A DNA stretch of 64,000 nt from contig JAURZI010000030.1 of assembly GCA_030653435.1 (NCBI GenBank), forward strand, positions 1 to 64,000, given 5' to 3'. Source of the DNA: Methylovulum sp. (GTDB lineage: Bacteria; Pseudomonadota; Gammaproteobacteria; Methylococcales; Methylomonadaceae). The stretch's first letter is position 1. Every line of letters begins with the position of its first letter. A model generated the notes under the pieces. The model worked only from the letters and a program-made list of their open reading frames with translations, was not told the DNA's origin and did no database searches. Positions 1-64,000 of this stretch are shown one piece after another. Both the position numbers and the translations under genes were made by a program.

Positions 1-115
1 TAGTAAAGATTTAATTTTTACGGATGATTAAATTTAGCTATAGTTACATACCCTAGACGTTAATGCTAACGAAATTTGTCTTCTGCCAGTTTTTAACCTA
101 TTGTTTTTATTAAAA

Positions 116-2758
116 TCATAAGACCGACATACTCCTAGCAGGATAGCTTTCCTCAAGTGCATCCTCAAGCGTTAAGCCATCGTATAAGTCCTGATCACCT
201 TTTTCTAGTCTGATTTCATCGAACCCGGCTGTTTTGTCATCAGAAAAATCAATAGCATGATAATTGCCATCATGTGCGGCTGCAACGCTCAATTCATCCG
301 TAATTTTTTCTTTATCATCGTTTACGCCAAAGTCAAAATCGTACGAGTCAAGCCCATCTTTGGTTTCAGCAAGCAACGTTTCGGCTTTATCAGCTTCTTT
401 TGTAGCGGGTGTATCAACGGCAAATAAGCTTAAGTCAAAATCAAACGCTTCAAACTCATTATTCGTTTCAGTTACGGCGGCCGGTTTTTCAACCTTATCC
501 GCTCCAGTTGGGACGGGCGTATCAACGTCAAATAAGCTTAAGTCAAAATCAATACTTTCATTATTTTGTTCAGGTGCATTTTTGCTAACAATGGCTTCCG
601 GCTTATGCTCAACAGGCGTGATACCAATGTCGAACATATCATTTTTCTCACCAAACAATTCCTGGGCAGCACTACTGTCAAATAATTTCTCAAATGAAGC
701 CAAATCAAAATCCATATCCGACTCATCTGACACCGCCTCATCGGCAGATGCCGATGAGGCCTCACCACCATCAAGACCGGTGTTTTTCTTTAAGCGGCTA
801 TTGATACCCGAAGAAAATAATGGCGAGTCGGCGCAAATATCACTGCCCATTTCGGTGACTTTTGCCCAAAAATTAGGATCATCCTGCTTACCTGCATCAA
901 CTAATTCGCCGACGTATGTTTCAAAGCCCTGCTTATTGCCATTGGCATAAAAAATTTCGAGTAGTTTCAATTTGCATTCATCGCGTTCCGGCTGATCGGC
1001 AATCGCATCGCGCATCAGGTCTTCTGCCTGTTGGTAACGTCCATAGGCCAAATAAACATCGGCTTCGGAAATAGGGTCGATTTCCCCCTGATCCATATCA
1101 ATGACATCAAAATCACCGGCCGCAAAATCGCTGGCGAAAATATTGTCGCCTAGCGTCAAGTCAATACCGTAATTATTGTCGTCAGCGGAACTGGAAAAAA
1201 CATCGGCAGGCCTTGCTGTCTTGGCAAACCCTGCTGACGAAGACGGACTACCGGCATCATCCATCCCGCCAAGTTGGCGCTGCCGCCACCATAGCCATCC
1301 AAGTGCAACCAGCAAAGCGATACCTGCGCCGCCTACCCCCCAATAATACCCATCAAATGAATCCTCTTCTTCAATTTTTGTATTAATGGCTGGCCGGGCT
1401 GCGGGCTTGACAACAGGCTTGGGGGTAAGGGGTTTAGGCTGTAATTCAGCTTTAGGTTGAATGCCGGGAGCGGCCAACTCAGGTTTAGAGGCACCACCAC
1501 CAATCGGTGCAGCCGCCTCAGGCTTGTTTGCAACAATATCAATCGGAGCGGTTGCCCCAGGTTTGGCCGTCGCACCCTCAAGCGGTGCAGCTTGTCCTAC
1601 CGGCGTTGCCTGCGTTTGATTTTGCAACGCGGCAAGCTGTTGATCTTTTAAGGAAATCAATTCCCGCATCATTGCCAATTGCTTTTCCAATGCCGCTACT
1701 TTAGATTCTATCGTATTGTCTACAGCGGCGGAGCTACCGGCACTTTTTTGGCCAGCCCCTTGATCAGCTATCGGCAGCCCAGTTTCGGATGTCAGCGAAG
1801 CCGGGCTAGCTGCTTTCTTGTCGGCAGCAGCTTGCTGCCCATGACCCGATGTTAGACTAGCATGCTCGGAGACTGGCTCCTGTGCAGGCGCCTCCAACGT
1901 TAGTTGGTTATCTGCGTCAGCATGTTGCCCGGTATCTGCAACAGCAGCACGTGTTTCCGGCTTATTCCAGATCTGTATTTGTCGGTTAAACTCACTGACC
2001 GCTTGTTTGCGCGACCATTTTAAAATAACGTTTTTATCTGGAACCTTAAGCGTTTTACCGGCCAGCAAGGCATTAATATTTGCCTTATAAAAGGCGTGAG
2101 GATTTTCTTGATACAGCGCAATAAGCATTTGCTCAATAGAAACATCGGCATCCCTTAACTGCTCGGCGATTTTCCACAGCGTATCGTTTCTACTTGTAGG
2201 CCCGTATCCCCCAGCACCTGCACTAGCCCTTTCATCCGTAGCTAGCGGACGCCGTTTAGCATAAGGCTCCGATATAGTATCCTGCCTTGCCTCAAATTCG
2301 TCAGAACTGTTGGACATGGCGGGCATAGCGGCTTGTTTATAGACGTCAGGCGGATCGACCAATACCGTAAATCCGCGATATAAACTACCTTTAGGCCAAC
2401 TGACTTCAAGCAAGAACTCTAGCAGAGGCTCTTTAAGCGCCTCTTTTGAACTGATCTTTATAACCGCCGAACCGTTTGCTCCAGCCGGTTCGAATTTAAT
2501 TTTCGACAAAAAATACGTCCAGGGCACGCCATTTTCATCAAATTTATCAGGGGGGGCTAAATTTACTTTGATATCAGATAGTTTTTCGCCTGGAGACAAG
2601 ACTAGCGAAATCTCGGCATCGAGATTTTGATTAAGTGCAGAATGCAATTTAATCTCGCCTATCCCTAAAGGATAAGCGCTAGCAGGTATCAATAACGATA
2701 CGACCGCTAAAGTTTTAGTTAAATTGCGCACACTACTCTCCTTCAAAATAGTTACCAC
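116..2758 (-). CDS. fimV: FimV-type peptidoglycan-binding pilus/polarity hub protein
   Basis: An 880-residue inner-membrane protein of the FimV family, which organises type IV pili and polar signalling. It has a signal peptide (about 1-29), the FimV N-terminal domain (about 30-137) and a LysM-like peptidoglycan-binding segment (about 190-240, around NDTLWKIAEQ). A low-complexity Ala/Pro linker with a short coiled coil (about 345-380) leads to one membrane segment near 470-490 (GIALLVALGWLWW). The cytoplasmic part is very acidic, with a TPR-like stretch that includes QAEDLMRDAIADQPERDE. Two near-repeats carrying FDFDLSLF..VDTP follow, with a weaker third, and they are visible in the DNA as repeated AAGCTTAAGTCAAAATCAA. 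The usual C-terminal FimV domain is not apparent; the protein ends in an acidic tail. Position downstream of asd is the usual gammaproteobacterial order. Start is the ATG at 2758. Confidence 0.9.
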   Translation of the reverse strand: MVTILKESSVRNLTKTLAVVSLLIPASAYPLGIGEIKLHSALNQNLDAEISLVLSPGEKLSDIKVNLAPPDKFDENGVPWTYFLSKIKFEPAGANGSAVIKISSKEALKEPLLEFLLEVSWPKGSLYRGFTVLVDPPDVYKQAAMPAMSNSSDEFEARQDTISEPYAKRRPLATDERASAGAGGYGPTSRNDTLWKIAEQLRDADVSIEQMLIALYQENPHAFYKANINALLAGKTLKVPDKNVILKWSRKQAVSEFNRQIQIWNKPETRAAVADTGQHADADNQLTLEAPAQEPVSEHASLTSGHGQQAAADKKAASPASLTSETGLPIADQGAGQKSAGSSAAVDNTIESKVAALEKQLAMMRELISLKDQQLAALQNQTQATPVGQAAPLEGATAKPGATAPIDIVANKPEAAAPIGGGASKPELAAPGIQPKAELQPKPLTPKPVVKPAARPAINTKIEEEDSFDGYYWGVGGAGIALLVALGWLWWRQRQLGGMDDAGSPSSSAGFAKTARPADVFSSSADDNNYGIDLTLGDNIFASDFAAGDFDVIDMDQGEIDPISEADVYLAYGRYQQAEDLMRDAIADQPERDECKLKLLEIFYANGNKQGFETYVGELVDAGKQDDPNFWAKVTEMGSDICADSPLFSSGINSRLKKNTGLDGGEASSASADEAVSDESDMDFDLASFEKLFDSSAAQELFGEKNDMFDIGITPVEHKPEAIVSKNAPEQNNESIDFDLSLFDVDTPVPTGADKVEKPAAVTETNNEFEAFDFDLSLFAVDTPATKEADKAETLLAETKDGLDSYDFDFGVNDDKEKITDELSVAAAHDGNYHAIDFSDDKTAGFDEIRLEKGDQDLYDGLTLEDALEESYPARSMSVL

Positions 2759-2801
2759 AGTTTTTTACCGCGAATAGTCGAATAATAAAGCTAAGCTTAG
2801 A

Positions 2802-3824
2802 CTAGATGTGATTTTTTACCAGCACTTCTGCTATTTGCACACTGTTTAATGCCGCACCTTTACGCACATTATCACCTACGACCCATAAATTAATGCCCCG
2901 AGGATGGGATATATCCTCTCTGATGCGCCCAACAAAAACATCATCATGGCCTGATGAATCGGTCACCGCAGTTGGGTAACCACCATCCTTACGCTCATCA
3001 ACCACAGTGACTCCGGGCGCTTGCTCAAGCAAGGCCCTGACCGTAGCCGCATCAATTTTTTCACGGGTTTCAATATGCACCGCTTCTGAATGGCCATAAA
3101 AGACTGGAACCCGTACAGCTGTCGCATTGACCTTGACGGTAGGATCACCCAGAATCTTTTGGGTCTCCCAGACCATTTTCATTTCTTCTTTGGTATAACC
3201 ATTATCAAGAAAAACATCTATCTGGGGCAACACATTAAATGCAATTTGTTTGGGGTAAACGCTGGTTTTAATGGCCTGCATGTTAAGTAAGGCAGTCGTT
3301 TGGCGAACCAGTTCTTCTATCGCTTCTTTACCTGTTCCGGAAACGGCCTGATAAGTACAGACATTGATGCGTTCAATGCCAACAGCATCATAAATGGGTT
3401 TCAACGCAACCAGCATCTGGATCGTGGAACAATTGGGATTGGCAATAATGCCGCGATGCTTGTAATCGGCAATTTTTTCAGGGTTGACTTCCGGCACCAC
3501 CAAAGGAATATCATCATCATAGCGAAATTGTGAGGTGTTATCGATGACAACACAACCCGCTGCGGCGGCCTTGGGCGCATACTCCGCCGAAACAGCAGCG
3601 CCAGGGGAAAACAGACCGATCTGGACCTTAGTAAAATCGAATGTAGCCAAGTCCTGCACAGGTATCGACCGCCCTTTAAATGGGATCCTTTTGCCTACAG
3701 AATTACTGCTGGCCAACGCATAGACTTCACCGACAGGGAAATTGCGCTCTTCTAAAATCGACAACATGGCTTCACCGACTGCCCCGGTAGCACCCACAAC
3801 AGCAACATTATAAAGCTTGTCCAT
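2802..3824 (-). CDS. asd: Aspartate-semialdehyde dehydrogenase
   Basis: Catalyses NADPH-dependent reduction of aspartyl phosphate to aspartate semialdehyde, the branch to lysine/diaminopimelate, threonine and methionine. The 340-residue length fits the family. The N-terminal nucleotide-binding loop (VVGATGAVGEAM) and the catalytic cysteine motif (NPNCSTIQM) are intact. I chose the ATG at 3824 over an in-frame upstream start because AGAGGTGG lies just before it and it overlaps the leuB stop as TAATG, so the two genes are probably translationally coupled. It is the fourth gene of leuC-leuD-leuB-asd and is followed by fimV after a short gap. Confidence 0.95.
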   Translation of the reverse strand: MDKLYNVAVVGATGAVGEAMLSILEERNFPVGEVYALASSNSVGKRIPFKGRSIPVQDLATFDFTKVQIGLFSPGAAVSAEYAPKAAAAGCVVIDNTSQFRYDDDIPLVVPEVNPEKIADYKHRGIIANPNCSTIQMLVALKPIYDAVGIERINVCTYQAVSGTGKEAIEELVRQTTALLNMQAIKTSVYPKQIAFNVLPQIDVFLDNGYTKEEMKMVWETQKILGDPTVKVNATAVRVPVFYGHSEAVHIETREKIDAATVRALLEQAPGVTVVDERKDGGYPTAVTDSSGHDDVFVGRIREDISHPRGINLWVVGDNVRKGAALNSVQIAEVLVKNHI

Positions 3825-4927
3825 TACCCCACCTCTTTTGCAGCAGAAACCCATTTCAAACCAGAAACCACCGCATCACCCATTTGCGCCGTGCCCACTT
3901 TCTGCATGCCATCCGAATAAATATCCGCTGTGCGGATATTTGCATCCAAGGCATCATTGACCGCTTTTTCAATACGTTCAGCGGCATCGCTGCGATTAAA
4001 GGTATAACGCAACATCATCGCCGCCGATAAGATAGTTGCCAATGGATTGGCAATACCCTTACCTGCAATGTCGGGCGCAGAACCATGGATAGGTTCGTAC
4101 ATGCCTTTATTGTTCGCATCCAACGAGGCAGACGGCAGCATGCCGATAGAACCGGTCAACATCGCCGCCGTATCGGAAAGAATATCGCCAAACATATTAG
4201 TCGTGACAATCACATCAAACTGTTTAGGCGCCCGCACCAGCTGCATAGCTGCATTATCGACATACATGTGGCTGAGCTCGACATCCGGGTACTGCTTGCC
4301 GATTTCAGTCACGACTTGCCGCCATAACTCGGTACATTCCAGCACATTAGCCTTATCGACCGAGCACAGACGGCGGTTTCTTTTTTGTGCTATCTGAAAG
4401 GCACAATGGGCAATTCGACGTATTTCAGATTCGCTGTAGACCAGGGTGTTATAACCCTGTTTTTCACCATTTTCTAATAGCCTGACACCACGTGGTTGAC
4501 CAAAATAAATGCCACCGGTCAATTCGCGCACGATCATCATATCCAATCCGGAAACTATTTCAGGCTTTAACGAAGACGCATCAGCCAATTGCGGATATAA
4601 GATTGCCGGGCGCAAATTGGCAAATAACTGCAACTCGGAACGCAAACCTAACAGGCCTTTTTCAGGACGCACGGAAATATCCAGCGACTCCCATTTATAG
4701 CCGCCCACAGCGCCCAATAAAATGGCATCGGCATCTTTGGTCAACGCAAGGGTTTGCTGGGGAAAGGGCGTGCCATAGGCATCGTACGCGGCGCCACCGA
4801 TTAAGCCCGATTCAAAAACCAAATCCAGCGCCATGTCGGCATTCAAAAACTCCAGCACTTTAATCGCTTCTGCAACAATTTCAGTACCTATACCATCTCC
4901 TGGTAACACAGCAATTTTTATTGTCAT
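3824..4927 (-). CDS. leuB: 3-isopropylmalate dehydrogenase
   Basis: Oxidative decarboxylation of 3-isopropylmalate to 2-ketoisocaproate in leucine biosynthesis, using NAD. The 367-residue protein has the isocitrate/isopropylmalate dehydrogenase fold signatures: PGDGIGTEI at the N terminus, the substrate-binding [14 protein letters not shown] segment, the DNAAMQLVR and [10 protein letters not shown] metal/substrate motifs, and [18 protein letters not shown] for NAD binding. Length and motifs are complete. The stop codon overlaps the asd start by one base. A gap of 180 bases, unusual in this otherwise tight operon, separates it from leuD upstream. Confidence 0.97.
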
Positions 4928-4991
4928 TAATGTTAAAACCTTTTAGTTAATTCGGTAGCTTGCAAAGGACTAGGCATCGCAAATCAAGTGT

Positions 4992-5090
4992 ATGACTGCC
5001 TGGGAGCGATCCCTAGATGTGAATCCCCCCGCCACTGGTAACCCACATTAGCGGGACAAGAACACTGAGGGATAGGCCTGTCCAGCTGCG
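4992..5090 (+). promoter_or_regulatory. Cobalamin-riboswitch-like sequence, probably a degraded or orphan copy
   Basis: The leuB-leuD gap, read on the plus strand (antisense to the operon), contains elements resembling the cobalamin riboswitch in the right order: a GATGTGAATC segment (compare GGTGNGAATCC), then CCCGCCACTGGTAA (compare CCCGCCACTGTAA), and further on CTGAGGGATAGGCCTG, a poor match to the B12 box (AGCCAGGAGACCTGCC). The upstream GGGAA element is not clear. No cobalamin or transport gene follows on this strand; leuD lies antisense. I read this as a relic or chance resemblance and not a working switch. A covariance-model search would decide. Confidence 0.35.
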
Positions 5091-5107
5091 TTAGACCCCG
5101 ACCCGTC

Positions 5108-5743
5108 TCAATCAGCAAACAACCACGGTGCTCTTTTGGCCCGCTCTGTTTCATAATATCTGATTTTATCGGCATATTGCAGGGATAAGGCGATGTCATC
5201 CAAACCGTTTAACAGTCTATATTTGCGGTTTTCGTCGACTTCAAAGCTCAGTTCCTTGCCTTTGGCCGTAATAATTTTTTGGTTTGCCAGATCAATCGTC
5301 AAGCAATAGCCGTCAAATAATTCGCCAAACAGGTCATCAACTATAGCTGACGCCAATGGTATTGGCAACAGGCCGTTTTTAAAGCAGTTATTATAGAAAA
5401 TATCGGCAAAACTGGGCGCTATTATCGCCCTGAAGCCAAAATCTTCAAGTGCCCAGGGCGCGTGTTCACGCGAAGAACCACAGCCGAAATTCTCCCGCGC
5501 CAGCAAAATTTCTGCACCTTTATATTGCGGTTTGTTGAGTACGAAATCTGGGTTGACGGGACGTTGTACACAATCCATATCCGGCTCGCCACGATCCAGA
5601 TAACGCCATTCATCGAACAAATACGGCCCAAAACCGGCGCGACGTATCGATTTTAAAAACTGTTTGGGTATAATCGCATCGGTATCGACATTAGCCCGAT
5701 CCAAAGGCGCGACTAAAGCAGTTAGTGTGGTAAATGCCCTCAT
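5108..5743 (-). CDS. leuD: 3-isopropylmalate dehydratase small subunit
   Basis: Small (swivel-domain) subunit of isopropylmalate isomerase, which pairs with LeuC to interconvert 2- and 3-isopropylmalate. The 211-residue protein carries the family motifs near the N terminus ([17 protein letters not shown]), then [15 protein letters not shown], and the [22 protein letters not shown] segment. I chose the ATG at 5743, giving MRAFTTLT, because it sits two bases after the leuC stop and matches the family's usual beginning. An in-frame start three codons earlier would overlap leuC. Confidence 0.96.
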
Positions 5744-5745
5744 GA

Positions 5746-7161
5746 CTAACACCCCTCGCCGATCAAACTGACATCAACAAAATGCCCGGCTATCGCCGCC
5801 GCAGCAGCCATAGCCGGACTAACCAAATGCGTCCGCCCGCCATAGCCCTGCCTGCCCTCGAAGTTCCTGTTCGAGGTCGACGCACAGCGTTCACCTTCAT
5901 CCAGGCGATCCGCATTCATAGCAAGACACATCGAACAGCCAGGTTCTCGCCATTCAAACCCCGCATCCAGAAAAATCTTATCCAGTCCCTCGGATTCAGC
6001 CTGTTTTTTTACTAAGCCGGAGCCCGGCACAACCAAGGCCAACTTAATGTTATCCGCCAGTTTCTTGCCTTTTGCCACGACTGCCGCCGCCCTTAAGTCT
6101 TCAATCCTGGAATTGGTGCATGAGCCAATAAACACTTTATCGACAACAATATCGGTGATCGCCTGGCCTGCGTTCAAACCCATGTATTCCAATGCACGTA
6201 TCATGCTTTGCCGTTTTACCGCATCAGCTTCGGATGCCGGATCGGGAACCGTTTCATCGACGGCGACAACCAATTCCGGCGATGTGCCCCAGGTGACTTG
6301 CGGCTTAATGGCAGCAGCATCTATCTGCACGACTTTATCAAACACCGCATCGTCATCGGAATGCAAGCGTTGCCAAAGCCGTTCAGCCATAAACCAATCA
6401 CTGCCCTTAGGCGCATAGGGGCGACCCCGGTAATAATCGATAGTCACGTCATCCACAGCAATAAGACCGGCGCGGGCACCCGCCTCTATCGCCATATTGC
6501 AGACCGTCATGCGGCCTTCCATAGACAAGCTGCGAATTGCAGCACCAGCAAACTCAATGGTATAGCCGTTACCGCCCGCAGTGCCTATTTTGCCAATAAT
6601 AGCGAGAACAATGTCTTTCGCGGTAACGCCTATCCGCGTTTGCCCATTCAGCTGGATTAACAGGTTTTTGGCTTTTTTCTGGACTAAACACTGCGTAGCC
6701 AGCACATGCTCAACTTCTGAAGTGCCTATGCCAAAGGCCAATGCCCCAGACGCGCCGTGTGTGGAAGTATGCGAGTCGCCGCAGACTACCGTCATGCCCG
6801 GCAAGGTAGCTCCCTGTTCGGGGCCTATCACATGCACTATGCCTTGTCGGGCATCGGTCATCGTAAATTCGGTAATGCCATACTCGGCACAGTTTTTGTC
6901 CAGCGTTTCAACTTGCAAGCGTGAAACTGGATCAATAATGCCTTTTTCACGCTCCGTCGTAGGGACGTTGTGGTCGGCGACCGCCAAATTCCGCGATTGC
7001 CGCCAAGGCTTGCGCCCCGCCAATCGCAGGCCTTCAAAAGCTTGTGGTGAGGTGACCTCATGCAACAAATGGCGGTCTATGTAGATGAGTGAAGAGCCGT
7101 CATCTTCCGTATAAACGACGTGATCTTCCCATAATTTGTCATAAAGCGTTTTACCTGACAT
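5746..7161 (-). CDS. leuC: 3-isopropylmalate dehydratase large subunit
   Basis: Large, iron-sulfur-containing subunit of isopropylmalate isomerase in leucine synthesis. At 471 residues it has the normal length for the bacterial two-subunit enzyme. Aconitase-family signatures are present: [26 protein letters not shown] with the first cluster cysteine, and the pair of cysteines in [13 protein letters not shown]. The protein ends with the usual [20 protein letters not shown] region. It is the first gene of the leuC-leuD-leuB-asd set. Only 72 bases separate it from adk upstream on the same strand, so adk read-through is possible. Confidence 0.97.
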
Positions 7162-7233
7162 AGCTTTCTAAATAGGATGATGCCGCAACAGCAGCTGGTT
7201 AATTAACGATGACTAAATTCGTGTATCGCTGAT

Positions 7234-8190
<957 letters not shown>

Positions 8191-8805
8191 TCACAAAAAC
8201 AGTGCCTGATAGGCCTTAGCCGACTGCTCCGGTTCGCCATCAAACAGACCACCGATAACTGCCAGCATATCAGCGCCGGCTGCCAATAATTGCGCGCCAT
8301 TTTCCGGCAGTATCCCGCCGATTGCGACAACAGGAATCGTCAATACCTGCTTGGCCTTTTGCAAAGTATGGATATCCGCAGGTGCGGCCAATGGCTTGGA
8401 CGACGACGGAAAAAACCGCCCGAACGCGGCATAACTAGCCCCCATATTTTGGGCATCCAACGCCAGCCCTAAAAAGTTGTAACAGGAAACACCAATAATC
8501 GCATCGTCACCTAACACTTTTCTGGCTTCTTTAATATTGCCGTCCTGTTTACCGAGATGGACACCATCTGCACCAATCCGCTCGGCAAGCGCGATGTCGT
8601 CATTAATAATCAACGGGACCTGGTGCTGCCGGCAGATTCCGAGCAATTCTTTACCCAGAGACAGCGCATCAACGGGATTTTTATCGCGATATTGCAGAAT
8701 AACCGCTCCACCCCGAATAGCGGCGATAACTTCGTGGATTATTGTTTCCGCAGATTTGTTGTCGGTCTGGGTAATCGCGTAAAGCCCGCGTGCCGGACAT
8801 TTCAT
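8191..8805 (-). CDS. thiE: Thiamine-phosphate synthase
   Basis: Joins hydroxymethylpyrimidine diphosphate with thiazole phosphate to give thiamine phosphate. The 204-residue TIM barrel has the family landmarks: GLYAITQTD at the start, ILQYRDKN for pyrophosphate binding, INDDIALAERIGADGVHLGKQD in the middle, IIGVSCYN, and PVVAIGGILPENGAQLLAAGADMLAVIGGLF at the C terminus. The start codon overlaps the thiD stop as ATGA, so the two enzymes are translationally coupled. I looked for a TPP riboswitch ahead of thiD and did not find one. Confidence 0.96.
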   Translation of the reverse strand: MKCPARGLYAITQTDNKSAETIIHEVIAAIRGGAVILQYRDKNPVDALSLGKELLGICRQHQVPLIINDDIALAERIGADGVHLGKQDGNIKEARKVLGDDAIIGVSCYNFLGLALDAQNMGASYAAFGRFFPSSSKPLAAPADIHTLQKAKQVLTIPVVAIGGILPENGAQLLAAGADMLAVIGGLFDGEPEQSAKAYQALFL

Positions 8806-9593
8806 GCGTCATCCTCCATCCAGAAAAACCGGTTTGGATTATGTTGGCCTTTACCAGACCGGTAAGCGCTATTCAGCGAGTTCCATGTATATTCCTGGGC
8901 TTCCATAACTGCCTGCACAGGTTCCAGACCATGCGCCATCAACGCCGCAATACTGGCAGCCAGGGTGCATCCCGAACCATGATAACTTTCAGGCAATCTA
9001 TCCCACGAATAATTTTCCCAGCTGCGACCATCGTGAAACAACTGGTTATTCACTATCGGCGTAGCCTCATGCGCGCCCGTGATCAACACATAATCACAGC
9101 CTTTTTCCAACAATGCCAGACCACACTCATCAAGCCCATCCAACCCTGCAAGCTTACGCGCCTCTTCGCTGTTAGGTGTCAACACCGTCGTGCATGGCAA
9201 CAGCAAATCGGCTACCGTCGCAATCAGCCGGTCATTTGCCAAATCGGCGCCGCCGCCTGCCGCCAGCACAGGATCCAGGACAACCGGAATATGCGGATGC
9301 TGTTTTAAGATCGCATAAATCGCAATTGCCGTTTCATGATGCCCGATTAAACCAATTTTAAAGACATCGACATCAAAATCATCCAATAGCGTATTCGCCT
9401 GGCTAATAATATTCTCTGAACTTTGCGGGATAAGTTTCTTTACGTTACGTGTGTCTTGCTCAGTTAAGGCGGTGATTACGCTGACAGAATGACACTGATG
9501 GCTGACCAGTGTCTCAATATCCGCCTGAATACCGGCACCGCCGCTAGGGTCATGGCCGGAAAATGAGAGGACAACGGGGCGATGTTGTGTCAT
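8802..9593 (-). CDS. thiD: Hydroxymethylpyrimidine/phosphomethylpyrimidine kinase
   Basis: Phosphorylates hydroxymethylpyrimidine twice to supply the pyrimidine half of thiamine. The 263-residue protein starts with the ribokinase-fold signature VVLSFSGHDPSGGAGIQADIE. It carries VVLDPVLAAGGG and the anion-hole/base motif GSGCTLAASIAALMAHG near the C terminus. It is the upstream member of a two-gene operon with thiE. The 9594-9765 gap to dnaQ is a divergent promoter region; I see no THI-box elements there. Confidence 0.95.
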   Translation of the reverse strand: MTQHRPVVLSFSGHDPSGGAGIQADIETLVSHQCHSVSVITALTEQDTRNVKKLIPQSSENIISQANTLLDDFDVDVFKIGLIGHHETAIAIYAILKQHPHIPVVLDPVLAAGGGADLANDRLIATVADLLLPCTTVLTPNSEEARKLAGLDGLDECGLALLEKGCDYVLITGAHEATPIVNNQLFHDGRSWENYSWDRLPESYHGSGCTLAASIAALMAHGLEPVQAVMEAQEYTWNSLNSAYRSGKGQHNPNRFFWMEDDA

Positions 9594-9765
9594 GGGAATA
9601 CCTTTGTGGTCATAAAATCTTTAATGTATGCTAATAACAGCTGCCTGTCATTGGGCTTAGCCTTGATACTTCTACACCATCCTGACAATATCAGGCAGAG
9701 CATTGCAGACAGGAACAGCGAGCATGCTGCACCTAACCCATTAAACAAAAATACCTTGGTAACTT

Positions 9766-10518
9766 GTGGAAAAACGTACATTCACAAACCGCATTATAGT
9801 GCTCGACACCGAAACGACTGGCTTAAATCCGCAGGAAGGTCATAGGATCATTGAAATCGGCTGCGTGGAAATGCTTAACCGTCGGCTGACGGGCAACCGT
9901 TTTCAGGCGTATATTAACCCTGACCGGATTATCGATGATGGTGCTATTGCCGTCCACGGCATCACTAATGAATTCTTAGCGGACAAATCACGTTTTAAAG
10001 ATATTTTTGCGGATTTTATTGCATTTATCGAAGGTGCCGAACTAGTTATCCATAATGCCCCATTTGATGTTGGCTTTATCAATCACGAATTGTCGTTACT
10101 GGACTTTGCGGAGAAAAAAACAGTCGCCGAATATTGCGCCGTATTTGATACCCTGAATTTTGCCAGAAAAAAACACCCAGGCCAGCGTAATAGCTTGGAC
10201 GCTCTCTGTAAACGCTACGGCATTGACAACAGCCACCGGAATTTGCATGGCGCACTGCTGGATGCGGAAATTCTTGCCGATGTCTTTTTATTGATGACGG
10301 GGGGGCAGTCATCACTGCTCGATGAAGGTTCGTCAGCATCAGAAACCGCAGCTGCAAGGATTATTGACCAAACAACCGAACGCCTATTAACTGACCGTCC
10401 GGCACTGACTATAATCCGATGCACTGATGTGGAGCTGGCAGCACATCAACTGCGTTTAGACGCTATCGAAAAAGCTGCCGGGGCTTGTATCTGGAATTCG
10501 CCCAGCGCAGACAACTAG
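9766..10518 (+). CDS. dnaQ: DNA polymerase III epsilon subunit (3'-5' proofreading exonuclease)
   Basis: Proofreading exonuclease of the replicative polymerase. All three exonuclease motifs of the DEDDh class are visible: DTETTG (Exo I, about residue 15), NAPFDVGFINHEL (Exo II) and HGALLDAEILADVF (Exo III). The 250-residue length fits DnaQ with its C-terminal alpha-binding tail. The start appears to be GTG at 9766; no ATG lies between it and Exo I, and the ribosome-binding site is weak, which fits a low-abundance subunit. The rnhA gene often found beside dnaQ is absent here. Convergent with the helicase gene. Confidence 0.92.
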   Translation: MEKRTFTNRIIVLDTETTGLNPQEGHRIIEIGCVEMLNRRLTGNRFQAYINPDRIIDDGAIAVHGITNEFLADKSRFKDIFADFIAFIEGAELVIHNAPFDVGFINHELSLLDFAEKKTVAEYCAVFDTLNFARKKHPGQRNSLDALCKRYGIDNSHRNLHGALLDAEILADVFLLMTGGQSSLLDEGSSASETAAARIIDQTTERLLTDRPALTIIRCTDVELAAHQLRLDAIEKAAGACIWNSPSADN

Positions 10519-10572
10519 CCAAGATCGCGCACGGTACACCAGCTATTCGTACCGCTAGACCAACTCCAGAAA

Positions 10573-12339
10573 CTATTCCTCCGCTTTCGGCTTTGCACGC
10601 CTGGAAGGGGTACCGATTCTTTTCTTGCTTTTATCGGGCTTCTTAGCGCCTACATCCATTCTTTTTGCCGCCGATTCGACTTTGGAAATATTCAAAGGTT
10701 GACCCGCCACCCTGACCTTCCTCAAATCCTGGATCAGTTCTTTTGGCATCCCGGCCGGCAACTCCACGGTACTGTAATCATCCTCGATCTTGATGCGCGC
10801 AATATGTTTGCCGTCTATACCGGCTTCGTTAGCGATAGCGCCAACAATATTGCCGGGTTTTACACCGTGGGCATGGCCGACTTCAATACGGAACAATTCC
10901 ATTTCAATATCCGCACCGCCAACTTCACGCCTTGGACTACGTTCCCGTCTAGGCCGGTCATCTCTTTCCCTGAAAGGGCCTTCTTCCCTGGTTTCCTTAG
11001 CTTTTTTAGGTGGATTCTGCATTAACAACGGCGTGTCGCCTTGAACCAGTTTCGCCAAAGCAGAAGCAATTTCCAGTGCAGAAACATTATGTTCAATCTG
11101 ATATTGCTCTATCAATTGATTGAAAAAGCCGAGTTCTTCCGCAGCCAAGGTATCGGTAATATTCTGCTTGAACCGGGCAATACGCTTATTGTTAATCACT
11201 TCGGTCGAGGGCAAGCCCATTTCTTCAACTTTTTGCTTGGTTGCTTTTTCAATATTCATCAGCAACTTTCTTTCCCGCGGCGCAATAAACAATATGGCGT
11301 CGCCGGTCCGACCCGCACGTCCTGTACGGCCGATACGATGCACATAAGACTCCGTATCGTAAGGGATATCGTAATTAACGACATGGGTGATACGGTCAAC
11401 ATCCAGTCCGCGAGCAGCAACATCCGTCGCGATCAAAATATCCAGCTTACCGTTTTTTAGATGGTTGATCGACCGCTCCCTAAGCGCCTGGGACATATCA
11501 CCATTAATCGCAGCAGCCGAATAGCCCCTAGCTTCCAGCTTTTCCGCCAATTCGACCGTAGCCGTTTTCGTCCTGACAAAAATAATCATACCGTCGAAGG
11601 TTTCAACTTCCAGAATACGCGTTAACGCATCCAGTTTATGTACGCCGCTGACCACCCAAAACCGTTGGCGTATGTTTTCCGCCGAAGCATTGGTGACTTT
11701 AATTGTGATTTGCTGTGGTTCGTGCAAATATTCCTGGGCAATTTTACGGATCGCCGTTGGCATAGTCGCCGAAAACAACGCGATTTGCCTTTCATCGGGA
11801 GTCTGTTCAAGTATCCATTCAACATCATCAATAAAGCCCATGCGTAGCATTTCATCGGCCTCATCAAGCACCAAGGTACTAAGCCCATCAAGATTCAATG
11901 TGCCTTTACGCATGTGGTCCATAACGCGTCCCGGCGTACCAACGACGACATGTGCGCCCCGTTTCAGCTGACGGAGTTGGGTACTGTAATCCTGCCCGCC
12001 ATAAATCGGCAGGACATGGAAGCCTTTTAAATGTGCCGCATAACGCTGGAAAGCCTCGGCAACCTGAATGGCAAGTTCCCTTGTAGGCGCTAATACCAGG
12101 ACTTGCGGGTCTTTTTGTTTGATATCAATACGCGATAAAATCGGCAAGGCAAAAGCCGCCGTTTTACCGGTTCCTGTTTGTGCTTGTCCCAATACATCTT
12201 TTCCTTGTAGCATGTGTGGGATAACTTGTGCCTGAATCGGCGAAGGTGTTTCATAACCGACATCTTCCAATGCTTTTAGCACCGGTTCAATCAGCGCCAA
12301 ATCACGAAAAGAGGGTAATGTAGAAACATCATTGAGCAT
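10573..12339 (-). CDS. deaD: DEAD-box ATP-dependent RNA helicase, DeaD/CsdA type
   Basis: RNA helicase of the cold-shock/ribosome-assembly DeaD (CsdA) group, 588 residues. The RecA-like core shows the Q motif (SPIQAQVIP), motif I (AQTGTGKT, about 53-60), PTRELA, GTPGR, DEAD (about 158-161), SAT, and the second-lobe motifs ARGLDVDRITHVVNYDIP and HRIGRTGRAGR. After a basic linker rich in Arg/Glu comes a DbpA-like RNA-binding domain (about 478-550, containing AHGVKPGNIVGAIANEAGIDGKHI), then a lysine-rich tail. The 5' untranslated region is AT-rich, as in cold-inducible homologues. DbpA itself is shorter, so DeaD is the better name. Confidence 0.93.
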   Translation of the reverse strand: MLNDVSTLPSFRDLALIEPVLKALEDVGYETPSPIQAQVIPHMLQGKDVLGQAQTGTGKTAAFALPILSRIDIKQKDPQVLVLAPTRELAIQVAEAFQRYAAHLKGFHVLPIYGGQDYSTQLRQLKRGAHVVVGTPGRVMDHMRKGTLNLDGLSTLVLDEADEMLRMGFIDDVEWILEQTPDERQIALFSATMPTAIRKIAQEYLHEPQQITIKVTNASAENIRQRFWVVSGVHKLDALTRILEVETFDGMIIFVRTKTATVELAEKLEARGYSAAAINGDMSQALRERSINHLKNGKLDILIATDVAARGLDVDRITHVVNYDIPYDTESYVHRIGRTGRAGRTGDAILFIAPRERKLLMNIEKATKQKVEEMGLPSTEVINNKRIARFKQNITDTLAAEELGFFNQLIEQYQIEHNVSALEIASALAKLVQGDTPLLMQNPPKKAKETREEGPFRERDDRPRRERSPRREVGGADIEMELFRIEVGHAHGVKPGNIVGAIANEAGIDGKHIARIKIEDDYSTVELPAGMPKELIQDLRKVRVAGQPLNISKVESAAKRMDVGAKKPDKSKKRIGTPSRRAKPKAEE

Positions 12340-12440
12340 GGATTTACCTTGTTGGAATGAGAATGCGCGAATGCGCGGGGAAATGTTTGTTTAATATAGA
12401 ATTATATCTCATTTTATATTAAATTGCAGAAAATTGATAA

Positions 12441-12466
12441 GGGCTGGCAGGATATCCTGCCAGCCC
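12441..12466 (-). terminator. Perfect 26-base palindrome, candidate terminator of the upstream minus-strand gene
   Basis: A perfect inverted repeat with arms GGGCTGGCAGGAT and its complement and no unpaired loop bases in linear form. It lies about 140 bases downstream of the end of the 12605-13291 gene and 102 bases before the deaD start, both on the minus strand. The downstream side on the minus strand is AT-rich (TTATCAATTTTC) but lacks a clean U run. It could terminate the upstream transcript or form a structure in the deaD leader. Confidence 0.5.
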
Positions 12467-12604
12467 TAAAATGATTTAAACTTCTTTTGGCAACATTAGA
12501 TGCACACCCGTTATTACCAACCACAGACCCCTGCTAGCAGAAAGCAAGGTTAAAATGACGGCTAACTAATCAGGATGCACCAGCTCCTCTTTGCAACAGC
12601 GTCA

Positions 12605-13291
12605 TCAGGGTAACTTATATCCTTTTCTCGCCAAATAAACCGTAACCCGGCTCGAACCGTCGCCTTGCTCTTCAGTAAACGTCGTCATCCTAGGCAGTTC
12701 TGCGCCAATTAATGTCGGCAGCTGTGCTTCAAACTGCAGCATTTGCTCAGGATTATCGACTGTGACCTCAATCCGGCAAAGAGTAGCACGACAATCTGCA
12801 TGAATCAGCCTCAGCTCAGCCAGCTTCTCGCTATTCAGGAAGCTATCTTGGATCATGCCCGTAATTTTGGGCGCCCATGCCGAATCCATGGTTTCCATTT
12901 GGAAACTTTCAGTGAGTGCCGCCGCCGCGTGCTCGCGCTGCTGACTATTGAGCCGCTCAATTTCTGCCGTTGTCAGCGTTTTGTTAGGCATGGGTTCTTG
13001 CCGAAAAGATTCTGCCGACGTTTCGGCAACATGGGCCAAATCACTACGCAGCTGGCTTATTATTGCTTCGGTGCGTTTGAGTCTGCCTTCCATGGCAGTA
13101 ACCGTCTCCTTAAGCCGTTCTATTTCATTATGGGCATGGTGTATTTCCGGGTCACTTAATTCGCTAGCATCCAGCATCACCGCATTGTCGATCAAAGCGG
13201 GGCCGACAGGCACACCTGAATAAAACACAGCGCCATTAACAACAATCACTAAAATGCAAAGCGCTATCAATAAATAATTAAGTTTTTTCAT
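12605..13291 (-). CDS. Single-pass membrane-anchored coiled-coil protein, unknown function
   Basis: I do not recognise this 228-residue protein. From the ATG at 13291 it has a basic start (MKKLNYLLIALCILVIVV), then one hydrophobic helix that looks like an uncleaved anchor. A coiled-coil stretch follows, rich in Glu, Lys and Leu (IERLKETVTAMEGRLKRTEAIISQL). The C-terminal globular half contains a pair of cysteines (HADCRATLCRIEV) and could form a disulfide-stabilised alpha/beta domain in the periplasm. An in-frame start at 13306 would add five residues. It lies 29 bases downstream of the secreted-protein gene and may be cotranscribed with it. Confidence 0.7.
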   Translation of the reverse strand: MKKLNYLLIALCILVIVVNGAVFYSGVPVGPALIDNAVMLDASELSDPEIHHAHNEIERLKETVTAMEGRLKRTEAIISQLRSDLAHVAETSAESFRQEPMPNKTLTTAEIERLNSQQREHAAAALTESFQMETMDSAWAPKITGMIQDSFLNSEKLAELRLIHADCRATLCRIEVTVDNPEQMLQFEAQLPTLIGAELPRMTTFTEEQGDGSSRVTVYLARKGYKLP

Positions 13292-13320
13292 CCAAAAACT
13301 GTCCATGCCCGACCAGATTG

Positions 13321-13803
13321 TTAAAGAGGCTCATCCAGATAAATGCTTCTAACCGCTGAAAACTCGGGCAAACTACAACTGACGACATAATAGCCGCCCA
13401 ATACACTGCTATTGACATCAAGGTTCAACGTGCTGCTGCCGACACCTGCAAAAAATAGCGTATGCGACGCAATAGCACCACCATCGCTGCTGCGGCTGGA
13501 CAGGGTGCATTGCAGGCTGCTGGTTGCAGAAGCCGAACGAAAAACAGCCACTTTGACAACATCAGTTCCGGTGAGGTTGCTGTGATTATCTCTGACTAAC
13601 GGGCAATTGACCGTTACCGCCCCAGTCGAAGAGCTGTTTTGCACACCAGCGACGGATCTGGTGATTTTACCGGCCTGGCTTGGGTCGCTAGCATTGCAAA
13701 TTGTGCCGGGGAATGTCATAACGTCTGCAGCAAAACCGGCGGTGGAAAATAATGCTGCTGCGGACAACAGCAGGCTGATGCTTAAAATACGTTTGTTCTT
13801 CAT
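13321..13803 (-). CDS. Small secreted protein, unknown function
   Basis: A 160-residue protein from the ATG at 13803 (MKNKRILSISLLL), with a clear signal peptide ending near AGFAA. The mature part is rich in Ser, Thr, Val and Ala, with repeated beta-strand-like segments and four cysteines (one early in GTICNASD, then VNCPL, LQCTL and VSCSL). This suggests a disulfide-bonded beta-sandwich exported to the periplasm or outside the cell. I do not recognise the family. It is the upstream partner of the membrane-anchored coiled-coil gene; no function can be assigned. Confidence 0.7.
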   Translation of the reverse strand: MKNKRILSISLLLSAAALFSTAGFAADVMTFPGTICNASDPSQAGKITRSVAGVQNSSSTGAVTVNCPLVRDNHSNLTGTDVVKVAVFRSASATSSLQCTLSSRSSDGGAIASHTLFFAGVGSSTLNLDVNSSVLGGYYVVSCSLPEFSAVRSIYLDEPL

Positions 13804-14072
13804 GATATTATCCTTCAATAAATGTTTAAATGGTTTAGGCGTGTCCGTTGATTGTTAAGACCGTGTTGCTGACATGCGATCTTAGTACGCATCCCTTCAG
13901 TACGATGAATAGTTTAGGACACAAACCGCAAAAAACGATGCGAAATAGTCACCTATGCCGGCGTGACTTCTTTACATTTATCCAAACCAGCATCGACGAC
14001 AAACCGATAAACGAACCCATTACTTTGGGGCACGGATTTTTCTGATCACCCCCGCTAACGACCAAGCAAACC

Positions 14073-14531
14073 TCAGTCCGATTTGTAACCCTTGGTATTT
14101 TCGGCAACCCAGCACTCGTCGCCAGAGTCCAAACGCTCTTTTTTCCAGAATGGCGCCCTGGATTTCAAGGCCTCCATAATATAACGACTAGCATCAAAGG
14201 CATCGCCACGGTGCGCGGCCCATACTGCAACCAGCACTATCGGATCATTTGGCAAAATATCGCCGACGCGGTGCATTACCAAACTATCAAGCAACCGCCA
14301 TTGTCGCCGCGCTTCAGCGACAATCTTTTCCAATTGCCTTTCGGTCATACCCGGATAATATTCCAGTGTCATGCCTTTAACTGCGTTGCCGGCGTTAAAA
14401 TCGCGCATAGTGCCGACAAAAACGCTGGTTGCCCCCACTGTACCGGGCAGGCAGTCGGCAGCATTTTGATAGGCTTGAATTTCCTGCCAGGGATCAAAAT
14501 TGCCCTGCACGACCATAACAGCCATCTTCAA
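14073..14531 (-). CDS. moaE: Molybdopterin synthase catalytic subunit
   Basis: Transfers sulfur from thiocarboxylated MoaD to precursor Z to form molybdopterin. The 152-residue protein shows the MoaE landmarks: GATSVFVGTMRDFN near the N terminus, LEYYPGM, the HRVGDILPNDPIVLVAV block, the RGDAFDASRYIMEALK helix, and the C-terminal catalytic lysine segment FWKKERL. Its start overlaps the moaD stop by four bases, so the two subunits are coupled and made together. Confidence 0.96.
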   Translation of the reverse strand: MKMAVMVVQGNFDPWQEIQAYQNAADCLPGTVGATSVFVGTMRDFNAGNAVKGMTLEYYPGMTERQLEKIVAEARRQWRLLDSLVMHRVGDILPNDPIVLVAVWAAHRGDAFDASRYIMEALKSRAPFWKKERLDSGDECWVAENTKGYKSD

Positions 14532-14773
14532 CCACCTGTCACAGGCGGAAAAAACGCGACCTCGTCGCCAGCTTCGATTAAGCTGTCCAGATCAACATAA
14601 TCCATATTTACGGCCGCCAATATATTACAGGGCAATGGCTGGCCAGGATTGGCGCTGCACCAGATTTCACGGACAGTCATCAAGCCTGTGTACACCAGAT
14701 GGTCTTCAGAACGCCCAAGATTTTCTTTCAAACTTGCAAAATAACGCACTTTAATTGACGCTTTATTTGACAT
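14528..14773 (-). CDS. moaD: Molybdopterin synthase sulfur-carrier subunit
   Basis: Ubiquitin-like sulfur carrier that is adenylated and thiocarboxylated at its C-terminal glycine and works with MoaE. The 81-residue protein ends in the required Gly-Gly (PPVTGG). I chose the ATG at 14773 (MSNKASIKVRYFASL) because it gives the typical beta-grasp beginning and family length; a start at 14824 would add 17 unrelated residues. Arranged divergently from moaC with a 72-base shared promoter region. Confidence 0.94.
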   Translation of the reverse strand: MSNKASIKVRYFASLKENLGRSEDHLVYTGLMTVREIWCSANPGQPLPCNILAAVNMDYVDLDSLIEAGDEVAFFPPVTGG

Positions 14774-14845
14774 GACATGCACACCGTTACGAAAATAGGG
14801 ATAATTAAAACTTAAATGACGCATTCAACCCCATTCTACCGATAA

Positions 14846-15370
14846 ATGACCGCATTAAGCCATTTTAATCAAGCAGGTGAAGCCCACATGGTCGATGTCG
14901 GCGAAAAGCCGGTAAGCCACCGCATCGCAGTTACCGAAGGCTATATCTCCATGCAACCGGAAACACTCAAACTGATCATCGACTGCGAGCATAAAAAAGG
15001 TGATGTGCTGGCAATAGCCAGAATAGCCGGCATCATGGCCAGCAAAAAGACTGCTGATTTAATTCCGCTGTGCCACCCCTTGCCTATCACCCATGTCGAC
15101 ATACGCCTCAGCGCAGAACCGGACGGCAATCGCATACGTTGCCAAACTACCGTAAAGACCAACGGCCAAACCGGCGTGGAAATGGAAGCATTGACAGCCA
15201 CCTCGTGCGCCCTGCTCACTATCTACGACATGTGCAAAGCTGTAGACCGGGGCATGGTTATCCAGGACATCCGATTGCTGGAAAAAGACGGCGGCAAATC
15301 GGGGCGCTGGCAACAGGTTAAGCACTCAGCCGCCAGCGCCTCGTGTTTACCGGACGCGTCAATTGATTGA
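14846..15370 (+). CDS. moaC: Cyclic pyranopterin monophosphate synthase
   Basis: Second step of molybdenum cofactor synthesis, converting the MoaA product to cyclic pyranopterin monophosphate. The 174-residue protein contains MVDVGEKP early, [14 protein letters not shown] in the middle and the active-site block [21 protein letters not shown] with the catalytic Asp and Lys. Length is slightly above the usual 160 because of a short variable C-terminal tail. It faces away from moaD-moaE, so the molybdopterin genes form a divergent pair of transcripts. moaA and moaB are not in the window. Confidence 0.95.
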
Positions 15371-15467
15371 TGCCACGCCGATGTTTGCCAGATTTGTTAC
15401 ACTAGCCCGACTCATTAACATAAGCCCTATGAATTACCTACCCTACCCATAACCAGCAGAGACCATT

Positions 15468-16511
15468 ATGCCGATCACGCTAAAAGACCTTGCCGATATT
15501 TGCGATGCCAGGATTGAAGGGGGGAATCCGTCTACAATCATTACATCGGCCGCTGAGATCACCGCAGCCAAAACAGCCCAGGTCACACAACTGACGAATG
15601 CCCGATACACCCAGTACCTCGAAGGCTCGACAGCCAGCGCGTGCTTTATTGCCGAAGGTTTTCCGGTAAAACATATTCCTGACGGCATGGCCATGCTCAT
15701 CTCCGCCGACCCTGAAATGAGCTTCATCAAAGCTGTTGGGCTGTTACATCCGGAACGCGCCCACCAACGCGCCATTGCCCCGCAAGCCATACTCGAAGCG
15801 AACGTGGCGTTAGGCGACAATTTGTATATCGGCCCTTACGCCGTCATTGGGGAACATGCCAGCATAGGTGATAACAGCGATATCATGGCGGGAGTTTATA
15901 TCGGTAAAAACGCCAAAATAGGTAAAAATTGCCGGATTTACCCTTACGCGGTCATCTACGATAACGTCATCGTGGGCAATAATGTCATTATCCATTCCGG
16001 GGCGATTATCGGCGCTGACGGTTTTGGCTATAAATTCAGGAATCACCAGCATATCAAAGTGCCACAAGTCGGTGATGTGGTTATTGGTGATAATGTCGAA
16101 ATTGGTGCCAATACCTGCGTGGACAGAGGTGCGCTAGGTAGCACGACGATTGGGGCTGGCAGTAAAATAGATAATCTGGTGCAAATTGGTCACAATAATA
16201 AGATCGGCGACCATGTTATTTTATGCGGTCAGGTTGGCATTTCAGGCTCGTGCCATATCGGCGATTATGCGGTACTTGCCGGCAGTGCCGGCATTGCCGA
16301 CCATGTCACCATAGGGCAAGGAGCCGTTATCATGGCGCGTTCCGGCGTGGCCGGCAATGTGAGCGCCAACGCTCACATGTTCGGCAGCCCCGCAAAAGAT
16401 AAACGCGTCGCTTATAAAGAACAAGTGGCGCTCAGCAAATTACCGGAACTACTGAAAAAAGTAAAACACCTGGAAGAAAAAATCCAGGCACTTGAAAAAA
16501 AGGAGACCTAA
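15468..16511 (+). CDS. lpxD: UDP-3-O-acylglucosamine N-acyltransferase
   Basis: Adds the N-linked acyl chain in lipid A synthesis. The 347-residue protein has the N-terminal uridine-binding domain (about 1-100), then a long left-handed beta-helix of hexapeptide repeats ([19 protein letters not shown] onward), the conserved GADGFGY loop, the catalytic His region ([12 protein letters not shown]), and a C-terminal helix ([17 protein letters not shown]). It stands alone, away from the usual bamA-skp-lpxD-fabZ-lpxA cluster. It may therefore be a second, paralogous copy; the window cannot show whether another exists. Confidence 0.94.
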
Positions 16512-16594
16512 ATCTGTGTTACAGTCTTATGTGGCTAACATTTCCAAATAATAGCATACGCCACCGCCATCACCCACTAAAGATAGCTCCAACC

Positions 16595-16622
16595 CGCCCC
16601 AAGCCCGCTAAGACTTGGGGCG
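16595..16622 (+). terminator. Hairpin downstream of lpxD, candidate terminator
   Basis: Nine-base perfect stem CGCCCCAAG / CTTGGGGCG with a ten-base loop, about 85 bases after the lpxD stop. It is GC-rich and stable but not followed by a U run, so it may be a Rho-assisted or transcript-end hairpin. The next plus-strand gene starts 98 bases later, so the hairpin also separates lpxD from the partner-switching module. Confidence 0.45.
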
Positions 16623-16720
16623 CACGAATGACAATGTAATTAAGCTGTAATGGTTTTCATTTAAAATCGGAAAGGTGTTAAGCCGATTTCCGGCTTTCGA
16701 ACAGTTTATTGCGGATATTT

Positions 16721-18817
16721 ATGCTCGACAGTCAAAAAAGCCCTCACGGCAACACGCCTTCACAGTTTTCCGTACCTTATGTCCGCGACTTAACGCAATC
16801 AGTCAAACCTATCACGCTGGACACGCCAATTTTGGATGTTCTTGGTTTATTTCAGGCACACGCTGACTTATCGGCACTGCCGGTCATGGACGACAGCAAC
16901 AAATATTTCGGCCTCATTTCACGACGCAATTATCTCAACCTGATGACCCGGGCTTTTGCGCGCGAGCTTTATGCGCGGAAAAACCTAGACATCTTGCTGG
17001 TAAGCAATGCCGATATATTTGTTGCGCCGTTGATTGCCAATGCCGAAGACCGCATCGACCAAGTGATCGTTGATTTTTTAAGCCGAGATCCGGGCATCAA
17101 GTACGAAGCGCTGCCCGTCATCGGCAAAGACGGCATTATCGGCGTAGTCAAAGTCGCCGACATGATGTTGAAAATGTCACAATCGCAAGGCCACCTGATC
17201 GAAACCATGCAGCAACTGAGTACGCGGTTAAATGATGAGGTGGCTAACGCCGCAGCGCTGCAAAAAAACCTGCTACGCTCCCCTTATGTTGAATTGCCAG
17301 GCGTGCGTGGTTTATCGACCATGATCACATCCAGTGAAGTCGGGGGCGATTTTTACGATTACTACATGATAGACGGGCGCTGGGTGGTTATCTTAGTCGG
17401 CGATGTCAGCGGCCATGGCATTGCTGCCGGCACCATTGTCTGCGCCGCCAAGGCTGGTGTTAATTTTCTGGAGGCCGAGAAAGAAAAGGAACCCAACAAG
17501 ATACTTTCCCGCCTCAGCAACATCATCTTTAACACCGCCCACCAATCACTGCTGATGACTATGTTTGCGGTATGCCTGGACACCCGCACGGGCGAACTGC
17601 GTTATGCCAACGCCGGCCATCAATTCGCGTATATCTACCGATCCATGCTCAGCCAATTGGACAGCCTGGAACTGGGCGGCCTGCCTTTGGGCAAGAACGA
17701 ACATACCGACTACGAACAGCAAATGACTGAAATTGACTTGGGTGACCGTCTGTTTCTCTACACCGACAGCATTGTTGAAGAAGAAAATGCCGAGGGTGAA
17801 TGCTTTGGTTATGAACGCCTGGAAGAAGTGCTGGTTAATCATGGTGAAAGCGACATAGAAACACTGAACGGCAGTTTGCTGGATACGCTGACTGATTATC
17901 TGGGACGATCCGTATTCTATGACGATGTCACTATTTTCTGTGTTGAACATTTCGAAAAAACAACGGCGCTGGGCAATGCCTACAGCACTGCCGAACCCGA
18001 TTCAGACGTCATCGAAAAAGTGCACATCGCTGATGCTTTTTACCGCACAAATCCCAGATCCATTTCCCCACGTATCCAGCGCCAGGAATTGGTGTTCCTG
18101 GCAGAACAAAATTTTGCCGACCTTATACCGGGCTTGTCAGCCCAAGGTGTCAGGCGGATATTATTGCAGGATCATCCCATTAATCAGCAATTGGGCTGGG
18201 GAGTCTTACTCAACCAGCATCAGCATAACGGCACCGACGATTTGGCAGCATTTCTGCGTACTCCTGATCAACGCCGGGAATTTCATTTTACCCACAGTGA
18301 CGACAAGGCTTTCATCATAGGTGAAGTCGATGCGTGGTTGCAAGAACAATCCATAACCAACCCGGATCGCCTGGATGCCGTCATTTTTCTGTTAGACGAA
18401 TTAATTGAAAATGGGCTTTGCGGTGCACCACGCGACGGCAAAGGCCGGCCCCTTTACGCAAAAGGCACATCACGGGAACTGGCCGCAGACGAAATATTAC
18501 GCCTGGATGTCTCCATCCAGAACGGCTTGCTGGGCATTTCATTGATTGACAACTGGGGGACATTAACCCCCAACGTGTTCCTAAACCGCCTGTCACGCCA
18601 CATTCGAGGATTGGGCCTGGACTCCGGTGTCGGCGGCGGCGGGCTCTACCTGATTTGGCGTATGTCTGATTATTTGCAACTGCGTGTTTTCCCGAACCAA
18701 CAAACACAAGTCTGTGCGTTTATGGACCTTAATAACCATTTTGACCCAGAAGCGGATAAAGGCTTTCAATTCCTTTATCACAGCGAACTATACGAGGCTG
18801 TTAACCATGATAACTAA
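16721..18817 (+). CDS. CBS-pair / PP2C (SpoIIE-type) phosphatase / HATPase fusion protein
   Basis: A 698-residue cytoplasmic regulator. Residues about 20-155 form two CBS domains, which usually sense adenine nucleotides. A helical linker (155-190) follows. Residues about 195-410 form a PP2C/SpoIIE-type serine phosphatase with its metal-binding acids in GGDFYD (D210), GDVSGHG (D228), YTDS (D349) and YDDVT. A region resembling the RsbW/GHKL ATPase fold covers about 535-670, with the N box DELIENGL (N564) and a glycine-rich GLDSGVGGGGLYL. The same chain could therefore phosphorylate and dephosphorylate a STAS partner, as in Pseudomonas HsbR, but with CBS domains in place of a receiver. I chose ATG 16721; an upstream TTG at 16709 would add four residues. 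It overlaps the triple-STAS gene by 11 bases. Confidence 0.88.
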   Translation: MLDSQKSPHGNTPSQFSVPYVRDLTQSVKPITLDTPILDVLGLFQAHADLSALPVMDDSNKYFGLISRRNYLNLMTRAFARELYARKNLDILLVSNADIFVAPLIANAEDRIDQVIVDFLSRDPGIKYEALPVIGKDGIIGVVKVADMMLKMSQSQGHLIETMQQLSTRLNDEVANAAALQKNLLRSPYVELPGVRGLSTMITSSEVGGDFYDYYMIDGRWVVILVGDVSGHGIAAGTIVCAAKAGVNFLEAEKEKEPNKILSRLSNIIFNTAHQSLLMTMFAVCLDTRTGELRYANAGHQFAYIYRSMLSQLDSLELGGLPLGKNEHTDYEQQMTEIDLGDRLFLYTDSIVEEENAEGECFGYERLEEVLVNHGESDIETLNGSLLDTLTDYLGRSVFYDDVTIFCVEHFEKTTALGNAYSTAEPDSDVIEKVHIADAFYRTNPRSISPRIQRQELVFLAEQNFADLIPGLSAQGVRRILLQDHPINQQLGWGVLLNQHQHNGTDDLAAFLRTPDQRREFHFTHSDDKAFIIGEVDAWLQEQSITNPDRLDAVIFLLDELIENGLCGAPRDGKGRPLYAKGTSRELAADEILRLDVSIQNGLLGISLIDNWGTLTPNVFLNRLSRHIRGLGLDSGVGGGGLYLIWRMSDYLQLRVFPNQQTQVCAFMDLNNHFDPEADKGFQFLYHSELYEAVNHDN

Positions 18818-20840
18818 TGCAAAGTTACGAATTCAGCAACAACCTAGCTCAGAAAGCCTCGCCCAGACCTTCGCGCTGATTGGCGCTGTAGATATTGATG
18901 CCTCGGCGGTTTTGGAGAAACTTTACGTAGTGCCTGCACAAGCAAGCGCAGAACTCAATTTTGCCCAGGTCGATTCGGTCAATTCCATGGGCTTGGCACA
19001 ATTGCTGAAACTGTTTGAGCATTGGAAAAAACGGGACATCAGCATACGCATCACCTCCGCCAATCAAATGGTGTGCTTGTTGCTCAACCAAACAGGTTTA
19101 GCCCATTTTCTCGCCGACGGACATGCCCATTCCAGTGCAGCGACAAAACTTGAAATATCAGGAGCCCTCCAAGTGACCGACCCAACAGAGACCGCCGCTG
19201 TAGCCATATTGCAAATCCAACCCTCCCCCTCTAACGAGCAAGCAATCCAGCAATTTACACTGGTAGGCAGCATTGATGTCCATGCCGTGCAACTGTTGCA
19301 GCCGCTTTATGTACTACCCCAAAACTGCCGCGTCGAATTAAATTTCGCCCAAGTGGAACGGGTCAATTCTATGGGTTTGGCACAATTGCTGAAACTGTTT
19401 GAGCATTGGCAGAAACAAAACATCATTATCAGCGTCATTAACGTTAATCGCATGATTACCGTATTATTTAAAATGACCGGGTTAACCCGGTTTCTGTCTG
19501 CGGCACCCGTGTCTGATGCCAAAACCTCAGCACTTGAGCCACAAAAAGCCGTTGCGCGCGCAGAACCGGCACGGACAGCGCAATCTCCGGCGCCTTCGCC
19601 CGCTTTGTTCGCAACAACTACCCTGCAAATCCAACCGCAACCCTCGGCAGAAGCATTGGTGCAACAATTCGAGATGATCGGCATTATAGATGTCGAAGCC
19701 GTGCAATTGCTGGAAACACTTTATATACTCCCGCAACATTGCACCGTGGAATTAAATTTTGCCCAAGTGCAGCGCGTTAATTCGATGGGGCTCGCGCAAC
19801 TGCTGAAATTGTTTGAGCACTGGCAAAAACAGCACATCAGCATCAACATCACTAACACTAACCGCATGATAGGCGTACTGTTCAAGATGACAGGCCTGAC
19901 GCGTTTCTTATCTGAAACCTCGGCAGCCGGGCTCCCATCCCCACAAACCAGACAATCACTGCCTACTACGCCACCCGCAACAGCCCCGCAAGCGCTTCAG
20001 CTAACACAGCCGATAACACCGGCAAATAACGGCACTGAAACGCCAGAGCGCCGTTCCAGCGCTGCCGTGGCTGTCAGTACCGAAAAACTCGAACTCTGGG
20101 TAAGCGCACAAAGCAGCCAACAAATGAACGGTTGGTACTTCTTCAATACCTATTTGCAACGCCATTTGGGCCGCGAAGTCCATTTGGAACTGGCGCATGG
20201 GGCCATGAGCGAACGGCGTAAGCCCATAGAAGATATGGACATCGTTTTCACCAAACCGTTTGAGGCCACCCATTTGATGTTAAAACATCATTTCCAACCG
20301 CTGCTGCGTCCGATAGACCAGTCTGACGAAGTCACTTTACTCGTGCGGGCCGACGACCCACGGCTAAGCTTGGCGGAATTTCAAGGCGGCAAAGTGGTAA
20401 CTGCGGCACAAGACAACTTTGTTTATTTGCTAGGCCGATTCCTGCTGGAAGAAAACGAAACAGCTTTGGCTGACATGGAATACCTGTTTTCCGGCCATGA
20501 TATTAAAGCCTTGCAAATGCTGCTTAAAGGCTCTGCCGATATACTTTTCATGTTAAGCGACACTTATCATGGCCTATCCGGGTTGACGCGAAAAAATTTG
20601 CGGGAAATGGACCAAAGCGAAACCGCTTTCGCCTTCCATTTATTGAGTGTCGCCCCGCATTGCGCCGAATTGGGTGATACATTATCGAATGTCTTGCTGG
20701 ATATGAGCCTGGACAGCCAAGGCAGGCAGGTTCTGGCAGACTTGGGCATACCGGGCTGGATCAAGCCGACCCATGACGAGTGTGATATGCTGGCGATGTT
20801 GTATAACCGTTATAGCGTCAGCGACACTGCATCCAAGTAG
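18807..20840 (+). CDS. Triple-STAS protein with C-terminal PhnD-like ligand-binding domain
   Basis: A 677-residue protein without signal peptide. Three STAS (anti-anti-sigma type) domains lie at about 5-104, 134-232 and 272-370. Each carries VNSMGLAQLLKLFEHW; the Ser matching the phospho-acceptor of SpoIIAA Ser58 is kept in all three (S60, S188, S326), while the preceding Asp has become Asn. Ala/Pro/Gln-rich linkers separate them. Residues about 426-660 resemble the PhnD/phosphonate-type periplasmic binding fold (FQGGKVVTAAQDNF, LKGSADILFML) but would sit in the cytoplasm. I chose ATG 18807, which overlaps the phosphatase-kinase gene by 11 bases, so the two are coupled. Probable role: multi-site substrate of the upstream kinase/phosphatase with a small-molecule input. 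The PhnD assignment is by eye. Confidence 0.82.
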   Translation: MITNAKLRIQQQPSSESLAQTFALIGAVDIDASAVLEKLYVVPAQASAELNFAQVDSVNSMGLAQLLKLFEHWKKRDISIRITSANQMVCLLLNQTGLAHFLADGHAHSSAATKLEISGALQVTDPTETAAVAILQIQPSPSNEQAIQQFTLVGSIDVHAVQLLQPLYVLPQNCRVELNFAQVERVNSMGLAQLLKLFEHWQKQNIIISVINVNRMITVLFKMTGLTRFLSAAPVSDAKTSALEPQKAVARAEPARTAQSPAPSPALFATTTLQIQPQPSAEALVQQFEMIGIIDVEAVQLLETLYILPQHCTVELNFAQVQRVNSMGLAQLLKLFEHWQKQHISINITNTNRMIGVLFKMTGLTRFLSETSAAGLPSPQTRQSLPTTPPATAPQALQLTQPITPANNGTETPERRSSAAVAVSTEKLELWVSAQSSQQMNGWYFFNTYLQRHLGREVHLELAHGAMSERRKPIEDMDIVFTKPFEATHLMLKHHFQPLLRPIDQSDEVTLLVRADDPRLSLAEFQGGKVVTAAQDNFVYLLGRFLLEENETALADMEYLFSGHDIKALQMLLKGSADILFMLSDTYHGLSGLTRKNLREMDQSETAFAFHLLSVAPHCAELGDTLSNVLLDMSLDSQGRQVLADLGIPGWIKPTHDECDMLAMLYNRYSVSDTASK

Positions 20841-20871
20841 TACATGCGCTGCGGGCACAGCCCATGCAGCC

Positions 20872-22929
20872 TTAATGTAAAGGGTTAAGCGCGGGATTCC
20901 GCCGGAAAAAACCGTAAGGCGTGAGCCGAAAAACCTGTAGGCTCTCGGTGTTCATCACTGGATATTGTTCGACATCCGGGATGTGCGTCAAGCCTGCCGA
21001 TACCCATAACACCACATCCTGGTCCTGCAAGTTTTCATCCCCCGAATAAGCCGGCAAACCTTGACCCGCCGAGCCTTGATTCGGGTATGTGCCGGTTGCG
21101 TATAACTCGTCGGCGTGATACCGGGTAACCCACAACGGGTGCTCAACAAAACCGGCACGTTGACGCGCTGCGAAATGGTCACTGGAATAAGGCGTGGCGG
21201 TATCGCCCAGCGTTAATGTGTAACCCGTAGGCGTCCCCAAGTCATGCTTGCCGTTGCTGCTGAGAATTTTCCAGGTACGCGCCCGACTAAGGTCGATATC
21301 GCGGCGTGCCCCAGCTTCTGTCGCCAGCAAAGAATCCTCGCTGGCAAAAGCATTACCCCATGCACTGGTTTGCGCTTGGACATTGCTTTCATAAACGCGG
21401 TTAGCCAAACCGTCAATATCCAGATCCGCACGGAAATTGAAAAAATGTTGGTGATTCGGTGCGGCGACAATGGCTGCACCACCACCGGCTGCGGACGCCT
21501 TATCAACAACCCGTCCGTGAACAGAGCCCTCTGTAATACTGTTGACACCTTGGTTGAGGGTCGTTCCGGTAGCGTCTACACGCACATCAAGCGTACCATT
21601 CAATTGGAAAATATAGTGGATGCCATAAATGTAATTGCCTATCCAAGAGTTTGACGTGATGACCAATTCCCGTGCCTCCCGCCTATCCTGCGCGCTTGAG
21701 TCGGGATCGACGCGTTTCCACAACAAGCCGGAGTTGCGCTCATAAAGCCCGACTGCATTGGGATAAACGATAGAACTGCCGCTGTCGTCAGCGATGCGGG
21801 CATTAAAAAACAACGCATTATTCGGTACATCGATATTAGCCGCAAGCGGGTTAACAAAACGCCCCATACCATATTCACCGACATCAAACGCAGTCCGCCA
21901 CACCCAGTTGACGTCAGGCAAACCATAAGGCACATAAATCTCAGTCAAGCCCAAGCGGTAAGCGATGGGACGCACAACGCCATTTTCTTCATAGCTTATG
22001 GTATAAAGCACCAAGCCGTCACGGGGGTGCAGTGCATAACGGAAACGCCAACCTTGCCAACGGACTTCCTGTCCGCACAACTGATAACCGGAACCCTCAG
22101 GCTGAACTATCTGCAAGGGTTTAAGCCCTTGCCGACTATGGCTTTCAGGCTCGCCAGCATAGCCGGAAACGGCGGCGACCACCGTATCAGTCACTTGCAG
22201 AATTTTAAGGCGGTTCATATCAACCGCAACCACCACACCCTCGATAGGCCGATCATAGGGATTAGGCTGGTTATCTCCGCGCAAAAAGGACAACACCCGC
22301 ATAATACGGGTTCCGGGCGCAACAGTATTGCCGTCACGATCCACGGCAACAGGCAAATCGCCACCCGCCCAGACATCCAGATAAACCTGATCTGGGTTAA
22401 TCCCGCGTTTGTGCATCGCGGCGCGCCAATCGCGATCCTGCGTGACCACCGGCAAAACAGCCGTATATTCGTCTATGAATGTCGGCGGTTGCGTGCCCTG
22501 AGGCAGTTTGTTGAACGCCGTTACTTTCTGCTGCCGTAAATCAACGATAGCTTGGTACAAGGTGTTTTTAGGACGGTCGTAAACATCCACCAACGCCTCG
22601 CGGCGGAAATTATCGCCAAACTGAAAGGCCAGGACTTCCTGTTTCGGCGGTTCATTAAGCACCACGGTAGGAAAGAAGGCTTGGGCAGGTGCACCGTTGG
22701 CTTTAACCAGGGTAACCGCCAGCTCTATTTCCGCTTTTGTCAACGGATCCAATGGATGGACGCAAGCGCCGGTGCCACTGGCGGCAGGCAACGCCCGGTC
22801 TGTAAGCGCCTTGATTGCCGACGTGCGCGGGGACGCGGCAAGCTCGGAAGCGGCGGCATGTGCCGTTAAACTGAACAAGCAAGCAAGTAAAATGGCGTGA
22901 TTCATAGTTAGCCAAGCCGATAAGGTCAT
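20872..22929 (-). CDS. Copper-containing primary amine oxidase
   Basis: A 685-residue exported enzyme of the copper/topaquinone amine oxidase family, which oxidises primary amines to aldehyde, ammonia and hydrogen peroxide. It has a signal peptide ending near LTAHAAA. The catalytic base lies in FDVGEYGMG (D349), the cofactor tyrosine in IGNYIYG (Y433), the copper ligands in NHQHFF (H493, H495), and a third His in LTHIPDVEQYPVM (H649). The residue after the cofactor Tyr is Ile where Asp or Glu is usual, so cofactor formation deserves checking. The small N-terminal domain of the E. coli enzyme is absent. Start codon uncertain: ATG 22929 or ATG 22905. Convergent with the STAS gene. Confidence 0.88.
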   Translation of the reverse strand: MTLSAWLTMNHAILLACLFSLTAHAAASELAASPRTSAIKALTDRALPAASGTGACVHPLDPLTKAEIELAVTLVKANGAPAQAFFPTVVLNEPPKQEVLAFQFGDNFRREALVDVYDRPKNTLYQAIVDLRQQKVTAFNKLPQGTQPPTFIDEYTAVLPVVTQDRDWRAAMHKRGINPDQVYLDVWAGGDLPVAVDRDGNTVAPGTRIMRVLSFLRGDNQPNPYDRPIEGVVVAVDMNRLKILQVTDTVVAAVSGYAGEPESHSRQGLKPLQIVQPEGSGYQLCGQEVRWQGWRFRYALHPRDGLVLYTISYEENGVVRPIAYRLGLTEIYVPYGLPDVNWVWRTAFDVGEYGMGRFVNPLAANIDVPNNALFFNARIADDSGSSIVYPNAVGLYERNSGLLWKRVDPDSSAQDRREARELVITSNSWIGNYIYGIHYIFQLNGTLDVRVDATGTTLNQGVNSITEGSVHGRVVDKASAAGGGAAIVAAPNHQHFFNFRADLDIDGLANRVYESNVQAQTSAWGNAFASEDSLLATEAGARRDIDLSRARTWKILSSNGKHDLGTPTGYTLTLGDTATPYSSDHFAARQRAGFVEHPLWVTRYHADELYATGTYPNQGSAGQGLPAYSGDENLQDQDVVLWVSAGLTHIPDVEQYPVMNTESLQVFRLTPYGFFRRNPALNPLH

Positions 22930-23080
22930 CAAGAAGGTAGGTCATGATGCCGTTAGCCTTTTCTCAAGTCAAGCAAGCGTATGGCGATCAGTTCACCTGC
23001 GTAATAAGACCTGTGATAGTATTTTTTGGAAATTCCATAACCACCGTTTAATAAGGACGGGCTGCAACAGCGCCGACACC

Positions 23081-23569
23081 ATGAAAACCGATTTATTCCT
23101 CGATGTATCCATAAATGCCCAGCAATTGTCGATTGTTGAAAACAACCGTATCCTGAAAACTTATGCCGTGTCCACTGCCAAAAATGGCGCAGGCGAACAA
23201 CAAGGCAGCGAATGCACACCGCGCGGATGGCATAACATCCGTGCGAAAATCGGCGCGGACCAGCCCTTGCAGTCAGTTTTCGTAGGCCGACGTACTACCG
23301 GCGAGATTTACAGCGAGGATCTGGCGAATCGGCAACCCCAACGTGACTGGATATTAACACGCATACTTTGGTTGGGCGGTTTGGAACCGGGGAAAAACCG
23401 TTACGGGCCAGTGGACACGGCTAAACGCTATATCTATATCCATGGCTGTCCAGACAGGTTAATGACCGGCGAACCCGGTTCCCACGGCTGTATCCGCATG
23501 CACAACGCCGACATTGTTGATTTGTTTGACCGCGTGGCGGTCGGGGTAAGCGTTTATATCCATGAGTGA
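23081..23569 (+). CDS. L,D-transpeptidase (YkuD domain) without signal peptide
   Basis: A 162-residue protein that is essentially one YkuD domain, the fold that forms 3-3 peptidoglycan cross-links or anchors lipoproteins. The active-site block is complete: YIYIHGCPDR and SHGCIRMHNAD with His135 and nucleophile Cys137. The start MKTDLFLDVSINAQQLSI leads directly into the domain; there is no signal peptide and I see no upstream in-frame start that would add one. Its transport or cytoplasmic role is unclear. The stop overlaps the truA start, so the pair is probably cotranscribed. Confidence 0.87.
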   Translation: MKTDLFLDVSINAQQLSIVENNRILKTYAVSTAKNGAGEQQGSECTPRGWHNIRAKIGADQPLQSVFVGRRTTGEIYSEDLANRQPQRDWILTRILWLGGLEPGKNRYGPVDTAKRYIYIHGCPDRLMTGEPGSHGCIRMHNADIVDLFDRVAVGVSVYIHE

Positions 23570-24371
23570 AACTCGGATAGTCCTGGGCATAGAATACGAC
23601 GGCAGCGGCTTTTCTGGCTGGCAGTCGCAAACCCACAGGCGGAGTGTGCAGGCTACGCTGGAACAAGCCTTGTCCAAAGTGGCCAACCATCCGGTTACCG
23701 TGATCTGCGCCGGACGTACTGATGCCCGCGTCCACGCGCTTGGGCAAGTCGTGCATTTCGACACATCATCTGAACGCAGCACCGACGCCTGGCTGCTCGG
23801 CGGCAACAGCAACCTGCCCGACGATATCAGGATTACTTGGATAAAGCACGCCGCCTACGGTTTTCATGCCCGCTACAGTGCGGTCGCCCGCTTTTACCGC
23901 TATATAATCAGTAACCGTCCGGTTAAATCAGCATTGCGGCACAAACAAGAAACTTGGTGTTATCAGCCCCTGGATGCGGAAAAAATGCATCAGGCTGCAC
24001 AATATCTGATAGGGCACCATGATTTCTCTTCGTTTCGTGCGCAAGGCTGTCAGTCGAAAAGCCCGATGCGGGCGATGTATTTTATTGATGTCTATCGGGA
24101 CAACGACAACGTCATTATCGACATTTCCGCCAACGCTTTTTTGCATCACATGGTCAGAAACATTGCCGGGGTGCTGATTGATATAGGAACTGGCAAACAA
24201 TCTTTAGCCTGGATACCCTATTTGCTTGAGGTTAAAGACCGCCGCCGGGCCGGCATCACGGCCCCGCCGGAAGGCTTGTATCTGGCCGCCGTCTTCTACC
24301 CGGAACATTTCGGCATCGCCAAACATGCCGTATTCGATAAGTTACCGGCTGATGCCCAACGTTTTGATTGA
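23562..24371 (+). CDS. truA: tRNA pseudouridine(38-40) synthase
   Basis: Forms pseudouridine at positions 38-40 of the tRNA anticodon stem. The 269-residue protein has the family beginning (RIVLGIEYDGSGFSGWQSQ), the catalytic aspartate motif CAGRTDARVHALGQVVHF, the YRYII and FSSFRAQGCQSKSP segments, and the C-terminal NAFLHHMVRNIAGVLIDIG. The ATG at 23562 lies inside the end of the L,D-transpeptidase gene (8-base overlap). In many gammaproteobacteria truA follows fimV; here it is about 21 kb away, a local rearrangement. Confidence 0.97.
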   Translation: MSETRIVLGIEYDGSGFSGWQSQTHRRSVQATLEQALSKVANHPVTVICAGRTDARVHALGQVVHFDTSSERSTDAWLLGGNSNLPDDIRITWIKHAAYGFHARYSAVARFYRYIISNRPVKSALRHKQETWCYQPLDAEKMHQAAQYLIGHHDFSSFRAQGCQSKSPMRAMYFIDVYRDNDNVIIDISANAFLHHMVRNIAGVLIDIGTGKQSLAWIPYLLEVKDRRRAGITAPPEGLYLAAVFYPEHFGIAKHAVFDKLPADAQRFD

Positions 24372-24488
24372 CGGTTACCGGTATCGGCGCAGTGCTTGCA
24401 ATTGCCTGAATATCGAGTAGATTGCTGTTCATAAAACATTATTTTGCTAACCCAGCCCTTTTTACCGACAACTTTAAGACTCATTGGC

Positions 24489-25130
24489 ATGAACAATTTT
24501 TTATCTTTTCAAATCCACGGCGACGCCGATCATGACGGCGGCATCGCCGAAAGCCTAGCGAGTTTGTTGGCTTTTTTTGAAGGCGCTACCGCACAAGGGC
24601 CGGGCGGACTGTTTTCGGCTATCATGCCGGGGCTTGCCAGCATGGATAATGTACATCCTTTGTTGGTACATTTCCCTATCGCTTTTTTATTGGGCTTTTT
24701 TGCCCTGGATCTTATCGGTACACTGGCTAAAAAACAGGCATGGCGGGCTGTTGCCAGCTGCTTGCTTTATTTCGGCACTGTTGCCGCCGTTGTTACCGTG
24801 ACGGCAGGTTTTATTGCCGCCAGTACCGTCGCGCATGGCGAAAATGTCCACGAAATTATGGAGCGCCATGAACATATCGGCATCGCCGTCCTTGTGCTGA
24901 CGTCCTTGCTGTCACTGTGGCGCCGCAAAAGCGGCAGCTTGATTCAAGGTGGTGCGAATGTTTTATTCCTGATATTGGCGGGGTTGCTTTGTGTGCTACT
25001 GAGCCTTGGCGCTGACCTAGGTGGCTTGATGGTCTATAAGTATGGCGTTGCGGTTGAAGCGGTTGCCGTCCCCGAACATGCCCATGAGCATTCAAGTCAT
25101 GAACATTCAGATCATGATCACCCACACTAA
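24489..25130 (+). CDS. DUF2231-family multi-pass membrane protein
   Basis: A 213-residue inner-membrane protein. The motif [20 protein letters not shown] is the hallmark of the DUF2231 family, whose function is not established. About four or five hydrophobic helices follow, and the C terminus is a histidine-rich tail ([15 protein letters not shown]) that could bind metal. His residues also occur in the N-terminal part (HGDADHDGG) and in [21 protein letters not shown] 24489 was chosen over a TTG 45 bases upstream. It may contribute to metal or heme-linked redox handling, but that is a guess from the histidines alone. Confidence 0.75.
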
Positions 25131-25285
25131 TGGCTGTAATGCGCTAAAACTGGGCGCGCCATAAGCGTTGTGGCGTTGATGAGCAATAGACTAAGCGGCT
25201 CATATTTTGGTATAGTTACAGAGTTTTCGGAATTTTTATACACAATCGTGTAAATTTTTGTCTCATCACTCTCTGGAGAAGCTCA

Positions 25286-26299
25286 ATGCCAATTAAAGTT
25301 GCTATCAATGGTTATGGTCGTATTGGACGCAATATCGTTCGTGCCTTATACGAAGCGGGTCGTACCGATGAAATCCAAATTGTCGCCATCAATGACTTAG
25401 GCGATGCCAACACTAACGCCCATCTGACTCAATACGACTCAGTACATGGCAAATTTCCTTTTGAAGTCAGCGTTGATGGCGAGTACATAGTTATCAATGG
25501 CGACAGAATCAAAGTTTTCTCTGAACGCGACCCTTCCAAATTGCCTTGGGGCGATCTAGGCGTTGATGTAGTTCACGAATGCACGGGCTTGTTCACCAGC
25601 AAAGCCAAAGCATCTGCACATATTACTGCCGGCGCCAAAAAAGTTATTATCTCAGCGCCGGGCGGCGATGATGTCGATGCGACTATCGTATACGGCGTTA
25701 ACCATAACATACTGAAAGCCACAGACACCGTAATCTCTAACGCATCATGCACCACTAACTGTTTGGCGCCATTGGTCAAACCATTGAACGATACGATTGG
25801 CTTAGTCCACGGCTTGATGACCACGATCCATTCCTACACCAACGACCAAGTGTTGACCGATGTCTATCACAGCGACTTGCGCCGCGCCCGTTCAGCCACA
25901 CAATCCATGATCCCGACCAAAACCGGTGCCGCAGCAGCAGTTGGTTTGGTGTTGCCAGAACTGGCCGGCAAGCTGGATGGCTTCGCAATGCGTGTGCCCA
26001 CTATCAACGTGTCTGTTGTTGACTTGACTTTCACCGCAGCAAGAAGCACCAGCAAAGCCGAGATTGATGACATTTTAAAAACGGCATCAGCAGGTTATTT
26101 AAAAGGTATCCTGGATATTAACGAAAAGCCCTTGGTTTCCACCGACTTTAACCACAACCCCGCGTCATCGATTTACGAAGCGCCATTGACTAAAATTATC
26201 GACGGCACTTTTATAAAAGTTCTGGCCTGGTATGACAACGAGTGGGGCTTCTCCAACCGTATGCTCGACACCTCTATTGCCCTAGTCAACGCGGAATAA
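25286..26299 (+). CDS. gap: Glyceraldehyde-3-phosphate dehydrogenase, type I
   Basis: Interconverts glyceraldehyde-3-phosphate and 1,3-bisphosphoglycerate. The 337-residue protein has the Rossmann loop [11 protein letters not shown], the catalytic motif [12 protein letters not shown] with Cys155, and the C-terminal [19 protein letters not shown] at the end of the second strand points to NAD rather than NADP preference. A ribosome-binding site (TGGAGAAG) precedes the ATG. It is followed six bases later by pyk, forming a two-gene glycolytic operon that ends in a strong terminator. Confidence 0.97.
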
Positions 26300-26305
26300 T
26301 TCATA

Positions 26306-27754
26306 ATGTTAAGAAGAACCAAAATTTTAGCCACGCTAGGTCCGGCTACGGACAAGCCCGGTGTGCTTGAGGGTCTGTTTGCGGCCGGCGTTGATGTGGT
26401 ACGCATGAACTTCTCCCATGGTTCTGCGGAAGATCACATCGCCAGGGCAAATACGATACGCGAGCTCAGCAAAAAAACAGGTAGGCGCGTAGGCATACTG
26501 GCCGATTTACAGGGCCCTAAAATCCGCATTGCGCGCTTTAAAGACACCAAGGTAAACCTGAAAGAAGGCCAGAATTTTGCACTCGACATCAATTTCGACC
26601 CCTTGGCCGGTGACAATACGCAAGTCGGCATAACTTACGAGCCCTTGGCTCTGGAAGTTGTACCGGGCAGCCGGTTGTTGCTTGATGACGGGCGTATCGT
26701 GCTGGATGTTGTCAATGTTGAAAACATGCGCGTCAACTGCACCGTCGCCGTTGGCGGGGACTTGTCCAACAACAAAGGCATCAATCTACTAGGCGGTGGA
26801 CTTTCGGCAGCGGCATTAACCGAAAAAGATAAGGAAGACATTAAAACCATCGCCATCATGGGGTGCGATTATGTTGCCATTTCTTTCCCGCGCTGCGCCG
26901 AAGACTTGAACGAAGCGCGTCGCTTATTGGAAGCCGCCGGCTGCCATGCCGGCATTGTTTCCAAAGTCGAGCGTGCAGAAGCGATTGTCGATCCCGTTAT
27001 GGATGAAATCATCCTGGCTTCGGATGCGGTAATGGTGGCGCGTGGCGATCTTGGTGTTGAAATTGGTGACGCGAACCTGCCTGCTGTGCAGAAAAAACTG
27101 ATCAAGCGCACACGGGAACTTAACCGCATTGCGATTACCGCAACACAAATGATGGAATCGATGATAGAAAATCCGATTCCTACCCGTGCTGAAGTGTTTG
27201 ACGTCGCCAATGCCATTTATGATGGCACCGATGTCATTATGCTGTCTGCTGAAACAGCATCGGGCAATCATCCGATTAAAGCCGTAGAAGCCATGCACCG
27301 TATTTGTGTTGAAGCTGAAAAACAACCGGTGGTGCGTGAATCTGACCACCGTATCAACATTCAGTTTGAACGCGTTGATGAAGCCATTGCCATGTCTGTC
27401 ATGTACATGGCCAACCATACCAAGATTAAAGGTATTGTTGCATTGACGGAATCAGGTTCTACACCGTTGTGGATGTCCAGAATCAGTTCAGCCATCCCTA
27501 TTTTTGCATTCAGCAGCATAGAAGAAACACTAGGCAAAGCCACTTTGTTTCGCGGCGTATTCCCTATCTATTTCAAGATTGAAGAAACTCAAGACCATGC
27601 AGAAGTCAACCGCAGCATTGTTAAAGAGCTCAGAAAATGGAATATAGCCAAAGACGGCGATAAATTCATCATCACCAAAGGTGATTTGAACGGCGTCAAA
27701 GGCGGCACCAATGCCATCAAAGTGATCGTTGTCGGACAAGGCTTAACGCCTTAG
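26306..27754 (+). CDS. pyk: Pyruvate kinase
   Basis: Converts phosphoenolpyruvate and ADP to pyruvate and ATP. The 482-residue protein carries RRTKILATLGPA at the start, FSHGSAEDH, ADLQGPKIR, the active-site signature VMVARGDLGVEIG, TQMMESMIENPIPTRAEVFDVANAIYDGTD, and SAETASGNHPIKAV. Length is that of the bacterial single-form enzyme without an extra phosphohistidine domain. Second gene of gap-pyk; the pairing suggests joint control of lower glycolysis. Confidence 0.97.
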   Translation: MLRRTKILATLGPATDKPGVLEGLFAAGVDVVRMNFSHGSAEDHIARANTIRELSKKTGRRVGILADLQGPKIRIARFKDTKVNLKEGQNFALDINFDPLAGDNTQVGITYEPLALEVVPGSRLLLDDGRIVLDVVNVENMRVNCTVAVGGDLSNNKGINLLGGGLSAAALTEKDKEDIKTIAIMGCDYVAISFPRCAEDLNEARRLLEAAGCHAGIVSKVERAEAIVDPVMDEIILASDAVMVARGDLGVEIGDANLPAVQKKLIKRTRELNRIAITATQMMESMIENPIPTRAEVFDVANAIYDGTDVIMLSAETASGNHPIKAVEAMHRICVEAEKQPVVRESDHRINIQFERVDEAIAMSVMYMANHTKIKGIVALTESGSTPLWMSRISSAIPIFAFSSIEETLGKATLFRGVFPIYFKIEETQDHAEVNRSIVKELRKWNIAKDGDKFIITKGDLNGVKGGTNAIKVIVVGQGLTP

Positions 27755-27763
27755 TCTTACGGA

Positions 27764-27800
27764 CCTATACCCGGCAGCCCGCCGGGTATAGGTTTTATTT
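27764..27800 (+). terminator. Rho-independent terminator of gap-pyk
   Basis: Twelve-base perfect stem CCTATACCCGGC / GCCGGGTATAGG with a five-base loop, immediately followed by TTTTATTTG. It begins 10 bases after the pyk stop. This is the clearest intrinsic terminator on the plus strand in the window. Confidence 0.93.
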
Positions 27801-28042
27801 GTTATTGCCTATCTGCCAATACCGCCCCCACTTTTACCGCGCTAAGGCCAGCCACTGGTCATGGGTCGCCCCCTTTATTTTCCGGTAGCGCGCCTGAAGA
27901 ACCAAAAGCCATACCGTGCACACCGTTAAGAATGGATGGGGTAATCACTGTCCTGCCATGCCGCCATCATGCCATGTAATCTTGCAGTCATATTCAGTAG
28001 CGATAATAGATGAGTTTTAACAACTCACCTTACGAGGATCCC

Positions 28043-29422
28043 ATGACAAAAAACCACCTGATACCCCTTTTATTATTACCCTTGTTCGCAGCACCTGCTG
28101 CACAAGCCGAAGTAAACCTGATTGCCATTGGCGAAGTCAATGCCAACTATCAGGATATGTCTACAAGAACAGCGGCTCCGCTGGAAAGCGGCATTGCCGG
28201 AAATATTCTGGGCGGCGTAGGTTCCGGCCTGGCTTATGCTGGCGGCAATACCTTCCTTGCGATTCCTGACCGCGGCCCGAACGCCAACGCCTATAATCCA
28301 TTGGTTGACGACACGACTTCGTATATCAACCGTTTCCAAACCTTTAATATGGCGCTCGCAGCTAATCCTAGCTACGATTCTTCAATAACAGGTTCCTTGC
28401 CTTATATATTGTCCCCTTTCCTTATTGATACAACCTTGCTGTCCAGCAAATTACCGCTGAGCTATGGCATTGATGGCGCACCGGCTTTAAACAGTGTGGG
28501 CAAATATTATTTCAGCGGCCGTTCTGATAATTTCGATGCCGGCAAAAGCTCTACCAACCCGCTTAATGGCCGCCTGGATCCTGAAGCGATACGTGTATCT
28601 GCTGACGGAAAAAGCGTATTCGTCTCTGATGAATACGGCCCTTATGTCTATAAGTTCAACCGCCTGACCGGCAAACGTATCAAAGCCTTCACATTGCCAG
28701 AGCATTTAGCGGTAACTACCCAGAGCGCCCAGGGAGATGCTGTTGAAATACCGGGAAACACTTCCGGCAGAACGGCAAACAAAGGCATGGAAGGATTGGC
28801 GATTACGCCTGACGGCAATACTTTGGTCGGTATCATGCAGGCTAACCTGATACAGGACACCAAAAAATACATCCGTATCGTCACCATCGACATAGCGACT
28901 GGAGCCACCAAAGAATATGCTTATCTGCTGACCGACGGTTCCGGCGCAAGTGAAATCGTCGCCATCAATGACCATGAATTCCTGGTCGATGAACGCGATG
29001 GCAAAGGTTTGGGCGACGACAGCACTGCTGTTGTTAAAAAGCTGTTTAAAATCGACCTCTCAGGCGCAACTGACGTCAGCGACTTAGCGACCTTGGATGC
29101 GACGTCGCCGGTTGTTGCCAAAACCTTGTTCCTGGATGTAGTAGCCGAATTGACTGCTGCTGGCATTGACGCGAATGATATTCCGGCCAAAATAGAATCA
29201 GTGGCTTTTGGCCCTGATATGGTTATCGACAGCGTCACTAAGCACACGTTATTTATCGCCAACGATAACGATTTTCTGGCCACTATCACTGATGATACCC
29301 ATCCAAATGGCATCGCCAATGCGAACAAATTCTTTGTCTTTGCTGTAGATAGCGCCGATTTGCCAAACTATGTGCCGCAAACCATTGCACCATTGGTTCG
29401 CGACAACCATGACCGTGGTTAA
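28043..29422 (+). CDS. Secreted phytase-like esterase/beta-propeller protein
   Basis: A 459-residue exported protein of the 'esterase-like activity of phytase' family. Starting at ATG 28043, which follows a GAGGAT ribosome-binding site, it has a signal peptide (HLIPLLLLPLFAAPAAQA). The mature domain has repeated propeller-like motifs: FLAIPDRGPNANA, DPEAIRVSADGKSVFVSDEYGPYVYKFN, NKGMEGLAITPDGNTLVGIMQ, EFLVDERDGKG and HTLFIANDNDF. The acidic and asparagine residues in these motifs are typical of metal-bound propeller phosphoesterases. Substrate cannot be inferred. It stands alone between two hairpins. Confidence 0.83.
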   Translation: MTKNHLIPLLLLPLFAAPAAQAEVNLIAIGEVNANYQDMSTRTAAPLESGIAGNILGGVGSGLAYAGGNTFLAIPDRGPNANAYNPLVDDTTSYINRFQTFNMALAANPSYDSSITGSLPYILSPFLIDTTLLSSKLPLSYGIDGAPALNSVGKYYFSGRSDNFDAGKSSTNPLNGRLDPEAIRVSADGKSVFVSDEYGPYVYKFNRLTGKRIKAFTLPEHLAVTTQSAQGDAVEIPGNTSGRTANKGMEGLAITPDGNTLVGIMQANLIQDTKKYIRIVTIDIATGATKEYAYLLTDGSGASEIVAINDHEFLVDERDGKGLGDDSTAVVKKLFKIDLSGATDVSDLATLDATSPVVAKTLFLDVVAELTAAGIDANDIPAKIESVAFGPDMVIDSVTKHTLFIANDNDFLATITDDTHPNGIANANKFFVFAVDSADLPNYVPQTIAPLVRDNHDRG

Positions 29423-29469
29423 TCAATAACTTAGCCCCGCATAAATTCCATTCCGGAATATCTCCATTC

Positions 29470-29502
29470 CGAAGGCGCAAAATTTAAGGTTTTGCGCCTT
29501 CG
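29470..29502 (+). terminator. Hairpin after the phytase-like gene, probable terminator
   Basis: Thirteen-base perfect stem CGAAGGCGCAAAA / TTTTGCGCCTTCG with a seven-base loop, 48 bases past the stop codon. There is no U run on the plus side beyond the stem, though the stem itself carries T-rich and A-rich arms, so termination in either direction is possible. Confidence 0.7.
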
Positions 29503-30212
29503 AGCCCTTACCCCGCGACAACAAGCCTCCGCCCCAACCACATCCTTCAGGATACCAGCCAACGGATTTCCTGAGCGTATCAGGAATAATACGGACTATG
29601 GACCATCATCGGCTAGGTACAGAATTTGCTTGTATTTAGCGCACAAACCCAGCCCCTATCATAAAGAACCATTCCATATGGTGCTTATCAACCTAACGTA
29701 AGGGAAGCTATGCTAAAGAAATATATAATCCATTAATTATATTCTACTAATTTATGTGGCACTTAAATTGCGTTTAACATTTTGTATTTGAGCTAGCTCT
29801 ACACATTGAAACACAACGTAGCGTGATGCCTGTTATTAGCCAAATGGATCATCTCAGATACATAACCGATGGTCAGCTGAGGCGTAATCAAATCCAAACT
29901 CAATTCCAGCCTCAAGTACCTATCCTGCATCGTGAAGTTTATTGGGTATTTGATTGCAGGATTTAGGTATAACGAAAAAACAGGTGTAGAAAATAGCGCA
30001 ATACACTGCGTTAGTGCTGATTCCCTCAACTCCCTTTCCGTTTAACACAATTGCGGATGATTTTAACAAAAAGCCAATTGAATCTGTTGCTAGCAATGAT
30101 CTGGACAAAAAACCAACAACTGCAAAAAACAGCACGGTGAAATAAATTAACAAACGTAATATGATGGGTCAGGTTTTCAGCTCATGTTAGTTTTTTATAA
30201 GGAGTGGCGATT
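29503..30212. other. Long non-coding or decayed stretch
   Basis: About 710 bases of AT-rich sequence with only short frames in several directions. One minus-strand frame (29920-30153, 77 codons) begins with a hydrophobic run (MLIYFTVLFFAVVGFLSRSLL) but lacks a good ribosome-binding site and any family resemblance. I do not call a gene here. The last 15 bases hold the ribosome-binding site of the next lipoprotein. Confidence 0.5.
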
Positions 30213-30407
30213 ATGAAATCGCTGATTAACGCAGTTTGTTTAACTATGCTCCTAACCGGATGCGCGGCAGAGCCTGCTGTCGTTAGCCCGGTAGCCGTGG
30301 TTAGGCCCGCCTACCCCATGCCTGGCGCAGGATATCTCTGGCGACTACACCCAGCTAATGGATGGGGCTGGTATCATCCCAGGCTAGGTTGGCATCGGGG
30401 TTGGTAA
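30213..30407 (+). CDS. Small lipoprotein, unknown function
   Basis: A 64-residue lipoprotein from the ATG at 30213, which has AAGGAG eight bases upstream. An in-frame GTG at 30204 overlaps that site and is less likely. The lipobox is LTGC (cleavage before the Cys near residue 17). The mature peptide is only about 48 residues, rich in Pro, Trp, Gly and His, ending GWGWYHPRLGWHRGW. It is the first of three small envelope genes on the plus strand. Confidence 0.7.
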   Translation: MKSLINAVCLTMLLTGCAAEPAVVSPVAVVRPAYPMPGAGYLWRLHPANGWGWYHPRLGWHRGW

Positions 30408-30530
30408 AACGGCTAGTCCAGCACTTAAAAATCGGAACGATGACGCGTTCACTGGGCTAAAGTCATTGTCCTCTGCACGATGTATACTGATCGTCTTCGA
30501 AGGCTCTCCACCTACTCAAAGGGCTCAATA

Positions 30531-31001
30531 ATGAAAACGCACATAGTGTCAACAGCAATAATGCTGGCAGTTTGCAGCTTGTACAGCGGGCTTAATCGGG
30601 CACAGGGGGATAGTGGCGGTGGCTACCATGACGGTGGTCATGGACAAGGTGGCAGTCATTTTAGAGGCGGCGATATTCATAGCGGCGAATGGGGATATCG
30701 GGGCGGTTACCGCAGTTATCCCCGTTTTGGCATTTATTTAGGGGCGCCGTATTACGCTTATCCTTATTTTCGCCATCCTTATTATCGCCAAATCTATCAA
30801 ACACCCTATTATTATCCGCCATCTGTAGTCACCATACCGATTACGCCTCCTGTCTATATCCAGCAAACTCCGCCAGCCATCCAACAATATCCATCCGGTT
30901 ATTGGTACTACTGCAATAGGCTGAAAGGCTATTACCCTTATATAAAGCAGTGCCCAGGCGGTTGGCAACAAGTTGAACCTACGCCCCCTGCACCCCGTTA
31001 A
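30531..31001 (+). CDS. Exported Gly/Tyr/Pro-rich protein
   Basis: A 156-residue protein from ATG 30531 with a signal peptide (MKTHIVSTAIMLAVCSLYSGL). A Gly/His-rich segment follows, then a Tyr/Pro-rich stretch (PYYAYPYFRHPYYRQIY), and the C-terminal motif YYCNRLKGYYPYIKQCPGGWQQV with two cysteines. This ending is common in small proteobacterial envelope proteins of unknown function. It is followed after 11 bases by the glycine-zipper lipoprotein and shares its orientation, so the two are probably cotranscribed. Confidence 0.75.
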   Translation: MKTHIVSTAIMLAVCSLYSGLNRAQGDSGGGYHDGGHGQGGSHFRGGDIHSGEWGYRGGYRSYPRFGIYLGAPYYAYPYFRHPYYRQIYQTPYYYPPSVVTIPITPPVYIQQTPPAIQQYPSGYWYYCNRLKGYYPYIKQCPGGWQQVEPTPPAPR

Positions 31002-31012
31002 GGAGATTGACC

Positions 31013-31528
31013 ATGTCACATTTTTCTAAAGTATTTTCAACCACGTTGGCACTGTCACTTACCGGTTGCGTCAGCTTACCCGGCGGCCCCAGCGTTATGG
31101 TGTTGCCCGGTAGCGGTCAGTCCTTTGAGCAGTTTCGTAACGATGATGCGGTCTGTCAGCAATTTGCTTATTTTCAGATTGGCGGTACAACAGCCAATCA
31201 AGCATCGGTGAATAGCGGGCTCGCCAGCGCCGCTGTCGGCACGGCCTTGGGTGCGGCTACCGGTGCAGCCATTGGCGGGGGTCGCGGTGCCGCGATTGGA
31301 GCCGGTACAGGTTTGGTGGCCGGCAGTTTAGTGGGTGCCGGTGCGGCCAGCAGCTCCCTATACGAAGCGCAGCAGCGTTTCGATACGGCTTATATTCAAT
31401 GTATGTACGCCAAAGGCCATCAAGTTCCGGTGTCCGGTGATTTTTCGAATATAGCGCCGAACAACGAAGCTGCACCGATAACTCCCATGCCGCCACCCGG
31501 CTTACCCCCGCCACCCCCTGATAATTAA
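31013..31528 (+). CDS. Glycine-zipper outer-membrane lipoprotein
   Basis: A 171-residue protein from ATG 31013 with AAGGAG seven bases upstream. The signal ends in the lipobox LTGC. A glycine-zipper region (about 65-110, VGTALGAATGAAIGGGRGAAIGAGTG) resembles the SlyB/Rick_17kDa and YMGG types, which insert as helical hairpins into membranes. The C terminus is Pro-rich (PPPGLPPPPPDN). Likely an envelope-stability or stress lipoprotein; the specific role is unknown. Confidence 0.8.
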   Translation: MSHFSKVFSTTLALSLTGCVSLPGGPSVMVLPGSGQSFEQFRNDDAVCQQFAYFQIGGTTANQASVNSGLASAAVGTALGAATGAAIGGGRGAAIGAGTGLVAGSLVGAGAASSSLYEAQQRFDTAYIQCMYAKGHQVPVSGDFSNIAPNNEAAPITPMPPPGLPPPPPDN

Positions 31529-31642
31529 CGGCATCGATATAGGCGGCATGAAACACTATGCCGCCTGCGCGCTCAACAGCATAATAATTTGTTTGTTCAT
31601 GTATCAGTTGAACCTCCTGAAACCGCCTTCTTATAGCAAATA

Positions 31643-31915
31643 ATGAAAAATAACCCTTCCAACGATCTCTCGCACCACATTTTGCCGAATTCTGCGACAA
31701 TGGTGGGCGTCTGCATCATGGTCATCAGTATCGTTAAAAGCATGGATTCAGGACTGACCAACTAACTGATTGATAAAACCTTGGCTGTTGATAGCGCTAT
31801 GTTCATGATTAGCGCGCTGCTGTCATTTTCATCGATCCGTTCAGAGCAGTCCGCCATCAGCTTGGAACGTTGGGCGGAAATAATCTTCTTGTTGAGCTTA
31901 GGGAAGCAGCACTAA
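31643..31915 (+). pseudogene. Interrupted small membrane-protein gene (nonsense codon plus IS truncation)
   Basis: Read through its stop, this frame encodes a recognisable small membrane-protein family found in many gammaproteobacteria. It starts MKNNPSNDLSHHILPNSATM, continues VGVCIMVISIVK, and after the stop resumes as LIDKTLAVDSAMFMISALLS and RWAEIIFLLSLG. An in-frame TAA at 31763-31765 breaks it after about 40 codons. The 3' end is replaced from 31903 by an ISAzo13-type relic that supplies the final stop at 31913, so the last transmembrane helix is missing. Function of intact relatives is unknown. The gene is dead twice over. Confidence 0.75.
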
Positions 31916-32082
31916 CTAACATACCGTATACAATGACGACTAAATGTAATAATTGAGACCCACAGATGAAAACAGCAACCCTTGAACGAAACGGAATTTG
32001 TAAAGAAGTGGTGGCTGTAAATTCACGCTTGGTTGACTTGATCCCTGGCCCTGGCAGGCGCTGTGCAATGGACGATGTCACC
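31903..32082 (+). mobile_element. ISAzo13-type IS relic, copy 1 (left end and transposase N terminus)
   Basis: 180 bases that match 51527-51706 (opposite strand) at about 91% identity by hand alignment, with no net length change. The segment starts at GAAGCAGCACTAAC, probably the IS end, and includes an ATG at 31966 encoding MKTATLERNGICKEVV and RLVDLIPGPGRRCAM. These match the beginning of the longer transposase fragment at 51.5 kb. Similarity stops abruptly at 32082, so only the left end survives here. Confidence 0.75.
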
Positions 32083-32252
32083 GGTACGAATATGACCTGG
32101 TAGCCCGCGCTTGATCATATAAAATGCCTCAACACCAACAACTATCTTGGATACGCCGACTGGCGTCTTCCAAACAGGAAGGAACTCATCAGTCTTCACG
32201 ATTACTCCCAACCCCCTTGACTTCCCCTCAACCATCCATTCACCAAGTTAAA

Positions 32253-32456
32253 ATGAAGCCCGACACAAGCTGCGGTACAACCTGCAAATCCAGATATGCC
32301 TATTACCCACTCCACGAGAAAGTGGCTCTCACAGCGACTGCCAGAAGCGGCTCAACTTTTACCGAATGGCAACCGGCATCCCTTGGCTGCGCCGGCAATG
32401 AGTGTATCGTCACGATGGATTCAGATCTGCAGTTACTGCGGTCTTTACACAAATAA
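32253..32456 (+). pseudogene. Relic of an InlB-type/bacterial beta-repeat protein
   Basis: A 67-codon frame encoding CGTTCKSRYAYYPLHEKVAL, then TATARSGSTFTEWQ and CAGNECIVTMDSDL. This follows the divergent InlB B-repeat pattern (C..C....G..V.LTA.P..GS.F..W, C.G...C.VTMD.D). Only one repeat is present, without a signal peptide or the rest of a large surface protein, and it is bounded by decayed sequence. I read it as a fragment left when the ancestral gene was deleted next to the IS relic. Confidence 0.6.
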
Positions 32457-32742
32457 GCTCGTCAGATGAGCATACGTCTTCTGAAAAGATATTTAATCCC
32501 AATACAGAAAAGTAAACCGCACTGCCGAATATATGTTGGTGCGTAGGTTGAGGTTACGAAGAAACCCCAACCGGATCAAAGCAACCGAGCCAACTCAATT
32601 TATAATCAATCGAGAACGCCTCCCATTGAGATAATGTATCGGCAACAGGGTTTGACCATCCCTCCCCGCTTTATCCAAACGATTGGCGCAATCTTGAAGT
32701 TGACCGTTAAAATGAGCGAACCATGAGGCCTTAGGTGCTAGA
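32457..32742. other. Non-coding stretch before the AI-2E family gene
   Basis: About 290 bases with no supported gene. Short frames on either strand have no recognisable content. It presumably holds the promoter of the permease gene at 32779 and possibly more remains of the decayed patch. Confidence 0.4.
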
Positions 32743-32778
32743 ATGCTGAATGTTTTAACCACACCCAAGCATTCAAAT

Positions 32779-33831
32779 ATGTCTAACCTTCCTGAAGCCA
32801 GGGCGCGTTTAATCGGCGTTATTATTCTCATGTTGCTGGGCGCATGGGTGTTGCACGGCTTTCTGCCGCAACTGGCCTGGGCGGTAGTGCTGGCTATCAC
32901 CACCTGGCCTATTTACCAGCGTTTGTTGATCCGTAAGGAATTGCACGGCAAAGTGACTTGGGGCGCAGTGGGACTCACGTTATTGATCGGCGCGGTCATA
33001 CTGGCGCCATTGGGTTACGGCGTCAGTCGCTTGCTTGACGAAGCGCAAGCGCTTGGGCAATTTTTGACGAATGCACAAAATATCGGTATCCCTCCACCCG
33101 CATGGCTGGAAAAATTACCGATGATCGGTACGTGGGCAAAACAGAGCTGGATCGACGCCTTAGGCAGTGCCGAAGCGGCAAAAACATCGTTGCATTGGTT
33201 AGGTAGCGGTGGCGCGATGAGCTACACCAAAGACTTTGCCGGCCAGCTGTTAAGCCGGTTGGTCAGTTTTTTAATGATTCTTCTGGTGTTGTTTTTTGTC
33301 TACCAGCATGGAGACCGGCTTAGCCGCCAAGTGCTGGCCAGCAGCCATAAATTATTCGGCGACGTTGGCATCCGTTATGCGTTACATGCCACGGCGGCAG
33401 TGCGCGCGACGGTCAATGGCATGGTGCTGATAGGCTTGGGTAAAGGTTTATTGATGGGCGTCGGCTATGCGTTTGCTGGGGTTGGTCATCCGGCAATCAT
33501 CGGCGCACTAACCGGTGTTTTTGCGATGATCCCTTATGCAGCCAAGCTGATTTTTGGCGCCTGCTCGCTGGTACTGGTTGCAGAGGGGCACACTGCTGCT
33601 GCCGCCGGACTGTTTACCTACGGCATGGTGCTGACTTTGTTTGCAGACAATTATGTCCGCCCGGCCTTAATCGGTGGCGCCGTTAAATTGCCGTTTATCT
33701 GGACGCTGCTGGGCATTTTCGGCGGCATGGAAACTTTCGGCTTATTGGGTATTTTTTTGGGGCCCACGCTGATGGCCGTATTGATGTCGATCTGGCGTGA
33801 TTGGATTGATGATATCAACAAATCGGCTTAA
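32779..33831 (+). CDS. AI-2E family transporter (UPF0118/PerM-type permease)
   Basis: A 350-residue inner-membrane protein with about seven or eight hydrophobic helices in the order typical of the AI-2E/TqsA/PerM family: two helices, a cytoplasmic helical region (about 85-150), then the C-terminal membrane block. That block includes VYQHGDRLSRQ, KGLLMGVGYAFAGVGHPAIIGALTGVFAMIPY and DNYVRPALIGGAVKLPFIWTLLGIFGGMETFGLLGIFLGPTL. Members export small molecules or ions; only a few have known substrates. ATG 32779 was chosen; an in-frame ATG at 32743 would add 12 polar residues. Confidence 0.85.
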   Translation: MSNLPEARARLIGVIILMLLGAWVLHGFLPQLAWAVVLAITTWPIYQRLLIRKELHGKVTWGAVGLTLLIGAVILAPLGYGVSRLLDEAQALGQFLTNAQNIGIPPPAWLEKLPMIGTWAKQSWIDALGSAEAAKTSLHWLGSGGAMSYTKDFAGQLLSRLVSFLMILLVLFFVYQHGDRLSRQVLASSHKLFGDVGIRYALHATAAVRATVNGMVLIGLGKGLLMGVGYAFAGVGHPAIIGALTGVFAMIPYAAKLIFGACSLVLVAEGHTAAAAGLFTYGMVLTLFADNYVRPALIGGAVKLPFIWTLLGIFGGMETFGLLGIFLGPTLMAVLMSIWRDWIDDINKSA

Positions 33832-33979
33832 GCTGTGCCGATAGATTAAGCCGCCATTTAACAATGACAACCTATACTGTTTATTGGCGCATAGCTTTAT
33901 GTTGACCTGTCTTTTAACACAACAACACGTTACGGCTACCTTGGTAGCTCGTTATAACCCTGACCTAATGGTGCGAATC

Positions 33980-34780
33980 ATGAAAAAAATATTAATTTTA
34001 AGTGCAATGTTCTTAACTGCCTGCGCGACAGATCCCTACACGGGGCAATCCACAATGAGCAATACCGGTAAAGGTGCAGGTATTGGCGCAGTCGTCGGTG
34101 CAGGCGCCGGTACATTGTTTGGCGGCAATGACCTGAAAAATGCCGGACTGGGTGCGTTGGCTGGCGGTGTTGTCGGCGCGGCGGTCGGTGCTTATATGGA
34201 TAGCCAGCAAGAAGAAATGCAGCAATCCCTGCAAGGCACCGGCATAGAAGTGCAACGTACGGCGAAAAATACGCTGAACTTAACCATGCCCAGCAGTATC
34301 ACTTTCGGTTTTGATTCGGCCACCTTAACCCCGCAAGCGCAAACTGCGCTGGATTCTGTCGGCACTGTATTAAACCAATACCCTGACTCCACGATCAAGA
34401 TAACCGGGCACACCGATGACACCGGTTCTGACAGCTATAACCAAAAACTGTCTGAAGAGCGTGCAGCAAGTGTTTCAAGTTATTTATCCCAACATAATGT
34501 GAGTTACAACCGCCTCACTACGCAGGGCATGGGGGAAAGCATGCCGAAAGTCCCCAATACCAGCGAAGCCAACCGTGCCCAGAACCGCCGCGTGGAACTG
34601 GCGATTATTGCCAATAATAATGCCGGCGCCCAGCAGCAAGGAACCCAACAACAGGGTTATCCGCAACAGCAGGGCAATTATCTTCAGCAACAGCAAAATA
34701 CTACCCAAAAGCAGCTGCGCCAGCAACAACGCAAACTCCGTCAACAACAACTGCAACAGCAACAATACAATTACCAATAG
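33980..34780 (+). CDS. OmpA-family glycine-zipper lipoprotein with Gln-rich tail
   Basis: A 266-residue outer-membrane lipoprotein of the YiaD type. ATG 33980 gives a signal ending in the lipobox LTAC (MKKILILSAMFLTAC). Next comes a glycine zipper (about 30-70, GKGAGIGAVVGAGAGTLFGG), then an OmpA/MotB peptidoglycan-binding domain (about 105-210) with ITFGFDSATLTPQAQ, ITGHTDDTGSDSYNQKLSEERA and NRAQNRRVEL. The last 50 residues are almost entirely Gln, Asn, Tyr, Arg and Lys, which is unusual for the family and may be an unstructured or self-associating tail. Confidence 0.88.
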   Translation: MKKILILSAMFLTACATDPYTGQSTMSNTGKGAGIGAVVGAGAGTLFGGNDLKNAGLGALAGGVVGAAVGAYMDSQQEEMQQSLQGTGIEVQRTAKNTLNLTMPSSITFGFDSATLTPQAQTALDSVGTVLNQYPDSTIKITGHTDDTGSDSYNQKLSEERAASVSSYLSQHNVSYNRLTTQGMGESMPKVPNTSEANRAQNRRVELAIIANNNAGAQQQGTQQQGYPQQQGNYLQQQQNTTQKQLRQQQRKLRQQQLQQQQYNYQ

Positions 34781-34881
34781 TACCTAACAAATTTACTGAG
34801 GGCGCTGCTGGCACTGGATAACACCCTTAACCGATGACCTCAGGCAAGCACAGCCGTGGTTTCTTGCCTGAGGATGGCCCC

Positions 34882-36543
34882 ATGCAATCTATTAGCTACC
34901 CCTCCCTGTTATTTTCGAAAATCTCCCGGCGGCGATTCCTTCAGCAGCTGTCCGCCAGCTTTGCTTTGTCAAACCTGCCACTGCTAAAATCAGCGCAAGC
35001 CATAACGCCTGGCACGGTACTTTCGGGTACTGAATTTAATCTGGTGATAGAGCAAACGGCTGTTAACTTTACCGGTAAAACACGTCCTGCAACGACTGTC
35101 AATGGCACTATCCCAGGGCCGACACTACGCTGGAGGGAGGGCGATACGGTAACGCTGCACGTCACCAACCGGCTCGCTGAAGACAGCTCCATTCATTGGC
35201 ACGGCATTATCCTGCCTTATCAGACCGACGGCGCGCCCGGTGTCAGCTTCAAAGGCATCGCTCCAGGCGAAACCTTTACTTACCAATTTAAAGTACGGCA
35301 ATCTGGCACCTATTGGTACCACTCCCATTCAGGCATGCAGGAACAAACCGGCGTATATGGTGCGATCATAATTGACCCCGTCAATGAACCGGTGTTTGCG
35401 GAACGCGATTATGTCGTACAACTGTCCGACTGGACGGATGAAGACCCGATGCAGGTGTTTGGCAAACTTAAAAAACAAAGTGATTACTATAATTTCAACC
35501 AGCAAACGGCGGTTGATTTTATCCTCGATGTTGCAGATATGGGTTTGCTCGATGCTATCGACAAACGACAGATGTGGAACCAGATGCGTATGGCGATGAC
35601 CGATTTGTCGGACATTTCCGCCTATACTTACACCTATTTGCTGAACGGTTTGAACCCGGCAGCTAACTGGACGGGATTATTCAAGGCCGGGGAGCGCGTG
35701 CGCCTGCGTTTCATCAATTCGGCAGCACAATCTTTTTTCGATGTACGCATACCCGGACTCAAGATGACTGTCATTCACGCAGACGGACAGCCAATTGAGC
35801 ACGTTATTGTCGATGAATTTCGTATAGGCCTCGCCGAAACCTACGACGTTATCGTAACACCAGCAGCAGATGTGTATACTCTTTTCGCACAATCCATGGA
35901 CCGCACGGGCTACGCTTGCGGAACGCTGGCGGTAAGCGCAGGTATGAGGGCCTCGATCCCGAAGCCGGATCCGCCCGAATTGCTGACAATGACCGATATG
36001 ATGGGCAGCATGCAGCACAGCGTTCCGGTACGGCATGCAAAAACCGAGTACGGTGCCAGTGTGGACATGCGCGTTGACACGCCGCGTAACAATCTCGACG
36101 ATCCGGGCTTGGGCCTTAGGAACAATGGCCGCCGGGTACTCACTTACGCCGATTTGCACAGCATCGGCGGCATCCTCGATAGCAGAGCGCCAGACCGGGA
36201 AATCGAACTGCATCTTACCGGCAATATGGAACGCTATAGCTGGTCGCTGGATGGCCTCGAATTTGGCGAATCGACGCCAATCCACTTTCGCTACCGCGAA
36301 TGCCTACGCATCATCTTTGTTAACGACACAATGATGGCGCATCCCATGCACTTGCACGGCATGTGGAGCGATCTCGAAAGCCCCGACGGGCAGGTCCAGG
36401 TACGCAAGCATGTCATCGTCGTGCAACCGGCGCAGCGCGTGTCTTTTCGCGTCAACGCCGATGCGCCGGGGCGCTGGCCGTGGCATTGCCATTTGTTTTA
36501 TCACATGCACGCTGGCATGTTCCGTGTCGTCGTGGTCGCCTGA
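34882..36543 (+). CDS. copA: Multicopper oxidase CopA (copper resistance)
   Basis: A periplasmic multicopper oxidase of the CopA/PcoA group, which oxidises Cu(I) and protects the periplasm. The 553-residue protein starts at ATG 34882 behind a GAGGA site. It carries a Tat-type signal (SRRRFLQQL). Copper ligands are complete: HWHG (H105, H107), YWYHSHSG (H147, H149), HPMHLHGMW and WPWHCHLFYHMHAGMF near the C terminus. The Met-rich region is modest (TMTDMMGSMQHS). An upstream in-frame ATG at 34834 is less likely. Its stop overlaps the copB start as TGATG. Confidence 0.93.
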   Translation: MQSISYPSLLFSKISRRRFLQQLSASFALSNLPLLKSAQAITPGTVLSGTEFNLVIEQTAVNFTGKTRPATTVNGTIPGPTLRWREGDTVTLHVTNRLAEDSSIHWHGIILPYQTDGAPGVSFKGIAPGETFTYQFKVRQSGTYWYHSHSGMQEQTGVYGAIIIDPVNEPVFAERDYVVQLSDWTDEDPMQVFGKLKKQSDYYNFNQQTAVDFILDVADMGLLDAIDKRQMWNQMRMAMTDLSDISAYTYTYLLNGLNPAANWTGLFKAGERVRLRFINSAAQSFFDVRIPGLKMTVIHADGQPIEHVIVDEFRIGLAETYDVIVTPAADVYTLFAQSMDRTGYACGTLAVSAGMRASIPKPDPPELLTMTDMMGSMQHSVPVRHAKTEYGASVDMRVDTPRNNLDDPGLGLRNNGRRVLTYADLHSIGGILDSRAPDREIELHLTGNMERYSWSLDGLEFGESTPIHFRYRECLRIIFVNDTMMAHPMHLHGMWSDLESPDGQVQVRKHVIVVQPAQRVSFRVNADAPGRWPWHCHLFYHMHAGMFRVVVVA

Positions 36544-37442
36544 TGGACAGGCCTTGCATGAACCGATTAGCCCTTGCTTTGCTGGGGCTAGGTGTGGCTA
36601 ACAGCTGGGCGGAAGAGGCCATGGATATGGGCGGCATGGATCATAGTAAAATGTCCCACGAGGCCATGCAAGGCATGGTGCATGACGGCGCAGTGCACGA
36701 TAACGACGCATCACCAGCTATGCAAGGTGGTTCTGCGCCGCCCGACGCGCGTGACCCGCACGCCTATGCCGAGGGCTATGGCTTCGGTGACCTGACCCAC
36801 CCGCAGATGGGGGATGAAGAAATCTTAGCCGCCCTCGTGGTTGACCGGCTCGAAAACCTGACCACGGATAATGAGTCATCCATGACTTATGATGCACAGG
36901 CATGGTTCGGCAAAACCTATGACCGAGCCGTACTGAGGGCCGAAGGCAAAGGAGATTACGCCAAGATTGGCGATGCCCGTAGCGAAGTGCTCTGGGGCCA
37001 TGCGTTAACACCGTTTTGGGATACGCATCTTGGTCTGCGCTACGATAGCGGCGGCGACGTTGACCGCAGCTGGTTCGCCTTCGGCGTCCAAGGGCTTGCC
37101 CCATATTGGCTTTATATCGAAGCCACCGGCTATATCGGCGAACAAGGACGCGCAGCATTCCGCTTTGAAAGCGAATACGACCTGTTGTTAACGCAGAAGC
37201 TCATCCTTCAACCGCGTATCGAGGTTAACTTTTATAGTCAGCGGGACAATGGGCGTGCTATCAGCAGCGGCTTGTCCGATTATGAAGCAGGCCTACGTTT
37301 ACGATATGAAATTCGCCGCGAGTTTGCCCCCTACGTCGGCATTGAATGGGCTGGACAATACGGTTCAACTGTAGCCTTGCCAAGTTCCGGTAACCATACG
37401 ACAGAGACGCGGCTAGTCGCGGGCCTGCATTTCTGGTTTTAA
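36543..37442 (+). CDS. copB: Copper resistance outer-membrane protein CopB
   Basis: A 299-residue outer-membrane beta-barrel of the CopB/PcoB family, which works with CopA in copper sequestration. After a signal peptide (LALALLGLGVANSWAE) comes a short Met/His-rich copper-binding segment (MDMGGMDHSKMSHEAMQGMVHDG). The barrel follows, with alternating aromatic strands (AWFGKTYDRAVLRAEGKGDY, LGLRYDSGGDVDRSWFAFGV) and a C-terminal phenylalanine. The ATG at 36543 overlaps the copA stop; ATG 36558 is an alternative that starts directly at the signal peptide. Confidence 0.92.
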   Translation: MDRPCMNRLALALLGLGVANSWAEEAMDMGGMDHSKMSHEAMQGMVHDGAVHDNDASPAMQGGSAPPDARDPHAYAEGYGFGDLTHPQMGDEEILAALVVDRLENLTTDNESSMTYDAQAWFGKTYDRAVLRAEGKGDYAKIGDARSEVLWGHALTPFWDTHLGLRYDSGGDVDRSWFAFGVQGLAPYWLYIEATGYIGEQGRAAFRFESEYDLLLTQKLILQPRIEVNFYSQRDNGRAISSGLSDYEAGLRLRYEIRREFAPYVGIEWAGQYGSTVALPSSGNHTTETRLVAGLHFWF

Positions 37443-37566
37443 ACACCTGCAACTTTTAGCAAAACCGATAATCCGATAAGTGATTTATTCGCTGTGGCTG
37501 CCAAGTGCACCAGAAAACCAAGGTAAACTACGCAAACTTTATCTCTATAAAAAAGGAAGATCTGCC

Positions 37567-38535
37567 ATGCACGCCCAGATACTGAAACATTTACAGCACG
37601 ACCATGACTTCGCCGTCATTAACAAAAAAGGGGAACGCCGCACACGATTGGTCCTTGTCCTCACTTTTTTGACGATGGGTCTGGAAATAGCCGCCGGAAT
37701 TGCTTTCGGCTCGATGGCGTTGCTCGCTGACGGCTGGCACATGGCAACACATGTCGCGGCATTCATGATTACGCTGTTTGCGTACCGATATTCACGCATC
37801 CATGCCAATGACCAGACGTTTGCGTTCAGTCCTGGCAAAGTCGGCGTTTTAGGCGGCTTTGCCAGCTCTGTGGCATTGGGTATCGTTGCCCTGATGATGA
37901 TGATTGAATCGGGGGAACGCTTACTGAAACCTACCGCTATTCACTTCGATGAAGCCATCATGGTGGCGGGCTTTGGGTTGTTGGTTAATGTCATTTGTGC
38001 CCTGCTACTTAAAGATCACCACCATGGCCACTCGGACCACGATCACGACCATAGCCACCACCATGACCACAATCTTAAAGCCGCTTATGCCCATGTGCTT
38101 GCCGATGCCCTGACGTCTATACTGGCCATTATCGCGCTGACGGCAGGCAAATATTACAATTGGGGTATGCTCGATCCTGTAATGGGGATAGTAGGGGCGC
38201 TGGTGATCATCCGATGGTCTTATGTGCTGATGCGGGAAACCAGCCCTGTACTGGTCGATGAAAGCATCGCCCTGCAATATAAAAAGGTGATCACGGAACA
38301 TATAGAAAACGATGCCGACAACCGTATTTCAGACCTGCACATTTGGCGCGTAGGCCCAGGCCATTTTGCGGTCATTATCTCCCTAGTGTCACATACACCT
38401 AAAGCGCCCAGCTATTACAAAGACCTGTTGAAAAATTTTCGTACCTTTGACGGCGTCAATAAACTTTCACATATTACTATAGAAGTTAACCAATGCCTTG
38501 GTGGTGGATGCTCAAGCCTGGATTTGGATAATTAG
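37567..38535 (+). CDS. dmeF: Cation diffusion facilitator, DmeF-type metal efflux
   Basis: A 322-residue proton-coupled metal exporter of the CDF family. ATG 37567 follows AAGGAAGA. Six membrane helices include the metal-site motif in LLADGWHMATHVAAF (H and D residues) and its partner AHVLADALTSILAII. Between helices IV and V lies a long His-rich loop (HHHGHSDHDHDHSHHHDH). The His in place of Asp in the first site (ADGWHMATH) and the overall pattern fit the DmeF (Co/Ni, broad metals) subgroup. It follows copA-copB on the same strand but 124 bases away, so it may have its own promoter. Confidence 0.9.
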   Translation: MHAQILKHLQHDHDFAVINKKGERRTRLVLVLTFLTMGLEIAAGIAFGSMALLADGWHMATHVAAFMITLFAYRYSRIHANDQTFAFSPGKVGVLGGFASSVALGIVALMMMIESGERLLKPTAIHFDEAIMVAGFGLLVNVICALLLKDHHHGHSDHDHDHSHHHDHNLKAAYAHVLADALTSILAIIALTAGKYYNWGMLDPVMGIVGALVIIRWSYVLMRETSPVLVDESIALQYKKVITEHIENDADNRISDLHIWRVGPGHFAVIISLVSHTPKAPSYYKDLLKNFRTFDGVNKLSHITIEVNQCLGGGCSSLDLDN

Positions 38536-38548
38536 CAGGCAATAAAAA

Positions 38549-38565
38549 GCCCGCATTAAGCGGGC
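38549..38565 (+). terminator. Hairpin after dmeF
   Basis: GCCCGC / GCGGGC stem with loop ATTAA, preceded by AAAAA and followed by GTGTTGAGCTTTTATTATTG. It is a probable intrinsic terminator of the metal-resistance transcript, 14 bases after the dmeF stop. Confidence 0.75.
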
Positions 38566-38844
38566 GTGTTGAGCTTTTATTATTGTTATTATTTTAGTTA
38601 TAACGATTGTAGCTTGTATAACCTATACCCAAACAAAATTACGTATTTTATTATTGTTATATCGAGCCTAAGCTCTTCCTCCCCCTTCTTAGCCAAGCGT
38701 TTAAACCGGGCTAACTCTCTAAAGGTGGCGTATTCTATATCGGGATAAACGCCATGTCCATAAAATGGAAACAGTTTGTCTATAAAACCAATGCTTTTTA
38801 AAAAATAAGTAATAAATAGAGATTGTTAGCCTTTTTTGCAAACG
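38566..38844. other. AT-rich intergenic region between dmeF and bepA
   Basis: About 280 bases of very AT-rich sequence between two convergent genes. I see no gene, RNA or repeat in it besides the flanking terminators. Confidence 0.5.
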
Positions 38845-38879
38845 CTAACAAAAAAAAATATCAGGCAATCGTTGCCTCA
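38845..38879 (-). terminator. Rho-independent terminator of bepA
   Basis: On the minus strand: GAGGCAA, CGA, TTGCCT stem-loop followed by GATATTTTTTTTT. The hairpin begins about 38 bases after the bepA stop and the U run is long, so this is a convincing intrinsic terminator. Confidence 0.88.
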
Positions 38880-38916
38880 TTAAGCACCTATTCAGTAATC
38901 AAAAATCGATAGTGCC

Positions 38917-40374
38917 TTATCGGTTACGTCTTGCTTCTTGTTCCTGGGTCAGGAAAAAGTTTAGCCGCTCATTCAATATCGACGACACAAAGAAATTAAG
39001 ACCTTTGGATTTTTGGGCCAGCTTTATTTGCAAAATAGCATCTTGAGTTTGTCCGGTAGCATAATAATATTCTGCAAGATAGCGGTGGGATTCGGCAGGC
39101 TGCTTCAAGTCACTATAAACTTGTGCCAATAACTGCCAATAAATGGGCAATTGTTGCGTTTCAGGATTTAAGGACAACAGGTTTTCTTTAGCCTGTTCCG
39201 GTTTGTTAACTTTCAACAAGCAGGAAATATATTCCAGCCTGATCGCCTCGTTTTGCGGATATTGCTCAGCCAATTTTTTATAGCGCAACAAAGCGCTACC
39301 ATAATCCCGAGCTTCCAGCGCAGTACGCGCAAACGCTGACGCGTATTGCGGCTGATTGGGAAATTCCTGCGCCAATTCTTGAAAAATCAGCCCGGCTTCT
39401 TTAAGTTTTTGCGCCTTAAGCATACCCAGCCCTAAACCATAGCGGGCTACAATACGCTGGTCAGGCGTCCCTTGTAATATTCTGGACTGAAAATAGTTAA
39501 CAACTTCTGTATCGTCAGTTGCTGTCAATATGCGGATTTTTGCTTTGCTTAATTGATAACCGAGGGTGTCTGGATATTGTTTATAAGGATAGGTTTCTGC
39601 CCGTCCCCGCGTATCAGAAATACGTGATGCCGTAACCGGGTGGGTGCGTAAAAATTCAGGAATGTTTTGTCCGTAATAGCGGGTGGACTGTTGCAGGCGT
39701 TCGAAGAATGTCGGCATACTGCGCGGATCAAACTGGGCATTAGCCAATGTTTGCATGCCGACACGGTCGGCTTCCGCTTCGTTTTCGCGGGTAAAATTAA
39801 TCTGAAATTGTACGCTGCCCGCCTGAATCGCCATAATCGCGGCTTGCCCCATAGCCGGAGATTGTGTGCCTAATAATATGGCGGCCAGCGTTGCTGCCAT
39901 TGTAGGAATAGATAGGCGTCCCTCCGCTTCTGCGGCACGGAATAAATGCCGCTGGGTAACGTGGCCAATTTCGTGTGCGATGACCGAGGCCAATTCGCTT
40001 TCTGCCTCGGTCATTAAAATCAAGCCTGAATTAACGCCAATATAGCCGCCTGGGCCTGCAAACGCGTTGATGTCGTTTTCCAAAACGACAAAAAAATGGA
40101 ACGGATGACTAGGCGTGTCGCTGCTGGCAGCCAACTTCTGGCCGATAGTCTGGATATATTGTTGAATTTCAGCATCCTGATTAATGGTGATTTGCGAGTG
40201 CAAACTTCTGAAAAATGCTTCGCCAAATTCTTTTTCTTCTTCGGGGGTGATTAATGTACCGGATGAATCGCCCATATCGGGCAATTCAATTTTATTAATT
40301 TCCTCTGCGTGTTGCGAAACAGGGAAAACAACAAGGCTTATAGCCAAAGCAATGACGGCGGGTTTAAATTTCAT
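38917..40374 (-). CDS. bepA: Periplasmic M48 metalloprotease/chaperone BepA
   Basis: A 485-residue periplasmic zinc protease that helps assemble LptD and degrades misassembled outer-membrane proteins. It has a signal peptide (1-23), the M48 domain with the zinc motif HEIGH (134-138), the third-ligand block ENEAEADRVG (about 197-206), and GPGGYIGVNSGLI as the substrate-gating segment. C-terminal TPR repeats (about 300-460) include YASAFARTALEARDYGSALLR. Length matches E. coli BepA (YfgC). Single gene with its own terminator; divergent from tusD. Confidence 0.93.
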   Translation of the reverse strand: MKFKPAVIALAISLVVFPVSQHAEEINKIELPDMGDSSGTLITPEEEKEFGEAFFRSLHSQITINQDAEIQQYIQTIGQKLAASSDTPSHPFHFFVVLENDINAFAGPGGYIGVNSGLILMTEAESELASVIAHEIGHVTQRHLFRAAEAEGRLSIPTMAATLAAILLGTQSPAMGQAAIMAIQAGSVQFQINFTRENEAEADRVGMQTLANAQFDPRSMPTFFERLQQSTRYYGQNIPEFLRTHPVTASRISDTRGRAETYPYKQYPDTLGYQLSKAKIRILTATDDTEVVNYFQSRILQGTPDQRIVARYGLGLGMLKAQKLKEAGLIFQELAQEFPNQPQYASAFARTALEARDYGSALLRYKKLAEQYPQNEAIRLEYISCLLKVNKPEQAKENLLSLNPETQQLPIYWQLLAQVYSDLKQPAESHRYLAEYYYATGQTQDAILQIKLAQKSKGLNFFVSSILNERLNFFLTQEQEARRNR

Positions 40375-40512
40375 GGCAGTGAGACGGATAAGGAGGTTTA
40401 TAGTTCCTGTTGATGTGTTTTAGGCAAATTTTTATGACCGCTTGATTCAATCGCCATTAACGCGCGACATAACATAGAATAGCAAGCTTTAATTAGTTAC
40501 TCATAAACTGCT

Positions 40513-40902
40513 ATGAAATTTGCCATACAAGTCAATCACAGCCCTTACCAGTCGAATGCGGGACATACCGCTTACCAGTTTATCAATGCGGCATTAACGC
40601 AGGGACATGAAATATACCGGGTATTTTTTTACCATGACGGCATTTATCATGCGCTCAGGTATGCAACGCCACCTGACGATGAATACGCCCATACTAGACA
40701 ATGGAGCGAGCTGGCACAACGGCATCAACTCGATCTGGTCGTCTGTATCTCGTCAGCACAACGCCGTGGCTTACTCTGTAATGACGAGTCACGTAGGCAA
40801 GGCAAACAGGATAATGATTTAGCCAGCGGTTTTCGTATTTCCGGGTTAGGGCAATTAATTGAAGCGACGTTAGCGGCGGACCGCTTTATCATATTCGGTT
40901 AA
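40513..40902 (+). CDS. tusD: Sulfur relay protein TusD/DsrE
   Basis: Sulfur carrier of the TusBCD complex that passes sulfur from TusA toward TusE and MnmA for 2-thiouridine in tRNA. The 129-residue protein aligns well with E. coli TusD over its length (MKFAIQVNHSPYQSNAGHTA, VFFYHDGIYHA, GFRISGLGQLIEATLAADR) and keeps the active cysteine at the same position (Cys78 in VVCISSAQRRG). tusC follows after four bases, but tusB and tusE are not next to it. Confidence 0.9.
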   Translation: MKFAIQVNHSPYQSNAGHTAYQFINAALTQGHEIYRVFFYHDGIYHALRYATPPDDEYAHTRQWSELAQRHQLDLVVCISSAQRRGLLCNDESRRQGKQDNDLASGFRISGLGQLIEATLAADRFIIFG

Positions 40903-40906
40903 TGAC

Positions 40907-41263
40907 ATGAAAAATTATTTATTTGTTTTACGCAAACCGGCACATAGTGGCGCTTTAGTCCAAGAAATGCTGGACATTATTTTAACCACCGTAGCGTTCG
41001 ATCAACAAGTCAGCATTTTGTTGCTTGATGATGGCGTGTTCCATTTGAAAAACAACCAACACGCCGAACACCTCGCTACCAAAGATACTGCCGCGATGTT
41101 TAAAGCACTGGAACTGTATGAGGTATATGCGGTTTATATTGAAGAGGAATCGCTAGCAGAACGGGGGTTGACGCAGCAAGACTTGTTTTTGCGCCCTGAA
41201 TTAGTACCCAGGGGACAAATAAGCGCCCTCATGGCGCAAAATGATGTCATTTTTGCGGGCTAA
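40907..41263 (+). CDS. tusC: Sulfur relay protein TusC/DsrF
   Basis: Non-catalytic DsrF-type subunit of the TusBCD heterohexamer. The 118-residue protein has the fold's typical segments (KNYLFVLRKPAHSGALVQEMLDIILTTVAFDQQVSILLLDDGVFHL). It begins four bases after tusD, with its start immediately after ATGAC, so coupling is probable. It ends 12 bases before the convergent fliD, leaving no room for tusB. Confidence 0.88.
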   Translation: MKNYLFVLRKPAHSGALVQEMLDIILTTVAFDQQVSILLLDDGVFHLKNNQHAEHLATKDTAAMFKALELYEVYAVYIEEESLAERGLTQQDLFLRPELVPRGQISALMAQNDVIFAG

Positions 41264-41275
41264 AACTTGCCCCAA

Positions 41276-43270
41276 CTAGTTGTTGGAGTCGTTATTAACT
41301 GCGAGCTGCTGGGTAAGATAGCTGCTGGTTGCCTGAAGACTGCCGATTATGGCATCCATGGCATTATACTGCTTCAACAAGCGGGCTTCATATTCCGCCA
41401 TACGATTGTCGAGCGCTGTACGCCCCTGAGCAATGGCGCTGAGGTCTTTTTGCAAGCCCGCAGTCCGACTGCTGATTGATCCGCTGCTGCCTAGCAAATT
41501 ACCCAGCGTGCTTGATAAGCGGTCAATAATACCGCGACCAAAATCCACCGTTCCCCGGCTACCCAGCGTGGTGTCCTCAATTAAAAGTTTAAGCCCAACA
41601 GAATCACCACTAGCCGAAGTCAAAAACTGCCCTTTGCCTACGGCAACAACACCGTCAATGGTGCCCGCCACATCCGTGCCCGCGCTGCCCACCGCAGCAG
41701 CTAAGCCTAATGTTGCACTGCCTTGTGTCACTTCTACCGCAGAAGTGGATCCATAAGTTTTGGAGTTGATCACCAAACGTTTATTGGTCGCATCATAAGA
41801 TACACTAACCGTGAGATTACTGGCCTTAAGTGTGCTGTCAGCATTAATACGAGACTGGACTTCATTCGCCAGATCGGCGCCGCTGGCGTAAGCCTGTTGC
41901 GATAACTCGATATTACCCGACTGGATACCATTTACCTTAACTGCCAAGCTGTTGTTAGTCCCATCGACCGTTAATGGAAAGTTGATGGTACCGCCTTGTA
42001 ATGTGCCTTGGGTAGCCGCTTGCGTTAAGGTAACCGCATAAGAACCCGCCTTGGTACCCTTGGTACTACCTGCATATTGCACATTGCTATCGGTAGAACG
42101 TCCCATTACGGAGAACAACGCCGCCACACCATCAATATCAGAAGCCTGTGCGGCAGTAAACTTGGTATTGTCAAATTTCAAGGTCCCGTCTTTTTGCAGG
42201 CTAATGCCGACATCAGATAAGGTGCGAATACTGGAACTGGCCCCATCAACTACATTGGTAAGCGCATTCCTAATCTGCGACATACTACTCTGCACCGTAG
42301 AATCGCCAAGCAAAACACCAGCAACTTTAGTGGTCGCGTTATAACCGGTAACGCTGTTTACCGTCGAAATAAGCGCATTATACTTATCGACAAAACTGCC
42401 TATTGCCGTGTTTAAATCGCTATTATTGCGCGTGACATTTACCGATACCGTCTGCCCCACCTGAGCCTTCAGCAGATTGAATGTCACGCCTTTCAAGGCA
42501 CTGCTGATGGTATTGCTGGAACTGCTGATGTCCAGGCCGTTTATATTGACCAAAGCGTCTTTTGCCGCTTGCGTCTGTGCCATCTTGGGATTGGAACCGT
42601 CAAACGCCAGGTCGGACAACCCAGACGCACCCGTTTCCGAGACCTTAACCTGCATGCTGTTATTAACACCGGAATCTTTCGATTTCAGCACCAAACGATT
42701 GCCGGAACCATCATTTAAAATAGATGCAGAAACCCCCGTCCCCGCATTGTTGATCGCATCGCGTATGCCAGCCAACGTATTATTGCTGGAATCTATCGTT
42801 AATGACAGCGATGACTTACTGGTATTCTGGGCAAAACCACCATAGACTTGAGTACTGCTATCATAGGTTGTCGTGCCAAAATTAATGGTTAATGTGCCGG
42901 TACCGACTACGGTTGTTGGGTCGGCATATGCGACCGAAGCCAAGGCATGACTTTGCGACAGGCTTTTCACCTCCACTTGATACGATGCAACCTCCGCCAC
43001 ACTGAGCGCTGATGCGGTAATAAGCGTGCTGTCACTAGAATCTGCCGTTATTTTTTGAAAGCTGCTGGTTTGGCTTAAGGATGTCAGCGAACTTTGGAAA
43101 TCTGACAACGCCCCATTAAAACTGCCTAGGGCAGTAATTTTAGCATTGTCGCTAGCTTCTCTGGTGTTATAGCGAGTGTCGTCTGCCAAACGCTCTGCAG
43201 CCACTAACTTTGTTACTATCCCGCTGACATCGAGACCGGAGCCTAAACCTGTAGACGTAATCGCAGCCAT
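41276..43270 (-). CDS. fliD: Flagellar filament cap protein FliD
   Basis: A 664-residue hook-associated protein 2, which caps the growing filament and helps flagellin polymerise. The N terminus is canonical (ITSTGLGSGLDVSGIVTKLVAAER), followed by a helical D0/D1 segment. The variable D2-D3 region is rich in Ser, Thr and Gly, with NINGLDI hook-IN-like motifs. The C-terminal coiled coil is LSAIAQGRTALDNRMAEYEA, then QYNAMDAIIGSLQATSSYLT. It is larger than the enterobacterial protein (about 470), through an enlarged outer domain. Third gene of fliC-flaG-fliD; the chaperone gene fliS that usually follows is missing. Confidence 0.94.
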   Translation of the reverse strand: MAAITSTGLGSGLDVSGIVTKLVAAERLADDTRYNTREASDNAKITALGSFNGALSDFQSSLTSLSQTSSFQKITADSSDSTLITASALSVAEVASYQVEVKSLSQSHALASVAYADPTTVVGTGTLTINFGTTTYDSSTQVYGGFAQNTSKSSLSLTIDSSNNTLAGIRDAINNAGTGVSASILNDGSGNRLVLKSKDSGVNNSMQVKVSETGASGLSDLAFDGSNPKMAQTQAAKDALVNINGLDISSSSNTISSALKGVTFNLLKAQVGQTVSVNVTRNNSDLNTAIGSFVDKYNALISTVNSVTGYNATTKVAGVLLGDSTVQSSMSQIRNALTNVVDGASSSIRTLSDVGISLQKDGTLKFDNTKFTAAQASDIDGVAALFSVMGRSTDSNVQYAGSTKGTKAGSYAVTLTQAATQGTLQGGTINFPLTVDGTNNSLAVKVNGIQSGNIELSQQAYASGADLANEVQSRINADSTLKASNLTVSVSYDATNKRLVINSKTYGSTSAVEVTQGSATLGLAAAVGSAGTDVAGTIDGVVAVGKGQFLTSASGDSVGLKLLIEDTTLGSRGTVDFGRGIIDRLSSTLGNLLGSSGSISSRTAGLQKDLSAIAQGRTALDNRMAEYEARLLKQYNAMDAIIGSLQATSSYLTQQLAVNNDSNN

Positions 43271-43324
43271 TTCAATCTCCTCGCATTACTACAAAACTAC
43301 AAATTGCATGTCAAAAAAACCGCT

Positions 43325-43744
43325 TCAGGCTTTTTTACTAAACAGTAAACCTTGCACTTCATCCAGCTTTTTTTCCAACTGCAAAACTTCCTCTGAAGGG
43401 ATTTGCCGAATGACTTCTCCGGTTTTTTCATCCTTGATTTCAACTATCATTTTCCCAGTATCTTCATTTATCGAGAACTGCATCGTGCGCTTGGACATTT
43501 GAAAGAAATCATTGATGTTTTTTAACGCATTATCAACCTGTTCTTTAGCTTTTCCCAACTGTTCGTTAGGCATATCACTGCTCTCGTTGGATGTCCTGGA
43601 CACCTTCCCAGTCACACCCGAAGCAGGTGCCAATGGAACAGTATCTTGCCCAAGGTTGCGCCCCTCTTGCCCGTATTTTTCCGTATTGGCCATACGTTTG
43701 GGGATTGCCACAACATTGGCAACATTATTGATTGAAATATCCAC
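43325..43744 (-). CDS. flaG: FlaG family flagellar protein
   Basis: A 139-residue protein of the FlaG family, thought to limit filament length or stabilise the filament cap region. The conserved C-terminal part is intact (MQFSINEDTGKMIVEIKDEK, TGEVIRQIPSEEVLQL); the N-terminal half is variable and polar. It lies between the flagellin gene and fliD on the same strand, the normal arrangement in polar-flagellated gammaproteobacteria. I see no sigma-28 site of its own, so it probably depends on the flagellin promoter. Confidence 0.9.
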   Translation of the reverse strand: MDISINNVANVVAIPKRMANTEKYGQEGRNLGQDTVPLAPASGVTGKVSRTSNESSDMPNEQLGKAKEQVDNALKNINDFFQMSKRTMQFSINEDTGKMIVEIKDEKTGEVIRQIPSEEVLQLEKKLDEVQGLLFSKKA

Positions 43745-43859
43745 GACTCACCTCCTGCTTGATCAAAAGACAAAAGCAGCGGACGTTGCCGACCACTGCT
43801 CAAGCTGCGTAGCGGCACTGCAAATAACCGCCGTGCCAATGTTACACGAAGGCCAGCCT

Positions 43860-45989
43860 TTATCTCAATAGAGATAAAACACCTTGACTAGATGTATTCG
43901 CTTGCGCCAGCATCGCTGTACCCGCTTGTTGCAAAACTTGTGAACGGCTCAACTCGGCAGATTCAGCAGCAAAATCGGCGTCTTGTATACGGCTACGTGC
44001 AGAAGTCAAGTTTTCAGACGTTGTTTGCAGTGACGAAATCGTTGAAGTAAAACGGTTTTGCACCGCACCTAACGTTCCGCGGCTGCTGTTAACTGAAGCT
44101 AGCGCATTGTCAATAGCCGTCAACGCCGCAGTAGCCCCTTCCGCAGTGGTCAAATCAATGGTATTGAGTGCTTGACCACTTTTACCTGAACCGTAGGTTC
44201 CTACTTCCAAACCGAGAGTTGTTGTTACATCAGTCCCTGTCGTACCGCTTTCAATCTTGAACGAGGTGGCAGAACTCAAGGTTACTGAGCCCGTATAAGT
44301 ACCATCGGCTATCAGGCCATTGTCAGAACCATCGCCGGCAAAACCACCCGTCGCAGCATCAACCACGATATTCCGTCCATCGGTAGCTTGCAGTTTGATA
44401 CCTTTGCTATTATCGTTGGTATCTACCGCAGTCACTCCAGTCTGTCCGGAAATGGCATTAATAGCTTGTACAACGCTGGCGCGATCACCTGCGAAATCCG
44501 TGCCTGAGGTTGTTATAGTCCCGGTATTTACACCGTTGATACTGATAACACCTGTTGCGCCAGCCGATTGAACGGTTCCTAATGTCGTGTTTGTATTGAC
44601 TTTAGCCGACACACCTGTTTGAGCTGAAATCGAATTGATCGCGGCAGCTTTGGAAATTGCACTGTTGTCTTTAAGCGTGGACGAAGCTTTGTCGGCACTC
44701 GCCAGCGTGGCACCTATCAAGACGCCATTAATTTTGAAGTCACCAGCGGCAAAAGCCGTGTTAGTACCCAGCGCGGCACTGGAGGTATAAGCCACCTGTG
44801 GCGAATAAGTGCCTGCTTGCAAACCAGTATTACTGATAGTGCCTGTGCCTTCATCAATTTTGATATCCTTAGCAGATGATAATGTGTAAGTTCCGAAAAA
44901 GGTCTGATAGCCGGCATCTGCCTTATCAGTCGGTGTGGTCAGATCGGTGCCATTAAATGCCAAACCAGTTGACGCAGCCGTCATAGCCGTTGTCGATCCT
45001 GAGTTATCGAAACCGACGGTAATATTACGCCCATCTGCTGCGACCAGCTTAACACCACCGGCATCAGTTCCAGTATCGACTGCCGTAACACCCGTTTGGT
45101 CGGACAAGGAGTTAATTGCGGTAATCACTGATTGTCGAGTTGCAGAAGTGTCCGTCGTGGTAAAAACTGCAGAGGTTGATACACCATTAATAACGAGTAC
45201 ACCGTCAGTTGCCGCACCTGTCATCGCACGGCCTTCGACTTCAGTAGCGTTTACTGTAGCGGTCACCCCTGTCTGATCAGATGCTGCATTAAAAGCAGCG
45301 ACTTTGGATATCGCACTAGCACCGTTAAAAGAGAAGGATTTATTATCGGCAGTCGCTACCGAAGAACCTATGGTCACACCGTTAAGGCTGACATCGCCTG
45401 CCACCATTAATGGCGGCGTCGCAGAATCCCCTGCAATCGATGCACTGGCCCTACCCGTAATTGATGACGCATCGCCAGTACCCAGCGTATCTGTTTTAGA
45501 ACGCGTCATGCCGATAGAAATCGTTTGCCCGGCATTGGCTCCGATCTGGAAGCTCTGATCCTTAAAGCTGCCATCCAGTAATTTCGTGCCATTAAATTCA
45601 GTTTGCCCGGCAACACGATCAATTTCCTGTAATAATTGGTCTGCTTCCTGTTGGATAGCAGCCCTATCGGTAGACGTGTTGGTGGCATTAGCCGATTGCA
45701 CGGATAATTCACGCAAGCGCTGTAAATTATTGGTAATTTCACCTAACGCACCTTCAGCGGTTTGTGCTAATGAAATGCCATCATTGGCATTGCGGGTAGC
45801 TTGATTTAAACCTTTAATCTGCGATGTCATCCGATCAGAAATAGATAAACCTGCCGCATCATCTTTCGCACTATTAATGCGCAAACCGGAAGACAACCGC
45901 TGCATAGCCGTTTGCTGCGTCATTTGTGATTTGCCCAAATTCCGCTGTGCATTCAGTGAACTTATATTGGTGTTGACTATTGAAGTCAT
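43860..45989 (-). CDS. fliC: Flagellin with duplicated central domain
   Basis: A 709-residue flagellin. The conserved N-terminal D0/D1 part (1-165, [34 protein letters not shown]) and C-terminal D1/D0 part (about 610-709, ending [22 protein letters not shown]) frame an unusually long outer region. That region holds two copies of a roughly 190-residue unit (about 198-395 and 416-598). Each has an INGV motif, an AISK..A.N..S.QTGV segment, a second INGV, then QTGVTAVDT and a DGRNI block, and ends in a TYT-LSSA-IKI turn. The second unit therefore looks like an internal duplication that thickens the filament. Transcribed from a sigma-28 promoter; ribosome-binding site GGAG. Confidence 0.95.
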
Positions 45990-46068
45990 GATATTTCTCC
46001 TAGCTTATGGTGTGGGTTGTATAAGTAATCGGGGGAGTACTTGGCATCCTGATCAACTCTCACAAGCT

Positions 46069-46095
46069 TTATCGGCGTAATACGAAGAATCTTTA
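46069..46095 (-). promoter_or_regulatory. Sigma-28 (FliA) promoter of the flagellin gene
   Basis: Minus strand: TAAAG (46095-46091), 14 bases, then GCCGATAA (46076-46069). This equals the sigma-28 consensus TAAA(G)-N15-GCCGATAA with exact -10 and correct spacing. It lies about 80 bases upstream of the flagellin ATG and should drive fliC, flaG and fliD as late flagellar genes. Confidence 0.93.
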
Positions 46096-46279
46096 ATTTT
46101 TTTATACGATTTTTTGGTTGTGATCCGTGTTATTTAAAAACAATATTTGGCGATGGGTGAGAGCAGTTTTATCACAAATATCCATGTACATGACAAAAAA
46201 TCTATTTCCTTGAAAATATTGAAAATATCCGTTTTGTTACGAATAAAGCGACGGAACGCACCAGATCAGCGACTATCGA

Positions 46280-46690
46280 AGCAATTAAACCAACATTTCA
46301 ACTGGAACAAGGCCAAAATGGACTGTTTTGTGGTAATGTTGATAGGCTTGCTGATGATCCATAACATTAAACTGACAGAAATTGCCTTCGAGTTTACCAG
46401 TGATATAAAGCCTGGCGCACGTTACCGACGTGTCCAGCGTTTTATTCACCGCCATCGCAACAACGTTGACAGCGTGGCGTGGTTTGTGATGACGCTGTTC
46501 GGATTTATTACAGCGTTTTCAACGTCGGTTAGGATTGTAGGTGCGAATACCCTCGCGGGCACAAGTTCCGCACCTGATAGCAAAACGTATTAACCTAATC
46601 TGAAACCGCTGTAACAGCCCTTACAATTTGGCTGTGGATAGGACTAACTGGAAATGCACTTCGGAGTTGAACCCACGTTTACCTGACACG
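46280..46690 (+). pseudogene. IS4-family transposase remnant
   Basis: Fragmentary transposase reading. The N-terminal DNA-binding part is in one frame (46280 to about 46510, within an open stretch that runs on to 46593). The catalytic DRTNWK block at 46637-46654 is in a different frame after a frameshift and deletion. The remaining C-terminal catalytic half is absent. No functional protein is expected. Confidence 0.72.
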
Positions 46691-46929
46691 TTTTCAGCCG
46701 CAATCGTTACCCATTTAACAATAAACTGACTCTTTTATACTGGCACACTAATCGCAGAACAAGTCAAGTTTTTAGCATATTGATTTTGAATGACTTCCAA
46801 AATGAGAATTGCTGGCGACAGTTTATTAAAATCAAAAGACTCGCTCAGGTTGGTTTACCAGAATTTTTTGCAATTTATTGATTTAAAAGAGACTCGTTGC
46901 AATTGTTAATTTTTTGTCATGTACAGAGA

Positions 46930-46944
46930 AATATTTGCGACAAA
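46930..46944 (+). repeat. 15-base direct repeat AATATTTGCGACAAA, left copy
   Basis: Exact match to 51361-51375 in the same orientation. The two copies bracket the GC-rich HupE-parvulin-DUF3604 cassette. This copy is also part of the right end of the IS4 relic, so the repeat may be an IS-end sequence rather than a target duplication. Confidence 0.55.
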
Positions 46945-46975
46945 ATCAGATCAGGTACATTCTGAGTCCTTCCGC

Positions 46976-48043
46976 CTACAAAACCATTCCCGTTATACTC
47001 GTCGTCACCCGTTGCAAGAACCAGAATACCGCTAGGCTACCAATTACATACGCTGGAGCATAGCCCACCGGTGCGGGCCAGCGTAGCGGTAAGGCGCGCA
47101 AGCCTCGCCAGACCAATAACACGACGCCCACGAACGCCAATTGGCCGAGTTCGATGCCGACGTTGAAGGAAAACAAGGCCAGCGGAATTTCCCCGTTCGG
47201 CAAACCCACTTCGGCCAGGGCACCAGCGAAACCCAGGCCATGCAACAAGCCGAACACGCCCGCCATCAGCCAGGGAAACCGCGCCATCAGCGATGGTTGG
47301 CTCGGACGATACGGTCCCAATTGCACCGCCAGCACGTAGATACTGAAAGCAATGCCGGCTTCGATGGGTTGTTGCGGGACATGCACCAGACCCAATACCG
47401 CCAGCGCCAGGGTCACGCTATGGCCCAGGGTGAAAGCGGTCACTGTCCACACCAACCGTCGCCCGCCCCCCACCAACAGCACCAGCCCCAGCACGAACAG
47501 CAAATGATCGAAGCCGGTCAGGATGTGCCCGACGCCGATGCGCCCATAGCTCGCCAACACATCCAGCTTGCCTTCGCGCTCGGGCACTACAAAGCTCGGC
47601 GCGTCCGCGGTCAGGACATGGCGCACCGAACGTTCATCGCCCAGCACCAGACGCAGCAAGACATCGGCCCTGCTCTCGGCGATGCCGTCCACGCGCACCG
47701 TTTGCCCTAGCAGTCCGCCCGGACACGCGATCTCCCAAGTTTCTACGATGCCGGTGTCCTCGGTCCGCGCACTATGCTTGCCGCGCTCGTGGCAGCCCGG
47801 TGGCAGAATCGGCGAGAGGCCGCTGCCGGACACCCGAATTGCGGGTTGCTTCCAGCGCACCACGGCCTCGCCGGGCACGGTTTCGCGGATTTCCAGCAGC
47901 GCGGGTGCGAAGGCGTGGCCGAGGGCTTGTCCCGAAATCAGTATCCAGCCCACCGCCAGTAAAGGCGTCAGCCAGCGCCGCACCGAGTTCAACGCCGTGG
48001 CGCCTGCACCAGATAAATTAATAAGATGAATGCGTTGAATCAT
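46976..48043 (-). CDS. HupE/UreJ-family membrane protein with periplasmic domain
   Basis: A 355-residue membrane protein. An N-terminal signal/anchor (about 20-42) is followed by a periplasmic domain (about 45-165). The C-terminal membrane half (about 168-350) carries the HupE/UreJ_2 signatures: GVGHILTGFDHLLFVLGLVL, FTLGHSVTLALAVLG, GLLHGLGFAGALAEVGLP and FSFNVGIELGQLAF. The His and Asp residues in these helices suggest metal-ion movement; HupE proteins are linked to nickel, but the substrate of this subgroup is unproven. Its start overlaps the parvulin gene stop as ATGA. Last gene of a three-gene operon that is clearly more GC-rich than its surroundings. Confidence 0.85.
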   Translation of the reverse strand: MIQRIHLINLSGAGATALNSVRRWLTPLLAVGWILISGQALGHAFAPALLEIRETVPGEAVVRWKQPAIRVSGSGLSPILPPGCHERGKHSARTEDTGIVETWEIACPGGLLGQTVRVDGIAESRADVLLRLVLGDERSVRHVLTADAPSFVVPEREGKLDVLASYGRIGVGHILTGFDHLLFVLGLVLLVGGGRRLVWTVTAFTLGHSVTLALAVLGLVHVPQQPIEAGIAFSIYVLAVQLGPYRPSQPSLMARFPWLMAGVFGLLHGLGFAGALAEVGLPNGEIPLALFSFNVGIELGQLAFVGVVLLVWRGLRALPLRWPAPVGYAPAYVIGSLAVFWFLQRVTTSITGMVL

Positions 48044-49032
48044 AGTTGATAATTATCCTGATCCTTCCCGACGATCTCCACCGCGAATTCCGACCGCAAT
48101 TGTTCCAGACGCACGGCCAGCCATTCGTCGGCCAGCTTTTCCCTGAGGCGCACGCGGACCTCGTTACGCACCTCGGCCAGTTGCGGTACCCGCGACGGGA
48201 AGTATTCCTCGATTAAGACCAGATGAAATCCGAAGCGCGACGGTATAGGCCCTTCCCAGGAACCCGTCGGCAAACCCACCAAAGCTTTCGCGAACCGGTG
48301 CCCAAAACGGCGTTCCAGTTCCCGCGCGGACAACACCGGTTGCTGGGCCGCGGCGAACCCCGGCTCCCCGTACTTGGCTGCTTCCGACGGCGGCACGGCA
48401 GCCTTGTGCAGCTGCTCCAGCAGTCGCCTGGCGTCCTGCTCGGCATTCGGATGCAGGCGGGCATCGATCACGATTTGGCTGAGACGCCAGCGCTCGGTAG
48501 TGCGGAAATCGTCGGAATGCTCGCGCAGATAGCTCTCCAGCGCCGCTTCCGTCGGCTCGCGGATCAGCACGGCGGCGCGAATCAGGCGGCGCGCTCCGTC
48601 GATAAGAATCCGCCGCACGATCAGATCCCCCTCGCCCAAGCCCAGCATGGCCGCTTCGTCGGCGCGTTCCTCGGTGGTTTTGGCTTCATCGGGATTGTCG
48701 GCTACGAACGTGGCGATCTGCGCCAGTCTCCGTTCCACCGCCGGATCCTTGCCCATGCCCAGACGTTGCGCGTAGGCATAAAGCACTTCCTGCTCCACGA
48801 CGGCGCGTACCACGGCCTGCTTTTCCTCCGCCGTCAACGGATGCTCGCTGAGGCTTTGGTACTCATCAAGCGCCGTTTCGATACGGGAAGCCGGAATCAC
48901 CAACCGGGGCGGCGGAGCCGAACCCGGCGGCGATACCAGCACGAAGATCAGCGTCCCCAGCACGGCGAAATGCAGTGCCGGAGAACGCCGGATGCGACCG
49001 ATTAAGGCGTATACCAGATGGGGGAGGTCCAT
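48040..49032 (-). CDS. Membrane-anchored parvulin-type peptidyl-prolyl isomerase
   Basis: A 330-residue protein with an N-terminal anchor (about 18-37, LHFAVLGTLIFVLV), then a helical SurA/PpiD-like chaperone region (about 50-185). A parvulin domain (about 180-285) has RWRLSQIVIDAR, GEPGFAAAQQPVLSARELERRF and SRFGFHLVLIEE, and the chain ends with a C-terminal helix. It would assist folding of exported partners, most simply the DUF3604 protein encoded just upstream, whose 3' end it overlaps by 31 bases. The downstream HupE gene overlaps by 4 bases. Base use is as GC-rich as the rest of the cassette. Confidence 0.86.
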   Translation of the reverse strand: MDLPHLVYALIGRIRRSPALHFAVLGTLIFVLVSPPGSAPPPRLVIPASRIETALDEYQSLSEHPLTAEEKQAVVRAVVEQEVLYAYAQRLGMGKDPAVERRLAQIATFVADNPDEAKTTEERADEAAMLGLGEGDLIVRRILIDGARRLIRAAVLIREPTEAALESYLREHSDDFRTTERWRLSQIVIDARLHPNAEQDARRLLEQLHKAAVPPSEAAKYGEPGFAAAQQPVLSARELERRFGHRFAKALVGLPTGSWEGPIPSRFGFHLVLIEEYFPSRVPQLAEVRNEVRVRLREKLADEWLAVRLEQLRSEFAVEIVGKDQDNYQL

Positions 49033-51134
49033 GCCCGCTCCTGGATAACCGGTTGCACGATGGGGTTGGTGGTTTCATTACTGCAACAAAAGGCCGCTTG
49101 TGTTTGTTTCGCGGTGGAGAGCGCGGCGAGTTGGGTTTTGCAATTAGCCGTGTCCAGCGGGTTGACGTTGTACTCCTTTTGGCAAATCTGCGTGCTGTAG
49201 CGGCACACCGGGTTTTCCAGAACCCGCACATAATAAAATGCCGATTGCTTGGGATTGAAATCCGGATCCGTCCATACCGCGCACAACGACTCGGAACCGC
49301 TGCCGACCCGGTTGCACTGGGTATCCACGGTGGCTCCGTTGTCCGCATCGCCGGCGACCGTATAGACCTGTTCCTTGGTTTTACCCTTCTCGACCCAGCC
49401 CTTGACGATTTGCACCTGTTGCAGCGGCGTGCCGATATAGTCGTCCATCCAGGCGGCGGCAATGAAAGTAGGCGCTTTGCGTGCCGGGCGGGTCGGCAAG
49501 TCGCCGCCCATCGGTACGCCCTGTGCATAGCCCTTGGCTACAAATTGGCTTCCGCAATCTTCGGGTTTGAAATTCCAACCGCCAAAGAAGCGTACGGTTG
49601 GGCGCGTGCCGCTGGTGCCGTAGGTCTCCTTGCGCTTGAGCGCCTCGAAGATGGCGTCGCGCGAGTTCTCCTCGGCCCATGCCACGGCAACGCCGCCGGA
49701 ACTGTTCTGGATGTCGGTGGACGATTGCACCGGAATCGCATCCTGGATACCCAAGTGTCCGCCGAAGCGTTGATCTTCCACGTTGAAGGAAGGGTTGCCG
49801 TTATGGGAATCGGTGGCGGCGATGATGCCTAGCTTGAACGGATTGGTGCCGAGTTGCTCGCCCAGCAGTAAGCCATCCTTAAGGACATTGCGGACATAAC
49901 TGCGCTCGTTATACCCGGAGGGAGCCGTCGCGCTGCCACCGCTGGTAGCGCCTGCGGCGGCAAGAACACCAGTGCTGTCCAATAATTCGAAATCACAATT
50001 TTCATCCTCGGTGTCCACTCCGCTAGAGAAGCGTGGATCCCAACGGCATTCGCTGCTGCCCTTGTCTTGGTAGATCTCGACCAGGGGTTCGAAGAATTGG
50101 CGTTCTTGCGCGAAAGCCTGGGTTTTGGGCGTAAAGAACAGCGGCGGAATGATCTGTACCGCCCCTTGCCCGCCTGGAAGACCGCCGCCTAGGTTGGAGT
50201 TGTGGGGAATCGTGAGCACATCGCAGCCGTTGCCGACATCGAGGCATTGTTCGCGCAGCCCCGTCCACAGTTTTTGGATGTCCGGCCCGCCCGGTACGAT
50301 CTGTTTGGGCGGTACGGTTTTGGGGTCGGGATTGGCTTCCTGACCTAAGTCGATGGCAGTGATGGGGCGCGGCACTACCCGGTCATTGCGGAAGATAACG
50401 TTGCGGTGCCAGTTCACCCCCGCCGGCGTCGAAGTCATCTCGTAGGCGATAAAGCTGGTGAAAGTACATTCCGAACTGCGGTCGTAAGCGTCCTCGGCGG
50501 CCTGCTGCATTTCGTCCCACACCCGCTGCTCGCTGGCAATGCAATCAGCCTCGCCGTTCACGCACATAGGCATACGGGTGTTCAAGGAGCTGGGCCCGTT
50601 ACTGGGCAGGGCCGCCAGATTGAAAAAGGAATTGGCCAAATTCCTCTGCACAGCGCCCGGAAAGTAGCCCGGCTGCCACCAGAAGCCCCTTAGCAATTGG
50701 CACTCGTAGGAGAAATAGCCTGCTAGACTCGGATCCATGCTCTTGCACACGCCCATTTCGCCGAATTGTTCCGAATGGTCGGTAACGGCGGCGAAATCAA
50801 GAGGGCGATCCTGCGTATATACACGGTTTTCGAAGCCATTCGGCCCCACCCCCCTAACCTTACCGCCCTTAGCGAACCGGTAGGCGTCTTTTGGAGTCGT
50901 GGGTACAAAACGGATGCTGGCGTCGAACGAGAGCCCGGTGTGCAAATGGGTCTCCCCGAAGAAAGGTTGGCGCAAGGGATCGTTGTTCTTGCAATCCTCG
51001 CGCACTTCGGTTCTTTGGAACGCGCCTGCGGATGTGGCAACCAAGGCGAGACCCAGGGCCACCAAGCCGGCGGGCCTGGTGACGGCTAGCAATGCCGTAT
51101 GTAAAATGGGAAAACGGATAGAGCGATTTGACAT
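49002..51134 (-). CDS. Exported DUF3604 protein, PHP-like metal-dependent hydrolase
   Basis: A 710-residue exported protein of the DUF3604 family, related in motif layout to PHP phosphoesterases. ATG 51134 was chosen because a perfect AGGAGG lies five bases upstream. A signal peptide ends near TSAGAFQ. Probable metal ligands are GETHLHTG (H63, H65), AAVTDHSEQFGEMG (D119, H120), LTIPHNSNLGG and IIAATDSHNGNPS. The C-terminal third has a separate beta-rich domain with several cysteines (CRYSTQICQKEYN, AAFCCSNETTN) fitting periplasmic disulfides. The substrate is unknown. It is the first gene of the three-gene cassette and lies 26 bp from the IS-relic side frame. Confidence 0.84.
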   Translation of the reverse strand: MSNRSIRFPILHTALLAVTRPAGLVALGLALVATSAGAFQRTEVREDCKNNDPLRQPFFGETHLHTGLSFDASIRFVPTTPKDAYRFAKGGKVRGVGPNGFENRVYTQDRPLDFAAVTDHSEQFGEMGVCKSMDPSLAGYFSYECQLLRGFWWQPGYFPGAVQRNLANSFFNLAALPSNGPSSLNTRMPMCVNGEADCIASEQRVWDEMQQAAEDAYDRSSECTFTSFIAYEMTSTPAGVNWHRNVIFRNDRVVPRPITAIDLGQEANPDPKTVPPKQIVPGGPDIQKLWTGLREQCLDVGNGCDVLTIPHNSNLGGGLPGGQGAVQIIPPLFFTPKTQAFAQERQFFEPLVEIYQDKGSSECRWDPRFSSGVDTEDENCDFELLDSTGVLAAAGATSGGSATAPSGYNERSYVRNVLKDGLLLGEQLGTNPFKLGIIAATDSHNGNPSFNVEDQRFGGHLGIQDAIPVQSSTDIQNSSGGVAVAWAEENSRDAIFEALKRKETYGTSGTRPTVRFFGGWNFKPEDCGSQFVAKGYAQGVPMGGDLPTRPARKAPTFIAAAWMDDYIGTPLQQVQIVKGWVEKGKTKEQVYTVAGDADNGATVDTQCNRVGSGSESLCAVWTDPDFNPKQSAFYYVRVLENPVCRYSTQICQKEYNVNPLDTANCKTQLAALSTAKQTQAAFCCSNETTNPIVQPVIQERAWTSPIWYTP

Positions 51135-51166
51135 AGAAACCTCCTGAGACATCAATGAATGTTTGT

Positions 51167-51399
51167 TTATTGATATGCGCGATAGGAGCCATCCGAAGTC
51201 GGCCTGTTCGAGATTCGAAACTGCCGATTAAGCGGAGATGCCGCTCTTCGACGCTTATCCAAAAATCTAAGAACTCCCTGTTGAATTATCACCAAATATT
51301 CATCCGGATATGCCCACATATCGGAACATGACTGTATAGAATTTCGATGAATTTGCAACCAATATTTGCGACAAATGTTTATCATGCTATGTCCGCCAC
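51167..51399. other. Region between the DUF3604 gene and the IS relic
   Basis: About 230 bases upstream of the DUF3604 ribosome-binding site. It must hold the cassette's promoter (minus strand) and contains the right 15-base repeat. The open frame continuing from the IS relic has no recognisable content. Confidence 0.4.
51361..51375 (+). repeat. 15-base direct repeat AATATTTGCGACAAA, right copy
   Basis: Second exact copy of the sequence at 46930-46944, same orientation, about 4.4 kb apart. It lies between the DUF3604 gene start and the ISAzo13 relic. Flanking bases differ immediately outside the 15-mer. Confidence 0.55.
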
Positions 51400-51706
51400 C
51401 ATGTTCAATACGGCATCTGATGCAAGTAATGCCGGTCTTAAACTCATTGATGCCTACCTTAACGGTGGAGCGGTTCCAACCCAGCACATCTTCGGCGACA
51501 CGGTGCTTTTCGTCCAGCAAGGACAAGGTGACATCGCCTATTGCACAGCGCCTGCCAGGGCTAGGGATCAACTCAACCAGGCGTAAAACCAAAGCCACCA
51601 CTTCTTTAGAAATTCCGTTTCGTTCAAGGGTTGCTGTTTTCATCTGTGGGTCTCAATGATTACTTTTAGTCGTCATTGTAGGCGCTATGTTGGTTAGTGC
51701 TGCTTC
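51400..51706 (-). mobile_element. ISAzo13-type IS relic, copy 2 (left end and transposase N terminus)
   Basis: Reading on the minus strand from the probable IS end GAAGCAGCACTAAC (51706-51693), an ATG at 51643 opens a frame whose first 80 or so residues match an ISAzo13-family transposase start: MKTATLERNGISKEVV, LVELIPSPGRRCA, then LGWNRSTVKVGINEFKTGIT. The frame runs on to 51167 but the later residues look unrelated (RRRAASPLNRQFRISNRP), so the transposase is cut near 51400. The outer 180 bases match the copy at 31.9 kb at about 91%. Confidence 0.75.
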
Positions 51707-51775
51707 TCTTACATCTTCACTACAGGGCAGGACTCGCGGGTAACTTTTCCAAAAAGCAGAACGCCGAAGAAGCGG

Positions 51776-51810
51776 GAAAGCCAGTGGCGTTTACCGCCAC
51801 AGGCTTTCCA
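51776..51810 (-). terminator. Long hairpin after nadE, probable terminator
   Basis: Stem GGAAAGCC-A-GTGGCG / CGCCAC-A-GGCTTTCC with loop TTTAC: 14 pairs with one A/A mismatch. It starts six bases beyond the nadE stop on the minus strand. No immediate U run, but CTGCTTTTTGG follows about 20 bases later. It also closes the housekeeping block against the IS relic. Confidence 0.65.
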
Positions 51811-51815
51811 GGCGG

Positions 51816-53462
51816 TCAAATCCCTTTATAGCCCGAAGTGATCGGGTAACGCCGGTCGCGCCCGAAGGCTTTGCCGGTAATCCTGATGCCGGGCGGCGAT
51901 TGCCTGCGTTTATATTCATTGCGGTCGACCAGGCTAACGGCCCTGGCGACGTCTTCTTGCCTGAAACCGGCGTCTATGATGTGTTCAGCCGACTGGTCAA
52001 GCTCGACATAGCGTTCCAGTATCGGATCCAGCACATCGTAGGGCGGCAACGAATCCTCATCAATTTGGTCGGGCGCCAGTTCGGCTGACGGTGGACGAAT
52101 GAGCACCCGTTCCGGTATTACCGGTGACAAGCTATTACGGTAGCGTGATAGCTGGTAGACCAGTAATTTGGGCACATCCTTGATCGGTGCGAAACCGCCG
52201 GCCATGTCGCCGTACAATGTTGCATAGCCGACGCTCATTTCGCTTTTATTGCCGGTCGTGAGCAGCAACTTGCCATGTTTGTTGGAGATGGCCATCAGGA
52301 TGACGCCCCGGCAACGGGCCTGGATATTTTCTGATGCAATAGCGCCTGCCGCATCCCTGCCCTCGCCCTTAACCGGATCGGCAAAAACCTCGGCAAGCAT
52401 GCCAGTGAATGCCTCCACGGCAGGTTCTATCGGAATGGTATAGTGGCTTACGCCCAGCGCTTCGGCTTCCAAAACCGCATCGTCTATACTCATGGCCTGA
52501 GTGTAACGCGACGGCATCAGCACCGCTTCAACCCTATCCGCGCCCAGGGCGTCCACGGCCAGCGCCAGCACCAGCGCCGAATCAATGCCGCCGGACAGCC
52601 CCAGAATCGCCCCCTGGAAACCGTTTTTACACACATAGTCCTTAATACCCAGCACCAGGGCTTGGTAAGCGCCGGTAATATCGGTATACAGCGGTGTGCA
52701 AACGCCCTTGATGGGTTGATGGCCGTCAAATTCGACGACACTGATTTGTTCCCGGAATTCGGCGGCCCGGAAAACAATATCGCCTTGTGCATCAACGACG
52801 AAAGATGCGCCGTCAAAAATCAGCTCGTCTTGCCCGCCGAACTGGTTGACGTAAACGAGGGGGATTTGCGCGGTTTTGACTTGTCGGCAAATGATGCTTT
52901 CTCGCTGCTGGCTTTTGCCCATATTAAACGGCGAGGCGTTAAGCGTCAGCAGCAGGTCAGCGCCCGCCTGTTTGCTGGCTGCGATAATGCCGTCTTGCCA
53001 GACATCTTCGCAGATCGTCAGCCCGATGAAGCTGCCGTTGAACTCAAACACGCACGGCTGGTTTCCGGCATCAAAATAGCGTTGCTCATCGAACACGCCG
53101 TAATTGGGCAATGCTTGCTTGCGGTAACACGCAAGGATCGCGCCTTGATGCAGCACGGCAGCGCTGTTGTATAACTTGTCGCAACCCTGCTCAGTGGCAT
53201 GTTCAGGAAAACCGACGACCAGCGCAATGCCGTCCACACGGTCGGCAAGCTGATACAGCGCATTGTTGGCGCTAACGATGAAATCGCCGCGTAACAACAG
53301 GTCTTCGGCCGGGTAACCCGTTATCGTCAATTCGGGGAAAACGATCATGTCCGCGCCCAACTCATCGCGTGCATGGATAGCGGCCTTGACAATACGGTCA
53401 ACATTGGCGCTGATATTGCCGACTAAAAAATTGGTTTGTGCGAGCGCTATTTTCAAGGTCAT
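51816..53462 (-). CDS. nadE: Glutamine-dependent NAD+ synthetase
   Basis: Final step of NAD synthesis, amidating nicotinate adenine dinucleotide with glutamine as ammonia donor. The 548-residue protein starts at ATG 53462 (MTLKIALAQTNFLVGNI); earlier in-frame starts add unlikely residues. The N-terminal nitrilase-type glutaminase has the catalytic triad E44 (FPELTITGYPAEDLL), K115 (YRKQALPNYGVFDE) and C151 (LTICEDVW). The C-terminal synthetase has the ATP loop SGGIDSALVLALA (290 on) and TTGNKSEMSVGYATLYGDMAGG. Complete and of normal length. Confidence 0.96.
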   Translation of the reverse strand: MTLKIALAQTNFLVGNISANVDRIVKAAIHARDELGADMIVFPELTITGYPAEDLLLRGDFIVSANNALYQLADRVDGIALVVGFPEHATEQGCDKLYNSAAVLHQGAILACYRKQALPNYGVFDEQRYFDAGNQPCVFEFNGSFIGLTICEDVWQDGIIAASKQAGADLLLTLNASPFNMGKSQQRESIICRQVKTAQIPLVYVNQFGGQDELIFDGASFVVDAQGDIVFRAAEFREQISVVEFDGHQPIKGVCTPLYTDITGAYQALVLGIKDYVCKNGFQGAILGLSGGIDSALVLALAVDALGADRVEAVLMPSRYTQAMSIDDAVLEAEALGVSHYTIPIEPAVEAFTGMLAEVFADPVKGEGRDAAGAIASENIQARCRGVILMAISNKHGKLLLTTGNKSEMSVGYATLYGDMAGGFAPIKDVPKLLVYQLSRYRNSLSPVIPERVLIRPPSAELAPDQIDEDSLPPYDVLDPILERYVELDQSAEHIIDAGFRQEDVARAVSLVDRNEYKRRQSPPGIRITGKAFGRDRRYPITSGYKGI

Positions 53463-53520
53463 ACCAGCGTATTGTGGGTTGTGTCGTTGGTGGATGTTGT
53501 GTTTTCTGATACGGCGCGAC

Positions 53521-54546
53521 CTATAGATCGATAATTTCGCGCAATACCGACGTGGCATAACTGCCTGCTGGCAGCGTAAAGGCAAGCGCCAAGGTGTTGC
53601 CGTCTATAAACTGCCATTGCAGGTTTTGCACATTAACCCTTAATGCGCGCCGGTCGCTGGCAACTGCCGATGCGAGCAAGCCCGCCGCCAGTTCCGGGTA
53701 GACGTCTATAACCGCTTGTTCGATAGCCGCCGCATCGCCGGACACCTCGGCATGGCCTGTACCCCACAACACGCCGGTAGCATGGATGTCTTTTGCCGCC
53801 AAACGCCGGAGGATTTCAGCATCGGCTTGTTCGGATTTAAACCAGCCGTGCGATAAATCGAAACTGTACGTGTCGCCAGCCAGCGCCTGATTCCAGGTTT
53901 GATCGCTTACCCTGCGGGCTAAAATGTGGTTGAACAAAAAGGAACGCGCGGCCGATAAATACAGGCTCCGTAGTTCGCGGCTGGTTTTTGCGCCTTGGAA
54001 CATCGCCAGGGCTTTATTGACGTTTTGCCCGCCGTTGCCAAAGCGCTGTGGACCATAATAATTGGCGATGCCCTGGTCTTTAATCCATTCCAGTTGCCGG
54101 ATGGTTTTGTCCTGATCGCCGCGCCAATCGCGCACCGTGATGTTAAAGCTATTGCCGGACAACACGCCGCGCTTTAATTTTCGGGCATGGCGCACGCTAC
54201 GCATGATGCTGATATGGTCGGAAACCAGCTGCGTCCAATCAGGATCAGGGTTGAGGCCGGGCAACCAGACGCTAAACCATTGCGTCGCCACCGCATGCCT
54301 GTCCTTGATGCCGGCATAGCCGATATCGCGTTGCCTGACGCCAGCTATGCGTGCCAATTGTCTGGCCACATACTCGGTGTTTTCACCGGTTTTTTGGATT
54401 TGCAAAAAAACATGCTCGCCAGCCCCTGAGGGCTCAAAAGCCAGTTGCTCGGTGACGATAAAATCTTCGGGGCTTTGGCGTATGTTGCCTAAACCTGAGG
54501 GCGAGCCGTAAACATAAGGCCAAACAGGAAGCTCGATAGCAGGCAT
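53521..54546 (-). CDS. truD: tRNA pseudouridine(13) synthase
   Basis: Forms pseudouridine 13 in tRNA-Glu and others. The 341-residue protein has the TruD signatures: EDFIVTEQLAFEPSGAGEHV, IGYAGIKDRHAVATQWFSV with the catalytic Asp, GNSFNITVRD, IANYYGPQRFGNGGQN, and LPAGSYATSVLREI at the C terminus. Its ATG overlaps the ispF stop as TGATG. The order ispD-ispF-truD is the common gammaproteobacterial arrangement. Confidence 0.97.
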   Translation of the reverse strand: MPAIELPVWPYVYGSPSGLGNIRQSPEDFIVTEQLAFEPSGAGEHVFLQIQKTGENTEYVARQLARIAGVRQRDIGYAGIKDRHAVATQWFSVWLPGLNPDPDWTQLVSDHISIMRSVRHARKLKRGVLSGNSFNITVRDWRGDQDKTIRQLEWIKDQGIANYYGPQRFGNGGQNVNKALAMFQGAKTSRELRSLYLSAARSFLFNHILARRVSDQTWNQALAGDTYSFDLSHGWFKSEQADAEILRRLAAKDIHATGVLWGTGHAEVSGDAAAIEQAVIDVYPELAAGLLASAVASDRRALRVNVQNLQWQFIDGNTLALAFTLPAGSYATSVLREIIDL

Positions 54547-55040
54547 CAGCAGCGTTCAATCAGCACGATGGCTTGTACGGCTATGCCTTCTTTGCGGCCT
54601 TCAAAGCCGAGTTTTTCGGTGGTCGTCGCCTTCACATTAATGCACTCCACCGCCGTCAACAAATCATCGGCAATATTGCTGCACATCGCTGCGATATGGG
54701 GCGCCATTTTCGGCGCCTGGGCGATGATCGTCATATCGGCATTGACCAGCCGGTAACCTTTATCCTGCACGATACGGTAAACATGGCGCAATAGCACACG
54801 GCTGTCCGCACCTTTAAACTCGGGATCGGTATCAGGAAAATGTTTGCCTATATCGCCTAAGGCCGCCGCCCCCAACAAGGCATCGCATAAGGCATGGAGC
54901 ACGACGTCACCGTCCGAATGGGCTTCCAGCCCTTGTTGGTATGGGATAGCTACGCCGCCCAGGATAATGTGGTCGCCCGCGCCAAAGCGGTGGACGTCGT
55001 AGCCTTGTCCGATTCTAAGCATTGATGTTGCTGTATTCAT
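54546..55040 (-). CDS. ispF: 2-C-methyl-D-erythritol 2,4-cyclodiphosphate synthase
   Basis: Fifth step of the non-mevalonate isoprenoid pathway. The 164-residue protein has the zinc motif [45 protein letters not shown], and [19 protein letters not shown]. The ATG at 55040 overlaps the ispD stop as ATGA, so I prefer it over the in-frame ATG at 55022 that would give the more standard [11 protein letters not shown] start; both are possible. Confidence 0.96.
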
Positions 55041-55747
55041 GATTTTGTCGTTCTAATTTGCCGTTCTAAATAGAATTGTGCCAACGCCAGATCTTCCGGG
55101 CGGGTGATTTTAATGTTATCGGGACGGCCCTCGACGATTTTCGGTTGCCAGCCTTGCAATTCCAACGCACTGGCCTCGTCCGTGACCGCCGGATTGCCTG
55201 CTGCGGCCGACAAGGCGGCCTTCAACCGGCCATAGCGGAACATTTGCGGTGTCAAGGCGCGCCAGATATGGCTTCTGTCCAAAGTGCCGAGGATGTCCTG
55301 GCCTTGGGTCTTTTTCAAGGTGTCATGTGATGGCAGCGCAAGAATCCCGCCGACCTCGTCCTGTTTAAGCTCATTAATAAGGCGGTGTATATCGGCGGCA
55401 GTAATACAGGGTCTGGCGGCGTCATGCACCAACACCCAATCGTCATCCGCAGCCTGTGCCGCTATGGCGGTCAAGGCCGACAGCACGGAGTCGGCGCGTT
55501 CTTTGCCGCCTGCCGCCGTAATGATCTTACTATGGGTTGAGATCCCCAGTTCCGGCCAATAGGGATCTTCCATAGAAATGGCAACCGAGATGGCGGCAAA
55601 AACATCGGCCTGCAACAAACGCGACAGGCTGTGTTCAATGACGGTCTTACCGTCAAGTTCCAAATATTGTTTGGGGCGGTCGGCATTCATGCGCTTGCCT
55701 ACGCCGGCCGCCGGGACTACCGCCCAGTATGTTATTGCTTGCGTCAT
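55037..55747 (-). CDS. ispD: 2-C-methyl-D-erythritol 4-phosphate cytidylyltransferase
   Basis: Third step of the non-mevalonate pathway, using CTP. The 236-residue protein has the nucleotide-binding [51 protein letters not shown], and the C-terminal [19 protein letters not shown]. It is the first gene of ispD-ispF-truD. The ftsB gene that often precedes ispD is not here; instead a methyltransferase gene is divergent upstream. Confidence 0.96.
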
Positions 55748-55933
55748 AATTAAGATGAAGGGCTGGAGGGGCGGCCATTATGCCTGTTGACCTGACAAAA
55801 ATCATCCGTATTTAACCGGCATGACGCTTTAATTTGAGACCGGTTACAACGCCTGCAAAAATAGTATTGAGGCAATCAGGATCGCGCTGTACTATTCAGC
55901 ACCCGTAACCCTCACCACCCTCTTTGTGCCTTT

Positions 55934-56557
55934 ATGAAACCAGACAGTCAAAACATACAACAACGTTATGACAGGATAGCACCTTACTTTGAGATGTTGG
56001 AAGCGGTCATGGAAGGTTTGTTTTTCAAAAGCTGGCGGAAACGTTTGTGGGAGAAGGTCGATGTGGATGCCTACCACATACTGGAAGTGGGCGTGGGCAC
56101 CGGTAAAAACTTTGCTTACTATCCGGCTTATGCACGTATTACTGCCATCGATTTTAGCCCGGCAATGCTCAAGCAAGCGGCGATTAAGCGGGAACGGAAG
56201 CAGGTTCTGGTCGAGTTGGAAGCGATGGACGTGCAATCCCTGTATTTTGCCGACAACAGTTTTGATGCTGTTGTTGTTTCCTTCGTTTTTTGTTCGGTGC
56301 CCTTGCCGCTAAAAGGCTTAAAAGAACTCTACCGCGTCTGCAAACCGGGCGGGCAGGTGTTGCTGCTGGAGCATGTGCTGAGTTCAAGGCCGGTATTGGC
56401 TGGCATTATGAACCTGCTTAACCCCGTCATCGTCCGGTTGTTCGGCGCAAACATTAACCGCAATACCGTTAAAAACGTCCAATCCTGTGCATTTGAATGG
56501 GTGCGTGTCGATGAGCGTAGCGGGGATCTGATTAAATTGATTGAGGCCAGAAAATAG
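55934..56557 (+). CDS. Class I SAM-dependent methyltransferase (UbiE/PmtA-like)
   Basis: A 207-residue Rossmann-fold methyltransferase. The SAM-binding motif I is ILEVGVGTGKNFAYYP, followed by AIDFSPAMLKQA, the motif II/III region FDAVVVSFVFCSVPLPLKGLKEL and RVCKPGGQVLLLEHVLS. The arrangement and the C-terminal NLLNPVIVRLFGANINRNTV resemble small phospholipid or quinone methyltransferases of the UbiE/PmtA group; exact substrate cannot be read off. Single gene, divergent from ispD. Confidence 0.8.
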   Translation: MKPDSQNIQQRYDRIAPYFEMLEAVMEGLFFKSWRKRLWEKVDVDAYHILEVGVGTGKNFAYYPAYARITAIDFSPAMLKQAAIKRERKQVLVELEAMDVQSLYFADNSFDAVVVSFVFCSVPLPLKGLKELYRVCKPGGQVLLLEHVLSSRPVLAGIMNLLNPVIVRLFGANINRNTVKNVQSCAFEWVRVDERSGDLIKLIEARK

Positions 56558-56691
56558 GCGATTGATGATCACGCTGGCCCTCATAGTTTGAATATAAGCC
56601 TCAATGCGTCAGCAACAAGGCAAACCCAGCCATAAGCCCACAGATGCTGGCGCATAAAACGCATATCTAATCGTTCAGACCAACGTGGACA

Positions 56692-57765
56692 TCAAACGCC
56701 GAGTATCTGCAATTGCGGCACGGCATTGGGTTTGCCGAACAGATAGCCTTGCATTTTGCTGACGCCTTGTGCCATTAAATAATCCCGTTCCGCTTCCGTT
56801 TCCACACCTTCGGCCAGCACTTCAATATTATTGGCTAGCGAAATGGCGATTAATGCCGCAACAATCGATTGTTTAATAGGCAGGGCATCAACATTCTGTA
56901 CCAAGCAACGGTCAATCTTAATTAAATCCGGCGTTAACTCGGCGAGCAAATTCAAGCCCGCATAACCGGAACCCACATCGTCCAATGCGGTTTTAAAGCC
57001 TTTTTTACGATAAAAATCCAAAATAGTCTTTAAATGGCCAAAGTCTTTGACATTTTCTGTTTCTACGACTTCAAACATGATACGCGCAGGATCAATACCC
57101 AGTTCTTCTGCCCATAACACCGTATCGCGCAAACACATTTCAGGGTTGTAAATGGCCGTGGGCAAAAAGTTAATGGAAATGCGCCCTTGCAATTGGACAG
57201 CGACCGCTTGCTGTAAAGCCATTTCACGCGCCAGGCGATCCAGATTAAACAATAAACCGGCCTTCTTGGCTTGCTCCAACAACATATCGGGGCCGATGAT
57301 CGAGCCGTCCGCACGTAAACCGCGCATCAAACACTCGTAACCGTAAATCTCACCCTTTACCACATCGACCAGAGGTTGAAAAACAATCTGCAATGCGCGG
57401 TTATTTAACACATAAATCAAATCATCCGCCGCCAGCAAGCCGCCCCAATGGCTCAAGGGCTTTAATTTATTGAGCAAAGAAAAGCTGATTAACTCAGCCG
57501 GTTGCAAGACAACCGCATGAATAGCCGCCATCTCCAGATCCGAAAACTGCTGGCACCCACACAACCGCCTTATTAACTGGCTGATATCGTCGCTAACAAC
57601 GGTCAACAGTTCATCGGCCTGCTCTGTGGCATAACCTAAATCGTTAAGCACCGTCACGACATGTTCCCTGATCAATTCATCAGGAAAAGTTAACAAAATC
57701 TTGCCGGCGCCGGATGGCATATCAGGCAATTGTCGACATTTGCACGCCATAAAACTCCTCGTCAT
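56692..57765 (-). CDS. EAL-domain cyclic-di-GMP phosphodiesterase
   Basis: A 357-residue cytoplasmic protein. The N-terminal 110 residues are an unrecognised alpha-helical region with a Cys-rich start (MACKCRQL) and a second Cys pair (LCGCQQF), which may bind a metal. The C-terminal EAL domain (about 115-350) retains all expected catalytic positions: ECL in place of EAL (E144), N in INFLPTAIYNP, E in VVETENVKD, DDVGSGYAGL, IKIDRCLVQ, EGVETEAERD and QGYLFGKPN. It is therefore probably active against cyclic di-GMP despite the changed signature. ATG 57750 is an alternative start. Confidence 0.88.
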   Translation of the reverse strand: MTRSFMACKCRQLPDMPSGAGKILLTFPDELIREHVVTVLNDLGYATEQADELLTVVSDDISQLIRRLCGCQQFSDLEMAAIHAVVLQPAELISFSLLNKLKPLSHWGGLLAADDLIYVLNNRALQIVFQPLVDVVKGEIYGYECLMRGLRADGSIIGPDMLLEQAKKAGLLFNLDRLAREMALQQAVAVQLQGRISINFLPTAIYNPEMCLRDTVLWAEELGIDPARIMFEVVETENVKDFGHLKTILDFYRKKGFKTALDDVGSGYAGLNLLAELTPDLIKIDRCLVQNVDALPIKQSIVAALIAISLANNIEVLAEGVETEAERDYLMAQGVSKMQGYLFGKPNAVPQLQILGV

Positions 57766-58062
57766 ATCTATTTGTTAACGTCTATTTGTAAACGCGGTTA
57801 CGCCAAATGCGTAACCCGATTCAAGCTGCGGCAAGAATTAACCTTAATAAAACTTAATAACCCGGCATTATAGGACTTAAGCAAATGGTTAAGAAAAATT
57901 AATCGCCTCCCTGATTCCAAAATGGAGCTGATATTAAGCCCTCTCTGTAACCATCTCCAGCAGAAGTGTTAAAGACACTAAATCCAGCATATTGAGCATC
58001 GCAAATTGATGCCTTACTGATATACTGAAAACCGAATCCCCATACGATTTGCTCAAAGCCTT
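57766..58062. other. Intergenic sequence left of the IS1182 element
   Basis: About 297 bases of AT-rich sequence holding the presumptive promoter of the EAL gene. No gene, RNA or repeat seen. Confidence 0.45.
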
Positions 58063-58068
58063 GCCTAG

Positions 58069-58084
58069 CAGCCTGTCGGACTTA
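58069..58084 (+). repeat. Left terminal inverted repeat of the IS1182 element
   Basis: CAGCCTGTCGGACTTA, exact complement of 59513-59528; preceded by the CTAG duplication. Confidence 0.92.
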
Positions 58085-58133
58085 CCGCCGTATTTAATGC
58101 GACAATAGCATCATCGTTAGGCAGGATATAAAT

Positions 58134-59409
58134 ATGAGCCTCTTTCGCACCATCGACCGTTACACCGACTATCTATTAGCCCCTCACTGGATGAATGGTT
58201 ACCCGAAAATCATCTGGCACGTTTTATTGTGGAAGTCATTGAACACTTGGATCTGACCGTCATCACCCAAGCGTATGCCGGTCGTGGCAGCAAGGCGTAC
58301 CATCCGGCCATGCTATTGTCCTTGCTGGTCTACGGCTATGCCACCGGTGTGTTTTCCAGCCGCCGCCTTGAGCAAGCGAGCTACGATTCGGTGGCGTTTC
58401 GTTTTATCGCAGCGGGTTGCCATCCTGACCATGACACCTTGGCGACCTTCCGGCGACGTTTTTTGAATGAATTGGCCGAGGTGTTTGAGCAAGTCCTTAA
58501 GCTTGCGCACGAGATGAAAATGCTCAAGCTGGGGCAAGTCAGTCTGGATGGTACCAAGATACATGCCAATGCCTCGCGGCACAGCGCGTTGTCGTATGGG
58601 CATATCGAAAAACTCGAAGCACAGCTCAAGCAAGAGGTACAAGACTTGTTGACGCTGGCTGAACAAGTCGACCAAACCCAGGCACCTGATGGCATGAGCC
58701 TCCCGAACGAACTCCAACGCCGCGAAGTACGCCTACAAAAGATGGCTGAAGCGAAGATCAAGATTGAAGCCCGCGCCTAGGCCCGCTTCGAGCAAGAACA
58801 AGCCGCTTATCAAGAAAAACTGGCCCGGCGGGAAGCCCGCCAACAGGAGACCGGCAGAAAGCCGGGCGGCAAACCACCCAAAGCTCCCGATGCAGGCCCG
58901 CAATCGAAAGACCAGATCACCAACAGTAGGCGCTTTAGGCGACCTGACCGACGAAGAATCGCGGATCATGAAATGCGCCGGAGGCGGTTTTGAGCAATGT
59001 TATAACGCGCAAGCCGCTGTAGATAGGGAGTCGATGTTGGTGGTGGCGACTGATGTCACCCAGGCGTGTAACGACCCGCAGCAGGTGATTCCCATGCTGG
59101 CCTTGTTGCAGGCGTTACCTGACAGTTGGGGTAAAGTCGAGCAACTGTTGGGCGATACCGGTTTTTGCAGCACCCACAATATTGAACAATGTGAAGCGGC
59201 GGGTATTGACCCGTTACTGGCCGTCGCCAGGCAAGAACACCACCCGCACTGGAAAGACCGTTTCGAAGCACCCGAGCCGTTGCCGCAGGAGGCCACGCCG
59301 CAGCAATTGTGGCTCATAAATTGAAAACGAAAGCCGGGCGCGAGGCCTATGCACGCCGGAAATTAAAGCGTATGGCGAAACTACGCCAGAATTGCGTCTA
59401 TTTTGGGTA
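58134..59409 (+). pseudogene. IS1182-family transposase, inactivated
   Basis: Starts MSLFRTIDRYTDYLL at ATG 58134. Lesions in order are as follows. A one-base deletion near 58185 shifts the frame; the correct frame resumes as SLDEWLPENHLARFIVEVIE. An in-frame TAG lies at 58778-58780 after KIKIEARA. A frameshift near 58920 falls between GPQSKDQIT and LTDEESRIMKCAGGGFEQCY. Another near 59305 precedes AHKLKTKAGREAYARRK. A deletion near 59361 then removes about 40 codons around the usual TVEPVFGIIKH block and joins ARRK to LKRMAKL. The catalytic region is thus incomplete. Confidence 0.88.
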
Positions 59410-59512
59410 AAAAATCAGGAAAAATAGGGGTATTTAGCTATAAAATCGCGTTATTTACCTTGAAATCCGTATTTTTTGTTTTTGAAAGCGGATTGTTTAG
59501 TTAACTGAGGGC

Positions 59513-59528
59513 TAAGTCCGACAGGCTG
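59513..59528 (-). repeat. Right terminal inverted repeat of the IS1182 element
   Basis: TAAGTCCGACAGGCTG on the plus strand, the complement of the left end, followed by the second CTAG copy at 59529-59532. Confidence 0.92.
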
Positions 59529-59573
59529 CTAGGCGATGAAATAGATAAGGCGTTCTATGGGCACACCGGCCCA

Positions 59574-60713
59574 TCATGACGCGTTCAATTTGGCTAACGC
59601 AAAATTGACATTATCAAGCACCCGCTGGCGATCCTGAGGCGACAAGCTAATGATGCCGTCTGCGTCGCGACGGAAGATTTCCTCGCAAGCCGCTTTAGAT
59701 TCCTGATACTGCCCCACCCAATATGCGGACACCGCCAGCTCATCCCATAACCGCCAATGATAAATATCCGCATTGACGAAGAGAATATCGCTGGGATAAG
59801 GGATTTCCAGCCCCCGTCTGGCAAACAGGCATGCCAGATTAAACTGTCCCTGCTGACGGCAATACAGGGCCAACGCATGTAGCGATTCAGCACGGGTAGG
59901 TCGTAATTCATAGGCTTTTTGATAAGCTTCCATAACCGTCGCATAAGGCAGCTTTAGTGTGACAGCCATGTGCCCCGCCTGTACTTGTGCGACAAAGGTT
60001 TCTTCGACCCAGCCCGGCATCGCGGCCCGTTCGCAATAATGCCGGTAAGCCAACTCATGATGGCCTGCATCACGGTAAGATTGCGCCAGATAAAACTGGC
60101 TACGCCCATCGGCGGGATTTTTTTCCAGCTCCGCTTCCAATAAGGCGGCATCGCGTAAAAATTTTTGCTCTGCCGTAACACCTTGTGAACGTGCACCTTC
60201 GCCGGGATAAAAACAAATCCAGGCATCTTCGATGACCTCGCGCACGCCAGTGCCGGCCAGATGTTCCAAATATTCGTGCACGACACCCCGCCATTGCCAC
60301 CGGTTGGCGCTGATATCGATCAGGTTCGGCAATGCGTAGCACATATCCTGATTACGTTTACGCAAACAATAGGTCACGCCGGGCTGCATCTGTTGGTAAA
60401 AAACCGGGTCGGTATGCCGCAACTCTTCATCGGCATCGATAAATAACAGCCAACCGCTGCTACGGCGGGCGCAGGCATACTCCAACGCTTGATTGCGGTT
60501 AACGGCAAAATTGACCCAAGGCGCAATCATAACTTCGCCGTCTATACCGTACCGGCCCATACGTTCTTTAATAAACTCAGGGGTGCCATCCGTCGATCCG
60601 GTATCAACGATAACATAATAGTCGATGACCTCCTTGACCGAGTCAATCAGACGGCCCAGCACCGGCGTTTCATTTTTAACGATCATGTTCAGGCAAATTG
60701 ACGTAGGCTTCAT
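59574..60713 (-). CDS. Family 2 glycosyltransferase with TPR repeats
   Basis: A 379-residue protein. Residues 1-165 form a GT-A glycosyltransferase 2 domain: ICLNMIVKNETPVLGRLIDS, VDTGSTDGTPEFI (nucleotide-sugar site), NFAVNRNQALEYA, and WLLFIDADEEL as the metal-binding DxD. The rest (about 185-375) is TPR-like, with ADGRSQFYLAQSYRDAGHHE and SLHALALYCRQQGQFNLACL. Such fusions modify proteins or build glycans; the acceptor is unknown. It ends 40 bases from the right end of the IS1182 element, which inserted just downstream of it without damaging it. Confidence 0.87.
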   Translation of the reverse strand: MKPTSICLNMIVKNETPVLGRLIDSVKEVIDYYVIVDTGSTDGTPEFIKERMGRYGIDGEVMIAPWVNFAVNRNQALEYACARRSSGWLLFIDADEELRHTDPVFYQQMQPGVTYCLRKRNQDMCYALPNLIDISANRWQWRGVVHEYLEHLAGTGVREVIEDAWICFYPGEGARSQGVTAEQKFLRDAALLEAELEKNPADGRSQFYLAQSYRDAGHHELAYRHYCERAAMPGWVEETFVAQVQAGHMAVTLKLPYATVMEAYQKAYELRPTRAESLHALALYCRQQGQFNLACLFARRGLEIPYPSDILFVNADIYHWRLWDELAVSAYWVGQYQESKAACEEIFRRDADGIISLSPQDRQRVLDNVNFALAKLNAS

Positions 60714-60977
60714 GGTAAAATCAGTAGCGGAAAGTTAGCGCACAGCGTGCATGGCAAAAAAAACAGCATCACTGTAACCCAAGTTCCGAGCGCCACGCAA
60801 ATACCTGCCATGTACCGGTAGAGGCAATCAGGGCCGCGCAGAAATTAAAAACCCGCCCGACTTGCGACGTCAGACTTGCCTTTCCTGACAAAATGCCCCA
60901 TATTTTAACGAAGCCTGTCTATATACCGAATCCCCCACCTAACGACGAAATCTGCGCTGCGTAACTGGATACCAACC

Positions 60978-63803
60978 ATGAGTGAACTCCTTAAGCTTTT
61001 TCAAGATTCTTCCGCCCTTTATGGCAGCAACGCCAGTTTTATTGAAAACTTATACGAACGGTTTCTGGAAGACCCGGAATCGGTCGAAACCAGCTGGCAA
61101 AAGCATTTCAAATCTATCCAGCACAACGCCGATTTTGAAACGGCCCATAGCCCTATCGTAGAGCGTTTTGCCCAGCTTGCCATTAAATCGCCGAACAGAT
61201 TGGCGCAAATACAGGGTTTTACTGAAGAAAGCGTTAAAAAACAATCCGCTGTGGCAAGACTGATTAACCATTACCGGGTGCGCGGGCATCAAATTGCCAA
61301 CACCAACCCGCTAGGCAAAACGACCCTGTCGCCGCTAGACATGGACCCGTCTTATTACGGCCTGTCCGAACCCGATATGGACACGCTGTTCGACACTGGC
61401 TCGCTTTATGGGGTTGACCGCCTGCCGTTGCGTAAAATTATCGACAACCTGAAAGACATTTATTGCGGCAGCATCGGCTCCGAATACATGCACATCGACG
61501 ATACGCATATCAGGCGCTGGTTAATCCATCGCCTGGAAAGCGCCAAAGCCAACTTAATCCTGGATGCGGAAAAAAAACGCTGGTTACTGAAACTGCTGAC
61601 CGCCGCTGAAGGCATAGAAAGCCATCTGCAAAACAAATTTGTCGGCCAGAAACGTTTTTCCCTGGAAGGAGGCGAATCGCTGATCCCCATTCTGGACGAA
61701 CTGATCCAGCGTTCCGGCGAAAAAGGCGTTAAGGAAATCGTTATCGGCATGGCGCACCGCGGCCGTTTGAATGTCCTGGTCAATATCCTGGGCAAAAGTC
61801 CGGCCAGTCTGTTTGAAGAATTTGCCGGTCATTACACATTGGCGCCCGGCATGCGTTCAGGCGATGTCAAATACCACATGGGGTTTTCATCGAATATCGC
61901 CACACCGGGCGGTGCCGTACATTTGGCCTTGGCCTTTAACCCGTCACATCTGGAGATTATCAACCCGGTAGTCGAAGGCTCGGTCAAAGCCCGCCAGGAC
62001 CGCGCCGGTGAAAACGGCCAAGCGACGGTCATTCCGGTATTAATCCACGGCGACGCGGCTTTTTCAGGACAAGGCATTGTCATGGAAACCTTGAACATGT
62101 CGCAAACCCGTGCATTTTCGACCGGCGGGACGATACATGTCGTCATCAACAACCAGATAGGCTTTACCACCAGCAACCCGCAGGACGCTCGCTCAACACC
62201 GTATTGCACCGATGTGGCCCGGATGATCCAGGCGCCGGTTTTTCACGTCAACGGCGATGACCCTGAAGCCGTGCTGTTCATCACCAAACTGGCCGTTGAT
62301 TACCGCATGACCTTTAATAAGGATGTCGTGATCGACTTGGTTTGCTACCGCCGCTTAGGCCATAACGAGGCCGATGAACCGGCGACCACGCAACCGGTCA
62401 TGTACAAAAAAATCCGCAAGCACAAGACCACGCGGAAAATATATGCCGACAAACTCATCAGTGAGCAAGTCATCAGCAGGCAACAAGCGCTGGACATCGA
62501 ACAGGACTACCAAAACCTGCTGGATGCCGGTGAAATTGTGTCCCGACCGGTGCTGGACAGCAAAAGTTATTCTTATAGCACGCAATGGAACCAGTTCCTT
62601 AACAAACAATGGGACATTCCATGCAACACGGCGGTTTCGCTGGATCATTTGCGCTTTTGCAATGACCGTATGCAGCGGCTGCCCGCCGGTTTTGAATTAC
62701 ACCCGCGCGTCGCCAAAGTCATGGAAAACCGCCGTAAAATGGCGGCGGGCGCGATGCCTTTAGACTGGGGATTTGCTGAAAACATGGCTTATGCCACGCT
62801 GGTTATTGAAAAACACAATATCCGCCTGACCGGCCAGGATGTCGGCCGCGGCACCTTTGTGCACAGGCATGCGGTGTTGCATAACCAACTCAATAACAAA
62901 ACCCATACCCCGCTAAAGCATCTCGACAAAAACCAGGGCAATGCCCAAATTTTCGATTCGCTGCTGTCCGAAGCGGGCGTGCTGGGTTTTGAATACGGCT
63001 ACAGCACCACGACGCCGAATACGCTGGTCATCTGGGAAGCGCAATTCGGCGACTTTGCCAACGGCGCGCAAGTGCTGATCGACCAGTTTATCAGTTCAGG
63101 GGAAACCAAATGGGGACGCTTATGCGGACTGGTCATGCTGTTGCCGCACGGCTTTGAAGGCCAAGGGCCGGAGCATTCATCGGCACGTCTGGAACGCTAT
63201 TTACAACTGTGTGCCGAGCATAATATGCAGGTCTGTTACCCGACGACACCGGCACAGATCTTCCATCTGTTACGCCGCCAGTTGCTAAGGCCATACCGCA
63301 AACCGTTGGTCATCATGAGCCCCAAAAGTCTGTTGCGCCACAAACTGGCGGTATCGACCCTGGAAGACCTGACTAGCGGGCAGTTCCAGCCCATAATCGG
63401 CGAGCAGGATGAACTCAACCCTAAAAAAGTGACACGCTTGGTGCTCTGCGCCGGCAAAGTCTATTACGACCTGCTGGAAGCCCGCCGTGAAGCTGACCTT
63501 AAACAGGTCGCCATCGCGCGTATTGAGCAGATTTACCCGTTTCCGCTGACCTTGTTCAAGGCGCAGCTGGCAAAATATCCCCAGTTAAAAGAGTTTGTCT
63601 GGTGTCAGGAAGAGCCTAAAAACCAAGGTGCGTGGTATAACTCGGGACACCATTTTATCGACAATTTACCACCGCATATCAACGTCAGTTACGCCGGTCG
63701 CCAAGCATCCGCCTCGCCAGCCGTCGGTAATTTTCAAGTCCACATAGAACAGCAAAAAGCGGTTGTCCAGGCCGCACTTTACGGTATCCCATCAGGAAAA
63801 TAA
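60978..63803 (+). CDS. sucA: 2-oxoglutarate dehydrogenase E1 component
   Basis: Thiamine-diphosphate-dependent decarboxylase of the 2-oxoglutarate dehydrogenase complex in the TCA cycle. The 941-residue protein has the E. coli-type N terminus (LKLFQDSSALYGSNASFIEN) and E1 landmarks: MAHRGRLNVLVNILGKSP, HGDAAFSGQGIVMETLNMSQ, HVVINNQIGFTTSNP, VCYRRLGHNEADEP, and the C-terminal half with GHDVGRG-like GQDVGRGTFVHRHAVLH. sucB begins one base after its stop. Full length and intact, so the cycle step is encoded. Confidence 0.97.
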   Translation: MSELLKLFQDSSALYGSNASFIENLYERFLEDPESVETSWQKHFKSIQHNADFETAHSPIVERFAQLAIKSPNRLAQIQGFTEESVKKQSAVARLINHYRVRGHQIANTNPLGKTTLSPLDMDPSYYGLSEPDMDTLFDTGSLYGVDRLPLRKIIDNLKDIYCGSIGSEYMHIDDTHIRRWLIHRLESAKANLILDAEKKRWLLKLLTAAEGIESHLQNKFVGQKRFSLEGGESLIPILDELIQRSGEKGVKEIVIGMAHRGRLNVLVNILGKSPASLFEEFAGHYTLAPGMRSGDVKYHMGFSSNIATPGGAVHLALAFNPSHLEIINPVVEGSVKARQDRAGENGQATVIPVLIHGDAAFSGQGIVMETLNMSQTRAFSTGGTIHVVINNQIGFTTSNPQDARSTPYCTDVARMIQAPVFHVNGDDPEAVLFITKLAVDYRMTFNKDVVIDLVCYRRLGHNEADEPATTQPVMYKKIRKHKTTRKIYADKLISEQVISRQQALDIEQDYQNLLDAGEIVSRPVLDSKSYSYSTQWNQFLNKQWDIPCNTAVSLDHLRFCNDRMQRLPAGFELHPRVAKVMENRRKMAAGAMPLDWGFAENMAYATLVIEKHNIRLTGQDVGRGTFVHRHAVLHNQLNNKTHTPLKHLDKNQGNAQIFDSLLSEAGVLGFEYGYSTTTPNTLVIWEAQFGDFANGAQVLIDQFISSGETKWGRLCGLVMLLPHGFEGQGPEHSSARLERYLQLCAEHNMQVCYPTTPAQIFHLLRRQLLRPYRKPLVIMSPKSLLRHKLAVSTLEDLTSGQFQPIIGEQDELNPKKVTRLVLCAGKVYYDLLEARREADLKQVAIARIEQIYPFPLTLFKAQLAKYPQLKEFVWCQEEPKNQGAWYNSGHHFIDNLPPHINVSYAGRQASASPAVGNFQVHIEQQKAVVQAALYGIPSGK

Positions 63804-63804
63804 C

Positions 63805-64000
63805 ATGAGCATTGAAGTCCGAGTCCCTAACTTACCCGAATCTGTTTCCGACGCGACCGTCATCACTTGGCATAAACAAGCCGGTGACAGCGTCACCAAA
63901 AACGACAGCCTCGTTGACCTTGAAACCGACAAAGTCGTGCTGGAAGTCACCGCGCCAGAATCCGGGATACTCAGCCAGATACTCACGGCAGATGGTGCCA
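63805..64000 (+). CDS. sucB: 2-oxoglutarate dehydrogenase E2 component (partial, runs off the window)
   Basis: Dihydrolipoamide succinyltransferase; only the first 65 codons are inside the window. They encode the start of a lipoyl domain (EVRVPNLPESVSDATVITWH) with the lipoylated lysine in VDLETDKVVLEV. It begins one base after the sucA stop, the usual sucA-sucB coupling. Confidence 0.94.
   Translation, partial: MSIEVRVPNLPESVSDATVITWHKQAGDSVTKNDSLVDLETDKVVLEVTAPESGILSQILTADGA

Follow-up and report, generated by a model that had tools for sequence, protein, structure and literature searches.

A conserved kinase/phosphatase and STAS-PhnD gene pair in Methylococcales as a possible input to Roadblock/Ras-like GTPase signalling

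Partner switches are known to control sigma factors, biofilm and c-di-GMP (PMC6482189, PMC10120452). Rv1364c of Mycobacterium tuberculosis joins PAS, phosphatase, kinase and STAS domains in a single chain and has neither a STAS array nor a PhnD-like domain. HsbR of Pseudomonas combines its kinase domain with a receiver and a phosphatase domain. According to PMC6482189, this kinase domain transfers phosphate to a conserved serine of a STAS-type anti-sigma antagonist, and HsbR-HsbA and CrsR-CrsA of Shewanella alike pair a multidomain kinase with a STAS partner that carries a conserved serine. SypE of Vibrio fischeri is a serine kinase/phosphatase whose STAS partner, SypA, is the downstream component (PMC10120452); SypA is a single STAS domain without a PhnD-like domain. 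The gene pair described here comes from a methane-oxidising bacterium, lies in the window, the whole stretch of 64,000 nucleotides that was analysed, and resembles SypE-SypA in combining a putative kinase/phosphatase with a STAS partner. It differs from HsbR-HsbA and CrsR-CrsA in that its presumed input is CBS or membrane/PAS where HsbR and CrsR have a receiver, and in that its putative substrate consists of one to three STAS domains fused to a PhnD-like domain, with an apparent tie to a Roadblock/GTPase operon. The literature searched contained no system with a CBS-phosphatase-kinase protein and a multi-STAS-PhnD partner, in agreement with the sequence-only reading, which knew of none.

The first gene, ORF1 (16721..18817, forward strand, ATG at 16721), encodes 698 aa with the layout CBS-SpoIIE(PP2C)-GHKL-like ATPase by Pfam and a structure model, and is a candidate bifunctional kinase/phosphatase. 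A CBS pair at residues ~21-150 (16781..17170), presumably the sensory input, was matched by PF00571 in two stretches (E 9.9e-11) and appeared in the model; sensing of adenine nucleotides is plausible from the family. The SpoIIE/PP2C phosphatase (residues 222-410 by Pfam, 17384..17950; E 1.2e-35) was also recovered by fold search, and PF07228 was present in all 42 aligned rows of the family, in which D210, D228, D349, D401 and D402, which we take to be the metal-site residues, were invariant. At residues ~517-669 (18269..18727), the C-terminal part is a candidate GHKL-like ATPase, presumably the kinase, to judge from matches in relatives, the element order of the predicted fold and invariant boxes. 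Pfam gave no ATPase match in ORF1 at E ≤ 10 and a PDB search with the segment itself returned nothing; HATPase_c_2 (PF13581) matched 13 of 21 C-terminal segments of relatives at E ≤ 0.01 (best 1.7e-7). Invariant in the 42 rows were D559, E560, E563 and N564 (N-box DELIEN), D610, W612 and G613 (G1 DNWG), and G636, G638, G639 and G641 (G2 GVGGGG). The canonical G1 box is DxGxG, and the D-x-W-G of ORF1 is atypical for a kinase. Foldseek returned 3ke6 (RsbU-RsbW of Rv1364c) as the first match, with 507 alignment columns across phosphatase and ATPase domains and an overall rmsd of 16 A. Together these results bear out the earlier proposal that CBS domains, a SpoIIE-type phosphatase and an RsbW-like ATPase are joined in one chain, the last through relatives, fold and invariant residues. 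Structure models of ORF1 and ORF2 had mean pLDDT of 81.5 and 83.7 and pTM of 0.50 and 0.46, so that the folds of single domains can be used but not their arrangement.

The second gene, ORF2 (18807..20840, forward strand, ATG at 18807; 677 aa), overlaps ORF1, as the sequence-only reading had it, here by 11 nt, and encodes STAS-STAS-STAS-PhnD-like by Pfam, serine positions and the structure model. Three STAS stretches were matched (PF13466, E 3.2e-22; PF01740, E 8.2e-21), namely STAS 1 (18813..19121), STAS 2 (19197..19502) and STAS 3 (19611..19916), and the predicted acceptor serines lie exactly at the positions first proposed for them, S60 (codon 18984-18986), S188 (19368-19370) and S326 (19782-19784). 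The domain composition of ORF1 and ORF2 is far beyond chance. In a profile alignment the STAS serine coincided with that of an anti-sigma-B factor antagonist; it was kept in 126 of 126 non-redundant STAS repeats and was one of 5 invariant columns among 102 occupied. STAS number varied from one to three across 137 STAS-PhnD proteins, of which 42 were left out as duplicates (identical last 220 residues), and a single STAS was present in 73 of the 95 unique proteins. A few of these numbers are lower bounds, as truncated proteins at contig ends entered with the STAS domains that they still show, and very divergent repeats could escape the profile, which derives from the three repeats in the window.

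The C-terminal part of ORF2 (20082..20837) is a PhnD-like domain, supported by Pfam (PF12974 Phosphonate-bd, residues 431-657, E 6.6e-28, 98.1 bits against a cut-off of 27), by the model and by Foldseek, whose best matches, ArrX, XAC2383, PtxB, AioX and PhnD, had probability 1.00 and include several structures solved with anions. No signal peptide was seen by hydropathy, because no 19-residue window exceeded 1.6 on the Kyte-Doolittle scale and STAS begins at about residue 3; the claim of a PhnD-like binding fold without a signal peptide therefore stands. The domain shares its fold and PF12974 with PhnD, AioX, ArrX and PtxB and differs from them in being cytosolic by sequence and fused to STAS. 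The domain alone matched no PDB chain by phmmer at E ≤ 10, and within a set of 25 sequences it matched neither E. coli PhnD nor three other PF12974 proteins of its own genome. In the same set it matched seven PhnD proteins of a Roadblock operon (E 9.7e-41 to 8e-29), and a profile of the latter also weakly touched one other PF12974 protein, L225 (E 4.7e-5). The nearest relatives found are thus cytosolic proteins of a Roadblock/Ras-like-GTPase/PAS operon; a tree of the domains was poorly resolved and supports no claim of descent.

This kinship bears on the original interpretation of the module as an integrator, in which adenine nucleotides are sensed through CBS, a small anion of the cytosol through the PhnD-like domain, and phosphates are counted on three serines. 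The CBS pair and the binding-protein fold are real, the fold matches include anion-bound structures, and class A has a histidine at the place of the His in the E. coli PhnD GHETNAL segment. However, Asn stands there in most class B rows and the E. coli 'STSG' stretch is not kept in the PhnD-like domain, although the profile alignment with E. coli PhnD is weak (probability 0.2 percent), so that pocket arguments are weak. Relatives in the Roadblock operon and the prevalence of single-STAS proteins also argue against it, and we consider the integrator quite unlikely and the small-anion sensor unsupported. Genes for a cognate permease or ATPase were absent from the annotated recurrent direct neighbours of the pair, and one ABC exporter-type cluster was present in the DNA flanking 5 of 59 loci.

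Conservation of the pair was assessed in 201 genomes of Methylococcales, a single sample of the order. The STAS-PhnD gene adjoined the kinase gene in 56 of 58 kinase loci (kinase E ≤ 1e-40, weaker homologues being outside the count), the exceptions being L090, with a STAS gene lacking PhnD, and L124, at a contig end. A second scan, driven by STAS-PhnD, showed the kinase, or the end of it, immediately upstream in 78 of 80 named loci, and the remaining two matches begin <240 bases from a contig start. A second, paralogous kinase class carries membrane/PAS input, often PilJ, in place of CBS. These surveys uphold the proposed two-gene partner-switching module and show that the pair is conserved, and sequence comparison supports a pair made of a kinase/phosphatase and its likely STAS substrate.

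The neighbour survey also sought a sigma or anti-sigma gene accompanying the pair, and none occurred among the annotated recurrent neighbours (65 of 111 direct neighbours were singletons and left unannotated), a survey that an unlinked sigma target would escape. This bears on a conventional switch like HsbR/HsbA or CrsR/CrsA, in which the ATPase domain would sequester RpoS, the STAS protein would release it and the PhnD-like domain would merely tune the exchange. In its favour, HsbR is the reported anti-sigma factor for RpoS, with phosphorylation of HsbA at Ser56 as the switch (PMC6482189), and RpoS above the family cut-off was commoner in module genomes (36/41 vs 115/160, p = 0.04, ancestry ignored). 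RpoS over the cut-off was nevertheless absent from 5 of the 41, including assemblies of 8 contigs (G029) and 5 contigs (G026); the co-occurrence was weak, and an RpoS output leaves the fused PhnD domain and its Roadblock-operon tie unexplained; we regard it as unlikely. Control of a diguanylate cyclase or other c-di-GMP enzyme by the STAS array, as in SiaABCD or HsbA-HsbD, is very unlikely: profile and fold searches placed SiaA and RssB among the nearest kin of the phosphatase domain and in L083 a PAS-GGDEF protein is encoded two genes away from the pair, but this GGDEF neighbour did not recur as a direct neighbour and the STAS domains had no meaningful Pfam match to SiaC (E 0.71). Direct neighbours found in at least 3 of 59 loci were lpxD (10), a PLP-enzyme gene (5) and, in 3 each, genes for TgpA/transglutaminase, a class I (E and Q) tRNA synthetase and a 165-aa protein without Pfam match. 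They resemble inherited neighbourhoods, and a conserved extra gene beside the pair was rejected. Among the recurrent neighbours, the one with a role in signalling was the Roadblock operon.

That operon encodes a Ras-like GTPase, Roadblock and PAS, as well as a cytosolic PhnD and three products that match no Pfam family. Ras-like GTPase and Roadblock are likewise combined in MglA/MglB and the actinobacterial conservons, to which the operon here adds the PAS, PhnD and unmatched proteins; no mention of a partner switch with either was found in the literature searched. Roadblock and PAS stood beside the stand-alone operon PhnD in 20 of 20 Methylococcales loci fetched, and in other genomes Roadblock did so in 3/3 and PAS in 2/3. 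Roadblock was present in 38 of 41 module genomes compared with 54 of 160 others of the order (shared ancestry ignored), by a strict count of 96 genomes at E ≤ 1e-25 minus four (G052, G081, G087, G176; E about 1e-27, all without the module), whose inclusion gives 58/160. Outside the order it was found in 7 of 7 module genomes titled as other groups, compared with 3 of 377 in a phylum sample (shared ancestry ignored); the seven were chosen by record title, two are MAGs with possibly wrong labels, and L155 (titled Methyloversatilis) and L163 (titled Gammaproteobacteria) were left out.

Physical linkage to Roadblock-operon genes occurred in 5 of 58 loci from three genera: once inside the operon, between X215 and Roadblock (L109), twice directly upstream of DUF245-DUF401-GTPase (L113, L114) and twice directly downstream of a Roadblock gene, the only such gene near (L093, L095). 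The window's own pair is unlinked. In two same-genus genomes without Roadblock the PhnD domain was strongly diverged: the PhnD distance to outgroups was 0.81-0.82 vs 0.40 ± 0.04, that of SpoIIE was 0.45 vs 0.39, and 12 of 40 conserved PhnD residues were altered in both, compared with none of 30 in any of 13 controls (95 percent rule over 40 and 39 rows, respectively). ATPase (z 7), STAS (z 3-4) and CBS (z 2.5-2.8) were sped up too, and the two genomes are close sisters, representing one event. In the third Roadblock-less module genome (G097, a 510-contig assembly) the STAS gene lacks PhnD. The kinship, the co-occurrence, the linkage and the matched divergence point to a possible functional tie, and we consider it evenly balanced whether the pair is a self-contained partner switch serving as input to the Roadblock/Ras-like GTPase system. 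The operon does not need the module, since the former occurs without the latter in those 54 genomes and a stand-alone PhnD of ~250 aa is kept in at least 33 of 41 module genomes. The idea of STAS-PhnD as an invariable substitute for the stand-alone protein was rejected: of eight genomes compared, four had both (G598, G600, G601, G602) and four had STAS-PhnD-type matches only (G001, G002, G603, G604).

In such an input, the N-terminal sensor of ORF1 (CBS, or membrane/PAS in the paralogous class) would set the balance between phosphatase and ATPase/kinase, activities suggested by their families. The kinase would phosphorylate, and the phosphatase dephosphorylate, the conserved NSMG serine of each STAS bead; the phospho-state may alter STAS partner choice, freeing or retaining the cytosolic PhnD-like domain, which could then act on the Roadblock/GTPase system; the operon of that system usually has a stand-alone PhnD of its own. 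Additional beads would probably give a graded or steeper response. More tentatively, with chances a little short of even, partner switching may directly control a bacterial small GTPase, the STAS array carrying, under phospho-control, a PhnD-like domain that takes the place of the operon's own or competes with it. GTPase output, perhaps cell polarity or pili, would then be set by energy state (through CBS) or by a membrane/redox-type signal (through PilJ-PAS), and bead number would tune the threshold.

A pairing of a partner switch with a small-GTPase system was not found in the papers searched and, if true, would join two signalling worlds. On a single scaffold the candidate phospho-sites number one, two or three, a natural series in which the effect of multi-site STAS phosphorylation is directly testable. 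The kinship of the domain also suggests that some annotations as 'PhnD/SsuA/transferrin family substrate-binding protein', for example a Sphaerotilus record, are mislabelled signalling proteins. Among the STAS-PhnD proteins, a single unexplained stretch of >90 aa was observed, in L075, where PhnD is cut by the contig end.

Both genes of the module lie on the forward strand of a 4.66 Mb genome in 161 contigs and overlap by 11 nt (ORF1, 16721-18817; ORF2, 18807-20840). Of the domain content proposed in the sequence-only reading, Pfam search found CBS and SpoIIE domains in ORF1 and three STAS domains plus one Phosphonate-bd (PhnD-like) domain in ORF2. The proposed acceptor serines of ORF2 (S60, S188 and S326) are likewise present, each within an identical NSMG motif that aligned, by profile, with the DSTG of an anti-sigma-B factor antagonist, while the predicted structure of ORF2 has the form of beads on a string, with three STAS-like units, one binding-protein fold and low-confidence linkers (residues 105-130, 235-269 and 372-423). 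Assignment of the ORF1 phosphatase is sound: SpoIIE was found by Pfam in 42/42 rows and its aspartates were invariant across 42 aligned rows. The ATPase domain is the weakest domain call of the module: it was not found by Pfam in ORF1 of the window, and HATPase_c_2 was matched in 13/21 homologous segments and 14/42 longer segments. N-box and G-box-like residues were invariant across 42 rows, the C-terminal part would, by our reading of the predicted fold, arrange its helices and strands in the sequence typical of GHKL ATPases, and the first Foldseek match of ORF1 was the RsbU-RsbW unit of Rv1364c. The module is predicted from sequence to be a phosphorylation switch, and its substrate architecture departs from that of any partner switch known to us. 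The literature search returned no paper combining PhnD with 'STAS domain' (most subscription papers being outside its scope), and the four matches to 'two STAS domains' concerned sulfate or anion transporters, judged by title.

Kinase homologues (E ≤ 1e-40) were found at 58 places in 41 of 201 genomes of Methylococcales, the window's genome among them. Inspection of all 58 neighbourhoods showed a STAS-PhnD gene adjoining the kinase in 56, including one locus cut at a contig end (L075); at the other two, the contig stops directly after the kinase (L124) or an 88-aa STAS gene without PhnD stands next to it (L090). A second scan, driven by STAS-PhnD over named genomes, retained 80 of 86 confirmed loci, with a kinase or kinase end directly upstream in 78 of the 80 and the remaining two matches starting <240 bases from the contig start. 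The pair, whose adjacency was noted in the sequence-only reading, is real and conserved. It also occurs in records titled outside Methylococcales (Sphaerotilus, Leptothrix, Leucothrix, Acidithiobacillus and MAGs labelled Burkholderiales or Proteobacteria). Among 398 genomes sampled from the phylum, the kinase (E ≤ 1e-60) and the STAS-PhnD fusion (E ≤ 1e-20) were each found in the window's own genome only, three others having matches to the PhnD part alone. At L090 (461-5428), the divergent CBS-SpoIIE-ATPase gene and STAS-only gene are followed by two genes, one for a protein of 364 aa and unknown family, the other for a protein of 410 aa with an MCP signal domain; the Roadblock gene (see below) is absent from this genome.

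Pairs fell into two classes. Class A kinases have CBS input and partners with 1-3 STAS units; class B, with membrane/PAS input, had PAS in 3/3 scanned members, PilJ above cut-off in 2/3, two hydrophobic stretches in the single member examined by hydropathy, and a partner with one STAS unit. The window's genome carries one pair of each class (class B at L069). Pairwise distances of kinases and partners were correlated (r = 0.96, 87 non-redundant loci, shared ancestry included), and the class split was exact in the kinase tree, with one locus misplaced in the partner tree. One class B pair resides on Sphaerotilus plasmid pSna507_unt10 (L070:3179-7260), its STAS-PhnD protein annotated as a PhnD/SsuA/transferrin family substrate-binding protein. 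After removal of duplicates, 73 of 95 proteins had one STAS unit, 13 had two and 9 had three. The putative acceptor serine was present in 126/126 units (NSMG 122, NSLG 2, NSIG 1, NSMV 1) and was among the five invariant columns of 102 occupied. In a repeat tree based on few columns, both repeats of three family-f4 loci fell outside a supported clade (99/93) of all repeats from the window's genus in the tree, and STAS doubling therefore occurred at least twice. Repeated doubling and serine retention favour the extra STAS sites being functional, though they are no proof of counting.

The PhnD-like domain has close kin in the window's genome: a PhnD-like protein of 248 aa that lacks a signal peptide. 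Its operon also codes for a Ras-like GTPase, a Roadblock protein, a PAS protein and three proteins that match no Pfam family. Within a 25-sequence set, the window's PhnD domain matched seven Roadblock-operon PhnD proteins (E 9.7e-41 to 8e-29) and neither E. coli PhnD nor three other own-genome PF12974 proteins; the reverse profile, from Roadblock-operon PhnD, matched one of those three (E 4.7e-5). Among the matches listed, genes for Roadblock, the Pfam-less protein X215, GTPase and PAS adjoin a ~250-aa PhnD in 20/20 Methylococcales places, and outside the order Roadblock adjoins PhnD in 3/3 genomes, with a PAS match in 2/3. The window genome's operon (contig C136, L231:1296-6106) comprises two uncharacterised genes, Ras-like GTPase, X215, Roadblock/LC7, PAS and the PhnD-like gene; proteins of 1296-3231 and 3786-4433 matched no Pfam family. 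Roughly half of the Methylococcales in the sample carry such an operon, as do a few genomes besides.

We found the Roadblock gene (E < 1e-50) in 38/41 module genomes vs. 54/160 others of the order (Fisher p = 2e-12, ancestry ignored). Asked as a prediction, it was present in 7/7 module genomes titled outside the order (E < 1e-46), and in 3/377 other genomes of the phylum sample (E ≤ 1e-35). These seven are five named isolates (two Sphaerotilus, Leptothrix, Leucothrix and Acidithiobacillus) and two with near-identical MAG loci whose labels are possibly wrong, about four lineages in total. The dependence is one-way, the operon being frequent without the module. Roadblock-operon genes lay inside the fetched flanks of 5/58 pair loci from three genera. 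The pair stands between X215 and Roadblock, on a single strand throughout (L109), directly upstream of the DUF245-DUF401-GTPase genes (L113, L114), or immediately after a Roadblock gene on its downstream side, where the other operon genes are absent nearby (L093, L095). A rough chance estimate for this linkage was 4e-4 for five loci and 0.02 for three; four linked loci recur under public names (L191, L180, L198, L175), and single weaker PAS matches at L083 and L147 were left out of the count. This tie to the Roadblock/GTPase operon is the best-supported novelty of the module and was beyond the reach of a sequence-only view. A second Roadblock gene of the window's genome (contig C143, L269:6681-7040) shares 96 percent identity with the copy in the operon, and the other operon genes are not nearby; similar solitary copies (L270, L271) are each preceded by a related 187-aa gene.

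The Roadblock gene was not found in three module genomes. One (G097) is the genome whose STAS gene is without the PhnD part; the others (G072 and G171, probably the genomes of loci L151 and L150, which likewise gave no Roadblock match when searched) are members of the window's genus, each with a class A pair that has three STAS units. Their PhnD distance to outgroups was 0.81-0.82, twofold that of 14 others of the genus (0.40 ± 0.04), and 12/40 conserved PhnD residues were changed in both, vs. 0/30 in each of 13 controls. Their divergence extends beyond PhnD, barely to phosphatase (0.45 vs. 0.39) and further to ATPase (0.64-0.65 vs. 0.47), CBS (0.72-0.73 vs. 0.60) and STAS (0.60-0.65 vs. 0.42), and is one event, since the two are sisters. 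Four genomes (G001, G002, G603, G604; two 87 and 91 percent complete, two MAGs) have PhnD-like matches that are all STAS fusions despite a Roadblock gene, as if the fusion might stand in for the stand-alone PhnD.

An accompanying sigma or anti-sigma gene, sought following the sequence-only reading, did not appear among annotated recurrent neighbours of the pair (most singletons lay outside the annotation). RpoS was over cut-off in 36/41 module genomes vs. 115/160 others, so an HsbR/CrsR-like role is possible but cannot be general. In Leucothrix, two genes encoding polar landmark proteins of the FimV/HubP type come after the GTPase, X215 and Roadblock genes (L266:1111-7885), and Roadblock overlaps the first of them; TIGR03504 was above and TIGR03505 below cut-off in both proteins. 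Together with PilJ in class B, this single case is no more than a lead, pointing to polarity or to type IV pili as a possible output. Elsewhere, a PAS-GGDEF protein is encoded two genes from the pair at L083. The window's genome has a second SpoIIE protein (L230:6054-7364, 436 aa) whose CBS match is weak and under the cut-off and in which an ATPase domain was not found, and two more clusters (L227:224-10307, L228:4486-10938) where STAS and SpoIIE proteins occur alongside substrate-binding ones (PhnD-type, ABC_sub_bind; SBP_bac_3 with permease and ABC ATPase). Downstream of the pair, the convergent gene at 20872-22932 encodes a copper amine oxidase (PF01179, E 5.9e-111).
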